Origin: Flavobacteriaceae bacterium
GTDB taxonomy: Bacteria; Bacteroidota; Bacteroidia; Flavobacteriales; Flavobacteriaceae
Assembly: GCA_017857815.1 (NCBI GenBank)
Contig: JAFMCL010000017.1
Span: 1-58,221, forward strand
Direction of reading: 5' to 3'
DNA: 58,221 nt
Shown: one piece after another, positions 1 through 58,221 of the stretch
Layout of the letters: each line of letters opens with the position of its first letter
Position numbering within the stretch: the first letter of the stretch is position 1
Program-made: the position numbers and the translations under genes
Notes under the pieces: model-generated
The model's input: the letters and a program-made list of their open reading frames with translations, nothing else
Told to the model about the DNA's origin: nothing
Databases searched by the model: none

Positions 1-7
1 ATTAAGC

Positions 8-295
8 TTAAAAGTTGTCTTTTTCAAACGCTTCTAAGCTCCAAACTATTTCAGGATTCTCGATAGAATCTGGTGCTGATCCCATTGCTTTGGCGTGGAT
101 GTCTTCGTCGATATTATTAAACCTGACGACCCAATAATCAACCCCCCCAATTTTAGAAATACCTTCAAGCAGTTCCACATCAATGTTGTGCTTCTTTTTT
201 AAATGATGTGCAAAAAAATAACAGCTTTTCCAACTTTGATCTGGTTTTGGTTTGAAATCTAAAAGAAACTCATCTATTAATTCTTGTCGCTCCAT
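8..295 (-). CDS. hypothetical small acidic protein
   Basis: A 95-residue cytoplasmic protein with no signal peptide or membrane segment. I do not recognise the family. It is charged, has a central Trp/Tyr/Arg-containing stretch (residues about 53-58, DYWVVRF) and ends in an acidic tail. The ATG at 295 is preceded on the minus strand by an AT-rich TATTTTAC element that could be a Bacteroidota -7 box. The gene stands alone near the window edge, and its downstream neighbour lies outside the window. The coding strand is purine-rich like its neighbours, which supports a real gene, but the function is unknown. Confidence 0.6.
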   Translation of the reverse strand: MERQELIDEFLLDFKPKPDQSWKSCYFFAHHLKKKHNIDVELLEGISKIGGVDYWVVRFNNIDEDIHAKAMGSAPDSIENPEIVWSLEAFEKDNF

Positions 296-409
296 TGCTG
301 TAAAATATAAATGTTATTCATGGCAAAGAAAAGAAAAAGTTTTGAAAACACAGAAGAGAAAAGCCTGTTGTTTGAACCTAAGGATCAGTTTTTTTCTGTG
401 TGTTTTTGT

Positions 410-538
410 TTATTTTTTCTTTCTTCTATTTGCGTGTTTATCCCCCTTGGTTTTGGGCTTACTGTATTTTTTGGCGATCTTAAATTTATAAGATCCACCT
501 AAGTTGGTTTTTTTGTTTTTGTCTTTTTTTTCTTCCAT
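410..538 (-). CDS. putative 42-residue Lys-rich basic protein
   Basis: This short frame starts at ATG 538 and stops at TAA 410-412. It encodes 42 residues, nearly half of them Lys or Arg, with a Gly-Gly-Ser-Tyr core (TNLGGSYKFKIAKKYSKPK). The size, charge and Gly-Ser-Tyr core recall nucleic-acid-binding microproteins such as ribosomal protein THX, but I cannot align it to that family. The opposite-strand frames here encode Phe/Cys-rich peptides typical of shadows. The minus strand has the A-rich coding bias of the other genes. It lies just downstream of a terminator, so it would need its own promoter. Confidence 0.35.
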   Translation of the reverse strand: MEEKKDKNKKTNLGGSYKFKIAKKYSKPKTKGDKHANRRKKK

Positions 539-550
539 TTCACAAGGGAT

Positions 551-585
551 AAAAAACGCCTCCTTAACAGACAAGAGGTGTTTGA
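551..585 (-). terminator. rho-independent terminator
   Basis: An 8-bp stem (AACGCCTC at 555-562 with GAGGTGTT at 575-582, one G-U pair) is followed on the minus strand by a T run (A run at 551-556 on the plus strand). It lies immediately after the stop of the zinc-ribbon gene ending at 589, so it most likely terminates that transcript. The AAGGAGG seen on the minus strand belongs to this stem and is not a ribosome binding site. Confidence 0.7.
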
Positions 586-588
586 TTT

Positions 589-798
589 TTATTTTTTAGC
601 TTTACAATGCTTGCACTTAATTTCTATTCCGTCTATCTGTACTTTATTCTTAGCATAGTCCTTGACACTTTTAAACGACTTGCAACCAGGACATTTTACC
701 TCAGTTAGCACGCCCTCACTATCAAATTTCCTTCTGCTTAAATACAAAGGAGTTTGCTTGCTGTAGGATTTAATTTTGTTTTTATCTTCTTCGTTCAT
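589..798 (-). CDS. small zinc-ribbon protein
   Basis: A 69-residue protein with two Cys pairs, CPGC (residues 36-39) and CKHC (residues 62-65). They are about 22 residues apart, the usual spacing of a treble-clef or zinc-ribbon knuckle. There is no signal peptide. A role in nucleic-acid or protein binding is inferred only from the fold. It is divergent from the ABC exporter gene at 986 and has its own terminator downstream, so it is probably monocistronic. Confidence 0.65.
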   Translation of the reverse strand: MNEEDKNKIKSYSKQTPLYLSRRKFDSEGVLTEVKCPGCKSFKSVKDYAKNKVQIDGIEIKCKHCKAKK

Positions 799-985
799 GG
801 TATGGTATTTTCTAGGGCATAAACTTACGAAAGAACTGCCTCAATAGGATTATTTTATTGTTCAATAAAAAAAAACCTTCAGCCAATTAGCTATAAATTA
901 GCTTATAAGAAATCAAATTAAAAGACTTAGAACGAAAGATTCGAAGTCAAATGTTTTCCCTTAATTTTACAACTTAAATCAAGCT

Positions 986-2722
986 ATGAGTAAAAATAAA
1001 GTTTCCTTTCGTTGGGCGTTTAAAGAGTTTATTTGGCCCAGAAGAAAAATCGTTTCTTTTGGACTTTTCCTAATACTTGTGCGGAGTTTGTCGGGCTTGG
1101 TACTTCCCTATGCCAGCAAAACCTTAATTGACGAAGTCATCCCCTCTAAAAACACCGAGGCCTTGACCTTGTTGTTGATCGTGGTTTGTACAGCCTTATT
1201 ATTTCAGTCCATCAGTTCCTTTTCATTAACTCGAATTTTAAGTGTCGAAGCACAACATTTGATTTCTGTTCTCCGAGCGACGGTGCAACAAAAATTACTC
1301 AAACTTCCCGTTAGTTTTTTTGACAACAATAAATCTGGGGCGTTGGTCTCTCGAGTAATGACCGATGTGGAAGGGGTGCGAAATTTGGTTGGTACCGGCT
1401 TGGTACAATTGATCGGAGGAAGTATTACTGCCATCATTTCACTCGTCATTTTGATTCGAATCAATGCGCAAATGACCTTGTTTGTTCTGGCTCCTGTTCT
1501 TATATTTGCCCTAATTGCACTCAAAGCATTTGGATACATACGTCCGATTTTCAGAGCCCGTGGGAAAATTAATGCAGAAGTAACTGGACGGTTAACCGAA
1601 ACCTTAAATGGGATTCGGGTCATCAAAGGATTTAATGCAGAAACACAAGAACAACACGTTTTTGAAAAAGGTGTAGATGAACTTTTTCAAAACGTAAAAA
1701 AGAGTTTAACTGCTACCGCATTCATGACCAGTTCGTCAACCCTTTTACTGGGATTGGCATCCGCTGGAATCATGGGAATGGGAGGTTATTTCATTATGAA
1801 AAATACCATGACCTATGGGGAATTCGTATCCTTTACACTCTTCCTAGGCTTTATGATTGCTCCCATCGTTCAGATGAGTAATATTGGAAGTCAGCTCACC
1901 GAAGCTTTTGCGGGACTGGACCGAACACAAGAATTAATGGCCCTCCCCGAAGAAAACGATCTCGAAACCCGAACCTTAGCCCTTGCGAAAATCGAAGGGA
2001 ATGTTTCTTTTAAAAATATTTCGTTTAGTTATGACGACAAAACCGAAGTGCTCCACGACATTTCATTTGAAGCACCCAAGGGAAGTGTTACCGCCTTGGT
2101 TGGATCTTCTGGTTCTGGTAAATCTACCATTGCTGGTTTGACCACTGCTTTTTTAAACCCAACTTCCGGTCAGGTTTTAATTGATGGCGTCGATTTGTCA
2201 AAAGTAGATCTAAGAAGTTTCAGATGCCAATTGGGCGTAGTGTTACAAGACGATTTTTTATATGAAGGAACCATTCGAGAAAACATTCTTTTTCCACGAC
2301 CAGATGCCACTGAAAAAGAACTGTTAGCGGCTGTTGAAGGCGCCTATGTCAACGAGTTTACTGACAGATTTGACGATGGCTTAGACACCCTCATTGGAGA
2401 GCGTGGGGTAAAATTATCGGGAGGACAACGCCAGCGTATTTCTATCGCTCGTGCTTTATTGGCGAGACCCAAAATTGTAATTTTAGACGAGGCGACTTCC
2501 AATTTAGATACCCAGAGTGAAGCATTTATTCAAAAGAGTTTGTCTGTTTTGATGCAGGATAGGACCACTTTTGTGATCGCCCACCGACTCAGTACCATTC
2601 AGAAAGCTGATCAAATCTTGGTTGTTGAAGAAGGGGATATTGTAGAACGTGGCAAGCATGAAGAGCTGATTGCTGCACGTGGAAGATACTATGAGCTGTA
2701 TACCTATCAAACACGAATGTAA
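986..2722 (+). CDS. ABC exporter, MsbA/multidrug type (TMD-NBD half transporter)
   Basis: This inner-membrane ABC half-transporter works as a homodimer, exporting lipid-like or hydrophobic substrates with ATP; the exact substrate cannot be read from sequence. The 578-residue length is standard. An N-terminal domain of six helices spans about residues 20-320. The nucleotide-binding domain follows, with Walker A GSSGSGKST at 373-381, the signature LSGGQ at 477-481, Walker B ending at D501-E502 and the switch histidine at H533. All catalytic residues are present. The gene is single and divergent from the zinc-ribbon gene. Its 3' end converges with the esterase gene ending at 2770. Confidence 0.93.
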   Translation: MSKNKVSFRWAFKEFIWPRRKIVSFGLFLILVRSLSGLVLPYASKTLIDEVIPSKNTEALTLLLIVVCTALLFQSISSFSLTRILSVEAQHLISVLRATVQQKLLKLPVSFFDNNKSGALVSRVMTDVEGVRNLVGTGLVQLIGGSITAIISLVILIRINAQMTLFVLAPVLIFALIALKAFGYIRPIFRARGKINAEVTGRLTETLNGIRVIKGFNAETQEQHVFEKGVDELFQNVKKSLTATAFMTSSSTLLLGLASAGIMGMGGYFIMKNTMTYGEFVSFTLFLGFMIAPIVQMSNIGSQLTEAFAGLDRTQELMALPEENDLETRTLALAKIEGNVSFKNISFSYDDKTEVLHDISFEAPKGSVTALVGSSGSGKSTIAGLTTAFLNPTSGQVLIDGVDLSKVDLRSFRCQLGVVLQDDFLYEGTIRENILFPRPDATEKELLAAVEGAYVNEFTDRFDDGLDTLIGERGVKLSGGQRQRISIARALLARPKIVILDEATSNLDTQSEAFIQKSLSVLMQDRTTFVIAHRLSTIQKADQILVVEEGDIVERGKHEELIAARGRYYELYTYQTRM

Positions 2723-2769
2723 GTCGATCTAATGAGCGATCACCGTAAATGAAGGCAACAGCAAGTTTA

Positions 2770-3699
2770 TCACTGACCAACCTTAATGTGGTTGAGCCAC
2801 TGCTTTAAGCGGTCGGGCCATTGTTGTAAATGTCCGCGACCTATTCCGAGACCAAAACCGTGACCTCCTTCGGGATAGATATGCATTTCCACAGGGACCC
2901 CATTTCTCTCAAGGGCTTGATAAAACAAGAGACTGTTCGCTACGGGGACTGCTTTGTCATCTGTTGCATGCAACAAGAAAGTTTTTGGCGTTTGAGAGCT
3001 TACTTGTAAATCATTCGAATAATGATCGATCAATTTTTGAGATGCATTTTTCCCGATTAAGTTGTTTTTAGACCCAGCGTGATAATGCTTTTTATCAAAA
3101 GTGATAACAGGATAAATTAAAACCATAAAATCAGGTCGAGCACTCAAAGAATCAATTGGATCTTTTGAATCTCCTAGCACATTTTCATCGTAATGTGTAC
3201 CAAGAGTTGAGGCCAAATGACCCCCTGCCGAAAAGCCCATTACTCCAACCTGACCAGGGTCTATATTCCATTTTTTAGCGTAATGTCGAACCAGGCGAAT
3301 CGCCTTTTGGGCATCCTGCAAAGGTGCAATTTCTGGTTGGATGAGTGTGCTTGACTTTGGAAGACGGTATTTTAAGACAACGGCTGCTATTCCTTGTGCG
3401 TTATACCATTTCGCAATATCGATACCCTCCCAATCATAAGCAAGAATCGAATAGCCACCCCCAGGGCAAATAACTACTGCCTGACCTGTGGCGGTTTTTT
3501 TGGAAGGTAGGAATACTTCAAGCGTCGGGTTTTGAACATTTGAAATCCTTAGAATGTCTCGATACATTTTATTTTCGACTTCTTCAGATGGATTTTGATT
3601 GGGAACTCCATCAGGCCAAAGCGGTAATATTGTCTGTCCAAAGCCAACACTGGGACTTAAAAAAATGGTGACCAATCCTATAAGATATAGATTTTTCAT
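2770..3699 (-). CDS. secreted alpha/beta-hydrolase, esterase/acetylesterase type
   Basis: This 309-residue protein has an N-terminal signal peptide (residues 1-21). It belongs to the esterase/lipase branch of alpha/beta hydrolases (COG0657, BD-FAE-like). The oxyanion loop CPGGGY is at 79-83. The nucleophile elbow GFSAGG is at 155-160 with Ser157, and the acid and base are Asp248 and His280. It probably removes acyl (acetyl or feruloyl) groups from glycans outside the inner membrane; this is inference from the family. It lies 16 bp downstream of the phosphodiesterase/PA14 gene on the same strand, so the two form an operon of secreted hydrolases. Confidence 0.85.
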   Translation of the reverse strand: MKNLYLIGLVTIFLSPSVGFGQTILPLWPDGVPNQNPSEEVENKMYRDILRISNVQNPTLEVFLPSKKTATGQAVVICPGGGYSILAYDWEGIDIAKWYNAQGIAAVVLKYRLPKSSTLIQPEIAPLQDAQKAIRLVRHYAKKWNIDPGQVGVMGFSAGGHLASTLGTHYDENVLGDSKDPIDSLSARPDFMVLIYPVITFDKKHYHAGSKNNLIGKNASQKLIDHYSNDLQVSSQTPKTFLLHATDDKAVPVANSLLFYQALERNGVPVEMHIYPEGGHGFGLGIGRGHLQQWPDRLKQWLNHIKVGQ

Positions 3700-3715
3700 T
3701 TCTAATACAATAGAA

Positions 3716-5365
3716 TTATTTTAGGAACAATTTATTGGCCGGGATTATCTGTTTAGGAATCCCAGGGCCTTTGTAAAAAGCATCTAACCAACCACCTCCG
3801 TTTTGATTGTGATAATCAACCATTATTTTATGAAGTCCAGGCTTTAGTTCCACATTTCCTACTCTTTCTAGGGGGCCGTGTCCTCCGTCATTGTCAACGA
3901 TCATCTCATCATTGATATACAACCTACTGCCGTCATCCGAGTTTAAATAAAAACGATAATCACCTTCTTTTTCAATTTGAATATGTGAGGTATATCGAAT
4001 CCCAAATTGATATTTTACTTGATTGATACTGTCGACCCGAAACTCATAGGTTAATCCAGATTTTACCGGTTTCATTTCATGAAAACTAGGTAAAAAATCC
4101 AATTCTTTTTTACTTTCATAATATTTAAATCGAATACCATTATTGCTGGATTTTTTTACCATTCTGAAATAGGCCCTTGAAACATCACTTTCCTGATCTT
4201 CTCCACTGAATGCCTTTGCTGAAACAATAGCGGTTTCATTTAAATTAAATTTGCCCTCATACAAATTTGAATTCCGATTGGGTAGGGTTCCATCCGTAGT
4301 GTATCTTATTTCCGCATCACCATTTACGTCTATTTGAACTACAGCCGTCTGGTCGACATACAAACCGCCGGCCGAGGCATATAAATTTGGTTTAGGGTAA
4401 ATTATAGGGGACGGAATAACTACCTTTTGCTCTGAGAAGTCACTTTCCGGAGTGCCCTTAAAAGCAGAAACGACAGGCCTTCCAATCCATGCTTGGGGAG
4501 GAGTCACTCCAAGTAATTTTGCGGCAGTAGCGGCATTATCATAGGTGTAAACTTTATCTTTAATCAGGTAACCTTCTTTAATCCCTTTACCATACACTAT
4601 AAATGGGATTTCAATTTCATCGAGGGTTTCTCCTCCATGACCATAACCAATACCGCCATGATCCGCCGAAACGATAAAAGCAGTTTCTTCAAAAATTCCG
4701 GCATCTTTTGTCGCTTGAATGATTTGTCCAATCTGTTGATCAATGTGAGCTACCGCATCATAAAAAGCAGGGGTTTTATGTCCCATACTGTGACCTACAT
4801 GATCAACATCATCAAAATGAATGAATAAGAAATTTGGTTTTTTATCCTTTAGGTAGTTTACTGTTTTTTCAAGGGTTAACGCATCTGTTTTTTGATTGAC
4901 ATCATAGTTGAGCGCACTTCGTTCAATTAAACGGACAAAGCCTTTCCAAGTATAAATCGCCCCCATCTCCATGTCAGGTCTTTGTTGGCGTGCTACACCA
5001 AAAATTGTGGGATATATATCTTCTGAGCCAGTTAGGACTGGAGGTAAAGTAAAATCGTCTTTTTCCCAACCGTTGGAGGTCACCCCATGCTGTTCTGGTC
5101 CCGAACCCGAAACCATCGAAGCCCAATTGGTACTACTTGAAGTCGGAAGCACCCCCCGTGCATTTAAGGTATAGGCGCCTTTGGCCATCATCTCATCCAT
5201 TACCGGCGTTTTTGAGTTTAGAATACCATTTGGACTCATGGCATCCACTCCAATAATAACCAAGTGTTTGACTTTAAAGTCAGTTGGCTTGTCGCAAGCG
5301 ACTGAGGTCAATAGCAGAAGAAATAAAAAATTTAGAGTAAAAGTTATTGTTTTGAACCATTTCAT
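3716..5365 (-). CDS. lipoprotein phosphodiesterase/phosphatase (alkaline phosphatase superfamily) with chitobiase-C-like and PA14 domains
   Basis: A 549-residue lipoprotein with lipobox Cys24. Residues about 32-310 form a type I phosphodiesterase/nucleotide pyrophosphatase domain. Metal or nucleophile positions include D41, the T/S cluster around 76-80 (PTSSSTNW), D188 and H192, D235-H236 and H243. Residues about 335-400 resemble the chitobiase C-terminal beta-sandwich (RYTTDGTLP). Residues about 415-545 are a PA14 domain (YFLNSDDGSRLYIND type), which usually binds sugars. It is therefore likely a cell-surface or periplasmic phosphoester hydrolase targeted to a glycan. It is the first gene of the operon with the esterase gene that starts at 3699. 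Confidence 0.88.
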   Translation of the reverse strand: MKWFKTITFTLNFLFLLLLTSVACDKPTDFKVKHLVIIGVDAMSPNGILNSKTPVMDEMMAKGAYTLNARGVLPTSSSTNWASMVSGSGPEQHGVTSNGWEKDDFTLPPVLTGSEDIYPTIFGVARQQRPDMEMGAIYTWKGFVRLIERSALNYDVNQKTDALTLEKTVNYLKDKKPNFLFIHFDDVDHVGHSMGHKTPAFYDAVAHIDQQIGQIIQATKDAGIFEETAFIVSADHGGIGYGHGGETLDEIEIPFIVYGKGIKEGYLIKDKVYTYDNAATAAKLLGVTPPQAWIGRPVVSAFKGTPESDFSEQKVVIPSPIIYPKPNLYASAGGLYVDQTAVVQIDVNGDAEIRYTTDGTLPNRNSNLYEGKFNLNETAIVSAKAFSGEDQESDVSRAYFRMVKKSSNNGIRFKYYESKKELDFLPSFHEMKPVKSGLTYEFRVDSINQVKYQFGIRYTSHIQIEKEGDYRFYLNSDDGSRLYINDEMIVDNDGGHGPLERVGNVELKPGLHKIMVDYHNQNGGGWLDAFYKGPGIPKQIIPANKLFLK

Positions 5366-5578
5366 AATTAATGAATTAACGATTCAAGTTAGTAAATCAT
5401 AATTAAACTATAACTTTAAAGCTTAAAATTTATAAAAAACACCTACTCAAGAAAATAATTTTTTATTGGAACACAGACCTAATAAAAACTTGTTTGAAGA
5501 AGTTCATCTCGTTTCCAAAAGATTTTATAAGGAATAGGATTGCGCTTATTGTTTTTCATGCAAGGCCACTGAATCGTC

Positions 5579-5770
5579 ACTAATTCATAAAGCGCCTAAA
5601 GCCTTCGTGTTCTTGGACTTGGTGCAGGTAAACTTCTTCAAGCGTTCTCATTGTCCGTCGTTAATAGCCGAAGTTGTGCCTCCACATTTTCAGAAAACTC
5701 GCTGTTTTTACAGCCAAATATTGTAATTGTAAAAAAGACGGCGAGGGTGAAGAAAACTTTCAGTTTAATT
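5579..5770 (-). pseudogene. decayed small lipoprotein gene
   Basis: On the minus strand, a frame without a start codon reads a lipoprotein signal (VFFTLAVFFTITIFGC) followed by KNSEFSENVEAQLRLLTTD and a stop. A second, offset frame starting with ATG then gives 23 plausible residues (MRTLEEVYLHQVQEHEGF...) ending at 5579. An out-of-frame ATG sits in the 3' end of the VF530 gene and would supply the missing start if one base were lost or gained. The simplest reading is a lipoprotein of about 65 residues broken by two frameshifts. The rest of the 5366-5578 gap holds nothing I can identify. Confidence 0.4.
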
Positions 5771-6014
5771 AAATATTTTCATTTTTTAAATTAAGATAAA
5801 GCTGTTCAACTTTATCTCTAGCCCACGGTGTTTTTCTTAAAAATTTAAGACTAGATTTTATTGAAGGATCTTTTTTAAAACAATTGATATTAACTTTTAG
5901 CGCTAATTTTTCCCATCCATGACGTTCCACCAATACTTCTAAAATGGTTATCAATTTCACCCCGTGCAATGGGTTGTTGCGTTGTTCTTTATGAGGAACA
6001 TTTTCTTTATCCAT
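5769..6014 (-). CDS. VF530 family (DUF2132) DNA-binding-like protein
   Basis: This 81-residue protein carries the family hallmarks: NNPLHGVKL near residue 13, GWEKL at about 34, and the invariant [18 protein letters not shown] at about 49-66. Length and motif order match the VF530/DUF2132 family, whose structure is known but whose function is not settled. It is cytoplasmic. The stop overlaps the start region of the decayed lipoprotein frame downstream. Confidence 0.9.
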
Positions 6015-6159
6015 TAATAAACTAATTAATCCTATTTAAATTAAGAACAACGTTTGGGTTTTGATTGAAAGGGATGCTGAATACCGCATTTCCTAAAGAT
6101 ACCCCAAATTGAAAAACCGTCAAAACTTGTTTTAAAGGGTTTTCTTTAGGCAAAGTTAG

Positions 6160-7008
6160 TTAAGTGACTCCAAACTCTTTATGATTGCTTTTTAGGTCTT
6201 TAGCTATTTCACTTAATTCTTTTTCTTTTTCAAATTCTACAAAAAGATGTCCATCTACTAAGATTTTTGGATTTATAGAAAGTTTAAAAATTTCATAATA
6301 AACCTCTCGTTTTGTGACCTCATCAAAGTTTTTGTTTTTTCTAAGTCTCTTTCTGTAAGTAATCCAATTTGATAATAGAATGAAAGGGTAGAAGAGTAGT
6401 AGTAAAAATAAAGATGTTGTCCTCACCCTTGTTGGCTGAATGTGTTTTATTTTAAAGCCACTTAATTTTCCAAAACACCGAAGTTTTAAAATGCCAATCA
6501 AAAAAATGTGACCATAATATATTTCATCCGTGATGTCTTCTTTAGACATCCAAATACTATCTAATTCGTTGGGAGCAATAATTGAATTAAACCGCTCACT
6601 TTCTGAAAGAAGGTAGCTCATTTTAGCTCTTAGATTGGAGTAATTAGGAGTTGTAACAATAAGCCCTCCGCCTTTTTTTATAACACGATTAAATTCTTTA
6701 AAAGAAGCCAATTGATCTGAGAAATGCTCTATACCTTCTTGACAGATTAAATAATCTGAACAGGCATCATCAACAGGAAGACCTTCCGCAATATTTGCTC
6801 TTTTACAATCTAATCCTTCGATTTTAAAATATTCAGGGAATAGATCTAACGGCAATGGATTAGCTCCAATTTCTTTTAAGGTCTTTGTAGTAACGCCATT
6901 CCCAGCAGGAAAATCTATGACAGATTTATTGAGAAACCTCCCCTTGTTTTTGTGCAGATATTTCTTAACATGATACTTAATACTTTTAGGGTTTTCCTCG
7001 TAATTCAT
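6160..7008 (-). CDS. class I SAM-dependent methyltransferase
   Basis: This 282-residue protein has a Rossmann-type methyltransferase domain. Motif I is VIDFPAGNGVTT (about residues 30-41), followed by an acidic strand end (PLDLFPE) and the post-I motif DYLICQEGIEHF. Motif III is GGGLIVTTPNYSN. The C-terminal third holds one hydrophobic segment (about 197-212, SLFLLLLFYPFILLSNW), suggesting membrane association. It lies near the GT2 gene at 7526, so methylation of a surface glycan or lipid intermediate is a reasonable guess. The substrate is unknown. Confidence 0.8.
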   Translation of the reverse strand: MNYEENPKSIKYHVKKYLHKNKGRFLNKSVIDFPAGNGVTTKTLKEIGANPLPLDLFPEYFKIEGLDCKRANIAEGLPVDDACSDYLICQEGIEHFSDQLASFKEFNRVIKKGGGLIVTTPNYSNLRAKMSYLLSESERFNSIIAPNELDSIWMSKEDITDEIYYGHIFLIGILKLRCFGKLSGFKIKHIQPTRVRTTSLFLLLLFYPFILLSNWITYRKRLRKNKNFDEVTKREVYYEIFKLSINPKILVDGHLFVEFEKEKELSEIAKDLKSNHKEFGVT

Positions 7009-7200
7009 TTTTTATAATTTTCCCCCAAAACTTGTATTGGGTATGTCGTGTGTTTAAGCCTCTAATTTAGTGAATACAAACCGAACAGAAAATCTGTGAG
7101 GACTTTAGAAAACATGCTAGATCATATAATTTTTTATATAAGTTAATATATAGTTGATGTTGCATTAAAAAAGTTTTCGTTCTTTTTTAAGAATCTACCA

Positions 7201-7445
7201 TTATTGAATATAGCGTGAAATTTGATTGAACCGGCGCAAAAAGCCCTTATCTAAAAACTCTAATAGCACAACTTTCACGGTTTATACTAAATAATTTTCT
7301 TTTCTGCGATCAAATTTCGCTGCTTCAATTCTAAGCCCAAATCTTTTATCTCTGGATTCAAGTATAAAACCAATTAGCACTTTGAGAATTAGAGTTAGAA
7401 AATATTATAACTTAATAACCGAATTTTGGTTTGAATGTTTTTCAT
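7201..7445 (-). pseudogene. possible remnant of a small membrane-associated protein gene
   Basis: On the minus strand, ATG 7445 opens MKNIQTKIRLLSYNIF and then hits a stop. Moving one frame over near 7398 continues as a hydrophobic segment (LTLILKVLIGFILESRDKRFG) and a basic region, broken by one TAA near 7284-7286 and ending at 7201. Joined, it would be about 80 residues with a basic N-terminus and one membrane helix. Composition is coding-like, but a frame this short could be chance. The remainder of the 7009-7525 gap shows no gene, RNA or clear terminator. Confidence 0.25.
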
Positions 7446-7525
7446 TCTCTAAAACTTTTTTATTTAAATATTGCAGTAGATTCAATGCACAAAATTACTT
7501 GAATAGACACCCCCCACAATGGCGT

Positions 7526-8452
7526 TTATTTTTTGACAGAAGCCGTTGTTTTATTCCAATTAGAATAGCCCCAAAAATCCTTACCACCATTAAATGTATT
7601 TTCAAGAAAAGTTAATAACTGATATTTAAACTTTTCGTGTTTCATTTTATCCCTATTGAGCCTAGTCTTTTTAGAATAATTCAATTGATCAATCCAACTT
7701 ATCTTAGCCCGAAAATCCTTCATTACTTTTGGATGGCTCGCATTGAAAACAGGGATTTTATCCATAGCACCGTAATTGAAAGTATCCGGCCTAGACTTGT
7801 ATTCTTCATTAATTTTATCCCTCCCGTGGTGTATCGAATCTTGTTCTTTCTTTTTTGATTGCATCAGGTGGGGAGGACGAACCCATCCGTAATGATATAC
7901 TGTTGCATTAACTTCAGTTACGTTTAGTTTCTCCTCCGCTTTTTTTCTAAACGATTGAGCATCTTTATAAGAGTAAATTTCGGCATTATTCTTGACGATC
8001 CTGATTTCATTTTTATACCAACCATGAACCGGTAAATAATGCTCATAATCACCAAAAAAGTGATGATAATTAAACAGGAAACCATCAATATTTTTATTTG
8101 TTAAATTGTCTGTACAGGCTGCTACAATCATCGGATGGTCTTTTTCGTGAATTACCTCATCAGCTTGCAAATAGAAGCACCAATCTCCTTGGCATTGGTT
8201 CATGGCGAAAGTTGTTTCGTTGGCAAAAACTTTCCCATCAATGAAATCTCGTTCAGACCAAACTCTGTCAATTATTTTGATTTTATCGGAATTGATGGAT
8301 TCAATTTCTTCTCGTGTTTTATCGTCTGAATCACAATCTCCCAACGCCACAATAAATTCATCAACTATGGGTAATATGGATAAAATTGATTCCTTTATTG
8401 GAAAATAATACTTCGTAGCATTACGTACCATTGTAAATCCGCTAATACTCAT
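7526..8452 (-). CDS. family 2 (GT-A fold) glycosyltransferase
   Basis: This 308-residue protein starts with the GT2 pattern GFTMVRNA and has a nucleotide-binding region (IVDEFIVALGDCDSDD, about residues 28-43). An LQADEVI motif at about 96-102 replaces the classical DxD. That variant is seen in a GT2 subgroup with flavobacterial members. There is no membrane segment. It probably transfers a sugar during surface-glycan or glycolipid assembly; donor and acceptor are unknown. The nearby methyltransferase and SDR genes run in the same direction but are separated by gaps of 200-500 bp, so a single operon is not certain. Confidence 0.82.
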   Translation of the reverse strand: MSISGFTMVRNATKYYFPIKESILSILPIVDEFIVALGDCDSDDKTREEIESINSDKIKIIDRVWSERDFIDGKVFANETTFAMNQCQGDWCFYLQADEVIHEKDHPMIVAACTDNLTNKNIDGFLFNYHHFFGDYEHYLPVHGWYKNEIRIVKNNAEIYSYKDAQSFRKKAEEKLNVTEVNATVYHYGWVRPPHLMQSKKKEQDSIHHGRDKINEEYKSRPDTFNYGAMDKIPVFNASHPKVMKDFRAKISWIDQLNYSKKTRLNRDKMKHEKFKYQLLTFLENTFNGGKDFWGYSNWNKTTASVKK

Positions 8453-8657
8453 TTTTGATAGTCTTTATTGGTTAGTGTGTAAAATGATGCCTAAAAAAAG
8501 ACGTCATTTTTCGGACCAAACACCCTCCGAATTTTTATTTTCACCTTAAATTTCTTCAAAGCTAAATTATAAAAATTTGGTGGTCTTGAAAAATTGGCAG
8601 AAACCTTTCTATTTAGTGATTAAGAACAGTGTTTTATGGGCTGTTTTGAAGGGCATT

Positions 8658-9374
8658 TTACATTTTTTCTAATACCCAACTTGGAGCAATTTTCATAATC
8701 CAAGCGATTAATCTCCATCTTTTGGTTATATAAACTTTTTTTTTCTGTTTTAAAATTGCCGAATAGATTTGATAGGAAGCTTTTTTTACGGGGGCTACCC
8801 AAAAAAGCCCCTCACCTTTAGCCATGGGTGTGTCCACAAGACCGGGTTGAACATCAGTAATTTTTAGGTCTAATTTTTCATTTTTAGCAATACATCTCAA
8901 AGCTTCAAGATAATTTGCTTGAAATGCTTTCGACGCACTATAAGAAGGACAATATCGATTACCCCTTAAAGAGGCGATAGATGAAATTCCAACGAGATGA
9001 CCATGACCTTGCTTTTTTAGCTTTGAAAACATAAATTCATAGACTTTGGCAATGCCGTTGACATTAGTTTTGATTACTTTATTTTCTATTTCCCAGTTCA
9101 ATTCTTGATTCAATTCAGAAACTCCAGAGGAAACGATTACTAAATCAACGACCTTTAGTTGGCTGAAAAGTGATTCCATTTTATCGTCTGAATTATTTAT
9201 TTCTGTTATATCGTGCTCTTGAATTAAAATACGATTTTTAGAATTTCCTTTTATTTCATTTAGCAAATCCGTCCTACGCCCAGTTATTGCAACAGTCCAA
9301 TCCTTTTCAATCAGTATTTCAGCTAGACCTCTTCCGATTCCAGAGGTTCCTCCAATTATAATTGCTTTTTGCAT
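8658..9374 (-). CDS. short-chain dehydrogenase/reductase
   Basis: I chose the ATG at 9374 because it puts the Rossmann motif at the usual distance (MQKAIIIGGTSGIGRG); an upstream ATG at 9395 would add seven residues. The cofactor motif GGTSGIG, the SSG motif (replacing NAG), the catalytic Ser in GISSIAS and YSASK (Tyr and Lys) are all present in a product of about 238 residues. It is a cytoplasmic NAD(P)-dependent oxidoreductase. The C-terminus carries a hydrophobic patch (RLIAWIMKIAPSWV) that could bind membrane or lipid. The substrate is unknown. Confidence 0.85.
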   Translation of the reverse strand: MQKAIIIGGTSGIGRGLAEILIEKDWTVAITGRRTDLLNEIKGNSKNRILIQEHDITEINNSDDKMESLFSQLKVVDLVIVSSGVSELNQELNWEIENKVIKTNVNGIAKVYEFMFSKLKKQGHGHLVGISSIASLRGNRYCPSYSASKAFQANYLEALRCIAKNEKLDLKITDVQPGLVDTPMAKGEGLFWVAPVKKASYQIYSAILKQKKKVYITKRWRLIAWIMKIAPSWVLEKM

Positions 9375-11816
<2,442 letters not shown>

Positions 11817-11838
11817 ATTCAAAATTTATCTTAGTTTT

Positions 11839-11869
11839 AAAAAACCCGATTTCATATCGGGTTTTTTGT
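11839..11869 (+). terminator. rho-independent terminator of katG
   Basis: The stem AACCCGAT (about 11843-11850) pairs with ATCGGGTT (about 11855-11862) around a short loop. It is followed by a T run and preceded by an A run, so it may work in both directions. It lies 23 bp after the katG stop. Confidence 0.9.
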
Positions 11870-11982
11870 TTCATGGATTTGAAACATAATGTAATTCACA
11901 CTAAGATTTACTAAGCATCAATATATTTTAAACACCCTTGTTTTGCAATTGAATTCGTATTTTTGTGCGAGAAGTTAATGTA

Positions 11983-12901
11983 ATGGCAAAAAAGGGAAAA
12001 CCTGCACAAACCACCGATCCAAATGTAATCCGCCAGCGCCAACTGCTCCTGGGCGGTGCTTTGATGTTGATTGCACTACTATTATCCATAGCTTTTATTT
12101 CATACCTATATGATTGGAAAGCAGACAATAGTACTCTAGGCGCATTCACAGACAAAACTGTAAAAGCTCAAAATCTACTCAATAAAATTTGGAGCATTGG
12201 AGAGTCATTTTTTTGTGTCTCAAGGAGTAGGATTGGCATTCATTCTTTTTCCGTACTTACTAGGACTTAGTGGATTTCAATTGTTTTTTAATCGCAGTTT
12301 ACATCGTTTGGCTTCATTCTGGGGATGGGGCATCGCTCATATCCTTTGGCTCAGTATCGCCTTTGGATATTTTTTCCCAAGTCAGCCGCTGTACTCAGGA
12401 ATTATAGGATATGAGATCAACCTTTTTCTCACTACCTATATTGGTCGTATCGGAATCTTCACTGGTCTAACTTTTTTCTTTTTGTGCTTTTTGGTCTTAG
12501 AACTGGGTTGGACTCCAGAAAAAATGAAGACTTGGTGGAACCGAGTTATGGTCCAAACAAAAAACTCAAACACTCCCGGAGAAGAGCAAGATATTGAACC
12601 CTGTAGTTCAAAGGAGCATAGTACCGAAACACCCAATGAAGCAGAAATCGATTTGTCTCCCACTCCCTCTGCCCACATAGTAGAGCCAGAAGAAACACTC
12701 TCCTTGAAAAAGAATTAAATCACAATGGAAGTGGAAGCCGCTGAGGAAGAAACTATGGATGAAGTGCTTGCAAAACATTTGGTGGAAAACAAGATTTTTT
12801 TAATCGTTCACATCAACATGCTTTTACCGGGAAATCAAATGGGAATTTCCCCAGTAATTCTTTGGCTCAGATTACCCATACAATTTGTGTTCATCTACTG
12901 A
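11983..12901 (+). pseudogene. ftsK: frameshifted, 3'-truncated ftsK copy
   Basis: ATG 11983 opens MAKKGKPAQ, a first membrane helix and the YDWKADNSTL motif typical of flavobacterial FtsK N-termini. One frame ends after a frameshift near 12200. The continuation (SQGVGLAFILFPYLLGLSGFQLFFN, then two or three more helices) is in another frame and stops at TAA 12716-12718. The same frame then resumes with an acidic linker (MEVEAAEEETMDEVLAKHLVE) like the FtsK linker. Homology fades after about 12785, and the motor domain with Walker motifs and the gamma domain are absent. FtsK is normally essential, so an intact copy is expected elsewhere in the genome. Confidence 0.8.
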
Positions 12902-13043
12902 GCCTATACCAAACTTAAGTAAACACGAATTAATTTTTAACAACAGCACCTGATCTTATTTGATTTTAAAAACAACTCCTTAATACGTTTAAAAAATAAA
13001 TTGTAATTTCATTACCATTAGTTTTAAAAATGATTTTTCATTT

Positions 13044-15764
13044 ATGAAAAGGAATACTTTCTCAAAGATCATTAGTGGGATATTACTGATTTTACTGATT
13101 TTCATTTTTTTTGGTTTAAAACCTGAAGAAAAAGTAGATTTCAGTACGCAGGTAAAACCAATCCTCAACAAGCGTTGTATCTCCTGCCACGGGGGCGTTA
13201 AAAAAAACGCAGGATTGAGCTTTCTATTTCAAGAAGAAGCGATGTCAATCACCGAATCTGGAATGCCTGTTATTCTCCCAGGCAATGCAAAAAAAAGTCT
13301 TCTGATCCAAAAACTACATGAGACGGATCCCGAACAGCGAATGCCTTACCAAAAAGAACCGCTATCAAAAGAAGAAATTGACATACTCACGCGCTGGATA
13401 GATCAAGGAGCAGAATGGGGAGCGCATTGGGCATATACTGTTCCAAAAAAAGAGACATTGCCCGAGGTTGCAGACGAATTTAAGGAGTTGGGTTTTTTAA
13501 GACAACCCATCGACTACTTTGTTGCAGCCCGAATGGAAGAACTAAAATTATCTCCCAACCAGATCGCTGATAAAGAAATTTTGGCAAGACGCGTAGCATT
13601 TGATTTGACAGGGCTTCCCCCAGCGCGGCCTCTTTTTGATGCTTTTATTTCTAATAAAATAAGTTATGAAAATCTCGTTGACAGTCTTTTAAATTCTAAT
13701 GGTTATGGCGAGAAATGGGCAAGCTGGTGGCTCGATTTAGCCCGTTATGCGGATACCAAAGGTTATGAAAAAGATGCCGGTCGTTCCATATGGCAATACC
13801 GCGATTGGGTTATTCGCGCCCTCAATGATGACATGCCCTACGACACATTTTCTGTAGAACAATTGGCAGGAGACTTGCTGCCCAACCCTAGTGTGGATCA
13901 ATTGATTGCTACCGCCTTTCATCGCAATACCATGAGCAACGACGAAGGCGGAACAGAAGATGAGGAGTTTAGAGTCGCCTCTGTGATCGATCGTGTTAAT
14001 ACCACTTTTGATGTATGGCAAAGCACGACCATAAGTTGCGTCCAATGTCACAGTCACCCCTATGATCCCATTAAGCAAAATGAATATTATAAATTAATGG
14101 CATTTTTTAATAATTCCAGAGATGAAGACACCCCCGACGAAGCACCAAATTTTAGAATCTATTCTGATGAAAACACAAAAAGGATCGCGTCTATTTTAGA
14201 ATGGAGTGCTCAATATGGGGATAAAAAAACCATCGAGGATTTAGATAAATTCTTTCAGTACTTAGAACCCAAATACCAATTGCACAATTGTAAAGACTTT
14301 GTTAATGGAGAGCTTTCCGATTCAAAATATCTCGCACTTCGAAACAATGGTTCCGCCTATCTCAGAAATGTCAATACTCAGGGGAATACGAATTTGTACT
14401 TTTATTATACCGCCAACCCAAGGGGAACTGAAATCACCATTCGCAATGGAAGTGCTAAGGGAGAAGTCTTAGCTAAATTTCCTGCCAAGCAAAGCAAATG
14501 GACCATTGCGAAAGTTCCATTCAAGCCAGTAAACGAGACCATCGATTTGTATATCGAATCTAAAAACGATGGAATTACCCCCCTAAGAACGGGGAGTAAA
14601 ATTCTATGGTTTGCCTTTGTCCCTGAACTTCCCGGTAAAGGGGAAATAGGTTTTAATAAAATTGAAAAAGAACTTCTTGAACTAATTAACAACCCTGAAA
14701 GTTTAACCCCTATTATGATCGAAAACCCCAAGCACATGCAACGAAGCACGCATGTTTTCGACAGAGGAGATTGGACCTCCAAAGGGGAAGAGGTCGCAGC
14801 GGGCACTCCAGAATTTTTAAACAATTGGGACAATGAATGGGAGAAAAACAGATTGGGGTTGGCCAAATGGATTGTCAGTGAGGAAAACCCCTTAACCGCT
14901 AGAACGCTAATTAACAGGGTTTGGCATCAACTTTTTGGCCGTGGTATCGTGAGTACAATCGAAGACATGGGAACCCAATCAGAACCCCCATCACACCCCG
15001 CTTTATTGGATTGGATGGCGGTGAATTTTATTGAATCTCAAGACTGGAAGTTGAAAAGTCTCATGAGATCCATAGTGCTTTCTGGAACCTACAGACAGAG
15101 TTCAAAAATCAATAAAGAAAAAAAACAAATTGATCCCAAAAACGAATATTATGCACGTGGGCCTAAGCTTAGATTGAGTGCTGAAGAAATTAGAGATCAA
15201 ACTTTGGCTGTTTCAGGCTTATTGTCAAAAAAAATGCATGGTCCTGGAGTAATGCCGCCTCAACCAGAGGGTATTTGGGGACATGCTTACATGGGAGATC
15301 TTTGGAAAGTAAGTAAAGGAGAAGATCGATACAGAAGAGCGGTTTACACTTATTTTAAAAGAACAAGTCCCTATCCTTCTTTCATGACTTTTGATGCAGG
15401 AAGTAGAGAGGTTTGCTCGGTGAGAAGACTCCCAACCAATACTCCGCTCCAGGCATTGGTTACCTTAAACGATCCCGTCTATTTGGAAGCTGCGATGAAT
15501 TTTGCAAAAATTCATTTGGAGCTAAATTCAATAGAAGAAGCTATAAAAATGATGTATAACAAAGCGACTTTAAAAAAAATTAATGTTCAAAAACTCCAGG
15601 TCTTAAAAGATCTTTATGATGCTGCAATTACTGAATATGAAGAAGACCCCGCCGCACTTGATGGATTTTTAGACCTTAAAGAAATTACCGACAAAAGATT
15701 GGCAGCACTCACTTTGGTCGCGAATGCGATTATGAATTTAGATGAATTTTTGACCCACGCTTGA
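13044..15764 (+). CDS. PSD1 / planctomycete cytochrome c domain protein (DUF1549-DUF1553)
   Basis: A 906-residue exported protein with one N-terminal membrane or signal helix (about 7-24). The cytochrome c haem site CISCH is at 45-49, within a PSCyt1 domain. PSCyt2/DUF1549 covers about 150-360 and PSD1/DUF1553 about 600-870. Between them, residues about 435-525 look like a carbohydrate-binding beta-sandwich. These proteins are abundant in Planctomycetes and marine Bacteroidota and are linked by context to polysaccharide breakdown, but their reaction is not established. The stop overlaps the start region of the DUF1501 gene, an almost invariant partner. Confidence 0.93.
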   Translation: MKRNTFSKIISGILLILLIFIFFGLKPEEKVDFSTQVKPILNKRCISCHGGVKKNAGLSFLFQEEAMSITESGMPVILPGNAKKSLLIQKLHETDPEQRMPYQKEPLSKEEIDILTRWIDQGAEWGAHWAYTVPKKETLPEVADEFKELGFLRQPIDYFVAARMEELKLSPNQIADKEILARRVAFDLTGLPPARPLFDAFISNKISYENLVDSLLNSNGYGEKWASWWLDLARYADTKGYEKDAGRSIWQYRDWVIRALNDDMPYDTFSVEQLAGDLLPNPSVDQLIATAFHRNTMSNDEGGTEDEEFRVASVIDRVNTTFDVWQSTTISCVQCHSHPYDPIKQNEYYKLMAFFNNSRDEDTPDEAPNFRIYSDENTKRIASILEWSAQYGDKKTIEDLDKFFQYLEPKYQLHNCKDFVNGELSDSKYLALRNNGSAYLRNVNTQGNTNLYFYYTANPRGTEITIRNGSAKGEVLAKFPAKQSKWTIAKVPFKPVNETIDLYIESKNDGITPLRTGSKILWFAFVPELPGKGEIGFNKIEKELLELINNPESLTPIMIENPKHMQRSTHVFDRGDWTSKGEEVAAGTPEFLNNWDNEWEKNRLGLAKWIVSEENPLTARTLINRVWHQLFGRGIVSTIEDMGTQSEPPSHPALLDWMAVNFIESQDWKLKSLMRSIVLSGTYRQSSKINKEKKQIDPKNEYYARGPKLRLSAEEIRDQTLAVSGLLSKKMHGPGVMPPQPEGIWGHAYMGDLWKVSKGEDRYRRAVYTYFKRTSPYPSFMTFDAGSREVCSVRRLPTNTPLQALVTLNDPVYLEAAMNFAKIHLELNSIEEAIKMMYNKATLKKINVQKLQVLKDLYDAAITEYEEDPAALDGFLDLKEITDKRLAALTLVANAIMNLDEFLTHA

Positions 15765-15766
15765 TT

Positions 15767-17266
15767 ATGGATAACTATAAAAAATTAATACAAGAACAAC
15801 TGTTGAGAAATGCACAAGTCAACAGCAGAAGACATTTTCTGAAGGACTGCACTTTAGGGATTGGCGGATTGGCATTGGGAAGCTTTTTACAATCTTGCAG
15901 TCCCAATTCTATTCCCAAAAACAACTACAGTACCGTTGACAGGACACTCAACCCTTTGGCTCCGCTTGCTCCTCCCTTTGCTCCTAAGGTAAAGAGTGTA
16001 ATTTACTTGCACATGGTTGGTGCGCCTTCTCAATTAGAGATGTTTGATTATAAACCGGAACTACAAAAATTACACAATCAAAAGTGTCCAAAATCTCTTT
16101 TAGAAGGGAAAAAGTTTGCTTTTATTCGCGGCGAACCCACCATGCTAGGGCCACAAGCTTCCTTTTCTCAAGCGGGGGAATCTGGAAATTGGATTTCTGA
16201 ATACTTACCTCATTTTAAAAAAGTAATCGATGATGTCGCTTTTCTAAAGGCAGTCCATACCGACCAATTCAATCATGGTCCAGCACAGCTCCTGATGCAT
16301 ACCGGAAGTGCTCGTTTTGGACGACCAAGTATAGGATCTTGGGCGACCTACGGATTGGGAACTGAAAACCAAAATTTACCCGGTTTTGTAGTGCTCAGCT
16401 CGGGAGGGACACCTGATGCGGGTAAAAGTGTCTGGGGAAATGGTTTTTTACCTTCTGTATATCAAGGAGTTCAATGCCGATCGAAGGGAGATCCAGTGCT
16501 CTACCTTAAAGATCCCAAAGGCGTTTCTAGAGGTTTAAAAAAGGATATTGTCTCCGCCATAAATTCGATCAATCATCAAGAGTTTTTAGAATATGAAGAT
16601 CCTGAGGTTTTGTCCAGAATCAATCAATATGAAATGGCTTACCGGATGCAAATTGCGGTACCCGAAGTAATGGACATTAACAGCGAGCCAGAATCTATCA
16701 AAGAAATGTATGGTGTCAAGCCAGGGGAAGAATCCTTCGCAAACAATTGTCTTTTGGCAAGAAAAATGGTTGAGGAAGGCGTTCGTTTTGTTCAGCTTTA
16801 TGACTGGGGCTGGGACACTCATGGGACGAATCACAACACTTCTGTGGATTTGGGTTTACGCAATAAATGTCGTGAAATTGATCGTCCGATTACGGCACTT
16901 CTTTTGGACTTAAAACAAAGAGGGCTTTTAGACGAAACGCTGATTGTCTGGGGAGGTGAATTTGGAAGGACACCAATGCAAGAAACCCGAGAGGGAAAAA
17001 CAAATAAATATAAAGGACGCGACCATCACGGCGATGCTTTCACCATGTGGATGGCAGGAGGGGGAATTAAAAAAGGAGCCCTTCATGGGGCAACGGACGA
17101 AATTGGGTTTTCTGGAGTTGAAGGACGCGTTTCAGTTCATGATATTCAAGCAACGATTCTTCATTTACTTGGATTTGATCACGAACAATTCACCTATGAT
17201 TATCAGGGACGACCTTTTCGACTTACTGATGTTGCGGGGAATGTGATCCAAGAAATTCTAGCATAG
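15767..17266 (+). CDS. DUF1501 protein, Tat-exported lipoprotein
   Basis: I chose ATG 15767 because it puts the twin-arginine signal SRRHFLKD (Arg21-Arg22) and the following hydrophobic stretch near the N-terminus; the stretch ends in a lipobox-like LQSC with Cys44. The mature domain is of the sulfatase/alkaline-phosphatase-like DUF1501 type, with LIVWGGEFGRTP and the DHHGDAFTMW region preserved. The 499-residue length is normal. Tat export implies cytoplasmic folding or cofactor loading. It follows the DUF1553 gene directly, so they are co-transcribed and probably form one extracytoplasmic system. The substrate is unknown. Confidence 0.92.
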   Translation: MDNYKKLIQEQLLRNAQVNSRRHFLKDCTLGIGGLALGSFLQSCSPNSIPKNNYSTVDRTLNPLAPLAPPFAPKVKSVIYLHMVGAPSQLEMFDYKPELQKLHNQKCPKSLLEGKKFAFIRGEPTMLGPQASFSQAGESGNWISEYLPHFKKVIDDVAFLKAVHTDQFNHGPAQLLMHTGSARFGRPSIGSWATYGLGTENQNLPGFVVLSSGGTPDAGKSVWGNGFLPSVYQGVQCRSKGDPVLYLKDPKGVSRGLKKDIVSAINSINHQEFLEYEDPEVLSRINQYEMAYRMQIAVPEVMDINSEPESIKEMYGVKPGEESFANNCLLARKMVEEGVRFVQLYDWGWDTHGTNHNTSVDLGLRNKCREIDRPITALLLDLKQRGLLDETLIVWGGEFGRTPMQETREGKTNKYKGRDHHGDAFTMWMAGGGIKKGALHGATDEIGFSGVEGRVSVHDIQATILHLLGFDHEQFTYDYQGRPFRLTDVAGNVIQEILA

Positions 17267-17340
17267 TCCTTTTTAAATTGATAAAACAGTTTTCCTATAC
17301 CTCTTAAGCATTTAATAAAAATTAAAAAAACAACAAGCAT

Positions 17341-18729
17341 TTGATAGATTCATTGGTTACACTTCTCGGTAGATTTCATCCTTTAATCGTTCACCTTCCA
17401 ATTGGTTTTTTATTACTTGGCTTGATGATGGCTTTTTATGACCGCAAAGAAAAAAAGCATTTGGGAATACTTAAGTTCGCCTTTTTATGGGGTGCCATAA
17501 GCACCTTGCTCGCCGTAATAACAGGATTGGTTCAATACGACCAAGAGGGCTATCAATGGCGTGATATTCAATGGCATTTGATTTTTGGAATTCTTACAAC
17601 AGGCCTCTCTTTTGCGTATTATTTCCATCTTATTGACTTTGTATTTTTTAAAAGAATACCAGAAAAATTATTAGTCTTCAGCTTGTTATTTGTTTTAATA
17701 CTCACGGGACACTTAGGCGGCAATCTCACCCATGGGTCAGATCATTTAATCGAACCTCTTCCACAAGGTTTAAAAGACGCTTTGGGAATGGAAACTCCTG
17801 CGGTTTTGTTTGAATTAAACCCCGACACCTTCCGCGAATTACCATTTTATGGCGGTGTTGTTCAGCCCATTTTAGACCTAAAGTGCGTGAGTTGTCACAA
17901 CCAGAAAAAATCAAAGGGAGAGTTACTTTTAAATGATTATAAAGGAATTGTTGCAGGTGGAGAAAGCGGTGAGGTGATCAATTTTGAGATCCCAAGAAAA
18001 AGTCTAATTTGGAAATACATTCATCTTCCGTTGGAGGACGAAATGCACATGCCCCCAAAGGCAAAAACACAGCTAACTAAAGCAGAAATTAAAGTAATTA
18101 GCCGATGGATTGAGTTGGGCGCAGATGAAAAAAAAGTCATCAAGGACTTAGGTTTGGAGCGAAGTGTTTTTAGTAGTTTTTTTCCAAAAAATACAATGGG
18201 AATTTATCCTAAAATTGAAATTCCTGCTGCGAATACTGAGGTAGTTGAAAACTTAAAAGATTTAGGAATTAATATTGCTCCAATATTTAAAACTGCTTCT
18301 TTTTTAGAAGTTTCTTGCGTCAACATGTCTCTTTTTGAAGATCAATTTTTGGATTCGTTACTTCCAATAAAGGATAACATTGTTTACCTAGATTTAGGTA
18401 AAACAAAAATAACAGATAGTGTTTTTAGCTCACTTGTAAAGTTCCAACATTTAACGGTGCTTAAGTTAGATAATACCGAGATTACTGGAAAAGGAATCGG
18501 TAAACTGTCAGGATTGCTTCACTTAAAACAAATCAATCTGACCAATTCCAATTTTGATTTCGAAATTCTCCCAACTTTATTTTCTTTTCCCGCTTTGACG
18601 GATGTGTTTTTATTTCAAAAAGACTCAATGGATTATAATTCCGATAATATACCGCAAAACTTAAAAGCTGTTTTCGAGTTTGGGAATTACAAAGTGGATG
18701 CCATTCCCAGTGATAAAATTATTTATTGA
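17341..18729 (+). CDS. DUF2231 membrane protein with c-type cytochrome and leucine-rich-repeat-like C-terminus
   Basis: The start is a TTG at 17341; no in-frame ATG lies nearby. Residues about 8-130 form four membrane helices (DUF2231, LIVHLPIGFLLLG). The haem motif CVSCH is at 182-186 in a planctomycete-type cytochrome domain with a second conserved block (DEMHMPPK). Residues about 300-440 read as LRR-like strands (LDLGKTKITDSVFSSL, LKLDNTEITGKGI). It follows the DUF1501 gene by 74 bp and completes a three-gene redox-like operon. It may pass electrons from the DUF1553 cytochrome to the membrane chain; this is inference. Confidence 0.85.
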   Translation: MIDSLVTLLGRFHPLIVHLPIGFLLLGLMMAFYDRKEKKHLGILKFAFLWGAISTLLAVITGLVQYDQEGYQWRDIQWHLIFGILTTGLSFAYYFHLIDFVFFKRIPEKLLVFSLLFVLILTGHLGGNLTHGSDHLIEPLPQGLKDALGMETPAVLFELNPDTFRELPFYGGVVQPILDLKCVSCHNQKKSKGELLLNDYKGIVAGGESGEVINFEIPRKSLIWKYIHLPLEDEMHMPPKAKTQLTKAEIKVISRWIELGADEKKVIKDLGLERSVFSSFFPKNTMGIYPKIEIPAANTEVVENLKDLGINIAPIFKTASFLEVSCVNMSLFEDQFLDSLLPIKDNIVYLDLGKTKITDSVFSSLVKFQHLTVLKLDNTEITGKGIGKLSGLLHLKQINLTNSNFDFEILPTLFSFPALTDVFLFQKDSMDYNSDNIPQNLKAVFEFGNYKVDAIPSDKIIY

Positions 18730-18741
18730 GTTTTCTCTTTA

Positions 18742-19824
18742 TTATTCTTCCACAATTAGTTTCCCTTCTTGATTGATAAAATAAGTGATGCCAGTTTTTT
18801 GACTTTTAGTTTTTAACAGATAGCCTTTTGGATTTATGATTTGTTCCATAATTAAATCATTTCCTTTATGGGATTCTTTAATCGGAAACTTCACTTTAAG
18901 GTCTGTTTTATCTCCAGATGAACGCAAAACTTTTCTATAATGCTCATACATCCATAAAACAAGCTGTGTATCTTCGGGATATTCAAACTGTGGGATGTTT
19001 TTGCTTGCCGATTTTTTATTGAAATGAACGAAACCCCACCTTTCAGGTTCATGCATGTTGATCACTTCTTGTGGACTCCACACCCAATTATACTCTGGTA
19101 AAAACTTTCCTTGAGGATCTTTTTTTCGATAATATTTGTTGTTTACTAATTCGTAATCCCATTCAACTCTAGAAAAATTTAAACGCCAAGTTTCACCTTC
19201 TGGAGCTTGCTTCTCATTCGTGGCTTCGAGCAATGATTTCCAAGGAATCGCAATCTCTACCGTCCAAAACTGATCGATATCCGAGGCATCGTTTATTGTC
19301 CCAGAGACATTAACATTTGATTGAAAACCTTTGACATCCCACTGATTTAGAACCACAGGATGGTTTCGATAGGGTTTGGTTAAAAACAAATCCCAAACAG
19401 TATTTAAGGCATTGACTTCGATTTCCATATAATTGTGGGTGTCCCCATCAGGATCAATAAAAATCTCAAAATCATTGTTATAAAAAATCACAGTATCCCG
19501 CTGTTTAAGATCTCCCCAAATGTGTGGTTCTTTCAATTTCGTAAAAAAATAGAGATTATTATCATCCCATAGCATTTTCATTCGGGTCTCAAACCTCGGA
19601 GTTTTCAGCCCTTCAATCTCAATAAAGGGTTCGGTCCAAGCATTGTCTTTCCATACTTGCTCATTATCTTTCCCATCGACAGTAATTTCTTGAGTTGTAT
19701 AGTTCGCCACATAGTTTTTTGGCAATTTGGGTAACTGAACCTCTTTGTTCGCCCCCGGGGGAGTCGAACACGAGACAAAGGCCAGTAATAATAAAGCAGA
19801 AAATTTCAATAGAATAGTAGACAT
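18742..19824 (-). CDS. lipoprotein with CBM9-like carbohydrate-binding domain
   Basis: This 360-residue lipoprotein has the lipobox FVSC (Cys19). Residues about 45-255 form a family-9-like carbohydrate-binding beta-sandwich, with TVDGKDNEQVWKDNAW at the start, the DNNLYFFTKLKEP strand and the NDFEIFIDPDGDTHNYMEIEVNA metal/sugar-site signature. It is probably surface-exposed and binds sugar, with no catalytic motif seen. It converges on the DUF2231 cytochrome gene and fits the polysaccharide theme of the region. Confidence 0.85.
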   Translation of the reverse strand: MSTILLKFSALLLLAFVSCSTPPGANKEVQLPKLPKNYVANYTTQEITVDGKDNEQVWKDNAWTEPFIEIEGLKTPRFETRMKMLWDDNNLYFFTKLKEPHIWGDLKQRDTVIFYNNDFEIFIDPDGDTHNYMEIEVNALNTVWDLFLTKPYRNHPVVLNQWDVKGFQSNVNVSGTINDASDIDQFWTVEIAIPWKSLLEATNEKQAPEGETWRLNFSRVEWDYELVNNKYYRKKDPQGKFLPEYNWVWSPQEVINMHEPERWGFVHFNKKSASKNIPQFEYPEDTQLVLWMYEHYRKVLRSSGDKTDLKVKFPIKESHKGNDLIMEQIINPKGYLLKTKSQKTGITYFINQEGKLIVEE

Positions 19825-20137
19825 TAACGGGTTATGGTTTTAATGAGTTTGTAAATTACAATATATTTTTTTTTAAACCTGAACTAAATTTCACAACCAT
19901 TGAGACTCAAAAATAGACATTTATTTATGTAAAGTAAATCACTAAAATTTTTAAAAGAAAAAACAAGAACTAGTGTTTATGATTAAAAAACCGCTGCACC
20001 ACAATTTAATATTAAAAGACCAGAGGATGTAAGTAAGCACTTTTAATTATGACATAAGACATTGTTAAGCAGTTTAAACAGGAGTGATGTAGATGTTTTT
20101 AAAATCGATTTAATAGTAAGTGGTTGCTTACAAAACT
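19825..20137. other. intergenic gap with nothing recognised
   Basis: A 313-bp AT-rich stretch between two minus-strand genes, where the promoter of the CBM9 lipoprotein gene should lie. I find no small frame with coding bias, no tRNA and no strong hairpin. Confidence 0.5.
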
Positions 20138-21046
20138 TTAATTTTTATGCTTCTCGAGAAATCCATTCACCACAAGAAATGAGTCAACTTTAATCATGGT
20201 AGCATCATAAGCTCCATTCTCGGCATTTCTATTGTGATTAAAAAATCCATGTTTTTCTCCTTCGTAGAGGTGTGTAACGCATTCATTCCCATATGTTTTC
20301 ATCTTTGAATCAAACTTCAAAACTGTTTTATAATCAACAGTGGTGTCAGCTTCCCCATGAAAAATAATTGTAGGGGGGGTGTTTTCATTTATAAAGTTAT
20401 AAGGAGATAGGACTTCAGGAGCAACACCTAATTTTGTTAAAGTGTAATTATTTTTTTCCCATGAAGAGCTTATCTTTTCAAAAGGGTATAAAATCACAAC
20501 AGGATTAAATAAAATCATGGCGTTGGGTCTAGAGCTCACATTTTTATCTTCGGTTACCTCATCGTGCATTGGAATTGTCCCAGTTGCAGCAGCTAAATGA
20601 CCTCCGGCAGAACCACCACTTGCTACAATTTTGTCGGGAGTTACCCCCAAAGCATCAGCATTTTTTCTCACCCATCTGATGGCTGATTTCGCATCCTTTA
20701 CTGCATAAACCGCAGTTGTATTGTTTCTAGAAGAGACCCTATAATCTGCCAATATTGCAACCATTCCTCGAGCACTTAAATATTTACAATGTTCAAGAAA
20801 TTGGTTTGGATTCCCGCCTTTCCAGCCTCCCCCAAAGAAAAAAACAATGGCAGGTCTGGGATCATTTTTTATAGATTGGGGAGGATTAAAAACCCATAAC
20901 TTAAGATTCAATTCATTAACTTTTTTATAAACAAAGCTGGTGTCACTTTCAATTTTAGGAGGATAAACACTTTGAGAATATAGGGATCCTATATTGAAAA
21001 AAATTAATGTCATGGACAACAAACAAACCTCATCAATTTTTTTCAT
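20138..21046 (-). CDS. secreted alpha/beta-hydrolase (esterase, COG0657 type)
   Basis: I chose ATG 21046 because it starts directly at the signal peptide (MKKIDEVCLLSMTLIFFNIGSLYSQ); an upstream in-frame ATG at 21079 would add 11 residues before it. The 302-residue product has the oxyanion motif GGGW at 72-75, nucleophile Ser146 in GGSAGG, Asp234 (HGEADTTVD) and His266 (EKHGF). It resembles the esterase at 2770-3699 in fold but is divergent. It likely deacylates glycans or small esters outside the cytoplasm; the substrate is unknown. Confidence 0.85.
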   Translation of the reverse strand: MKKIDEVCLLSMTLIFFNIGSLYSQSVYPPKIESDTSFVYKKVNELNLKLWVFNPPQSIKNDPRPAIVFFFGGGWKGGNPNQFLEHCKYLSARGMVAILADYRVSSRNNTTAVYAVKDAKSAIRWVRKNADALGVTPDKIVASGGSAGGHLAAATGTIPMHDEVTEDKNVSSRPNAMILFNPVVILYPFEKISSSWEKNNYTLTKLGVAPEVLSPYNFINENTPPTIIFHGEADTTVDYKTVLKFDSKMKTYGNECVTHLYEGEKHGFFNHNRNAENGAYDATMIKVDSFLVVNGFLEKHKN

Positions 21047-21191
21047 GAACCAAGATAAATGTTTAATACCTTCAAACATAATATAACCACCGGACTTTTA
21101 CAACTATTTTCACTGTCAGGAAAACCACCTAGAAACTTAAATACACTTAAATTGTAGTGATTTAATTTTCATAAATAATTAAACAAATACG

Positions 21192-21851
21192 ATGAAATTA
21201 AAAGAAGTAACTGTTTTTGGCGCTACGGGGTTGATTGGGAGTTCACTATTAGAAATTTTAATAAATGACGCTGATTGTGGTAAAGTACATGTAGTAACCC
21301 GGGCTCCTTTTTCTAAAATTAACAAAAAAATCGAGTCACATGTTATAGACTTTTCTAACCCTCAATCTATTTCAAAAATTGTTAAAAATAGCCAGGTGGT
21401 TTTTGCAGCCATTGGGACCACGCAATCTAAAGTCAAGAGGGACCAAGAAGCCTATCGCAAAGTCGATATGGAAATTTTAATAAATATTGCAAAAGCTTGT
21501 AAGACACATAATGTGGAAAACTTTTCATTTGTATCTTCCTCAGGGGCCAATGAATATGCGAAAGGTTTTTATTTAAAATTGAAAGGCCAAATTGAAGCCA
21601 CCGTATTAAGCTTAGATTTACCTTCAACTTCAGTTTTTCGCCCTTCTCTTTTAATGGGAAAAAGAAAAGAGAAACGTTTCGGAGAAAGAATAGCACAATT
21701 GGTTTTGCCATTATTTTCTCCATTTATGCCTTCTAAATACCGACCAATAAGCGCGGCACATGTTGCTAAATCGATGGTTAATATCTCAAAATCTTCTCCA
21801 TCTGGTTTTAATGTTTATCATTTCGAAGAAATAATGAGGGAGTCAAAATAA
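21192..21851 (+). CDS. NAD(P)-binding atypical SDR (HTATIP2/TIP30-like)
   Basis: This 219-residue cytoplasmic protein has the N-terminal dinucleotide motif VFGATGLIGSSLLE (about residues 8-21), AAIGTT after the fourth strand, FVSSSGAN, and a YLKLKG segment in the YxxxK position. Length and pattern fit the atypical SDR group that contains TIP30 and NAD(P)H-binding oxidoreductases. Substrate and partner are not evident. It is divergent from the esterase gene and stands alone before the repeat lipoprotein. Confidence 0.8.
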   Translation: MKLKEVTVFGATGLIGSSLLEILINDADCGKVHVVTRAPFSKINKKIESHVIDFSNPQSISKIVKNSQVVFAAIGTTQSKVKRDQEAYRKVDMEILINIAKACKTHNVENFSFVSSSGANEYAKGFYLKLKGQIEATVLSLDLPSTSVFRPSLLMGKRKEKRFGERIAQLVLPLFSPFMPSKYRPISAAHVAKSMVNISKSSPSGFNVYHFEEIMRESK

Positions 21852-21953
21852 TTAAATAAACACGATTTCATTAAAGATTCCGAGGTTTAAATTAATTTTA
21901 TTTATGTCAACATTATATTTTTCCTATTTTAGCGTAAGAATTAAATCAGGTAT

Positions 21954-23381
21954 ATGAAAAAGTTAATTTTCAATTTATTTATATTATTCACTATAATTAA
22001 TTGTACTACCAGCGAAGATGATGATGTTAAAGACACAACTAAGTTCAAGCTTGTTGTAACTGCTCAAGATGGAGGGGCTGTGTCTTCTGTTGGCGGATCC
22101 TTTGAACAAGGGTCGGAAGTATCAATTACAGCCATTGCTGATAAAGGCTTTGAGTTTACAGGCTGGACCGGCAGTGAAGAAACTTCTAACAAGGTTAGTC
22201 TTACAATAAATTCAGACCTTACACTTACTGCTAATTTTCAGTTAATAGAAGAAGTAGTAACTCAATTTACTGTTACGATAACCGCAGAAACGGGAGGGAT
22301 CGTATCTACATCTGGAGGGAGCTTAAATGAAGGCACTATATTATCAATTACTGCTACAGCTGATGAAGGATATCAGTTCACAGGCTGGACAGGTAGTGAT
22401 GAAGCTTCTAATGTGATAAGCACAACTATAAATTCTGACTTAACACTTACTGCTAATTTTCAATTAATTGAAGTTTCCTCCACTTATTACACTAGTGGTC
22501 AGCTGTTACCCAACGATAATATCTCTGCTTGGTTTGATAGATCTTTGGATGTTTATGGGATTAAGCTACTCGTAGCAGGTAATGCCGGTGGTCAACCTGC
22601 CGTTCCTGATGAATGGGCCAAAAAAGTAGCACAAACATTTAAGTTATTAATGAATAAAGATGCTGTAGGAATTAATTCTGTTGCACAAGAAAAAATGATA
22701 AAAATTCTTTTGGGAGAGGAAGGTTGGCATAAAGGATTTCCAGCCGGTCAAAGAATTGGCTATGGTGGAGGGAGTGAATATAGTCCGAGCCCATTGTCAG
22801 ACGAAGGAGTCAGTAGTTATAATGGATTACAAGCCCTATTTGATTCCATGGCTCTAGACGATATGGTTTGGTATAAAAATGTTGATAGTCAAAATACGGG
22901 TAATGACGATATCGTTGAGCTTTTAGAACATGTTTTACATACACTTCATAGATTTGGAACCAGAGGAGCTGTTCAGGGGTCATTTAATGGATTAAACATA
23001 GAGGCAGAGGACCAAGATATTACCAATACAGAAATATATCTTGCAATGATTGAAGCGCATACAAATGGTGTTTTTGGTGTTGAAGGATATGGCGGTGATA
23101 TAACAAACCGAGATGCTTGGCCAGTAATGCTTAAAGAGTATCAATATTTGTTAACTTTTGGAATGTGGGGCTTCGGCACAGAATTTTGGGAAGGAGGATC
23201 CCTCGCTCCAGAATGGAACGATAACGCTAACACTCCAGAAGGTGTTCAAGAGAATAACCCTTTAGGCTTCGCCTTGTTCAACAATTACATTGCGCCAGTA
23301 TTATCAAAGCCAAACATCAGCACATTAAGATCAATGTTCCAGGATAACGATCAAGGGGAATCGGGATATCAGCCAGATTGA
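21954..23381 (+). CDS. lipoprotein with two InlB-type B repeats and an unassigned His-rich domain
   Basis: This 475-residue protein has the lipobox IINC (Cys17) and an acidic stretch after it, typical of surface lipoproteins in Bacteroidota. Two tandem repeats of about 70 residues (31-100 and 105-174), each with the GGxVS...GxxFTGWTGS...LTANF pattern, are divergent InlB B-repeats. They usually act as spacers or adhesive modules. The last 300 residues match no family I know. They contain a helix with E322, E325, H326, H329 and H332 (LLEHVLHTLH) that could bind a metal, so a peptidase is one option. A weak hairpin follows the stop. Confidence 0.75.
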   Translation: MKKLIFNLFILFTIINCTTSEDDDVKDTTKFKLVVTAQDGGAVSSVGGSFEQGSEVSITAIADKGFEFTGWTGSEETSNKVSLTINSDLTLTANFQLIEEVVTQFTVTITAETGGIVSTSGGSLNEGTILSITATADEGYQFTGWTGSDEASNVISTTINSDLTLTANFQLIEVSSTYYTSGQLLPNDNISAWFDRSLDVYGIKLLVAGNAGGQPAVPDEWAKKVAQTFKLLMNKDAVGINSVAQEKMIKILLGEEGWHKGFPAGQRIGYGGGSEYSPSPLSDEGVSSYNGLQALFDSMALDDMVWYKNVDSQNTGNDDIVELLEHVLHTLHRFGTRGAVQGSFNGLNIEAEDQDITNTEIYLAMIEAHTNGVFGVEGYGGDITNRDAWPVMLKEYQYLLTFGMWGFGTEFWEGGSLAPEWNDNANTPEGVQENNPLGFALFNNYIAPVLSKPNISTLRSMFQDNDQGESGYQPD

Positions 23382-23426
23382 GAATAAAGTCTTTCTAATA
23401 AAAGAAACTTTTTGCGTTAAATTCAG

Positions 23427-24254
23427 TCAATCTAAATTATAAGCCTTGATTGCATTTAACGCAAAAATTTTAGACTTTTCTAAAGTTGAAAAATTTTGAA
23501 AATAATCAACAATAATGCCCAGCACTTCTTTATATTCGGCCGCGAGTAAACAAACAGGCCAGTCAGAACCATAAAGTATACGATCCGTCCCAAAAGCACT
23601 GACAACACTCGCCAAGTAGGGGGTAAAATCACTTTTCACCCATTCAAAATTTTTGGTTTCAGTGACCATTCCAGATATTTTGCAAAATACATTTTCATGT
23701 TTTGACAACAAATGGATGTTTTTCACCCATTCCGGATCTAATTTTTCAGATACATTAGGTTTGGCGATATGGTCTAAAACAAAAATTTGATTCGGGAATT
23801 TTTCAACCATTTCAAGGGTTGCAGGAAATTGTCGTGGGTAAATTAACAGGTCATAAGAAAGTCCATATTGAGATAATTTTCCAACTCCATTTTGGAAATC
23901 TTTATTTAATAAAAAATCATCTTTTTCTGCTTGGACAATGTGTCGCACTCCTTTGAAATATTCATTACGTGAATAATAGGCAAGACGATCTTCAACATTT
24001 ACAGCCCTTAAATCCACCCAACCAACGACTCCTTTTAGAAAGGGATTTTCTTGAGCACACTTTAAAAGAAACTCGGTTTCCTCCTCTGATTGATCCGCCT
24101 GTACGGCAATACAGCCTGTAACACCATTGGCACCCAAAATAGGTTTTAAATCTTTTGGTAGAAAATCTTTCCGAATGACCTCCATAGAATCTTCTATCCA
24201 ATTGTCTCTGACAGGATCATATTTCCACAAATGCTGGTGGGCATCAATGATCAT
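23427..24254 (-). CDS. amidohydrolase, L-fucono/L-rhamnono-lactonase type
   Basis: This 275-residue COG3618 amidohydrolase is related to L-fucono-1,5-lactonase. The metal and active-site pattern shows His6 and His8 (DAHQHLW), His162 (LDH), KISG at 192-195 and Asp231 (YGSDWPVC). It would open the sugar lactone made by a sugar dehydrogenase, giving the aldonate for the dehydratase encoded upstream. The stop of the FAH gene directly abuts this start, so they are co-transcribed. The choice between fuconolactone and rhamnonolactone cannot be made from sequence. Confidence 0.87.
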   Translation of the reverse strand: MIIDAHQHLWKYDPVRDNWIEDSMEVIRKDFLPKDLKPILGANGVTGCIAVQADQSEEETEFLLKCAQENPFLKGVVGWVDLRAVNVEDRLAYYSRNEYFKGVRHIVQAEKDDFLLNKDFQNGVGKLSQYGLSYDLLIYPRQFPATLEMVEKFPNQIFVLDHIAKPNVSEKLDPEWVKNIHLLSKHENVFCKISGMVTETKNFEWVKSDFTPYLASVVSAFGTDRILYGSDWPVCLLAAEYKEVLGIIVDYFQNFSTLEKSKIFALNAIKAYNLD

Positions 24255-25109
24255 TTATTGATAGTTTTTACACAATTGTTTGGACACGCCTAAACCTTCA
24301 ATTCCAAGTTCAACAACGTCTCCTGCTTTAAGATATTTTGGTGGCGTCAGTCCAAGTCCAACACCGAAGGGTGTTCCGGTTGAGATTATATCTCCTGGCA
24401 AGAGCGTCATGAATTGACTGATATGACTTACCACCTGCTGAATGTTAAAAATAAAATCTGAAGTATTGCTGTTTTGCATCATTTCGCCATTTAACTTTAA
24501 CCAAAGGTCTAAATTATTGGGATCAGAAATTTCATCTTTTGTGGCAATAAAAGGACCAACAGGCGCAAAAGAATCACAACTTTTCCCCTTCACCCACTGT
24601 CCGGATCTTTCCAGCTGAAAGGCTCTTTCGCTTACATCGTTATGCAACACATAGCCCGCAACATGATCCAAAGCATTCGTTTCTTCAACATAAGAGGCTT
24701 TCGCTCCGATGACAATCGCCAATTCTACTTCCCAGTCAGTTTTCTCACTTTCTTTGGGAATAATAATGTCATCGTTTGGCCCTACTAAAGCTGAAGTTGC
24801 TTTAAAGAACAACACGGGTTCTTGAGGGACTTCCATGCCACTCTCAGCGGCGTGTTTTGCATAATTTAAACCCACACAAACAATTTTAGAAGGCCGAACC
24901 AATGGAACTCCCAATCGAACTTCTGATCCTATCTTGGGGCACTGATTTTGGTTATTATCCAACCATTCAGAGAGCTTATTGATACCCCCATTCCCAAAAA
25001 ACTCTTCGTTATAATCCGAACCAAAACCCGAGACATCTATTTTTGTTCCGTCGGCTAATTGAACTCCAGGTTTTTCATGGCCGATTGCTCCAAATCTAAT
25101 TAACTTCAT
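24255..25109 (-). CDS. fumarylacetoacetate-hydrolase family, 2,4-diketo-3-deoxy-aldonate hydrolase
   Basis: This 284-residue protein is of standard FAH-family length. The metal ligands E127 and E129 (DWEVELAIVIG) and D158 (HNDVS) are present, as are VCVGLNYAKHAAE and the STGTPFGVG loop. In the non-phosphorylative deoxyhexose route it would cleave the 2,4-diketo-3-deoxy acid to pyruvate and lactate. It sits between the SDR and lactonase genes of the same operon, which supports this over aromatic catabolism. Confidence 0.87.
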   Translation of the reverse strand: MKLIRFGAIGHEKPGVQLADGTKIDVSGFGSDYNEEFFGNGGINKLSEWLDNNQNQCPKIGSEVRLGVPLVRPSKIVCVGLNYAKHAAESGMEVPQEPVLFFKATSALVGPNDDIIIPKESEKTDWEVELAIVIGAKASYVEETNALDHVAGYVLHNDVSERAFQLERSGQWVKGKSCDSFAPVGPFIATKDEISDPNNLDLWLKLNGEMMQNSNTSDFIFNIQQVVSHISQFMTLLPGDIISTGTPFGVGLGLTPPKYLKAGDVVELGIEGLGVSKQLCKNYQ

Positions 25110-25121
25110 TTTATTGTTTTA

Positions 25122-25904
25122 TTAGTTTCCATTTAATTTTATGAATCCACCATCAATTGGATAGTCAGATCCTGTGATAAATCCTGCTTCTTCTGAACAT
25201 AAAAACAGTGCTAAGTCTGCAATTTCTTGAGGTTTGCCCATTCGTCCTATGGGTTGTGTTTTTGAGAGTTTTTCAAACATTTCAGCTTCTTTTCCAGGAT
25301 AGTTTTTATTGATAAATCCATCCACAAACGGGGTATGAACTCTCGCAGGAGAGATGCTGTTACAACGAATGTTCGAAGTCAAATAATCTTTTGCGATGGC
25401 ATAGGTCATGGTCAACACGGCGCCTTTGGTCATCGAGTAAGCGAAGCGATCGTTGAGCCCTACATGTGAGGCAATAGAGGCCAGATTTAGAATCACGCCA
25501 CTTTTTTGATTTTTCATCACGGGGATACATGCTTTAATGCAATTATAAACCCCTTTTATATTAACGCTGTACAAACGGTCAAGGTCTGCTTCTTCTAGAG
25601 ATTCAATATTTCCAACATGAGAAATTCCAGCGTTATTTATCAAAACATCAATCCTATCACTTTTTGCAATTTGAGCGACTACAGCATTTACGTTTTTCTG
25701 ATTGGATACATCACAGGCATGTGCTTTTGCTAACGCTCCTGTATTATTAATTTCATTCTCAGTTTCTTTTGCAGCAGTTTCGTTAAAGTCTAAAATATGA
25801 ATTTTTGCCCCCTGAGCGGCAAAGGTAACCGCAATGGCTTTTCCTATTCCGCTTCCTCCACCAGTAATTAATACGGTTTTGTTTTTTAAACTAAATTTTG
25901 ACAT
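25122..25904 (-). CDS. SDR, 2-keto-3-deoxy-L-fuconate/rhamnonate dehydrogenase-like (or L-fucose dehydrogenase)
   Basis: I chose ATG 25904 because it gives the standard SDR N-terminus (MSKFSLKNKTVLITGGGSGIG); a longer frame would run into the dehydratase gene. The 260-residue product has the NNAGISH motif, Ser in NLASIAS, and Tyr and Lys in YSMTK. With an FAH hydrolase next door it most likely oxidises the 2-keto-3-deoxy acid at C4. A Campylobacter FucX-like role (L-fucose to lactone) is the alternative. It lies 13 bp after the dehydratase gene. Confidence 0.87.
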   Translation of the reverse strand: MSKFSLKNKTVLITGGGSGIGKAIAVTFAAQGAKIHILDFNETAAKETENEINNTGALAKAHACDVSNQKNVNAVVAQIAKSDRIDVLINNAGISHVGNIESLEEADLDRLYSVNIKGVYNCIKACIPVMKNQKSGVILNLASIASHVGLNDRFAYSMTKGAVLTMTYAIAKDYLTSNIRCNSISPARVHTPFVDGFINKNYPGKEAEMFEKLSKTQPIGRMGKPQEIADLALFLCSEEAGFITGSDYPIDGGFIKLNGN

Positions 25905-25917
25905 TTTAAAAGCTGTT

Positions 25918-27582
25918 TTATAATGACATTCCTCGTTTCCATGGGATAAAGTCATCTTGCATTAGTTTCCTGGCCTTTGTTTGTATTTCACCACTGGCAA
26001 CTCGAATTACAAAATCCAAAAGCGCTTCGCCTGTTTCTTCAATTGTTGTTTTTCCTTCGATTATTGTCCCAGTATTAAAATCAATAATATCATTCATCTT
26101 ATTAAATAACTTTGTGTTGGTTGCGACTTTTACAACAGGGCAAATTGGATTTCCGGTTGGAGTACCTAAACCTGTGGTAAATAAAATTACATTGGCTCCA
26201 GAGCCTGCCAAACCAGTTGTCGATTCGACATCATTGCCGGGTGTACAAAGCAAATTTAAACCAGGTCGCACCACTTGTTCTGTATAATCTAAAACATCTT
26301 TAATAGGAGAGGTTCCTCCTTTTTTTGCCGCTCCTGAAGATTTAATGGCATCCGTAATCAGCCCGTCTTTGATGTTTCCAGGAGAGGGATTCATTGAGAA
26401 TGCTGCGCCCAAAGCCTCAGCTTTCTCATTATAAGTAGACATAATATGGGCGAATTTTTTTGCATTATTTCGGTCTTCACATCTATTGATTAATTCTTGT
26501 TCAACTCCATGAAGTTCAGGAAATTCTGATAACACTGTTGCACCTCCCAAGCCTACGACTAGATCAGAAACATAGCCCAATGTCGGGTTGGCTGAAATTC
26601 CCGAAAACCCGTCAGACCCTCCACATTCTAGACCGATGACCAGCTTACTTAAAGGAGCAGGTTGTCGTTCGATTTTATTGACTTCTATTAAGCCCACAAA
26701 GGTTTTTTTGACGGCTTCCGCAATCAATTCCTTTTCTGAATTACTTTGTTGCTGTTCTAATATATAAACAGGCTTTTGATTATTGGGGGCCATTTTTGCT
26801 AACGCATTTTCTAAAATACTAGCCTGCGCGTGTTGACATCCCAAGCTCAAAACCGTAGCGCCTGCTACATTCGGATTGTTGATATAGCCCGCCAATAAAT
26901 TACACAATGCAATTGCATCTGAAGCTGCTCCACCACAACCACCGTCGTGGGTTAAAAAACGAACACCGTCCACATTTGGAAACAATGGATTTTTGGTCAA
27001 TTCATCAGTTTCCTCGATAATACTTTTTCCTAAAATTGATGCTGAAGAATCTCCGGCTTTATAGGCATCGATCAGCTTGTCGACATTAAATTCTAAATGT
27101 CTCTTTTTTCCGAAGCCTAGTTTTTCTACTAGGGTCTCTTTTAAAACTTCAACATTTCTGTTTTGACAAAAAACCAAAGGAATAATTAACCAATTGTTTT
27201 CTGTTCCAACGGAGCCATCTGCCCTGTGGTAACCGTCAAAGCTTTTGTTTTGGAATCTTGAAAGGTCTGGAGCGACCCAAGGTGTTTTTGCTGCAACCTC
27301 TTGAACGCTGTATGCCTCTGTGTCGTGAATAATGTTTGAGGTGCTTATGAGCCCTCCTTTTAGAATTTCTTTTGTTGCTTTGCCCACCAATACACCATAC
27401 ATAAAAATAGAGGCTCCTTTAACAAAATCAATCTTGGCAAACTTATGTTTTGCTGCAATGTCATTTTGTAAGACATACAATCGATCTTCGAATAAAATTT
27501 GCTCCCCTTTTTTTAAGTCTGTGAGTGCGACAAGTATGTTGTCGTTTGGATGAATTTGAAGTATTTTTTGGTAACTTTTCAT
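25918..27582 (-). CDS. UxaA-type altronate/L-fuconate dehydratase
   Basis: This 554-residue fused UxaA protein has an N-terminal SAF-like domain (about 1-95) and a large C-terminal dehydratase domain. The latter carries THDGGCGG (about 211-218) and ECGGSDGFSGISANPTLG, which hold the iron-binding cysteines. In Campylobacter a split UxaA pair serves as the L-fuconate dehydratase. Together with the lactonase, SDR and FAH genes, this makes dehydration of a 6-deoxyaldonate the likely job here. It is the first gene of the four-gene operon, and transport and sugar dehydrogenase genes are not next to it. Confidence 0.9.
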   Translation of the reverse strand: MKSYQKILQIHPNDNILVALTDLKKGEQILFEDRLYVLQNDIAAKHKFAKIDFVKGASIFMYGVLVGKATKEILKGGLISTSNIIHDTEAYSVQEVAAKTPWVAPDLSRFQNKSFDGYHRADGSVGTENNWLIIPLVFCQNRNVEVLKETLVEKLGFGKKRHLEFNVDKLIDAYKAGDSSASILGKSIIEETDELTKNPLFPNVDGVRFLTHDGGCGGAASDAIALCNLLAGYINNPNVAGATVLSLGCQHAQASILENALAKMAPNNQKPVYILEQQQSNSEKELIAEAVKKTFVGLIEVNKIERQPAPLSKLVIGLECGGSDGFSGISANPTLGYVSDLVVGLGGATVLSEFPELHGVEQELINRCEDRNNAKKFAHIMSTYNEKAEALGAAFSMNPSPGNIKDGLITDAIKSSGAAKKGGTSPIKDVLDYTEQVVRPGLNLLCTPGNDVESTTGLAGSGANVILFTTGLGTPTGNPICPVVKVATNTKLFNKMNDIIDFNTGTIIEGKTTIEETGEALLDFVIRVASGEIQTKARKLMQDDFIPWKRGMSL

Positions 27583-27750
27583 TTGTTTAAAAAATCGAAT
27601 TTACAAATAAAAGATTAATCTGTTAAGTTTCCTTAAAATCGAAATTCCCCCTTTTTAATCCTACTCTCCCAAATAGCGCTTTAATTTTCAAACTTAGGGC
27701 TCAATAATATGATTTAAAATTGCTATACATTTGGGAAGGCTACTTTAAAA

Positions 27751-29244
27751 TCATTTATCTACTTTAAAATTTTTTATTGCTTGATTCGGTTCTATGATGG
27801 TGTGACCTTGCCAAAAAGTTGGATCATACTGCGTAAGATTTACTGGCAATATTGAAGGGTTCTCTTTAAAACCATCAAATTCCTCTTGAGAGATTGTTTC
27901 CGTTTCAAAAATGACACCTTGATATTTTTGCGTTTGAATGGTTTGAACATTTAAGTCCATTTTAAGTTCATTTTGCTTGTTACGGCCCTTAACGACTTTG
28001 TTTTTTTCTACGATTGTGAAAGCTCGATCAACTCCAGATTCGTAACCATCAGAAAGCTCAAAAAATTGTAATGTATATTTTCCAGAGTTCATTTTTTTGA
28101 ATTGTAAAACCACTTCTTTCAGATAGTGTTTGAAAGACATTCCGAGCAAGCTAATGTCACGAATGTCTTGAATGTTTTTATATTCAATCCTAATGAGCGC
28201 CATTTCATTCGCGTCGACATATATCTTTCCCGTATAATCCGCTTTTCCCTTGGGAGTAAAGCTTAAAATATAAACGGGTATGTCCCCAATGTAAGTAAAA
28301 TTAATGCGTTTAAAATCATATTTAGATGGCTTTTTGATAACACCTAGGTTAAGCGATTCCTTTTCGAAAATTGAAACAGATAGATCTGTTAAAATTTCTT
28401 TTCTCCATTTTAAAAATGATTCTTTTTCTTTTACCTTTTTTTCTTCGGTGGTGAGGGTATCCTTTTCTAAAGAACTTAGGTTATCCGATTCTAAGTCAGC
28501 GCTGATGATTCCTGTTCGCAGTTTAAAATAGGAATCAGGCTTAACGTTTTGCTTTAAGATGGTGTCAAATGCACTTGTAATATTTTTAAATAGTGCAGTG
28601 GTTTCTTTGTCTTCGAGTTCTAATGCTTTTTGCAATTCTAGTTTTTGATTTTCCTCGGTATGATCTCCATATAGATTACCCAATATTTCAACATGCCAGT
28701 CAGATTTTCGTGGCATTTTTTGAAGCGTACTGTCCCAAAACTCCTGATTCAACTCCTCGATAGAGGATTTTTTAACTTTAATTTTAAGGGTCTTAAACTC
28801 CTGAAAACCAGACGATCTAAAAAAAAGTTTTTTATTTGTCAGACCCAATTCATATTTATCAGGAATATCTCTTTTGACTGCTTTGATTATTTCTTTAGCA
28901 GTGAGATCCTTGTTGGTCACAATAACAGAATTAAGCGCAATTGATTTTGGAGTAAGGAACACAATGCTGTCACTAAATTGTGAAGCGACTTGACTTAATG
29001 TTTCATAACCCATACATGAGAAATAAATTGTGTCATTAGCTTTTGCTTCTAAATGAAGCCTAAAAAAACCTTCTTCATTTGCCATTATTCCTGTTCCTTT
29101 TGAGGAGTAAATTGAAGCAAAAGGAATGGGTTTCTCAGTTAAACTGTCTTTAATTACTGCACTTAATTCTTGACTTACAAGCTTTTGATTTCCAGTCAGT
29201 AAGATTATAAAAAAGAATATAAAGATTTGGGAATGTTTTTTCAT
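27751..29244 (-). CDS. outer-membrane/secreted protein with CarboxypepD_reg-like domain
   Basis: This 497-residue protein has an N-terminal signal peptide (about 1-25). Residues about 26-110 form a CarboxypepD_reg-like beta-sandwich (LSAVIKDSLTEKPIPFASIYS, then NEEGFFRL and YFSCMGYETLS). The remainder is beta-rich, with alternating polar and hydrophobic residues, as in DUF5686-like envelope proteins. Such proteins are common in Bacteroidota and mostly unassigned. It is monocistronic, divergent from the GH106 gene. Confidence 0.75.
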   Translation of the reverse strand: MKKHSQIFIFFFIILLTGNQKLVSQELSAVIKDSLTEKPIPFASIYSSKGTGIMANEEGFFRLHLEAKANDTIYFSCMGYETLSQVASQFSDSIVFLTPKSIALNSVIVTNKDLTAKEIIKAVKRDIPDKYELGLTNKKLFFRSSGFQEFKTLKIKVKKSSIEELNQEFWDSTLQKMPRKSDWHVEILGNLYGDHTEENQKLELQKALELEDKETTALFKNITSAFDTILKQNVKPDSYFKLRTGIISADLESDNLSSLEKDTLTTEEKKVKEKESFLKWRKEILTDLSVSIFEKESLNLGVIKKPSKYDFKRINFTYIGDIPVYILSFTPKGKADYTGKIYVDANEMALIRIEYKNIQDIRDISLLGMSFKHYLKEVVLQFKKMNSGKYTLQFFELSDGYESGVDRAFTIVEKNKVVKGRNKQNELKMDLNVQTIQTQKYQGVIFETETISQEEFDGFKENPSILPVNLTQYDPTFWQGHTIIEPNQAIKNFKVDK

Positions 29245-29444
29245 TTTTATTCAAAACCAAATCTACAAATAAATATCAGTTTAGCCAGAAATCAGGTGTT
29301 TTAGTCATTAGAATTTGATCGATCTCCCTCATTTCTCCTGTATCTATTTGATTTTAAAATACATGAGATACGTTTATTTAATTTTTGGTTAGTGGTTTGC
29401 CAATGTATAATTTTATTATTTTTATTCAATATCATTTTTATAAA

Positions 29445-32246
29445 ATGAAAAAGGCTTTTTTAACTTTATTATTTATCATATTTATTTTTTCTGTTAACGC
29501 ACAAGACCAATCCTATTGGCCAGCGCAAAAAGCCACTTCAAAACCTTGGACTCGATGGTGGTGGATGGGAAGTGCAGTTAATGAAAAAAACATTAGGATC
29601 TCGCTAATTGATTTTCATAAAGCTGGCATAGGAGGCGTAGAAATAGCTCCCATCTATGGCGTAAAAGGACAAGAAGGAAACTACATTGATTATCTCTCCC
29701 CAAAATGGATTTCGATGTTGAATCATGCAGTCTCGGTTGCAGACAGTCTGGGCATGGGTGTAGACTTAACCCTAGGAACAGGATGGCCTTGGGGCGGATC
29801 AAAAGTAGATTTGACACATGCCGCTACTACACTTTTGGTTTTTAAGGTGGATTTAATAAAGGGGGAACAATTTGATCAAATTGTCCTCGCTCCCAGCATG
29901 CTAATGCATGATTTGGTAAATCCTCTTAAAGGGGATTTACTTTCTAAACCTAACAATTTCTTAAATAACAAAATTCTTTTACAAAAAATAATTTCATTTT
30001 CTAAACAAAATGAATTCAATGATATAACTAATTTAGTTTCAAATGATAGCTTAAACTTTAAAGCTATTGAATCTGATCACACATTATATTTTATTTATGA
30101 AGGAAAAACAAGACAGCAGGTAAAACGATCAGCACCCGGAGGTAATGGCTGGGTCCTAGATCATTTTTCATCAAGTGCATTAGAAAAATACTTAATTCCT
30201 TATTCAGAAGCTTTAACAAAAGTTAATGGAAAAGTGCGTGCTGTTTTTAACGACAGTTATGAGGTTTATAAAGCCGACTATACCCAAGACTTTTTTAACG
30301 CTTTTATCAAACACCGGGGCTATGATTTATTGCCTCATCTTCCAAAACTATTTAGTGATATTTCTGACCCTGATGCAAACCGAATTATAAGTGATTATAG
30401 GGAAACTTTATCCGATTTATTGATTGAGGATTTTAATGGTTCTTGGAATATTTGGGCTGATAAAGAAAAGATAAAGACCAAGTACCAAGCTCACGGCTCA
30501 CCAGGTAATTTGATTGATCTGTATGCCTCTGCAGATATTCCAGAGTGTGAAACCTTTGGTTCGATGCCTTATAAAATAAATGGGTTTAGAAGAATTGAAG
30601 GTGGAGGAACGGACAAAAAATTTCCTCATAAGAATTTCAGAGCTGGGGATGCCGATCCAGTGATGATTAAGTTTTCTTCATCTGCAGCGCACATTGCAAA
30701 TAAACCATTGGTTTCTTCTGAGACATTTACTTGGTTGAGAGAGCATTTTAGAACAGCCTTGTCTCAGTGTAAGCCGGAGGTGGAAGACTTATTTCTAAAC
30801 GGGATAAATCATGTTTTTCTTCATGGTTCTACATATTCTCCCCAGGGGGCGGCATGGCCAGGATGGAAGTTTTATGCGTCAGTAAATTTTAATTCCAACA
30901 ACACGATTTGGGAGGATGTACCTGCATTATTTAATTATATTAGTAGGGTCCAATCCCTTCTTCAGTTGGGTAAACCCGACAATGAGATCTTACTTTATTG
31001 GCCAATACACGATGCATGGGATAGCTTTCATAAGGAGAAGAAACTCGCTCAATTTTCAATTCATAAAATTGATGAGTGGTTGTTAAAAGGATCTTTCTAT
31101 GAGGCAGCAAACACTTTGCTAAAAAGGGGATATACTTTTGATTATATTTCTGATCGATTTATTGAAAAGGCTCAATTCGAATCCGGCGCTTTGCTTCTAC
31201 CTGGGGGTCTTTATAAAACTTTAATAGTGCCCGACACCAAAATCATGCCACTAGAAACATTAAAAAAATTGATTGCCCTAAAAGAAAAAGGGGCTTCAAT
31301 TATATTCCTAGGGCTGCCTGAAACTGTTCCTGGGTTTTTAAATTATAAGGAAGACGAGAAAGAGATGAGCCAAAGGTTGCGTCAATCCAAAATTGAAACA
31401 CATGATTTAAATCAAATTCATCTACCTTTGATTGCTTCTGAAATCCGTGCCGAGAAACTAGTTGAGACAGGTCTTAAATTTATTCGTAGAAAAGTAGCTG
31501 AAGAGAAAGTCTATTTTATTGCAAATCATACCGACCAGACCATATCAGATTTTATTCCAATTCAGCACAAGGCAGATGGGGTCTTATTTTTAGATCCTCT
31601 TTCCGGAAAAGTAGGTAAAGCCATTACTAATGCTAATGGGGATCAAACTTTAGTTAAGTTAGCATTGGCTTCTGGTCAAACAGTTTTTATTAAGACCTAT
31701 AAGGAATCGGATGCACCAATGTGGCAATACTATAAGTCGAGCCCAAATAGCTATCCAATATTGGGTTTGTGGAACCTTCGTTTTTTAAAAGGAGGTCCAA
31801 AAATTCCAATACACAGAAAAATCGAAGAATTGGTTTCCTGGACTCGATTGGGCAACGACGCTAGAGATTTTTCAGGAACAGCTGCTTACAGCATAGCATT
31901 TGAAAAACCTTCAAATCATTCGGGGGCATGGCTGCTTGATTTGGGAGATGTAAGAGAGAGCGCCAAAGTTTGGATCAATGAGGAATTTGTCGGAACGGTT
32001 TGGTCGAACCCTTATAAAATTGAAATCAAGCATCTTAAAAAAGGAAAAAACACCCTACGGATTCATGTCACAAATTTGGGTGCCAATCGTATTAAAGCCA
32101 AAGAGGCCAGAGGAGAAGCGTGGAAAATATTTAATAATATTAATGTTGTAAGCTTAAACTATAAATCGTTCGACACCTCAGATTGGCAGTTTTTGCCTTC
32201 GGGTTTAATTAAAACTCCCATTCTAAGAGAATTAATTGTGGAATAA
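29445..32246 (+). CDS. GH106-like alpha-L-rhamnosidase family glycoside hydrolase
   Basis: I chose ATG 29445 because it leads straight into a signal peptide (MKKAFLTLLFIIFIFSVNAQ); an in-frame ATG at 29385 would add 20 residues. The 933-residue product has the GH106-type N-terminal signature (TRWWWMGSAVNEKNIR, then FHKAGIGGVEIAPIYG). A C-terminal GH2-type sugar-binding jelly roll covers about residues 820-905 (LLDLGDVRESAKVWINEEFVG). It is predicted to remove terminal L-rhamnose or a similar deoxysugar in the periplasm. Its position beside the deoxy-aldonate operon links release and catabolism of such a sugar. Confidence 0.8.
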   Translation: MKKAFLTLLFIIFIFSVNAQDQSYWPAQKATSKPWTRWWWMGSAVNEKNIRISLIDFHKAGIGGVEIAPIYGVKGQEGNYIDYLSPKWISMLNHAVSVADSLGMGVDLTLGTGWPWGGSKVDLTHAATTLLVFKVDLIKGEQFDQIVLAPSMLMHDLVNPLKGDLLSKPNNFLNNKILLQKIISFSKQNEFNDITNLVSNDSLNFKAIESDHTLYFIYEGKTRQQVKRSAPGGNGWVLDHFSSSALEKYLIPYSEALTKVNGKVRAVFNDSYEVYKADYTQDFFNAFIKHRGYDLLPHLPKLFSDISDPDANRIISDYRETLSDLLIEDFNGSWNIWADKEKIKTKYQAHGSPGNLIDLYASADIPECETFGSMPYKINGFRRIEGGGTDKKFPHKNFRAGDADPVMIKFSSSAAHIANKPLVSSETFTWLREHFRTALSQCKPEVEDLFLNGINHVFLHGSTYSPQGAAWPGWKFYASVNFNSNNTIWEDVPALFNYISRVQSLLQLGKPDNEILLYWPIHDAWDSFHKEKKLAQFSIHKIDEWLLKGSFYEAANTLLKRGYTFDYISDRFIEKAQFESGALLLPGGLYKTLIVPDTKIMPLETLKKLIALKEKGASIIFLGLPETVPGFLNYKEDEKEMSQRLRQSKIETHDLNQIHLPLIASEIRAEKLVETGLKFIRRKVAEEKVYFIANHTDQTISDFIPIQHKADGVLFLDPLSGKVGKAITNANGDQTLVKLALASGQTVFIKTYKESDAPMWQYYKSSPNSYPILGLWNLRFLKGGPKIPIHRKIEELVSWTRLGNDARDFSGTAAYSIAFEKPSNHSGAWLLDLGDVRESAKVWINEEFVGTVWSNPYKIEIKHLKKGKNTLRIHVTNLGANRIKAKEARGEAWKIFNNINVVSLNYKSFDTSDWQFLPSGLIKTPILRELIVE

Positions 32247-32276
32247 AAAACCCTTCATCAATGAAGGGTTTTTTTA
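32245..32276. terminator. bidirectional rho-independent terminator
   Basis: The perfect stem CCCTTCAT/ATGAAGGG (32251-32258 with 32261-32268, loop CA) has an A run on the left and a T run on the right. It sits between the convergent GH106 and OmpA genes and can serve both. Confidence 0.92.
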
Positions 32277-32296
32277 ATTAAAATATTTATTAATTC

Positions 32297-33268
32297 TTAA
32301 AGAGTAAAATTAACTCTTCTGTTTTGGGCCCTGTTTTTTGCGGTATTATTATCCATAACAGGTTTGTCTTCTCCATGACCAATCACATTGATGCGAGAAC
32401 CCGAAATGCCAAGGGCTTCCAAAGCCATTTTAGTCGAATTCGCCCTATCTTCAGAAAGTTTTTGGTTGTATGCCTTGCTGCCATCGCTTGAAGCATGCCC
32501 TTCAAGTGTAATTGAAACATGAGGATACTTTGACAACAATGCTGCCAAGTTAGCAAGGATGGCATTGTCAGCGTCTCTGATTGTTTTACTTTCTGCATTA
32601 AACAGAATCACAGCGATCCCTTCAGAAATCATTGTTTTAATTTCTTTTGGTTCAGCAGGACATCCTTTGTTAGCAGCGACACCTACTTCATCAGGACAAG
32701 CATCATCTTTATCAGCAACACCATCTCCATCCTCATCTGGCCATGGACAACCTTGATTTTCAGCAGCGCCACTTTCCTCTGGACAGTTATCGTCCTTATT
32801 TGCAACGCCATCACCGTCATTGTCAGGCCATGGACAACCGTCGTTTTCTGATAATCCTGCCTCATCAGGGCATTTGTCATCTCGATCAAGTACACCATCG
32901 CTGTCGACGTCTGAAGTTTGTTCTTTTATAATTTCTTTAATTGCTTTTTCTTCGCATTCTAAAACAACCTCTACATAGGTTGTGCCTTTTTTAATTTTAA
33001 TTTTTTCAGAAACACATCCATTTTTAGTGGCAATAAGATGAAAGGGATATTTAAAATTTGTAGACAAATCAAAAATACCGTTTTTCTGAGTTTTAAGTCC
33101 GCTGTAATATCCTCCACCTCTAACACTGTAGGGCTTGAGCATCACGGTTGCATTTTCGATTAAAGTTCCTGTCTCCTTGTCCTTAACAACACCTGATATG
33201 TTTATTTGAGAAAACACAAAAAGAGGCAGGAAAAGAAGAATTAGTATAGGATTTGTTAATAATTTCAT
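32297..33268 (-). CDS. OmpA-family protein with CarboxypepD_reg-like and thrombospondin type 3 repeats
   Basis: This 323-residue protein has a signal peptide (1-20). A CarboxypepD_reg-like beta-sandwich covers about 21-110. Three calcium-binding TSP3 repeats (DSDGVLDRDDKCPDE type) fill about 120-205. A C-terminal OmpA peptidoglycan-binding domain occupies about 215-323 (LEGHASSDGSKAYNQKLSEDRA, then RINVIGHGEDKPV). No beta-barrel is present, so it is probably a periplasmic linker to the cell wall. Calcium-rich seawater habitat fits the TSP3 repeats. Confidence 0.93.
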   Translation of the reverse strand: MKLLTNPILILLFLPLFVFSQINISGVVKDKETGTLIENATVMLKPYSVRGGGYYSGLKTQKNGIFDLSTNFKYPFHLIATKNGCVSEKIKIKKGTTYVEVVLECEEKAIKEIIKEQTSDVDSDGVLDRDDKCPDEAGLSENDGCPWPDNDGDGVANKDDNCPEESGAAENQGCPWPDEDGDGVADKDDACPDEVGVAANKGCPAEPKEIKTMISEGIAVILFNAESKTIRDADNAILANLAALLSKYPHVSITLEGHASSDGSKAYNQKLSEDRANSTKMALEALGISGSRINVIGHGEDKPVMDNNTAKNRAQNRRVNFTL

Positions 33269-33355
33269 GTTTTAGTTTTTTGGTTAAAAACTATTAAATA
33301 TAGTGAAATAAATTAAAATCATTTCCTTATCTCTTTAAAAAGGCATAATACCAGA

Positions 33356-33386
33356 TTGAGGGGCCAATAAAAATATACTATCTTCG
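33356..33386 (+). promoter_or_regulatory. candidate Bacteroidota-type promoter
   Basis: TTG at 33356-33358 is followed 20 bp later by TATCTTCG (33379-33386), one mismatch from the TAnnTTTG -7 box used by the Bacteroidota primary sigma factor. The spacing is in the accepted range, and the ATG of the next gene lies 17 bp downstream. Confidence 0.45.
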
Positions 33387-33402
33387 AATTAATCAATATT
33401 CA

Positions 33403-33645
33403 ATGGGTTGTTCTAACAATAAAAAATCTTATTATCTAGAATCAGAGGCACAAGAAGCCTTGATTCGGTCAAACATCAGGTTTATAAAAGCTGCGGTTAA
33501 CTACTATGTTTGCAATCAATGTTCGGAATATCACCTTACCTCAAAAGGGGAAATAAATCCTTTGCTAGATGATTTGAAAATTAAAGAAAGAATAAATAAA
33601 GAGCGACAGCTTCAGGATTGGTCTGAAAGATTTGGCAGGAGATAA
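33403..33645 (+). CDS. small Cys-containing (zinc-ribbon-like) protein
   Basis: An 80-residue protein beginning MGCSNNKKSYY. It continues with a helix rich in Glu and Ala (ESEAQEALIRSNI) and then YVCNQCSEYHLTSKG, where Cys37, Cys40 and His44 with Cys3 could hold one zinc ion. Similar short proteins with the CxxC...HLT pattern occur in other Bacteroidota, without known function. There is no signal peptide. Its stop at 33645 directly abuts the stop of the convergent C2H2 gene at 33646. Confidence 0.75.
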   Translation: MGCSNNKKSYYLESEAQEALIRSNIRFIKAAVNYYVCNQCSEYHLTSKGEINPLLDDLKIKERINKERQLQDWSERFGRR

Positions 33646-33777
33646 TTAAGAATCTTGATTTTCTCTTTTAAGTTTTTCAAAATACTCGTCTAGGTGGATT
33701 TCCCAGTGTATTCGGTAGTCAAATCCAGTTTCGAATTCTTCTTGGCATTGACTGCATTTGATTATTTTTTTACCCAT
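33646..33777 (-). CDS. 43-residue C2H2 zinc-finger microprotein
   Basis: This short minus-strand frame runs from ATG 33777 to TAA 33646-33648. It encodes MGKKIIKCSQCQEEFETGF and then DYRIHWEIH. Cys8, Cys11, His24 and His28 give exactly the C-x2-C-x12-H-x3-H spacing of a classical zinc finger, followed by an acidic-basic helix tail. Its start overlaps the last 8 bases of the DUF1456 gene (ATGGGTAA), so translation is probably coupled. The finger-like spacing and overlap argue for a real gene; DNA, RNA or protein binding is open. Confidence 0.72.
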   Translation of the reverse strand: MGKKIIKCSQCQEEFETGFDYRIHWEIHLDEYFEKLKRENQDS

Positions 33778-34003
33778 CGTTTTTAGGACCTCTAAAGTGA
33801 ATGACTAAACCGTTCAGAAAGTTGCGGAGAATTTGATCGCCGCATTCCATATATTTTTCATGTTTTTCATTTCTAAAAAAAGCACCCAGCTCAGCTTTAG
33901 AAACTTTGAAATCAACCAACTTACAGATTTCGATGATCTCCACGTCGCGAAGCTTTAGTGCGACTCTCAACTTTTTGAAAATATCATTATTTGTTAAACC
34001 CAT
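33770..34003 (-). CDS. DUF1456 (YehS-like) single-domain protein
   Basis: ATG 34003 gives the typical start MGLTNNDIFKKLRVALKL; a Met 18 bases upstream is less likely. The 77-residue product matches one DUF1456 repeat (LRDVEIIEICKLVDFKVSKAELGAFF, then FLNGLV). Family members usually have two such repeats and about 150 residues, so this is a half-length version. It is cytoplasmic with unknown function. It overlaps the C2H2 microprotein gene by 8 bases. Confidence 0.85.
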   Translation of the reverse strand: MGLTNNDIFKKLRVALKLRDVEIIEICKLVDFKVSKAELGAFFRNEKHEKYMECGDQILRNFLNGLVIHFRGPKNDG

Positions 34004-34108
34004 GTTCAAATATATAAACACTTTTTTATTTTGATATGATTTTGAATAGTATTAATTTGACTAATAGGATATAATAAATGATTCTGTAATTATAAAAAGC
34101 TAACAATT

Positions 34109-35017
34109 ATGATCCAACTAAAACAAGTTTTTTATTTAAGTTTTTTCTTTTTTATGGGGTGTAAGCAAAACACTGCTATTAAAAATGATCCCGATCAGCA
34201 AGAGTGGATTTCTCTTTTTAATGGAAAAGACTTATCGGGATGGGACATTAAGTTTGCAAATCAAGACTTAAATGTCAATTACAAAAATACAGTTAGGGTT
34301 CAAGACAGCATGTTGAGAATTGTATACGAAGAATATGATACTTTCGATAATGCCTATGCTCACATATATTATGACCAAGCCTTTTCCTATTATAAATTAA
34401 AATTTGATTATCGTTTTTATGGAGATCAAGTCAAAGGAGCAGAATCTTGGAACATCAGAAATAGCGGAATTATGCTTCATTCGCAATCAGCTGAAAGCAA
34501 TAGCTATGGTCAGTTTTTCCCAGTATCAATTGAGATCCAGTTTTTGGGAGGACTAGGAACTGAAGACCGACCCACTGGGAATGTTTGTACTCCCGGGACA
34601 GCAGTAGAAATGTTTGGTGCTGTCGACTTTTCCCATTGTATTGATTCTAACTCCAAGACTTATCACGGGGATCAATGGGTTCATGGGGAAGTGCTTGTTT
34701 TGGGAGGAGAAAGTATTTCTCATTACATTGAAAATGAATTGGTTTTAAAATATGAAAATCCCCAAATAGGGGGTGGTTTTATTAGTAAAAGTCGGGGAGA
34801 ACAGGATTGGTCTTCAATGGGCGTGGACAATAAAGAATATTGGAAAGCCAAAGAAGGAGAAATTTTAAAAGAAGGATTTATTGCACTACAAGCAGAAAGT
34901 CACCCAATTGACTTTAAAAACATTCAGCTATTAAATCTTTGTGGCTGTATGGATCGAAAAGCAAAAAACTATAAAACCTATTATTTAAAACCCGATAATT
35001 CTAAATGTATTTATTAA
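34109..35017 (+). CDS. DUF1080 (3-keto-disaccharide hydrolase-like) lipoprotein with short C-terminal Cys module
   Basis: This 302-residue lipoprotein has the lipobox MGC (Cys18). Residues about 30-270 form the concanavalin-like DUF1080 domain (WISLFNGKDLSGWDI, then NSGIMLHSQS and EIQFLGG). The tail CGCMDRKAKNYKTYYLKP...C resembles the short Cys module (GCTDPxAxNYxxxAxxDDGSC type) found at the ends of marine secreted proteins. DUF1080 members bind or hydrolyse glycans, and some act on 3-keto-glycosides. The substrate here is unknown. Confidence 0.87.
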   Translation: MIQLKQVFYLSFFFFMGCKQNTAIKNDPDQQEWISLFNGKDLSGWDIKFANQDLNVNYKNTVRVQDSMLRIVYEEYDTFDNAYAHIYYDQAFSYYKLKFDYRFYGDQVKGAESWNIRNSGIMLHSQSAESNSYGQFFPVSIEIQFLGGLGTEDRPTGNVCTPGTAVEMFGAVDFSHCIDSNSKTYHGDQWVHGEVLVLGGESISHYIENELVLKYENPQIGGGFISKSRGEQDWSSMGVDNKEYWKAKEGEILKEGFIALQAESHPIDFKNIQLLNLCGCMDRKAKNYKTYYLKPDNSKCIY

Positions 35018-35037
35018 ATTTAAAAATGAAATCCTAT

Positions 35038-36045
35038 TTAATGGTGATCGGAATTTAAGTAATGCTCTTGAATTAAATCCTTTCCAAAATCCCCATCAAA
35101 TTCTCTCCAAACGGTATGAATATGATTTCCTTTGTTTTGACTATTGTCAAATTCTATTAGAAATTTTTTTCCTTGAATTCTATAGTAATGAGCAGTTAAA
35201 ATTTCTTTTTTCCCGGCCCAACAGAATGTGATGTCGTCATAATTCTCGTTTTCCAATAAGACACTTGCTCTGTGCGCGACTGCTGGCTCCATGTTGCTCA
35301 TGTGTTCTTGGATTATAGCGTTTACAATGCCTTTTTGAGCATGAGTGAGTGCCGTATATCTTATTCCTGATTCTTCAAGTCTAGAAATGAAACTTTTGTT
35401 TTTACTGAGTACATCTCCAAACGTAGCTTCACTAATTATTGCTTTTTGACTTTGCTGAGCGCTCATCGAATTGATCAACTGTAGACCAAGATCTTGTTCT
35501 CGATGTAAAACTCTTTTCCCCTTCTGAGGACCCTCCAACACCACTCCCGGATTTGAACCCAGAAAGGCTGGGGCTATAGCGACTTGATCCTTATGGACTG
35601 CGAAATTAAATGAAAGATGATGCCCTTCAAAAGACCATGCCCAAGGGGATTCATTGTTGGGTGTTCCATAAAACGCAACATAATATTTTTTAGGGTTTCT
35701 TTTAGTGGGATTCTGTTCCTTGATGGCCAAGTAGTTTTCCAAATCGATTATTTGTTCCATTTTATCATAGCCTGAGTTACTTAAAAAAGCATCAAGTAAA
35801 TCCATCAGATTTTTATTTTGAACAACGCTCAGGGAATCCATACTTAGCCCACTTCTTTGGAACGAAGAATGTGGTAAATAATGCCACCTTGTTTTTGTTG
35901 AATCCGTCAATTTGAATTGAACTTGATCCATTTGCATTGGTTTCAAATCATTCAAAAAGTGCAATGCAACCTGATCGGGTTTAAATTGAGAATGAACACT
36001 AAATGCGATGCAATTTAAAAGATAGAATAAGAATATTTGTTTCAT
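35038..36045 (-). CDS. DUF3500 exported protein
   Basis: ATG 36045 begins a signal peptide (MKQIFLFYLLNCIAFSVHS); the longer frame adds 31 residues with no signal character. The 335-residue product matches DUF3500 throughout: YYVAFYGTPNNESPWAWSFEGHHLSFNF, PAFLGSNPGVV, then GLQLINSMSAQQSQKAII. His-containing motifs may bind metal. The function is unknown, and the family occurs in marine and soil Bacteroidota and Planctomycetes. Confidence 0.85.
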   Translation of the reverse strand: MKQIFLFYLLNCIAFSVHSQFKPDQVALHFLNDLKPMQMDQVQFKLTDSTKTRWHYLPHSSFQRSGLSMDSLSVVQNKNLMDLLDAFLSNSGYDKMEQIIDLENYLAIKEQNPTKRNPKKYYVAFYGTPNNESPWAWSFEGHHLSFNFAVHKDQVAIAPAFLGSNPGVVLEGPQKGKRVLHREQDLGLQLINSMSAQQSQKAIISEATFGDVLSKNKSFISRLEESGIRYTALTHAQKGIVNAIIQEHMSNMEPAVAHRASVLLENENYDDITFCWAGKKEILTAHYYRIQGKKFLIEFDNSQNKGNHIHTVWREFDGDFGKDLIQEHYLNSDHH

Positions 36046-36248
36046 AATTGGAAGTGTGTTAAAGTTACAAATACAGGAATTAGCATTATGGTAAACAATT
36101 AGTACTTTAAATAGTGATTCAACAACAAAGTAACACATTTATTAAGTTATATATCTTTATTACTTTCATTTATGTTTATGAATAAAAGTAGATTATAATT
36201 ATTCACTATAATAATAAAAACTTATTTTTGTAAAAATTTAAAAACATT

Positions 36249-37247
36249 ATGAAAAGAGTATTATTATTAGGTCTTCTTGCATTTACAATTGGCTGTTCAA
36301 CAGATGATTCTCCAGAAGACACGACATCAACTTCAGCAGCTATGGAACTTGACGCTGTAGGAACTTTATCTGAACAGACAGTAGAAGAGGCAAAAAAGAC
36401 GATTTACGGAAAATGGAACTTGGCTTCATCTTCTTCCTCTTCAAGAGTTAGTTGTAAGTTTGTGTCTGTTGAGTTTTTGAGTGAAAGCTATTTTATGACC
36501 CTAGACATTGATGGTGAAATGATACAGTTTGCAGGGGGTTTTAACGTTACTGAAAATGCTTCAGGTAAAGTTGAAAAAGTTGAGATGATGCTTTTAAATT
36601 CAGAAACAGATTTGGAATTTAAAGTTGCCACAATTACCAACATGGTTGTTGTCAAATCAGGCGAAGCCCTGAATGCTTCTTTTAATGTTGTTCTTTCTTT
36701 ACCTGCCACAGAATTTGCTAGTTGTAATGAAGCATTATCAGGCGATGTGTCAGCTGAAAAAGAAGAGCCGATGGCTGAATCTTCAGATGCAACCTCCAAC
36801 CACGCAAAATTTGTGGGTACATGGGAATGGGTTATTGTGACTCATTCAAACGAATCAAGTTATTCGTTAAATGATGAACTTAATCAGATTTGCATGAATT
36901 ATTCCCAGACTTCAACTGTTTCTGAGGATGGAACGGTAGTATATTCTGAGGGAGAAGAAGAACTTGACCCTGATTGTACTCCTGCTTCTAAAATATATCT
37001 CACGGTATCAACCTATGGCACCTATGCGATAATGTATGTTAACGCTGAGGACGTTATTCTTGAGGCTCAAGTAGGAACTTGGAGCTGGGCTGACAGTAAC
37101 CAAGCTAAAATTATAATTCCAGATGGCGATGAAGAAAATTCTTCCGATGAACTCACACTTGTTTCTATCTCAAGCACTGAATTTGTTATTGAAAGTGAAG
37201 ATGATGATTGGGTGATTCGTCTTACAGCGAAGAAACTTTCAAACTAA
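36249..37247 (+). CDS. acidic surface lipoprotein with two lipocalin-like domains
   Basis: This 332-residue lipoprotein has the lipobox IGC (Cys16), followed by an Asp/Thr/Ser-rich linker typical of surface export in Bacteroidota. Two beta-barrel-like halves (about 55-155 and 185-330) each begin with GKWNLAS or GTWEWVIV, the lipocalin-like start, and each holds a pair of Cys residues. It probably binds a small hydrophobic ligand, but no specific family is evident. A terminator follows directly. Confidence 0.72.
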   Translation: MKRVLLLGLLAFTIGCSTDDSPEDTTSTSAAMELDAVGTLSEQTVEEAKKTIYGKWNLASSSSSSRVSCKFVSVEFLSESYFMTLDIDGEMIQFAGGFNVTENASGKVEKVEMMLLNSETDLEFKVATITNMVVVKSGEALNASFNVVLSLPATEFASCNEALSGDVSAEKEEPMAESSDATSNHAKFVGTWEWVIVTHSNESSYSLNDELNQICMNYSQTSTVSEDGTVVYSEGEEELDPDCTPASKIYLTVSTYGTYAIMYVNAEDVILEAQVGTWSWADSNQAKIIIPDGDEENSSDELTLVSISSTEFVIESEDDDWVIRLTAKKLSN

Positions 37248-37265
37248 ACTTTTATATTTAGATTG

Positions 37266-37297
37266 AGGCCTCTAGCATTTTGTTAGAGGCTTTTTTA
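37266..37297 (+). terminator. rho-independent terminator
   Basis: The stem GCCTCTA (37268-37274) pairs with TAGAGGC (37284-37290), followed by six T. It lies 20 bp after the lipoprotein stop. The acyltransferase/SGNH remnant starts only 13 bp later, so it lacks obvious promoter space. Confidence 0.85.
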
Positions 37298-37309
37298 TTA
37301 ATTTTTATA

Positions 37310-38059
37310 TTGAAAAAATTAGATGCTACTTTTCTTTCAAAACTAAAAGACAACTATAATTTAGTTGTAAATATCAACAGCAATATTTCCGAAAAAGAAA
37401 TAAGGAACTTGTGCGCAGCGGCAACGAAAAAAGCGTTTGACGAAACTGATTTTGAAATAAGAGGCTCAGAAAATCTACCCGACGAGCAAGGTGTGATTTT
37501 TATCTATAATCATCTTGATAACCATCCCTACTAAACGGTTGATGATGATTTTCAAATTACTTTGGACAGTCATTTTATCAGCGGCTTAATACTCAATAAA
37601 TATTATCAGGACCCAGGCATAAGGGTTTCGAGGTATTCACTGAAAGGCGAAAAGAATCACCACGCTTATTACAATAGACTCGGATTTATAAGGGTCTATG
37701 CCAAAGACTTTACGCCAGCGCATTTGGATCCAGAACAAATCTTCGAAAAAATAAAGAAGTTAGTTTTTAAAATTAAAAACAAATACCCAAATGTTTTAAT
37801 TTTTAACGTTTCAGTTAAGCCCTCTCTTGAAAGGATAAACGAGTTAGATAAAATCAAAAAAATCAATTATCTTTTAAAAAATAAATCATCTGAGATCAAT
37901 GGTTTTACTCAGATTGATGTTTACGAATCCCTTTTAAAAGATGGGGAGGTTAATAAAGACTTATTACTTCAAGATGGACTTCACTTTAACGAAGAAGGTT
38001 ATAAGGTTTTAAAACATCACATTGAATCGGCTTTAAAAAAGCAGCAGCTTATTGCCTGA
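37310..38059 (+). pseudogene. chimeric remnant: PlsC-like acyltransferase N-part fused to SGNH hydrolase C-part, with in-frame stop
   Basis: A frame from TTG 37310 encodes the start of a Bacteroidota glycerolipid-type acyltransferase (NLPDEQGVIFIYNHLDNHPY). It is broken by TAA at 37532-37534. The same frame continues with the expected family sequence (TVDDDFQITLDSHFISGLIL, then NRLGFIRVY). Near 37700 it turns without frame change into the second half of an SGNH/GDSL hydrolase (SVKPSLERINELDKI, then LLLQDGLHFNEEGYKVLKHH, with the catalytic Asp/His block). The nucleophile block of the SGNH part and the rest of the acyltransferase are missing. This looks like an internal deletion joining two neighbouring genes, plus a nonsense mutation. 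Confidence 0.8.
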
Positions 38060-38062
38060 CTT

Positions 38063-38692
38063 TTATTTTTCCAATAAACTCAATACATCCTCTTTTAGTT
38101 GCTTCATGTCCAGTTTTAAAGTAGCATTGTAAATACCCCGGATTCTTTTTGTTCGATCAATCAATAGCACATGCTCTGTGTGTAAAAAATCGGTGCTGTC
38201 TTTTGTAAATCCCAATTCCTTTTCCGCGAAATAGGACTTTCGAGCAAGCGCATAAATCTCTTCGGTCTTGCCTGTGAGTAAGTGCCAATTTTTAGATTTT
38301 ATGTCATAACTCTCCGCGAATGATTTAAGAGCAGGAATCGAATCCGCCCATGGTGTCACTGAAAATGATAATAGAGAAACTTCCTTGCTATTAAAGAAGG
38401 CTTCTTCAATAACTTTAAGATGATTGGTCATTATCGGGCAGATACTCGTACACTTTGTGAACATGAAATTTGCAACATGAATCTTTCCTTCAATTTGTCT
38501 TTGGGTTATTAACAAATTATTCTGATCAAATGCCCTGAAATCATCAATGGTATGATCAATTTTCTCGAAAATCTCTTCTTCATTTGTTATAAAGTGAGGC
38601 ATGAAATCTGGCGAATTATAGTAAGGCAAAACCTCTACCTCCTCTCCACATGCAAAGATAATAAACAATAAAAGGATACTACTTAATCTCAT
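38063..38692 (-). CDS. SCO1/SenC-family copper chaperone lipoprotein
   Basis: ATG 38692 gives a clean lipoprotein signal (MRLSSILLLFIIFACG, Cys15). The thioredoxin-fold domain has CTSIC (Cys81 and Cys85) and His171, the three copper ligands of SCO proteins. SCO proteins deliver copper to the CuA site of cytochrome oxidase or act as thiol reductases; the lipid anchor places it on the outer face of a membrane. Its start overlaps the end of the YwqK-like gene, in an operon with a YHYH protein. Confidence 0.92.
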   Translation of the reverse strand: MRLSSILLLFIIFACGEEVEVLPYYNSPDFMPHFITNEEEIFEKIDHTIDDFRAFDQNNLLITQRQIEGKIHVANFMFTKCTSICPIMTNHLKVIEEAFFNSKEVSLLSFSVTPWADSIPALKSFAESYDIKSKNWHLLTGKTEEIYALARKSYFAEKELGFTKDSTDFLHTEHVLLIDRTKRIRGIYNATLKLDMKQLKEDVLSLLEK

Positions 38693-39254
38693 CGGATACA
38701 TTCACGCAGTTTTTTGTTCCTAGCAATCCATAACGACGGTTGTTACGTATCACATAATTTGATCTAACGCCACCGTCATCATACCACAGTTGTTGTCTTC
38801 CAATTTCTCTTCCAGCGACGTAATTCATCTTTTGGATTAAACGCCCTTCTCGATTCCAGCTCCTAGACGGTCCATCATAAAGGTCGTTTTTTAGGTGGTA
38901 TTCGAAAATTAATTTTCCATCGGGCCAAAAACGCAAATGAAGTCCTTCTTTTTTACCCTTGTGGTAGGTCCTTTTTTCTAGTAATAAATTGTTTTCATAA
39001 AACCGCTTAAAGACGCCGTGTTTTTTCCCTCCCAGATAATTTTCAACGAGCAGTGTGTCCAAATCATTTTCATCAAGTTTGAAAATCATGCCGGTGAAAA
39101 GAGCCTTATTTGAGTAATAAAAACCTTCTTTTGTATTTAACGTTAAAGTATCTGCATTGGCAATTATTTTATTTTTGGGTTTAATTGTGCACGATTGCAG
39201 ACCAAAAAAAAACGCAAATAGGAAACTATTTCGTAAGAGTACCTGGAGATCCAT
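38679..39254 (-). CDS. YwqK-like MORN-variant repeat lipoprotein
   Basis: ATG 39254 yields MDLQVLLRNSFLFAFFFGLQSC, a lipoprotein signal with Cys22; longer upstream frames are shadows of the YHYH gene. The 191-residue product has five or so tandem repeats of the toxin-antitoxin MORN-variant kind (GVFKRFYENNLLLEKRTYHKGKKEG, LHLRFWPDGKLIFEYHLKNDLYDG pattern). Despite the 'YwqK antitoxin' label, such proteins are usually envelope proteins of unknown role. It overlaps the upstream YHYH gene by 29 bp and the SCO1 gene by 14 bp. Confidence 0.85.
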   Translation of the reverse strand: MDLQVLLRNSFLFAFFFGLQSCTIKPKNKIIANADTLTLNTKEGFYYSNKALFTGMIFKLDENDLDTLLVENYLGGKKHGVFKRFYENNLLLEKRTYHKGKKEGLHLRFWPDGKLIFEYHLKNDLYDGPSRSWNREGRLIQKMNYVAGREIGRQQLWYDDGGVRSNYVIRNNRRYGLLGTKNCVNVSDEIK

Positions 39255-39987
39255 AATAACCATTTCCGTTAATATAAGGGTCATTGTCAGTGATATGATA
39301 ATGGTAGATGCCATCAGGATACTCAGTGGTTTCGTGAGCGTGACCATGATAATCATCTAGATCCTCATTCGTTACTGCAATTTCATTTTCAATCGGTCCA
39401 TAAACGGGAAAACCATCCAAGAGAAAACCAAGAAAAGTGTTTTTTCCATTTAAACCCGTTAAATAGGAAGGTTCAAGGTGGTAGTGGTAAACGCCCTGTT
39501 GCTGGGGGTGACCACTGTATTGATCAAACGAATCAATCTCATTGGTCAAAGGCTGGTTGGGTCCGGCATATTGATTGAAAAAAGCAACACCATTAATAGC
39601 GACCCCCATAGACCCTAGGGGTGTATCTTCTTTCTTTGTTGCCTCTTTTGGATTCAAAGGAATCTTATATTTAAAGTCAAAGGTATTGATTCGGTTAGGG
39701 TTTAGGTTAAAGGCAGTGTTTGTGCCATTGTAAGCCTCATATTTTCCGCCTTCACTATAGTATGGGCTTTTATGGTCTGGTGCACCGTTGACTTCAATTA
39801 CGACAAAGGAACCTTCAAGATAAATACTCGAAGCCATGTAAAACTTTTTGAAGATTTCTGGAACACCCACACCAATGGAAGTCTCTGTTGTTAGGGTTTC
39901 ATTAAGAATATCATCGGAATGCTCCGCTCCCTCATTACTGCAGAAGGAGATCGAGAATGTAGCTATTAGAAGTAAACATTTCTTCAT
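39226..39987 (-). CDS. YHYH-domain lipoprotein
   Basis: This 253-residue lipoprotein has the lipobox SFC (Cys16). The YHYH domain (PF14240) shows its namesake motif twice (VYHYHLEP and GIYHYHIT), plus GVAFFNQYAG, FLGFLLDGFPVYGP and DDYHGHAHETTEYPDG. The many His residues suggest metal binding, perhaps copper given the SCO1 partner; the family function is not known to me. It is the first gene of a tightly overlapping three-gene operon. Confidence 0.9.
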   Translation of the reverse strand: MKKCLLLIATFSISFCSNEGAEHSDDILNETLTTETSIGVGVPEIFKKFYMASSIYLEGSFVVIEVNGAPDHKSPYYSEGGKYEAYNGTNTAFNLNPNRINTFDFKYKIPLNPKEATKKEDTPLGSMGVAINGVAFFNQYAGPNQPLTNEIDSFDQYSGHPQQQGVYHYHLEPSYLTGLNGKNTFLGFLLDGFPVYGPIENEIAVTNEDLDDYHGHAHETTEYPDGIYHYHITDNDPYINGNGYYGSPGTLTK

Positions 39988-40212
39988 TGTTTTAATTTTA
40001 GAGACACATTAAATATATAGATAATTACCGTTCTAGAATACCAATACCCTACTTCAAAGTGTCGGAATTTAAAAAAACATTAATATTAAATCATTTTGAC
40101 AGTTTATTTAACTTAACCCATGAATACAATTTTATGAATTCGACTTTAAAAACGTTTCCTATATTTGGGGGCATTAGTACGTTTTTAAACACAACAATAA
40201 TTAATCATAACA

Positions 40213-40575
40213 ATGAAAAAACATTTTTGGAAATTAAGTGCCTTTTTATGGATGTGCATAATTCTCTATCTCAGCTTTTTCACTACTGTTGATCCCGCGG
40301 GTTTGCCCATGTTTGAAAACCAAGATAAGGTTGGTCACTTTATTTTTTATGCAATACTTACAAGCATTTTAATCAAGACTTTTAGAGTTGAATTAATCAA
40401 AAATTCACCCCTCGTGGTTGCAATTGTATTTGCTTTTTGTTTTGGCGCAGTCGTCGAAATTCTTCAACATTTTGCAACAGAAGACCGTTTTGGAAGTATC
40501 TGGGATTTATTTTTCAATACTTTAGGAATTCTTAGCATTGGATTTATCTCAAAAAAAAGATTAAATGGAAATTAA
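40213..40575 (+). CDS. VanZ-family membrane protein
   Basis: This 120-residue protein has about four predicted membrane helices and the VanZ-like pattern DKVGHFIFYAILT in the middle, with a helix carrying AVVEILQHFATEDRFGSIWDLFFNTLG. It is an integral inner-membrane protein; a link to glycopeptide resistance is not implied. Its end overlaps the start of the dgcA-like gene by 11 bp, so it is part of that operon. A TATATTTG box at 40160-40167 is a possible -7 element, without a clear -33. Confidence 0.85.
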   Translation: MKKHFWKLSAFLWMCIILYLSFFTTVDPAGLPMFENQDKVGHFIFYAILTSILIKTFRVELIKNSPLVVAIVFAFCFGAVVEILQHFATEDRFGSIWDLFFNTLGILSIGFISKKRLNGN

Positions 40576-41614
40576 ATTTTATAAAGTTTTATTAAAAAAA
40601 AGGTTCCCTTTGGCAATCAGTCGCGGGGTGAGAGGAGATTCTTCCAACCTTTTTGTGGCTTATCACCGAGAAGGAATCACTGGCTGGGGAGAAGCAGCTC
40701 CGGGGAAAAATGAAAATGCGGGGACCATCGCAGAAGTCAAAAAGCAATTAATTCAGCTGATCAAAAGCGGAATTGAAAATTTAAGCCCACAAGAAATTAC
40801 GCTAATAGCACGAGAGATGAAAATTGCGCCTTGTGCCCTTGCAGGATTAGACATCGCTATTTGGGATTGGAAAGCCAAAAAAGCCAATTTACCGCTTCAC
40901 CGTTTGTTAAACTTTCCGCTCCCTACAGTTCCTACTTCAGTTACGATAGGAATTAACACTCCAGAGGTTGTTAAACAGAGAATTCCTCTTTTGTTAGACG
41001 GAACTTCCACAAAGGCATTAAAGGTGAAATTAGGATCTCCAGAGGGTCTTGATGCGGACAAGGACATGTTTGCTCAGGTTTTGGAGAGTGTAAAAAAATA
41101 TGACGTGAAACTGAGGGTCGATGCCAATGGCGGTTGGAATACGCTTGATGCAATTCACATGATGAAATGGCTCGCGGAAAGAGGAGTGGACTATATAGAA
41201 CAACCCCTTGAGGAAGGTCAGGAGAGCGAATTAAAATATCTATTTCCCAATCGACCCCTGCCTATTTTCTTGGACGAATCCTGTCGTTATGCCGATGACA
41301 TTCCTAAATGGGCCGAACATGTAGACGGTGTGAACATAAAGCTTATGAAGTGTGGAGGCGTCACAGAGGCGCTGAAAATAATTGAAAAGGCTAAATCCTT
41401 TTCACTCAAAACGATGATTGGTTGTATGAGCGAATCCTCGGTTTCGATTGCAGCAGCAGCTTCTATTTCAGGTGCAATTGATCACATTGATCTTGATTCG
41501 CATTATAACCTAGCTCCAGATCCAGCCACTGGAGTTAGAATGAGCGATGGAATTTCAATACAAGATCAGGTTCCCGGTCATGGGGGTGTTTTAAAAGAAA
41601 AGTATTATGCTTAA
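40565..41614 (+). CDS. dgcA: enolase-superfamily racemase, N-acetyl-D-glutamate racemase/dipeptide epimerase type
   Basis: This 349-residue cytoplasmic enzyme belongs to the L-Ala-D/L-Glu epimerase group. Catalytic KxK is K153-K155, metal ligands are D186, E212 and D237, and the second-face lysine lies in NIKLMK (K259 or K262). Next to a DUF1611 gene, this pattern matches the DgcA-DgcN pair described for marine Proteobacteria and haloarchaea. There, DgcA racemises N-acetyl-D-glutamate. A plain murein dipeptide epimerase is the alternative. It overlaps dgcN by 8 bp. Confidence 0.8.
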   Translation: MEIKFYKVLLKKRFPLAISRGVRGDSSNLFVAYHREGITGWGEAAPGKNENAGTIAEVKKQLIQLIKSGIENLSPQEITLIAREMKIAPCALAGLDIAIWDWKAKKANLPLHRLLNFPLPTVPTSVTIGINTPEVVKQRIPLLLDGTSTKALKVKLGSPEGLDADKDMFAQVLESVKKYDVKLRVDANGGWNTLDAIHMMKWLAERGVDYIEQPLEEGQESELKYLFPNRPLPIFLDESCRYADDIPKWAEHVDGVNIKLMKCGGVTEALKIIEKAKSFSLKTMIGCMSESSVSIAAAASISGAIDHIDLDSHYNLAPDPATGVRMSDGISIQDQVPGHGGVLKEKYYA

Positions 41615-42641
41615 ACCAGATCAAAAAGTTGCGATTTTTATGCAAGGTTACTTGCATAGCGATTTTGGAAAAATGGGATTGGGCGTTTTGCGTTATCTCA
41701 CTAATCCGATCGTTGCTGTGATAGACTCGGAGCACGCTGGGAGTAATATTAATCTAGAATACGATTTGGATAGGGATGTTCCCATCTGTGCCACCTTAAA
41801 TGAAGTAATTGAAAAAGGCGCGGAGGTTTTGATATTGGGCATTGCTCCCTCAGGTGGGCAAATACCACAAAATTGGATGCCTGTAATTGAAGCAGCAATT
41901 CTGAAAGGCCTGAGCATTATCAATGGCCTTCATGATACCTTAAATCATCAGTTTAATAAGCAAATACAAAATAATGTAAATCAATGGATATGGGATGTAA
42001 GAATACCCCAGTTTATTCCTGATATTGCAACGGCTAAAGCCAACGATTTACCCAACAAAAGAGTTTTGATGATTGGCACCGATATGGCAGTTGGGAAGAT
42101 GACTGCCGGCTTAGAAATTTATCATTGGGCAAAACAAAGAAAATTTAATACTGGATTTATTGCTACAGGTCAAATTGGCATCATAATCATGGGGAAAGGT
42201 GTCCCGCTTGATGCGTTAAAAGTCGACCATGCCTGTGGCGCAATTGAACAATTGGTACTCGATCAAAAAGATAATGATTTATTAATTATAGAAGGGCAAG
42301 GATCTCTTCTTCATCCAGGGAGTACTGCAACATTGCCGTTAATGCGAGGGAGTTGCCCAACCCATATGATTTTATGTCATCGCGCTGACAAAACCACTCT
42401 GAGGAATCCTGAATCAATTCAAATCCCTAACCTAAAAGAATTCATCAAATTGAATGAAGCCATGGCATCCGTTTGCGGAACTTTTGGGCATCCCAAAGTA
42501 ATTGGAATTGCATTAAACACCGCCAAGCTTTCAATAGATGAGGCCAGAGAAAGTATTCAAAAAGTTGAAAAGGAAACTGGACTACCTGCTACTGATGTTA
42601 TAAGGTTTGGAGTCGAAAAAATAATGCAAGGGATACGCTGA
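41607..42641 (+). CDS. dgcN: DUF1611 protein, D-glutamate N-acetyltransferase type
   Basis: This 344-residue DUF1611 protein has an N-terminal Rossmann-like domain (about 1-145) and a P-loop domain with GTDMAVGKMT (157-166), followed by GQIGI and EGQGSLLHPG. In the described DgcN-DgcA pathway the DUF1611 member acetylates D-glutamate, using acetyl-CoA. The overlap with the racemase gene upstream supports this assignment here. The product would be N-acetyl-L-glutamate, feeding Glu or Arg metabolism. Confidence 0.82.
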   Translation: MLKPDQKVAIFMQGYLHSDFGKMGLGVLRYLTNPIVAVIDSEHAGSNINLEYDLDRDVPICATLNEVIEKGAEVLILGIAPSGGQIPQNWMPVIEAAILKGLSIINGLHDTLNHQFNKQIQNNVNQWIWDVRIPQFIPDIATAKANDLPNKRVLMIGTDMAVGKMTAGLEIYHWAKQRKFNTGFIATGQIGIIIMGKGVPLDALKVDHACGAIEQLVLDQKDNDLLIIEGQGSLLHPGSTATLPLMRGSCPTHMILCHRADKTTLRNPESIQIPNLKEFIKLNEAMASVCGTFGHPKVIGIALNTAKLSIDEARESIQKVEKETGLPATDVIRFGVEKIMQGIR

Positions 42642-42642
42642 A

Positions 42643-43092
42643 TTATTTACAATGAAAGTCTGCTGCTCGAGTGGCAATCTGATTGTCTGGCTTAACATTA
42701 ACTTTATATCCCAAAGAGTTTGCCCAACCCTTTGTTGCTGCAATTAACTTATGAGATTTAAAACTTTCATCACTGTTATAATCCATATCAATCTCAACAC
42801 GGACATTAACTTGATGGGTCAGCCACTCTGCGACATCAATGCTCATCTCTGCTTCTTTCCAAAGACGCGTCCAAATGTCTTTATTTACGGATTCAATTTT
42901 TTTACTTAAAATATAATGAACGCCTCTACTTCCAAATCGGTAGGCGATCACTGTTACATATTTGGTTTTTTTACCCACATTTTGAGAATCCGTTCCTATG
43001 TGCATTTGAACGTTTGGATAGTTTTTTAGAATTTCTAGGGTATGCGAAATGGGATCAATTCGATTTCCCTGGACGTTCTTAAAAAGCTTCAT
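42643..43092 (-). CDS. ribonuclease H-like YkuK family (DUF458) protein
   Basis: This 149-residue cytoplasmic protein has the N-terminal acidic strand MHIGTDSQNVG (about residues 30-40), EIDMDYN at about 100-106 and KPDNQIATRAADFHCK at the end. These supply the carboxylates of an RNase H-like active site. Length and motifs match the YkuK/DUF458 family, whose substrate is not established. It converges on dgcN with a 1-bp gap. Confidence 0.85.
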   Translation of the reverse strand: MKLFKNVQGNRIDPISHTLEILKNYPNVQMHIGTDSQNVGKKTKYVTVIAYRFGSRGVHYILSKKIESVNKDIWTRLWKEAEMSIDVAEWLTHQVNVRVEIDMDYNSDESFKSHKLIAATKGWANSLGYKVNVKPDNQIATRAADFHCK

Positions 43093-43159
43093 AAATAAAA
43101 ACTTGAGTTAGTAAAGCGCATTTTAAAAAATGGCTTTATTTTTATACTAAAATATAAAT

Positions 43160-43594
43160 ATGCTTGAAACTGTATTTAACATTTTTAACTCCGGAATATT
43201 AATTTTTTGGATGATGTTATTGCTTTTCCCAAAACAGCAAATCACCCAAAAGATAACAAATTATCCGTGGGTACCTCTGGCAGTCGCTTTGGGGTATGTT
43301 TATTTTTTATATAATGCTGAAGGTGCAATGTCTGGAGATTTCACTACACTAGAGGGGATAACGCTGATGTTTCAAAACGCCACACCCGAAGGAGTTGCAG
43401 CAGGATGGCTTCACTACTTGGCCTTCGATTTTTGGGTAGGCTGTTGGATGCTTAAAGACAGTCAGCAAAGAAATCTTAAACATGGATATGTGATTCTCCC
43501 TTTGGGATTTACTTTTATTTTGGGGCCTGTAGGGATTTTGTTTTACACCATCATTTTGGGTTTAAATAATAAACTAAAATCAATAACAAATTGA
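43160..43594 (+). CDS. ABA4-like (DUF4281) membrane protein
   Basis: This 144-residue protein has four membrane helices. The ABA4 pattern is a first helix ending in PKQQITQK, then WVPLAVALGYVYFL, GWLHYLAFDFWVGCWMLKD and LGPVGILFY. Plant ABA4 is needed for neoxanthin synthesis. In bacteria the role is unknown, but carotenoid modification is plausible for a pigmented flavobacterium. It starts a run of three small membrane-protein genes. Confidence 0.82.
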   Translation: MLETVFNIFNSGILIFWMMLLLFPKQQITQKITNYPWVPLAVALGYVYFLYNAEGAMSGDFTTLEGITLMFQNATPEGVAAGWLHYLAFDFWVGCWMLKDSQQRNLKHGYVILPLGFTFILGPVGILFYTIILGLNNKLKSITN

Positions 43595-43776
43595 CCACTT
43601 CCCTACTGTTATTATCAACTGCATTTGCAGTTGCCTTTGGCGCCTTTGGTGCTCATTTGTCCGTTAAAAAGGGAAGATCACATCGCTTTGGGTTTTTTAT
43701 TGGTTTTCTCTTTGGTGTTTTTGGAATCTTGTCACTTTTAATTATTTCGAATAAGTCTACAGAAATTGAAAAATAG
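43591..43776 (+). CDS. small two-helix membrane protein
   Basis: A 61-residue protein starting with TTG whose first bases overlap the stop of the ABA4-like gene (TTGA), indicating coupled translation. The two helices are about residues 3-23 (LLLSTAFAVAFGAFGAHLSV) and 31-52, separated by a basic loop (KKGRSHR). I do not recognise a family. Confidence 0.6.
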   Translation: MTTSLLLLSTAFAVAFGAFGAHLSVKKGRSHRFGFFIGFLFGVFGILSLLIISNKSTEIEK

Positions 43777-43792
43777 CATTTAAACCTTAACC

Positions 43793-43960
43793 ATGAATTT
43801 TAAAAAAATAGTTAGAATTATTCTTCTCCTTTTGGCAGGGATCTGTTTCTATGTGGTTTATTTAATGCACTCGAAACTTTCTTTCATTGACACCCCTTAT
43901 CTTTTTGGGGGGATTGTATTGCTTCTTTTTGGACTATTGCTTTTTAGAAAGGAAAAGTAA
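43793..43960 (+). CDS. small two-helix membrane protein
   Basis: A 55-residue protein from ATG 43793 to TAA 43958-43960. It starts with a basic MNFKKIVR stretch, then helix 1 (IILLLLAGICFYVVYLMH) and helix 2 (YLFGGIVLLLFGLLLF), ending in RKEK. It follows the previous gene by 16 bp and is probably in the same operon. The function is unknown. Confidence 0.65.
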   Translation: MNFKKIVRIILLLLAGICFYVVYLMHSKLSFIDTPYLFGGIVLLLFGLLLFRKEK

Positions 43961-43973
43961 ACTTTAGAGCCAA

Positions 43974-44675
43974 TTATTCTTTAACAATAATATAAGTAGC
44001 CTTTACGCCAGTCGCAAGATTCCATTGGTTTGCAGCCGTCAAATTTCCCGCTTCATCGTACACCCTCACTTCGGCTGTGTTAGGGCCAGAGGTCCCCTGA
44101 TTTAGGGCGATAAAGTCGATTTTATTAAATCCGGGAACCAATTCGACAACCAGACCGACGAATCGTTCCACTAATAAAACATTGGCTCGAATCACGTCAT
44201 CATTGTGAAGAATTCTTACCCGATCACCATCAGGATATTCATGATCTCTAAAAATTATTCTCACATCATCTCCCTCGACCCGATAATCACCGAGATACTG
44301 ATTGGATTTATAATCATTGGGATTCTTATCATCCTCTCCTTTTTTCCCTTTTAATTTTGTTAAATAATAATCTCCAGGATCAAGAAACTTTTCTTGATTC
44401 TCCATGTTTATTTTTGGATTGTTGTTTTTCGGTGCAGAAATGTCAAGGGGTTTGTTTAAAAAGTCACCTTTTAGAAAGGGGCTTTCTTCTGGCACTTCGA
44501 AAAGTGATTTTTCGTCTGGGTTGGAAGGAAATTTTATGGTACCATTATTTTCGTCAAATTGAGCAGAGACCCTAAACAAAAAAAAAGAAAAACACATCAA
44601 CACACAAAGATTAAACCTAGGCATCATTAATGCTGTGGGCTTGATTTCAGCGGGCTTATTTTTACTTTTAGTCAT
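43974..44675 (-). CDS. exported hypothetical protein
   Basis: ATG 44675 is the likely start (MTKSKNKPAEIK, then a signal helix RFNLCVLMCFSFFLFRVSA); starts nearer the signal helix are possible. The mature part has an Asp/Asn/Pro-rich region (about 40-110) and a C-terminal beta-sandwich (about 135-233, IIFRDHEYPDGDRVRILHND, then AEVRVYDEAGNLTAANQW). It is probably a secreted or surface protein. I know of no function. Confidence 0.7.
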   Translation of the reverse strand: MTKSKNKPAEIKPTALMMPRFNLCVLMCFSFFLFRVSAQFDENNGTIKFPSNPDEKSLFEVPEESPFLKGDFLNKPLDISAPKNNNPKINMENQEKFLDPGDYYLTKLKGKKGEDDKNPNDYKSNQYLGDYRVEGDDVRIIFRDHEYPDGDRVRILHNDDVIRANVLLVERFVGLVVELVPGFNKIDFIALNQGTSGPNTAEVRVYDEAGNLTAANQWNLATGVKATYIIVKE

Positions 44676-44798
44676 GTTTAAAATATATTTAGACACTACA
44701 AACCTAGTTTGAAATTGCGAAACATCGAGTTTCTTTAACAAGATTTTGTAGACATTTCAACCAAAAAATGTAAATTGGTGCTTACAAATTTTTTTAAT

Positions 44799-46610
44799 AT
44801 GCAATTATCAGGCCTCGACTGGACAATTATAGCTACTTTTTTTTCTATCGCCTTGTTTATTGGAATCTATGTTTCCAAAAAAGCAGGAACCTCTTCAAAT
44901 GAATTTTTTCTTTCAGGAAGGAACATGCCATGGTGGTTGTTGGGAATCTCAATGGTCGCCACGACTTTTTCAACCGACACGCCAAACCTTGTCACAGACA
45001 TTGTTAGAAGTAATGGTGTTTCTGGAAACTGGGTTTGGTGGGCTTTTTTAATAACAGGATTGTTGACTGTTTTTGTCTATGCAAAATTGTGGCGTAAATC
45101 AAATGTAAAAACGGACATTGAATTCTATGAATTTCGTTATGGTGGAAAACCAGCGAGTTTTTTAAGAAAATTTAGAGCAGTTTATTTAGGGGTAATATTT
45201 AATGTGATCACCATGTCCTCCGTAACACTAGCAGCCATTAAGATTGGTGGAATTATGTTGGGGCTAGAGCCCTGGCAAACAGTAATCAGTGCAGGTTTGG
45301 TCACCGTAACTTTCAGTGCATTGGGAGGTTTTAGGGGAGTGGTTTACACCGATTTTCTTTTGTTTTTTGTTGCAATGGCGGGTTCGATAGGAGCGGCCTA
45401 TTATTTGGTCAATATTCCCGAAGTAGGTGGGATACAAGCTTTGTTGGCCAATGAAAATGTAGCAGATAAAATCGCTATACTTCCCGATTTTTCTGATGCC
45501 GATGCGATGATTACCCTTTTGATTATTCCGCTTGCGGTGCAATGGTGGAGTTCCTGGTATCCAGGGGCTGAGCCAGGTGGAGGAGGTTATATTGCACAAA
45601 GAATGTTGGCTTCCAAAAATGAAAACCACGCCATTGGAGCAACCTTCTTCTTTAATATAATGCACTATGCATTACGACCTTGGCCATGGATCCTGGTTGC
45701 TTTGGCGTCCTTAGTTGTCTTCCCTGATTTGGCAAGTATTAAAGATGCATTCCCGAATATTGCCGATGACAAACTGGGGCATGATCTTGCTTATTCAGCA
45801 ATGTTGGTTAAACTTCCAACGGGATTATTAGGACTTGTGTTGGCTTCTTTAATTGCGGCTTATATGAGCACAATCTCAACGCAATTGAACTGGGGATCTT
45901 CCTACATGGTATTTGATTTTTACAAAAACCAAATTAATCCCAATGCTTCCGAAAAAAGATTGGTTGCTGTTGGAAGAATATCGACAATTGTTCTAATGGT
46001 TCTTAGTGCAATGTTAGCATTGTTGCTTCAAAGTGCATTACAGATATTTGATATACTGCTGACCTTTGGCGCAGGAACCGGTTTGATCTTTATACTTCGA
46101 TGGTTTTGGTGGCGAATCAATGCTTGGAGTGAGATTTCAGCTATGTTTTCCTCTGGAATTATTTCTATTTTATTAAAACTTACTCCCTTGGGTGCCTTCC
46201 TTTTTGATACTGAAACTGGCTTAATGGAAAGCTGGTCAGAGTTTCCAATGATTGTTTTGGTCACTTCTTTCATTTGGATTGGCGTCACCTATCTTACTCA
46301 GCCCGAAAGCAATGAAGTCCTCCAATCTTTTTATAAAAAAATTCAACCCGGAGGACCAGGATGGAATAAGGTAGTGAAAGATGCTGAAGCTGAGAACATC
46401 GATATTAAAGACAAAGAGGTAGAGTGGAGTGTGCCTTCTGGAATTCTTGCAATGCTCTTGGGTTGCGGAATGATCTATGGCGCGATGTTTGCAACCGGCT
46501 ACTGGATTTATGGAGAGCAACAGAATGCCATTGTCGCAACGACAGGAGCTGTAATTTCTGCCGTTTTCTTAATCAAGATTTGGAAAAAAATTAAAGTAAA
46601 TATTCTGTAG
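44799..46610 (+). CDS. sodium:solute symporter (SSS family, SGLT-like)
   Basis: ATG 44799 is preferred over a TTG at 44775 because it directly precedes the first helix (LDWTIIATFFSIALFIGIYVSKKAG). The 603-residue product has about 14 helices and SSS hallmarks such as SNEFFLSGRNMPWWLLGISM, the Gly-rich GAEPGGGGYIAQRM and the AAYMSTISTQLNWGSSY region with the Na2-site serines. It imports a solute with Na+, probably a sugar or organic acid; the substrate is not predictable from sequence. It converges with the propeller gene ending at 46623. Confidence 0.9.
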   Translation: MQLSGLDWTIIATFFSIALFIGIYVSKKAGTSSNEFFLSGRNMPWWLLGISMVATTFSTDTPNLVTDIVRSNGVSGNWVWWAFLITGLLTVFVYAKLWRKSNVKTDIEFYEFRYGGKPASFLRKFRAVYLGVIFNVITMSSVTLAAIKIGGIMLGLEPWQTVISAGLVTVTFSALGGFRGVVYTDFLLFFVAMAGSIGAAYYLVNIPEVGGIQALLANENVADKIAILPDFSDADAMITLLIIPLAVQWWSSWYPGAEPGGGGYIAQRMLASKNENHAIGATFFFNIMHYALRPWPWILVALASLVVFPDLASIKDAFPNIADDKLGHDLAYSAMLVKLPTGLLGLVLASLIAAYMSTISTQLNWGSSYMVFDFYKNQINPNASEKRLVAVGRISTIVLMVLSAMLALLLQSALQIFDILLTFGAGTGLIFILRWFWWRINAWSEISAMFSSGIISILLKLTPLGAFLFDTETGLMESWSEFPMIVLVTSFIWIGVTYLTQPESNEVLQSFYKKIQPGGPGWNKVVKDAEAENIDIKDKEVEWSVPSGILAMLLGCGMIYGAMFATGYWIYGEQQNAIVATTGAVISAVFLIKIWKKIKVNIL

Positions 46611-46622
46611 TTTTTTATTGCT

Positions 46623-47894
46623 CTATAAAGAGATAACAAACAGCTGCCGGAACCCATTTTCATCCAGCCCAGAAACTAAGATTTGATTGCTTTCTCGATT
46701 CCATCTGGGGGCGGGATCAATTCTGAGGTCTTTTTTATAAACTCCCGTATTAAATTCTGGTGTATTTGCCCATTCCTTGGAATTTAGATCGAATATGGTG
46801 TAATGATTTTTTCCATTTAAGCTATAACCATTAACAAAAAGTTGCGAGTCGGGAGACAGGCTCACATCACCAGAAGGATCAGGGAATGAAACTTCATCTC
46901 CGATGGTTCTGACAATTTCTTTAGAAAGGATGTCGTAGACCACTTGCCTTCCGTTTTGACTCCCAATGATTTCTGTTCCGTTTCCCCATTCAGGATGTCC
47001 CCCGATATGTGAATGACCTACTGTGAAATTAGTACCGTCAGCTTTGATACTACAAGCTGTATTTAGCGCTTCTTTTCCATCCTTGTCAGATTTCCAGCCA
47101 GCGCGAACAAAGAAATATATCCACTCACCGGTTCTGTTCCAAAGGGTATGATTGATATAAAGATTTCTGCCTTTTGCCTGAAAACCGTTTTTTTCAAGCT
47201 TCGCTGCCATTTGCTCAAAAGAAACCAACATCTTTTTTTCCCCAGTCTTGATATCAACATGAATAATTCCATCATCTTTGGGTGCATTAACTCCTGTTGT
47301 CCAGTCTGTTGCGTCTTTATATCCTGTGACGGGCCTTAGGCGAGCCATGCGTGCATAATTAATCCCAAGAAAAGATTTCCCCAAGGGGCAAACGCCACTA
47401 TTTCCAAAAGAGCGATGTCCATATCGGTATTCTTTAACACGTTTTCTTTTGTTGACGTCATAACATACCGTAAATACAACTCCCGTTTTTGGATCACGAT
47501 CGTTAAAAAAGAATTGATCTTGAGACGCATCGGGATTCCAGTAAAACATGGTTCCCTGTTGATGGTTCCAGCCCAAACTTTCGTCTAATTTTTTAATTTT
47601 ATTGAATTCACCAGATTTTACATTTGAATCAATAATAGCTATGGTTGCAGCTTCATTTGTGCCGGGAAGATGATCGTGAAATGGCGATGACATACAAAGG
47701 ATTTTGTCTCCGTTGTAATTCCAAGGAATGGTCAAGGATTGCCCGATATATCCAAAAAAATGATGGTTTTTCCCACCAGTAATTTGATTCACAGTAATAT
47801 TAAACCTTGAACGATTAAAAAGATTCGTTGAGGGGATCACAACTGTTCCCAAAGCAAGCTTGCTTGTATTTTTAATAAAAAACCGTCGATTCAT
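46623..47894 (-). CDS. exported beta-propeller protein (oligogalacturonate-lyase-like fold)
   Basis: This 423-residue protein has an N-terminal twin-arginine-like signal (MNRRFFIKNTSKLALG). The rest is repeated WD/TolB-like blades (IPWNYNGDKILCMSS, DVSLSPDSQLFVNGYS, PAPRWNRESNQILVSGLD). The GWNHQQGTMFYWNP element resembles a family of propeller proteins in marine Bacteroidota that is sometimes annotated near oligogalacturonate lyases. Catalysis is unproven. Confidence 0.75.
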   Translation of the reverse strand: MNRRFFIKNTSKLALGTVVIPSTNLFNRSRFNITVNQITGGKNHHFFGYIGQSLTIPWNYNGDKILCMSSPFHDHLPGTNEAATIAIIDSNVKSGEFNKIKKLDESLGWNHQQGTMFYWNPDASQDQFFFNDRDPKTGVVFTVCYDVNKRKRVKEYRYGHRSFGNSGVCPLGKSFLGINYARMARLRPVTGYKDATDWTTGVNAPKDDGIIHVDIKTGEKKMLVSFEQMAAKLEKNGFQAKGRNLYINHTLWNRTGEWIYFFVRAGWKSDKDGKEALNTACSIKADGTNFTVGHSHIGGHPEWGNGTEIIGSQNGRQVVYDILSKEIVRTIGDEVSFPDPSGDVSLSPDSQLFVNGYSLNGKNHYTIFDLNSKEWANTPEFNTGVYKKDLRIDPAPRWNRESNQILVSGLDENGFRQLFVISL

Positions 47895-47910
47895 TTTTTA
47901 ATTTTCTAAA

Positions 47911-48051
47911 TCAATTCATCAAAATCTCATTGATCATATCCCTGGCAGTCATCATTTTTATTTTATGAACAGCGTCTTTATAATCTCCCGTATTAATCTT
48001 TTCATTAATTAAATCAAGAAGTTGTTGTGCGGTAAGTGTATTGTTTTGCAT
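47911..48051 (-). CDS. 46-residue hypothetical protein
   Basis: Frame from ATG 48051 to TGA 47911-47913, encoding MQNNTLTAQQLLDLINEKINTGDYK and a second helix (DAVHKIKMMTARDMINEILMN). It is a two-helix, Met- and Lys-rich protein without signal or Cys. It begins 11 bp after the pirin gene on the same strand, which supports co-transcription. I do not recognise a family. Confidence 0.6.
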   Translation of the reverse strand: MQNNTLTAQQLLDLINEKINTGDYKDAVHKIKMMTARDMINEILMN

Positions 48052-48061
48052 TTTTTATTTG

Positions 48062-48775
48062 TTAAAATCTCATGGGAACCTCTACCAGTAATACTTTTGA
48101 CTGGGATTGTGCTGTAAAGCTTATGGTTTCGGTATCCCAAATTCCAATAGCATCACGTTTTTTAAGACTTTCCCCCTCCACATTGAAGGAGCCCTCGATG
48201 ACAAAAACATAAACACCGTTTCCAGGTTTTTTTATGGTATAGTCTAGCGATTTCTCAACATCAAATTCCCCTAAATGAAACCAAGTGTCTTGATGAACCC
48301 ACATCCCCGCATCTTCTGAGTTGGGAGACAAAACTTGATAAAACTCATTCGGTTTTTTTAAATCCCGAACGGACATCTGATCATATCGAGGCGTTACATT
48401 TTGTTTTTTAGGAAAAACCCACAACTGTAAAACCTTTACCGCTTGGTCGGCGTTTTTATTGTATTCGCTATGGTGAATACCAGTACCAGCGCTCATGACC
48501 TGAATTTCTCCTTCATTGATCACTCCAATATTCCCCATGCTGTCTTTATGCTCTAGATCGCCTTCCAGAGGTATTGTTATGATTTCCATGTTCTCATGGG
48601 GATGGGTTCCAAAACCCATGCCTGCAGCAATGGTGTCGTCATTTAACACCCTTAGGGCCCCAAAATTCATTCGCTCCGGATTATGGTAATTGGCAAAACT
48701 AAAAGAATGATTGGCATTGAGCCAGCCATGGTTAGCGTTTCCTCTTGTCTTAGCGGCGTGAAAAGTTTTTTTCAT
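48062..48775 (-). CDS. pirin family protein (quercetinase-like cupin)
   Basis: ATG 48775 is preferred (MKKTFHAAKTRGNANHGWL); a Met 6 bases upstream is possible. The 237-residue bicupin has the pirin metal site His58, His60, His102 and Glu104 (GTHPHENMEI and GIHHSEYN). Pirins are cytoplasmic Fe(II) cupins; some have quercetin 2,3-dioxygenase activity or act as redox-sensing partners. The first residues and FSFANYHNPERMNFGALRVLNDD match the family closely. Confidence 0.95.
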   Translation of the reverse strand: MKKTFHAAKTRGNANHGWLNANHSFSFANYHNPERMNFGALRVLNDDTIAAGMGFGTHPHENMEIITIPLEGDLEHKDSMGNIGVINEGEIQVMSAGTGIHHSEYNKNADQAVKVLQLWVFPKKQNVTPRYDQMSVRDLKKPNEFYQVLSPNSEDAGMWVHQDTWFHLGEFDVEKSLDYTIKKPGNGVYVFVIEGSFNVEGESLKKRDAIGIWDTETISFTAQSQSKVLLVEVPMRF

Positions 48776-48814
48776 AATCAATGTCGTTACAATAGTTGTA
48801 GATACAAATATAAT

Positions 48815-49060
48815 TTATTTATCCTTATTTTCAATTTTTTTATTTGCCTCAGCAACCGTATTAATCAACTCACTTTTCGCGTCAAGGTATTCAATCAGTT
48901 CTTTCACTTTGTCTTCGGCCTCCTTTATTGCTGCTGCTTTGCTTTTCTCTTCAGCGACTGTTGTTTTAATTTCTTTGTAAGTAGTTATTGCAAAACCCAT
49001 TAAAATTGCAACTGCAGCAAGAATGGCAATAATTTCTTCAGTTGAGTCTAAGTTAAGCAT
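48815..49060 (-). CDS. small single-helix membrane protein with coiled coil
   Basis: An 81-residue protein with one membrane helix (about residues 9-29, EIIAILAAVAILMGFAITTY). A long charged, heptad-like helix follows (KSKAAAIKEAEDKVKELIEYL and on). It could be a membrane-anchored scaffold. No family is recognised. It sits between the divergent pirin and TonB-receptor genes. Confidence 0.65.
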   Translation of the reverse strand: MLNLDSTEEIIAILAAVAILMGFAITTYKEIKTTVAEEKSKAAAIKEAEDKVKELIEYLDAKSELINTVAEANKKIENKDK

Positions 49061-49149
49061 GGCTTGAAATTTGAGTTAAAAATAATAATTCATGCGATTT
49101 ATTTAGTACTTATTACTGTTTATCACTCAAATTATTTATTTTCGAGCTC

Positions 49150-51123
49150 ATGAAAATATTCAATTCATTTTTTTGTTTTTTATTTCTATTTAATCTTACT
49201 GCTCAAAGCGACAGCTTAAGTCAAAAAATTCAACTGAAAGAAGTCACTTTGGACGCTTCTAGAATTAAAAGTTCAAATAAAACATTGCCTTTTGCCGTTA
49301 GCCATCAAAAATTTTCCCAAACACAAGAGGCCTATCAAGGAGCTTCCCTGCAAGATTATTTGAATAATGTTCCGGGATTGTTTACTCAAAACACCCAAAA
49401 CTTTGCACAGGATCTACGTCTTTCGATACGGGGGTTTGGCGCCCAATCTGGTTTTGGCATTCGTGGAATTAAATTGATAGTGGATGGAATTCCTGAAACA
49501 ACCCCCGACGGTCAGGGACAATTGGACAATTTAGCATTGGGTTTAATTCAAGAAATAACTGTTCTGAGAGGGCCCGCCTCTACTTTTTATGGAAATGCTT
49601 CGGGAGGCGTGATTCAAATCAAAACCCTTACTGATTTTGAGAAAGATTTTATTCGATTAAGAGCCCAAGGCGGAAGTTATGGTACGACTTCTTTTCAAGC
49701 GATTGCCGGATGGAAAGGACAAAAAACCAAAGCAGTTGTTTATCAAAACCGAACGCAGTCTGACGGCTATCGCGATCATGCCCGATACAAACAAAACGTT
49801 ATTAATGCTAGGGTTTGGCATCAATTTTCAAACACTTCGCAGTTAAGTTGGCAATTTAATTATACGGACAGTCCTTACGCTTATGATGCGGGAGGAATAA
49901 ACATCGAGTCGGTCAATACAAACAGAAATCAAGCACGTTCTCAGAATATCGAATACAATACTTTTGAATCCGTTAAACATTTAAAAACCGGTCTACAATG
50001 GGAAGAATCTTTGGGAGATCATTTGACCTTAACCAGTTATGCTTTCTATGCCCACCGTGATTTTGATGGCAAACTTCCTTTTGAATTTGGAGGTATTGTT
50101 GATTTAAAAAGAAATTATTATGGATTAGGAACCGCATTGGAATATCAAATCAGTCCGAATCATCGGATGCAATTCAGGGCTTCGCTTGCGGATCAAAAAG
50201 ACCAACGCAATCGCTATAAAAACCTTAAAGGAAGCAAAGGTGACGCAACGCTTTCACAAGAGGAATTGTTTTATAATGCTGCGCTCAGTGTTTTAGATGA
50301 ATTCAAATGGAGTTTTGGACTTTTACGTACCGGATTGCGTTATGACTTTCAGCGTTTGGGAACCGACGCAAAAGTCAACCTAAACGTGGTGAATCCCAGT
50401 ATTGGCTTTACGTTTACGGATTTTGGAAATCATGTGCTTTATACTTCTTTTTCAACCAGTTTTGAAACCCCAACACTCAGTGAGCTTTCTGCTAACCCCA
50501 CGGGTGAACCTGGATTTAATCAAGATTTGAGCTCCTCAAAAGCCACCAATTTCGAATTGGGATGGCGCTACTTTTCTGGTTCAGACCGACTGGAAGCTTC
50601 TTTGTTTTTAATTAATACCCAAAACGAGATTCTGTCTTATGAATTAGAGGCTTTTCCAAACAGAGATTTTTACCGCAATGCAGGAAAAACCCAGCGAAAA
50701 GGAATTGAAATATTCTGGGAGCATTCCGACGGTGCTTGGCAATGGAACACCTCCTATACTTTTGCCGCTTTACTTTTTGATCAAGCCGGCAGTCTGAAAG
50801 GCAAACATTTGCCTGGAGTTCCTCAGCATCAGTTTTTTGGAACGCTTCAATATCAATTTCCATCCGGACTCGGCATCGAATACCAAGCCAGGCATACTGG
50901 ATCACTTTTTGCCAATGACGCCAACACCACCAAAGTTGACGATTATTTTTTATCCAACCTGCGCCTTTGGAAAAAATTTGGAAAATTTGACTTTTTCTCT
51001 GGCGTTAACAATCTGTTAGACAAATCCTATTTCGACAACATTCGCATCAACGCCTTTGGCAAAAGGTTTTATGAGCCAGCACCTCAACGCAATTTTTACA
51101 TCGGAATGAATCTTTCTATTTGA
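49150..51123 (+). CDS. TonB-dependent outer-membrane receptor
   Basis: This 657-residue protein has a signal peptide (1-18). It has a short TonB box-like start (LKEVTLDASRI), a plug domain at about 40-150 (SLQDYLNNVPGLFTQN, SIRGFGAQSGFGIRGIKLIVDG, VLRGPASTFYGNASGG) and a 22-strand barrel ending in an aromatic-rich C-terminal strand. It lacks the CarboxypepD_reg extension of SusC, and no SusD is nearby, so a siderophore, vitamin or metal ligand is more likely than a glycan. It overlaps the integrase gene end by 8 bp, convergently. Confidence 0.92.
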   Translation: MKIFNSFFCFLFLFNLTAQSDSLSQKIQLKEVTLDASRIKSSNKTLPFAVSHQKFSQTQEAYQGASLQDYLNNVPGLFTQNTQNFAQDLRLSIRGFGAQSGFGIRGIKLIVDGIPETTPDGQGQLDNLALGLIQEITVLRGPASTFYGNASGGVIQIKTLTDFEKDFIRLRAQGGSYGTTSFQAIAGWKGQKTKAVVYQNRTQSDGYRDHARYKQNVINARVWHQFSNTSQLSWQFNYTDSPYAYDAGGINIESVNTNRNQARSQNIEYNTFESVKHLKTGLQWEESLGDHLTLTSYAFYAHRDFDGKLPFEFGGIVDLKRNYYGLGTALEYQISPNHRMQFRASLADQKDQRNRYKNLKGSKGDATLSQEELFYNAALSVLDEFKWSFGLLRTGLRYDFQRLGTDAKVNLNVVNPSIGFTFTDFGNHVLYTSFSTSFETPTLSELSANPTGEPGFNQDLSSSKATNFELGWRYFSGSDRLEASLFLINTQNEILSYELEAFPNRDFYRNAGKTQRKGIEIFWEHSDGAWQWNTSYTFAALLFDQAGSLKGKHLPGVPQHQFFGTLQYQFPSGLGIEYQARHTGSLFANDANTTKVDDYFLSNLRLWKKFGKFDFFSGVNNLLDKSYFDNIRINAFGKRFYEPAPQRNFYIGMNLSI

Positions 51124-52159
51124 CCGAATTAAGCTTCATCACACCCTCCATAAAAGCATCGGCATAGTTGTCTCGGTTCGGATCGCGACCGATGTATCCC
51201 ATAAAGGTGCTTTCTTTAGAGTGTCCCGTCATGGTCATTAAAATTGGTGTTGGAATTTTACCAAAAAAATTGGTGGCAAACGATCGCCGTAAATCGTGTG
51301 AACAGATCACCGAATACTTTGGATAAATCCCCAATTCCTTTCGTTTGGTTTTTTTATTAAATTTAGACCCCCTCACCATTTTAGTAATTCCTGCCTTTTG
51401 CAAAACCAATTTCAGGTAACAATTGAAACGTTGTGCGGTCAGTTTTCTCGGAAAATTATTTCTTAATATTTCCATTGCCAAGGGGTCAATGACCCCTATG
51501 GTTACTTTTTTATCTGTTTTCTTTTGAAGAATGTCAACATAAACTCCCCCATTTGGGGCGTCTCTGAGTTGATCTGGCGTAATGGTCAATAGATCCGAAA
51601 CCCTTTGTCCAATCCAAAAACCGATGATCAACCAATTGCGAACATTTTCTAAATGTTTTTTGTCCAACGCCACTTTTTCAATCTTTTTTAAATCTTCAAA
51701 ACTCAGGATGTTGATGATCTTTTTGTCACCGCGTTGCGAAAAGCCCGAGATGTGATTGACATAATTGTGGGTGGGCAACTCATTTTTTTTAGCATCGAGG
51801 GCGAGCGTTTTAAGGGTCATCAAAATTCTACCTGCATGGTTCTCACTGTAACGCCTTTCTTTTAACAGCCACTCCGTGAAGTTCTCTACCAAATTCCGAT
51901 TTAGATCCATAAAGGTCAATTCATGGTACCGGATGTGGTCTTGGAAATTTTTGATGTGTAATTTAAAATTGATATAATTTAAAACGGAACTTTTACGCAG
52001 TCCGATTTCCCCATTTTGTTTTTTACGATACGGCGCATGCAAAATAAATTCTTCGAGATAATCGAGGATTTTAGTTTTGCATTCCTTTTCGGAAAACGGG
52101 TTTAAAAAGTCATTTTTTATAGGCATGGCAAATGGGGCTTGCTTAGCGATTAACATCAT
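51116..52159 (-). CDS. tyrosine recombinase / site-specific integrase
   Basis: This 347-residue protein has an N-terminal SAM-like core-binding domain (about 20-145) and a C-terminal catalytic domain. Arg186 (GQRVSDLL), Lys in QKKTDKK (about 212-218), His288-x-x-Arg291 (SHDLRR), His313 (MTGHSK) and Tyr322 (FMGYIG) are all present, so the enzyme looks active. It lacks an excisionase or phage neighbours. The adjacent gene is a 5'-truncated surface-protein copy, which raises the possibility of a DNA-inversion or cassette role. Its start overlaps no other gene. Confidence 0.92.
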   Translation of the reverse strand: MMLIAKQAPFAMPIKNDFLNPFSEKECKTKILDYLEEFILHAPYRKKQNGEIGLRKSSVLNYINFKLHIKNFQDHIRYHELTFMDLNRNLVENFTEWLLKERRYSENHAGRILMTLKTLALDAKKNELPTHNYVNHISGFSQRGDKKIINILSFEDLKKIEKVALDKKHLENVRNWLIIGFWIGQRVSDLLTITPDQLRDAPNGGVYVDILQKKTDKKVTIGVIDPLAMEILRNNFPRKLTAQRFNCYLKLVLQKAGITKMVRGSKFNKKTKRKELGIYPKYSVICSHDLRRSFATNFFGKIPTPILMTMTGHSKESTFMGYIGRDPNRDNYADAFMEGVMKLNSVK

Positions 52160-52207
52160 AAATATAGTTTTTTATTACAGAGCTGTTTTTTTCATAAGAT
52201 TTCCCCA

Positions 52208-52248
52208 TAAAAAAACGCCCTCAAATTTGTTTCGATTTGGGGGCGTTT
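52208..52248 (-). terminator. rho-independent terminator (distal of two)
   Basis: A 14-bp stem (AAACGCCCTCAAAT at 52213-52226 with ATTTGGGGGCGTTT at 52235-52248, one G-T pair) is followed on the minus strand by a T run. It lies downstream of the truncated surface-protein gene. Confidence 0.85.
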
Positions 52249-52251
52249 GAT

Positions 52252-52283
52252 AAAAAACCCCTTCAATTAGGAAGGGGCTTTTG
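52252..52283 (-). terminator. rho-independent terminator (proximal of two)
   Basis: The stem CCCCTTC (52258-52264) pairs with GAAGGGG (52271-52277), followed on the minus strand by a T run (A run at 52252-52257). It is the nearer of two terminators behind the truncated surface-protein gene, so its transcript end is fully preserved. Confidence 0.87.
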
Positions 52284-52325
52284 AAATGTGAACTTTAAAT
52301 AGAATTTAAAGCGAAATATTTAGGC

Positions 52326-54455
52326 TTAAAACAGAGCCAACTCGTTGGCAATATTAACTCCTGAGCCAATTCCACTAAACGAACCAGCAGGCGCACCATT
52401 ATCAGACTGATTGTCTTCAAGAGTTGTCGGGTCTGAATCCGGACCTGCATGAGCAACAGTATCAGCATCCAAAAGAGAGGACAATGTAACAGTTTCTGTT
52501 GCAGAAGTTGCAGTGTTGTCAACTGAATCCAATCTAAGGTCATAATCCACAGGGGCAGTTCTGGTTTGCCCAGTATAAGCAGTAATAAAGGTTTTGAAAG
52601 AGGTGATCTCCGCAGAGGTACCCGCTGCAGGCACATACGCAGATGTCTCAGTTGCCGCCACAGCAGGCGTGTAAGTACCCGACAGTTTGTTACCTCCAAT
52701 TATAACGCTGATTGGAGCAACAGGCTCTGCCAATTGATCTGAGCCTGAAGCTGGCGCGATGATCGACGTTAGCAAGATGTTGTCAACTATAATAACGGTC
52801 TTAACTTTTCCAAGAGAAGACAAATCAACTGCAGTAATTTTTGGGTTACTAACGATTGTTACTTCAGACGCATTGTCTCCATCTAGATGAGAATGACCAA
52901 AATCAAATGTTTCTAAGGATGCATTGTCGAAGACATTTATGTAGATAATAACCCCTGCAGTACTCAAGGAAGTCAAAGCTGAGTTATCTACATCAAGAAA
53001 TCCTAAGTAACTATCCTCACCAAAACTAAGTGTGGTAAGAGATGCGTTGGCGGCGGTTATACGCAGAGTATTATCCTGAACACCAGGACCAACTGGAGTT
53101 TTTTGCGCACCAGTATAGTCTAGTGTTGCCATCGCTACTGCAGTTGATACGTTTATATCACCAACCTGTCCGACAAGGGTCAACTGTGTAAGATTGCCAA
53201 AGTCAAGAATCTTGGTTACGTCAGCAATACTTTTTAATTCATAAGTACCACCATCTTTAATATCAACCGTACCAGTGGTTGTGGTGTATTTTGGTGCGCT
53301 GAAAGATTCAGCTTGTAGAGCAACAAATCCTCCTTCAAGTGTCGTCAACTCAGGCAAAGAAACTGCTGTAGGCCCAACCAAAGTAAGGGAGTCAGTAGTG
53401 GTTTTTAAAGCAGATAAATCTACAGTAGTTGCAGAAAGTGTGGTGGCACCTGCAATCGTTGTTAAACCAATTGCTGAAATCTCCGTGGCATTAACATTTA
53501 AGGCTACAGCAGTAGTTATTTTGTCCAAATTTACAGCTCCAGTAGAGGTAATGGTTACAGTTCCAGTAAAACCAGTAGCATTTAAATCAAAAGTGGCATC
53601 GGCTCCACCCACAGTGATGGTTGTATCCGTTTGTGCGGCACCATTATAGGTAGAAACAAACTCAGTTGCTTTAGGTAAGTTAACAGTGGCTGGCAATACA
53701 CCGGGTATTTTTACAATAATTGCGTTGGGTAAATTAACTTCAGACCCTGTAGTACTGGTTGTAAAAGTTCCAGCGGTTAAACCAGAGAAGTCAACACCTG
53801 TCACAGTAGATGTTTGAGAAAGGACAATCCCTCCTGAAACAGTACTAAGCCCAGGATAAAAGATATCTCCTGCAACGTCAATGGCCAGTGCGCCGTCTAC
53901 AGTGGTAAGTGCAGCAGCAGCTATAGCACCCGTTCCAGATAAACTAAGACCTCCTGTAACATATCTTAAGGTTGCAAGATCAACATCCGAATTGGAAGTG
54001 ATGGTTGCGGTTCCCATAACTACTTTAAGCTTTGTAAGTAGCGCAGTCAAACTTGCTTGGCTAGAGGCCAAGGATGCATCACTATTATCGATATCAACGT
54101 TTCCGTTAACCGTAATGCCAGGATCGTCCGCACCAATACTTATACGCTCCAAAGCCAATTCGAGTTGAGTAAGATTTTTGATGACTAAATTTCCCTCATA
54201 AGCGGCATCAGCGGCCAAAAGCGTTTGCAATTGTGCAAGAATTAGATCTACTTCTTCGTTTAATCCAGCAACTTCTTCATCTGTTTCAGAGAGGTCTGAA
54301 AGAGCGTTTTTTACCGTTGCAATGTCTTCTAGAAGGGAGGTCATTTCTTCCTCACTCAAAGCACCTGCTTCTATTGCGTCGATTTTGTCACCTAAAGCAT
54401 TGACTGTACTCGTAATCCGAGTTGAACTTTTTGCTAACTTTGAAATAAAATTAAT
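52326..54455 (-). pseudogene. 5'-truncated Thr/Ala/Ser-rich surface protein (paralogue of the gene at 56053)
   Basis: The minus-strand frame encodes about 700 residues homologous to the lipoprotein at 56053-58209. Shared blocks include a coiled-coil region (LSEEEMTSLLEDIATVKNAL), a beta-solenoid of Thr/Ala/Ser/Val-rich strands (FGHSHLDGDNASEVTIV, VDLSSLGKVKTVIIVDN) and an ELALF C-terminus. It has no lipoprotein signal. Upstream of about 54455 the frame only shadows the dacB gene. The first in-frame ATG (54344) falls inside the coiled coil. So it has lost promoter, signal and about 40 N-terminal residues. It may be a dead copy, or a silent cassette, since the rest of the frame is intact. Confidence 0.8.
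54398..54421 (-). repeat. imperfect inverted repeat, copy in truncated gene
   Basis: Read on the minus strand, this 24-nt segment matches 19 of 24 positions of 56180-56203, with GGATTACGA and CAGTCA identical and a 3-nt mismatch between. It sits about 35 bases from the point where the truncated copy's coding identity is lost, and the reading frame is the same in both copies. Confidence 0.4.
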
Positions 54456-54456
54456 C

Positions 54457-55752
54457 TTGAAAAAACAAGGCTTACTCCTTTGCTTTCTTTGCCTTACAAC
54501 CGCACTGTCAGGACAAAAAACATCAAATAAAAAGATTGAACGCCAAATTGATAAAATTACTGCTTTCCAAGGCGCACACATAGGAATAAAGGTTTCTGCA
54601 GTTTCCTCCTCCAAATCAAGGGCAGAGTATAATGCACATGATTATTTTACTCCAGCCTCGAATGTTAAAATCATCACATTCCTTGCGGCTTTGCAGACTT
54701 TTGATGCGCTTCCAACGCTTCTTTATTTTAAGACTCCTTCGGGGACGTTACATTTCACAGCAACCGGCTATCCGCTTTTGCTCCACCCAAAATATCCCGA
54801 TCATGAGCTCTTCCGTTTTTTGAACCAGCAGAAGAAGCTGGTCTACCATCTGCCCCAAGAGTCCCCAACCAGACTGGGAGCTGGATGGTCATGGGACGAT
54901 CAGCAGTATTATTTTTCTGCTCAAAAAAGCGCCTTTCCTATTTATGGAAATGTGGTTCAATTTTATCAGGATACTTTATCCAAGGATTTTGTGGCGAAAC
55001 CGAGTCGTTTTCAAACCCACTTTTTTTCCCAAAAAAAGAAGATTTTACCCTTGAAGGAATTTTCCTACAAATATGATTTTAATCCTAAAAATTTGACCCC
55101 TCAAGACACGCTCCTAAAACCCTTCCCAACCAGTCCAAAACAGTTTGTGGATTTACTCTCGGAAGCAACCCAAAGCAAGGTTGAAATCGATTCACTTCCT
55201 TTTCCTAAGGATCAAATACAAAGTGTTTTTTATACCCATCAGGAGGAAAAACTATACAAGGCCTTACTCCAAGACAGTGATAATCTCATTGCCGAATCGT
55301 TGCTGTTGATGATTGGAAAAATTAAAAACGACACCTTAAACACCAAAAAAACAATTGATTACTTAAAAATCAAATGGCAAGATGATTTTTCTGACCCTCT
55401 CATTTGGGCAGATGGATCTGGGGTTTCTCGTTACAATCTTCTGACGCCAACGATACTTGTGGAGGCACTTCAGAAGACTTATTCGATCCTGGGTTGGGAC
55501 AAAATAACATCCCTTTTTCCTGCGGGAGGAATTTCTGGCACGATTTTAAATTATCACAAAGACGCTCCTGCCCCCTATGTTTTTGCAAAAACTGGAACTT
55601 TAAAGAACAATATTAGTCTTTCGGGTTTTTTCATTGGAAAAAATAATCGCATTTATGTGTTTTCTATTTTAGTCAACAATCACACCTCTTCAAACGAAGC
55701 CGTTCGAGAAGGGATTGCCACTTTAATTCGATTTTTTAGAAAAAAATATTAG
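54457..55752 (+). CDS. dacB: D-Ala-D-Ala carboxypeptidase/endopeptidase (PBP4 type)
   Basis: The TTG at 54457 is the likely start because it leads into a signal peptide (MKKQGLLLCFLCLTTALSG); further upstream the frame shadows the surface-protein gene. The 431-residue product has the penicillin-binding motifs SxxK (Ser68-Lys71, PASNVK), SDN (DSDNLIAESLLLM) and KTG (FAKTGTLKN). It is a periplasmic S13 peptidase that trims or cleaves peptidoglycan crosslinks. A TAACTTTG box at 54435-54442, which fits the -7 consensus, lies inside the truncated gene's end. It has its own terminator. Confidence 0.93.
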   Translation: MKKQGLLLCFLCLTTALSGQKTSNKKIERQIDKITAFQGAHIGIKVSAVSSSKSRAEYNAHDYFTPASNVKIITFLAALQTFDALPTLLYFKTPSGTLHFTATGYPLLLHPKYPDHELFRFLNQQKKLVYHLPQESPTRLGAGWSWDDQQYYFSAQKSAFPIYGNVVQFYQDTLSKDFVAKPSRFQTHFFSQKKKILPLKEFSYKYDFNPKNLTPQDTLLKPFPTSPKQFVDLLSEATQSKVEIDSLPFPKDQIQSVFYTHQEEKLYKALLQDSDNLIAESLLLMIGKIKNDTLNTKKTIDYLKIKWQDDFSDPLIWADGSGVSRYNLLTPTILVEALQKTYSILGWDKITSLFPAGGISGTILNYHKDAPAPYVFAKTGTLKNNISLSGFFIGKNNRIYVFSILVNNHTSSNEAVREGIATLIRFFRKKY

Positions 55753-55893
55753 TCCTAAATCCTGCAAGAGCAATATTTACCGAAGATTCTAACAATGTTT
55801 GTTCATAAGTATAAGGTCAGGGAGTATTAAACATTATGGTCTTTTTAATAATTTTATCATGATACCGTTAGACTAAAAAAACCTTTTAAACTT

Positions 55894-55926
55894 TCCTCTT
55901 GTTTCAAAAACAAGAGGATTTTTTTG
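55894..55926 (+). terminator. rho-independent terminator of dacB
   Basis: A perfect 11-bp stem (TCCTCTTGTTT at 55894-55904 with AAACAAGAGGA at 55908-55918, loop CAA) is followed by a T run. It lies 142 bp after the dacB stop. Upstream (55753-55893) I see no gene. Confidence 0.9.
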
Positions 55927-55955
55927 TAAATAGACAAGGTTTGGCATCATATTTG
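55924..55955 (+). promoter_or_regulatory. candidate promoter of the surface lipoprotein gene
   Basis: TTG at 55924-55926 and CATATTTG at 55948-55955 (one mismatch to TAnnTTTG), 21 bp apart, fit the Bacteroidota promoter pattern. The predicted 5' untranslated region would be about 90 bases and AT-rich just before ATG 56053. Confidence 0.4.
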
Positions 55956-56052
55956 TATCAATGGAACTCGAAACGTTTGCACCTTGTGGGAAACCCTCAC
56001 GATTCGCAAACATAATTTAAACATTATTAATATTAATTTAATTTTTATCAAA

Positions 56053-58209
56053 ATGAAAAAAGGTTTATTAAGTCTTTTGGTAGTTGCGCTAACGGTTGTT
56101 GGCTGCCAAGATTATGATGATCAATTTGACGGTCTTAACAAAGAGATTTTGGCCCTCAAAACCAGCCTAAGTGATTTGTCTGGGATTACGAAAGCAGTCA
56201 CTGATCTTACAGCAGAAGTTACTGCTTTAAAAGCTGTTGACGTTGTCGATGACGCTGAATTTAAATCTCTTCTTACTAAAGTAGCTACAGTACAAGCTGC
56301 TGTTGACGCAATCACACCTGCTGATGTTTCTGGTATCGAAACAGAAGTAGCTGATTTGAATTCTGAGATTGCACAGATTTTAGAGCAATTAGTTGCTTTG
56401 AACAAAGCTGGTTCAAGTTACCAAGGTGATCTTACGATTAGAAGCCTTGCAGAACTTGGAATAGCTGAAGATAACCTCGGTATTGATCCAACTGCAACAG
56501 AATCTTCTACGGCTGCTTCCTTAGCAAACGTTACAGGAAATGTCCATATCACTGCTGATGCAACTGATTTGGCTACTGCTGCGATTCAAGCTAGATTAAA
56601 TACTGTGATTAGCAGAATAAAAACAGTTGCTGGTTCCGTAACAATTACTGGAATTGACGCTGCTTTAAGCGCTGCCGAATTAACTTTTGTAGGAGGTACT
56701 GCAGAATTTGAAGGAACGAATACAATCGGACTTCCAAAATTGTCTAATGTAATTGGACGTGTTCATTTTGATCTAGCCGGAGCACTTGATTTTCAGGTAC
56801 TTGCGTCTACGACTTCAGTTGTGATTTCTCAGGCTTCGTCTGTAACAAGTGTTAATCTTGTAGGTCTTCTTAAAGGTGAGGTTACCACTGCTGCAGGTAA
56901 ACTTGTTCTTCCCGATGCAACATCAGTAATATTGTATTCTGCGCCAGCATCAGTTACCTTAGCCTCAGCCGAAACAGTTCAAATTCACAATGTAGCGGCT
57001 AACAAAGGATTGGATCTTGCTGCGCCTTCGGCTACATCAGTAGTAGTTTTAGCAGCTTCAATTACTGGAGCGGTTACAATAACAGCTAACGCTGCGACTG
57101 TAGACCTTTCTTCTGCAAATTTAGGAGGGGGTACAATTTCAGCAGCTACTATAAATGCTAATACGGCAACCACTGCCTCAGCAACTACGCTTTCAGCGAC
57201 TACTATTTCTTTGGCTGCACTTACAACAATTGGTACTGGCGGTTTAAATTATAATGGTCCACTATCTTTTAGCTCTTCTACTCTTGCTACAGCACCTGGA
57301 AACTTTGTATCAACTACTGCAACTGCTTTCACTGCGCCTGCGTTTACTTCAAATGCAACCGGAACTATTGATTTGAAAGATGGAGCGGTTGATATCTCAA
57401 TTTTAAGTATTACTAACACTACTACTATAAAGGATTATGCTACCATAGCTAATTTAACGCTTGCCGGACAATTGGGAACACTTGATGTTCTTCCTCTTAC
57501 AAAAATGGTAACACTTAACTATACTGGTGTTGCTGTTGCTACTGGAGATTATGCAAACGATTTGGCTATTACCTCTGCTAATGCGTCTTTGACAACTGTT
57601 GTTTTAGGTTCAACGAATGAATTAGAGTCTTTCACAGCTTCTGCAACAGCACTTACATCGCTTTCAACGAATGGTGTAATCCTTGACCTGATTGTAACAA
57701 GAAATATTGCTTTAGAAACGCTTTCGTTTGGACATACTCACCTTAACGGTCAAGAAGCAACTACTGTTAAAATTGATGGTAATACTGACCCATTGTTTGT
57801 AGCTGTTGACATGTCATCTCTTGCAAAAGTGAAGACAGTTGTTATCACTGGTAATACATCTTTGACGGCTATTACTCCGCCGAGTGCAACAGTTTTAGCT
57901 GAGCCTACTGCTACGATTAGTTTAACAGTAACAGGCAACCTACTACAAGGAACTTATAAAGCTGCTGTACCTGGAACTGATACTACTGCAGCTGCTTCTC
58001 ATCAAGCAACTTCAACGGTAATCACTGCGTTTAAAGTTTTAATTGACGCTTACGATGCTCAAGCTACTAGAACAGTTACTGTAACGTATAGCTTAGGGAT
58101 TGATGCAGTTGATAATAATGCTGATGGTGCCTTTGATAATGGAAATTCTGCTGCACAAGCAGGTATTACTGGTGATATTGACACTCCTGCTGAATTAGCA
58201 CTCTTTTAG
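56053..58209 (+). CDS. Thr/Ala/Ser-rich surface lipoprotein, coiled coil plus beta-solenoid
   Basis: ATG 56053 opens a lipoprotein signal (MKKGLLSLLVVALTVVGCQD, Cys18); a longer frame from 55984 has no function for the extra residues. The 718-residue product has an N-terminal coiled coil (about 25-130) and then a long region of short Val/Thr/Ala strands resembling a receptor-L/BspA-like solenoid, ending in ELALF like its paralogue. It has few charged or aromatic residues. It is probably cell-surface displayed and adhesive or antigenic; ligands are unknown. The paralogue at 52326-54455 shares this plan but lacks the signal. Only 12 bp of the window follow the stop. Confidence 0.85.
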   Translation: MKKGLLSLLVVALTVVGCQDYDDQFDGLNKEILALKTSLSDLSGITKAVTDLTAEVTALKAVDVVDDAEFKSLLTKVATVQAAVDAITPADVSGIETEVADLNSEIAQILEQLVALNKAGSSYQGDLTIRSLAELGIAEDNLGIDPTATESSTAASLANVTGNVHITADATDLATAAIQARLNTVISRIKTVAGSVTITGIDAALSAAELTFVGGTAEFEGTNTIGLPKLSNVIGRVHFDLAGALDFQVLASTTSVVISQASSVTSVNLVGLLKGEVTTAAGKLVLPDATSVILYSAPASVTLASAETVQIHNVAANKGLDLAAPSATSVVVLAASITGAVTITANAATVDLSSANLGGGTISAATINANTATTASATTLSATTISLAALTTIGTGGLNYNGPLSFSSSTLATAPGNFVSTTATAFTAPAFTSNATGTIDLKDGAVDISILSITNTTTIKDYATIANLTLAGQLGTLDVLPLTKMVTLNYTGVAVATGDYANDLAITSANASLTTVVLGSTNELESFTASATALTSLSTNGVILDLIVTRNIALETLSFGHTHLNGQEATTVKIDGNTDPLFVAVDMSSLAKVKTVVITGNTSLTAITPPSATVLAEPTATISLTVTGNLLQGTYKAAVPGTDTTAAASHQATSTVITAFKVLIDAYDAQATRTVTVTYSLGIDAVDNNADGAFDNGNSAAQAGITGDIDTPAELALF
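56180..56203 (+). repeat. imperfect inverted repeat, copy in intact gene
   Basis: This is the partner of 54398-54421, in opposite orientation on the plus strand. The two arms bracket 1.8 kb containing dacB plus the promoter and signal peptide of the intact lipoprotein gene. An inversion between them would keep the reading frame. Confidence 0.4.
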
Positions 58210-58221
58210 TAAATGATTATC

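Follow-up and report, generated by a model that had tools for sequence, protein, structure and literature searches.

A headless surface-protein body beside a long-resident tyrosine recombinase gene in a Flavobacteriaceae bacterium

A tyrosine recombinase gene, a complete surface lipoprotein gene, and an opposed, frame-intact surface-protein body that lacks its head lie together in the window (the whole stretch of DNA analyzed, 58,221 nucleotides of contig JAFMCL010000017.1 from a Flavobacteriaceae bacterium). The arrangement raises the question of whether the recombinase swaps one expressed head between two bodies or whether the headless gene is a paralogue that has lost its 5′ part.

Surface lipoproteins are encoded at this locus, which lies on the margin of a gene cluster for surface polysaccharide. 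Its left border is a TonB-dependent receptor gene (TBDR; 49150 to 51123, plus strand), the genus-wide conserved left neighbor of this surface-protein (Surf) locus, whose tail overlaps that of the recombinase gene INT (51116 to 52159, minus strand) by 8 bp. Two intrinsic-terminator hairpins (52214 to 52282, minus strand) separate INT from the headless body, BodyB (52326 to 54422, minus strand). Beyond it lie dacB, encoding a D-Ala-D-Ala carboxypeptidase of family S13 (PF02113; 54457 to 55752, plus strand, probable TTG start), and the intact gene SurfA (56053 to 58209, plus strand). The window contains no tRNA. Because synteny places an MraY/WecA-like glycosyltransferase gene, found at the start of contig C50, next after 58221, no additional Surf paralogue is expected past the contig end, and that candidate from the initial annotation was rejected.

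The 347-amino-acid INT protein is apparently intact, as the initial annotation had proposed: its SAM-like (PF13102) and catalytic (PF00589) domains both score above cut-off, it matches the phrog_1 integrase, and R, K, HxxR, H, and Y, which we take to be the catalytic set of tyrosine recombinases, stand at the expected places and are conserved in alignment A2. These three families are common to INT and the XerC/XerD- and phage-type recombinases. Unlike the XerC/XerD type, INT sits at a surface locus and falls far under the cut-offs for XerD (28 versus 329.6 bits) and archaeal XerA (25.8 versus 220 bits), and a PDB sequence search with INT gave no match. Among 12 loci examined in the genus, INT is full-length in the window genome, partial in G019 (78% identical), present only as a 3′ scar in each of G010, G011, and G016 (in no case was any of 100 shuffles as good), and undetectable in the other 7. 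The scars and the partial copy show that INT is older than these losses; it is an old, locus-bound recombinase in the course of loss within the genus. A search of the genome contigs for INT returned two loci; one is a relative with 34% identity, the other a contig matching that of G011 in content. In another genus, G205 has a Surf body with a broken INT next to it, order and strand being as in the window; the spacers between Surf body and INT in the two genomes share a 19-nt match, and the G205 Surf gene is also followed by comparable hairpins. The long residence of INT at the locus and this second, broken INT-Surf pair are the new elements of the present analysis. The distant INT relatives near polysaccharide genes include that of G348, counted on Pfam evidence. 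No inversion was found between G495 and G504, congeneric genomes in which INT adjoins a gene for polysaccharide export and whose sequences are 93.5% colinear across 2,719 nt, and a search for inverted repeats around INT found nothing convincing.

BodyB agrees with the earlier description of a surface-protein gene with a full 3′ end and two terminators but no promoter, signal, or start. Its hairpin pair is strong (RNA fold z, −4.40), and the signal peptide, lipobox, start, leader, and Surf promoter are all absent. The frame is open from 54614 to the stop at 52326, while homology to SurfA begins only at 54422, which corresponds to SurfA codon 43; the dacB upstream region (54420 to 54456, plus strand) abuts BodyB directly, with no gap. 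With the head gone and the dacB upstream region directly adjoining, BodyB is silent now. Over 651 aligned codons, the BodyB and SurfA products are 41 to 42% identical. The BodyB frame contains no stops, whereas simulated neutral decay produced approximately 2.5 stops at a divergence of 0.05 substitutions per site and 11 at 0.3; for scale, the dS of the TBDR gene to G021 is 0.55, half of which is approximately 0.28. An unbroken frame suggests that BodyB was beheaded recently or is still under selection. Its branch length (0.58 to 0.64) lies within the span of the intact relatives in the genus (0.035 to 1.11), and tree tests of ancient versus recent paralogy rejected neither (p-AU, 0.186 and 0.245).

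SurfA, the intact paralogue reported in opposite orientation with dacB in between, is placed as described and encodes a lipoprotein with a signal, a lipobox, a coiled coil, and a probable beta-solenoid. A fold search with its structural model (mean pLDDT, 62.6) gave 115 hits, none at an E value of 0.001 or better, and a PDB search with the Surf profile gave weak coiled-coil matches only. Its sigma-54-like promoter motif, TGGCAT-N5-TTGTA (55942 to 55957, plus strand), belongs to a pattern, TGGCAY-N5-TTG, present upstream of all 11 Surf genes examined. An imperfect inverted repeat (16/18; arms at 55870 to 55887 and 56058 to 56075) surrounds the promoter and start; 0, 1, and 0 of 100 shuffles were as good, and the repeat was not found in any of the 10 relatives tested, all of which lack an intact INT at the locus. 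The leader and head (56010 to 56109, plus strand) are conserved, at 99% identity to G021 and 95% to G016. Between the window genome (G000) and G021, identity is 44 to 68% in the 100-nt windows downstream and 84% in dacB.

Relatives help to order these events. The sister genomes G016 and G021 have the order TBDR-dacB-Surf without BodyB or a full INT, and their homology to the window restarts at 54420, where BodyB ends. A headless body occurs in 1 of the 12 genus loci; the G019 contig stops before that place, and those of G010 and G011 stop inside Surf. None of the genomes showed a complete BodyB at this spot. Frameshifts in the Surf genes of the two sisters were considered as a sign of Surf decay and rejected, because the G016 TBDR and dacB genes and the ligase genes of both genomes are broken as well.

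We consider it probable that BodyB is a recently beheaded paralogue, a duplicate, beside a resident recombinase. The earlier state would have been a minus-strand Surf gene backed by INT, with a second Surf gene, SurfA, on the plus strand. In the window lineage, the minus-strand gene would then have lost the DNA before codon 43, which would have brought the dacB upstream region against BodyB. BodyB would thus once have been complete at its present spot, the beheading was presumably a recent event, either a plain deletion or a dacB-associated rearrangement, and INT was probably not its cause. A simple 5′ truncation, which the initial annotation had offered as the alternative, accounts for more than inversion does. 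Some observations speak against beheading. The truncation of BodyB and the loss in the sisters would be two events with the same end base, and such a coincidence needs a common cause, which may be selection keeping the dacB promoter. An intact BodyB frame equally fits a body that is sometimes expressed, and a 24-nt inverted match falls exactly on the first codons of BodyB, in frame.

The strongest rival, which we regard as unlikely, is a head-swapping switch in which INT would invert approximately 1.8 kb (54.42 to 56.18 kb, dacB included), so that the sole promoter, start, and lipoprotein signal would shuttle between the SurfA and BodyB bodies. INT is intact and adjoining, one head faces two opposed bodies with both frames intact, and BodyB and full INT are missing together from G016 and G021. 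When the start of BodyB was compared with SurfA codon 43, the best match was inverted, with 19 of 24 positions identical between 54398 to 54421 (plus strand, the first 24 nt of BodyB homology) and 56180 to 56203 (SurfA codons 43 to 51), including the exact 9-mer TCGTAATCC. Among the first 300 windows of the paralogue codon alignment, no other matches so well. However, the match is marginal (two shuffle tests produced 4 and 5 equally good matches per 100, and it is one of 32 windows this good among the 1,930 of the alignment), near-identical inverted repeats are absent from the two head/body borders, where the 9-mer is the only exact stretch, and the match is at best a weak candidate for a crossover site. 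Also in favor of a switch, the INT-Surf order recurs in G205, where all four contigs carrying Surf break off within the 5′ part of that gene. Against the switch, dacB and the SurfA head keep a single order and orientation in all three genomes with dacB here, two of which lack full INT, and the other genus loci seen carry no headless body. A 39-nt core of the conserved leader occurs once in the window; with a single head at the locus, there is no pair of heads to recombine, contrary to the exchange first envisaged. Of the invertible or silent-cassette system proposed in the initial annotation, the silent body, the kept frame, the long-resident INT, and the broken INT-Surf pair in another genus speak in its favor; the inversion itself found no backing, with no repeat of at least 21 bases at the borders and no alternative orientation or swapped N terminus in the relatives seen.

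Known switches offer partial parallels. Inversion at vsa of Mycoplasma pulmonis and MBA/UU172 of Ureaplasma sets a promoter-bearing 5′ head before silent bodies (PMC3047005), and hvsR, which encodes a tyrosine recombinase, is located close to vsa (PMC2268961). The window resembles these loci in its recombinase gene and its one complete gene with an opposed headless body; it differs from the ureaplasma loci in showing neither their inverted repeats (of 21 nt and, by our own count, 36 nt) nor their demonstrated switching. The mycoplasma and ureaplasma switches described in these sources use at least 21 identical bases, although shorter sites are mentioned for other systems. In Mycoplasma agalactiae, the Xer1 tyrosine recombinase gene likewise stands beside a variable surface lipoprotein family at the Vpma locus (PMC2268961), where each gene carries the site in its 5′ leader with a 21-bp identical stretch, whereas the window has a single leader and BodyB has none. 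Within the phylum, inversions at surface loci of Bacteroides act at inverted repeats around promoters. They occur at capsule and outer-membrane-protein loci (PMC4747536; PMC5903667), and in B. fragilis the master enzyme, Mpi, belongs to the serine recombinases (PMC5903667); no convincing repeat pair was found at the window locus.

Still less likely is a silent donor cassette, in which BodyB would serve as an archive rewriting SurfA by homologous recombination without INT. The conserved head and very divergent body of SurfA between G000 and G021 would suit such rewriting, as would the intact BodyB frame, but the longest identical run in the codon alignment is 11 bases, the overall nucleotide identity of 52% is low for frequent conversion, and BodyB is closer to 5 of 7 other Surf genes of the genus (42 to 47%) than to SurfA (41%). 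It is very unlikely that INT and BodyB came jointly as a small mobile element between TBDR and dacB, since, although INT is of an integrase family and the pair nearly exactly fills the stretch absent from the sisters, the scars in G010, G011, and G016 and the INT of G019 show long residence rather than a clean empty site and led us to reject recent insertion, the best direct repeat at the ends measures 10 nt and was equaled in 6 of 100 shuffles, which is not significant, no tRNA lies in the window, and the cargo would be a headless body only.

There is a small chance that the locus represents a head-swapping switch of nonparasitic Bacteroidota, in which a resident, locus-specific INT from a clade tied to surface-polysaccharide loci would carry one sigma-54-type promoter and lipoprotein signal from one opposed body to the other through a very short in-frame site with a core of approximately 9 bp; G205, whose assembly fails in the 5′ regions of its Surf genes, would then have the sister system. 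If switching is true, head swapping of the mycoplasma/ureaplasma type would occur in a probably free-living bacterium, and phage or grazer pressure, not immunity, would be its driver. If there is no switching, the locus still reveals a recombinase clade tied to surface-polysaccharide loci and repeatedly lost, and BodyB would offer a clean example of recent beheading in a paralogue, datable in related strains.

The window corresponds to the entire contig C18 of the 2.2-Mb, 99.6%-complete genome G000. The layout described in the initial annotation was recovered in full: a tyrosine recombinase gene (INT; 51116-52159, minus strand), a surface-protein body without its 5′ head (BodyB; 52326-54422, minus strand), the D-Ala-D-Ala carboxypeptidase gene dacB (54457-55752, plus strand), and the intact, opposed surface-lipoprotein paralogue SurfA (56053-58209, plus strand). 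Homology of BodyB to SurfA starts at SurfA codon 43, and the DNA 5′ of this point is the upstream region of dacB itself; BodyB thus lacks the start, signal, and promoter of the family (Surf), as had been claimed, and the lipobox as well. The two terminators reported 3′ of BodyB are strong hairpins, and INT, said to hold all catalytic residues, has both integrase domains with the expected residues in place, which we take to be the catalytic set of tyrosine recombinases.

An AlphaFold2 model of SurfA (3 sequences, mean pLDDT 62.6) has a signal helix and a coiled-coil segment, together with a body that is rich in strands and resembles a solenoid; it matched no solved structure at an E value of 0.001, and neither SurfA nor BodyB was assigned to a family in Pfam, NCBIfam, or PHROGs. 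All 11 Surf genes examined (SurfA and 10 relatives) carry a sigma-54-like motif (TGGCAY-N5-TTG; 55942-55957 in SurfA) 78 to 111 nt upstream of the start codon, ahead of an AT-rich leader that is strongly conserved, and the motif suggests that the lipoprotein may be under RpoN control. The conserved head contrasts sharply with the variable body across G000 and its congeners G021 and G016: positions 56010-56109 are 99% identical to G021 and 95% to G016, while identity to G021 is 44 to 68% per 100-nt window in the SurfA body and 84% in dacB.

The genus search covered 22 genomes including G000, and the stretch after the TonB-dependent receptor gene (TBDR) was inspected in 12 of them (G000, G003, G007, G010, G011, G013, G014, G015, G016, G019, G020, and G021). 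The usual gene order, with Pfam assignments run for G020, is pirin, TBDR, Surf (+), a family-4 (MraY/WecA-like) glycosyltransferase (−), and O-antigen ligase (+). Among the 12, dacB lies between TBDR and Surf only in G000, G016, and G021. BodyB is absent from the latter two, where homology with G000 stops in the last INT codons (51178; G016) or just past TBDR (51133; G021) and restarts in both at 54420, the end of BodyB. Frameshifts in several conserved genes make the G016 and G021 assemblies look error-rich, and they are not to be used for reading gene decay. The further paralogues suggested past 58221 are not expected. The G000 glycosyltransferase match begins at base 3 of contig C50 with ∼31 residues missing, and the Surf and glycosyltransferase stops are 52 to 80 nt apart in six relatives, from which we infer a gap of roughly 130 to 170 nt between the window end and C50. 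A third, more distant Surf paralogue lies on contig C51.

The zero stops in the 698 codons of BodyB bear on its age. Neutral decay of the frame was simulated with 300 copies per step and no indels; copies free of stops occurred at frequencies of 0.57, 0.36, 0.08, and 0.003 at 0.01, 0.02, 0.05, and 0.1 substitutions per site, respectively, and never at 0.2 or 0.3. Set against a TBDR dS of 0.55 between G000 and G021, this indicates that BodyB was beheaded well after the G021 split or that selection persists. Its branch length (0.58 and 0.64) is inside the range of intact genus relatives, and trees constraining BodyB with the INT-side gene of G205, a genome of another genus, or with SurfA were not rejected (p-AU, 0.186 and 0.245).

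The proposal that INT inverts ∼1.8 kb including dacB, moving the SurfA head onto BodyB and back, is supported in part: BodyB is a silent, headless body with its frame kept and INT is a long-standing resident, but inversion itself is not supported. The best inverted match at the two borders (54398-54421 versus 56180-56203) is in frame, with 19 of 24 positions identical and an exact 9-mer inside, but 5/100 and 4/100 shuffles matched it in two tests. Along the codon alignment of BodyB and SurfA, the same quality is reached by 32 of 1,930 windows, the border match included, so that paralogy can produce it; it is the sole such window among the first 300, and its position at the extreme edge of BodyB is noteworthy. 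Mycoplasma and ureaplasma switches, in contrast, use at least 21 identical bases, with shorter sites cited for other systems, in the portions of the literature consulted (PMC3047005, PMC2268961). An imperfect repeat (16/18) on both sides of the SurfA promoter and start was reached by 0, 1, and 0 of 100 shuffles in three tests. It is absent in all 10 relatives tested, which is weak evidence because none keeps an intact INT at the locus. The leader-head core of SurfA is single copy in the window, and in place of the predicted swapped heads, the orientation of dacB relative to the Surf head is identical in all three genomes with dacB here. Taken together, we consider a head-swapping switch unlikely.

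That INT is a newcomer at the locus is argued against by the G019 copy (78% identity over 144 residues, as far as the contig end) and by 3′ scars downstream of TBDR in G010, G011, and G016 (shuffles as good, 0/100 each). Together with the full-length gene of G000, these identify INT as an old resident under loss; no significant remnant follows TBDR in G003, G007, G013, G014, G015, G020, or G021.

Surroundings were read for 18 INT relatives (9 closest and 9 more distant), a part of the places listed, with neighbors identified by Pfam for some and named by reading for the remainder. All nine closest occur at, or close by, genes for surface polysaccharides or Surf: at this same locus (G019 and G205), at a distance of two or three genes from a cytidylyltransferase gene of a type also present in the genus cluster (G259 and G208), near glycosyltransferase, polysaccharide-export, and chain-length genes (G339, G495, and G504), or ∼5 to 8 kb from glycosyltransferase or UDP-sugar-dehydrogenase genes (G565 and G665). 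Polysaccharide-type genes were nearby in two of the nine more distant (G612, G605, G673, G147, G348, G145, G042, G206, and G193), namely, CpsB/CapC and a Kdo transferase in G348 and a sugar-nucleotide epimerase/dehydratase in G145. No strong inverted repeat supporting a switch was found at the INT loci of G495 and G504. INT upstream DNA and first codons are 79 to 80% identical over 224 to 228 nt between G495 or G504 and G259, of different families, and the start region is 88 to 92% identical over 68 to 105 nt in comparisons with G339, reflecting either recent transfer or a conserved site; a short palindrome inside it may fall within the opening codons of INT. In G208, the 82 nt at the start of contig C22 (1-82) repeat part of the INT gene of that contig (1172-1253) exactly, in inverted orientation, which may reflect a duplicate INT or an assembly artifact. 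Titles and abstracts on flavobacterial cases and recombinase-linked polysaccharide loci yielded nothing on this locus; one flavobacterial sample with inversion signatures appears in the part of PMC5903667 consulted.

On contig C135 of G205, pirin, INT, and a Surf body occur together, with no TBDR separating pirin from INT and with INT/Surf order and strand matching INT/BodyB of G000. This INT is broken across two frames with stops, its C terminus 59% identical to that of G000, and the Surf-INT spacer contains hairpins comparable to those after BodyB and matches the window over 19 nt. Contig C42 carries Surf, the family-4 glycosyltransferase, and O-antigen ligase, ordered as in the genus of G000; should C135 and C42 adjoin, G205 would likewise possess a pair of opposed Surf genes, one of them with INT behind it. 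Each of the four Surf-bearing contigs of G205 terminates within the 5′ part of Surf, and C30 and C46 start with identical 55 nt (manual count), so this part is repeated in G205, beyond what the assembly could resolve.

The most likely reading, which we hold somewhat more probable than its alternatives combined, is a recently beheaded paralogue adjoining an old, locus-bound recombinase. The head-swapping switch merits one long-read look.
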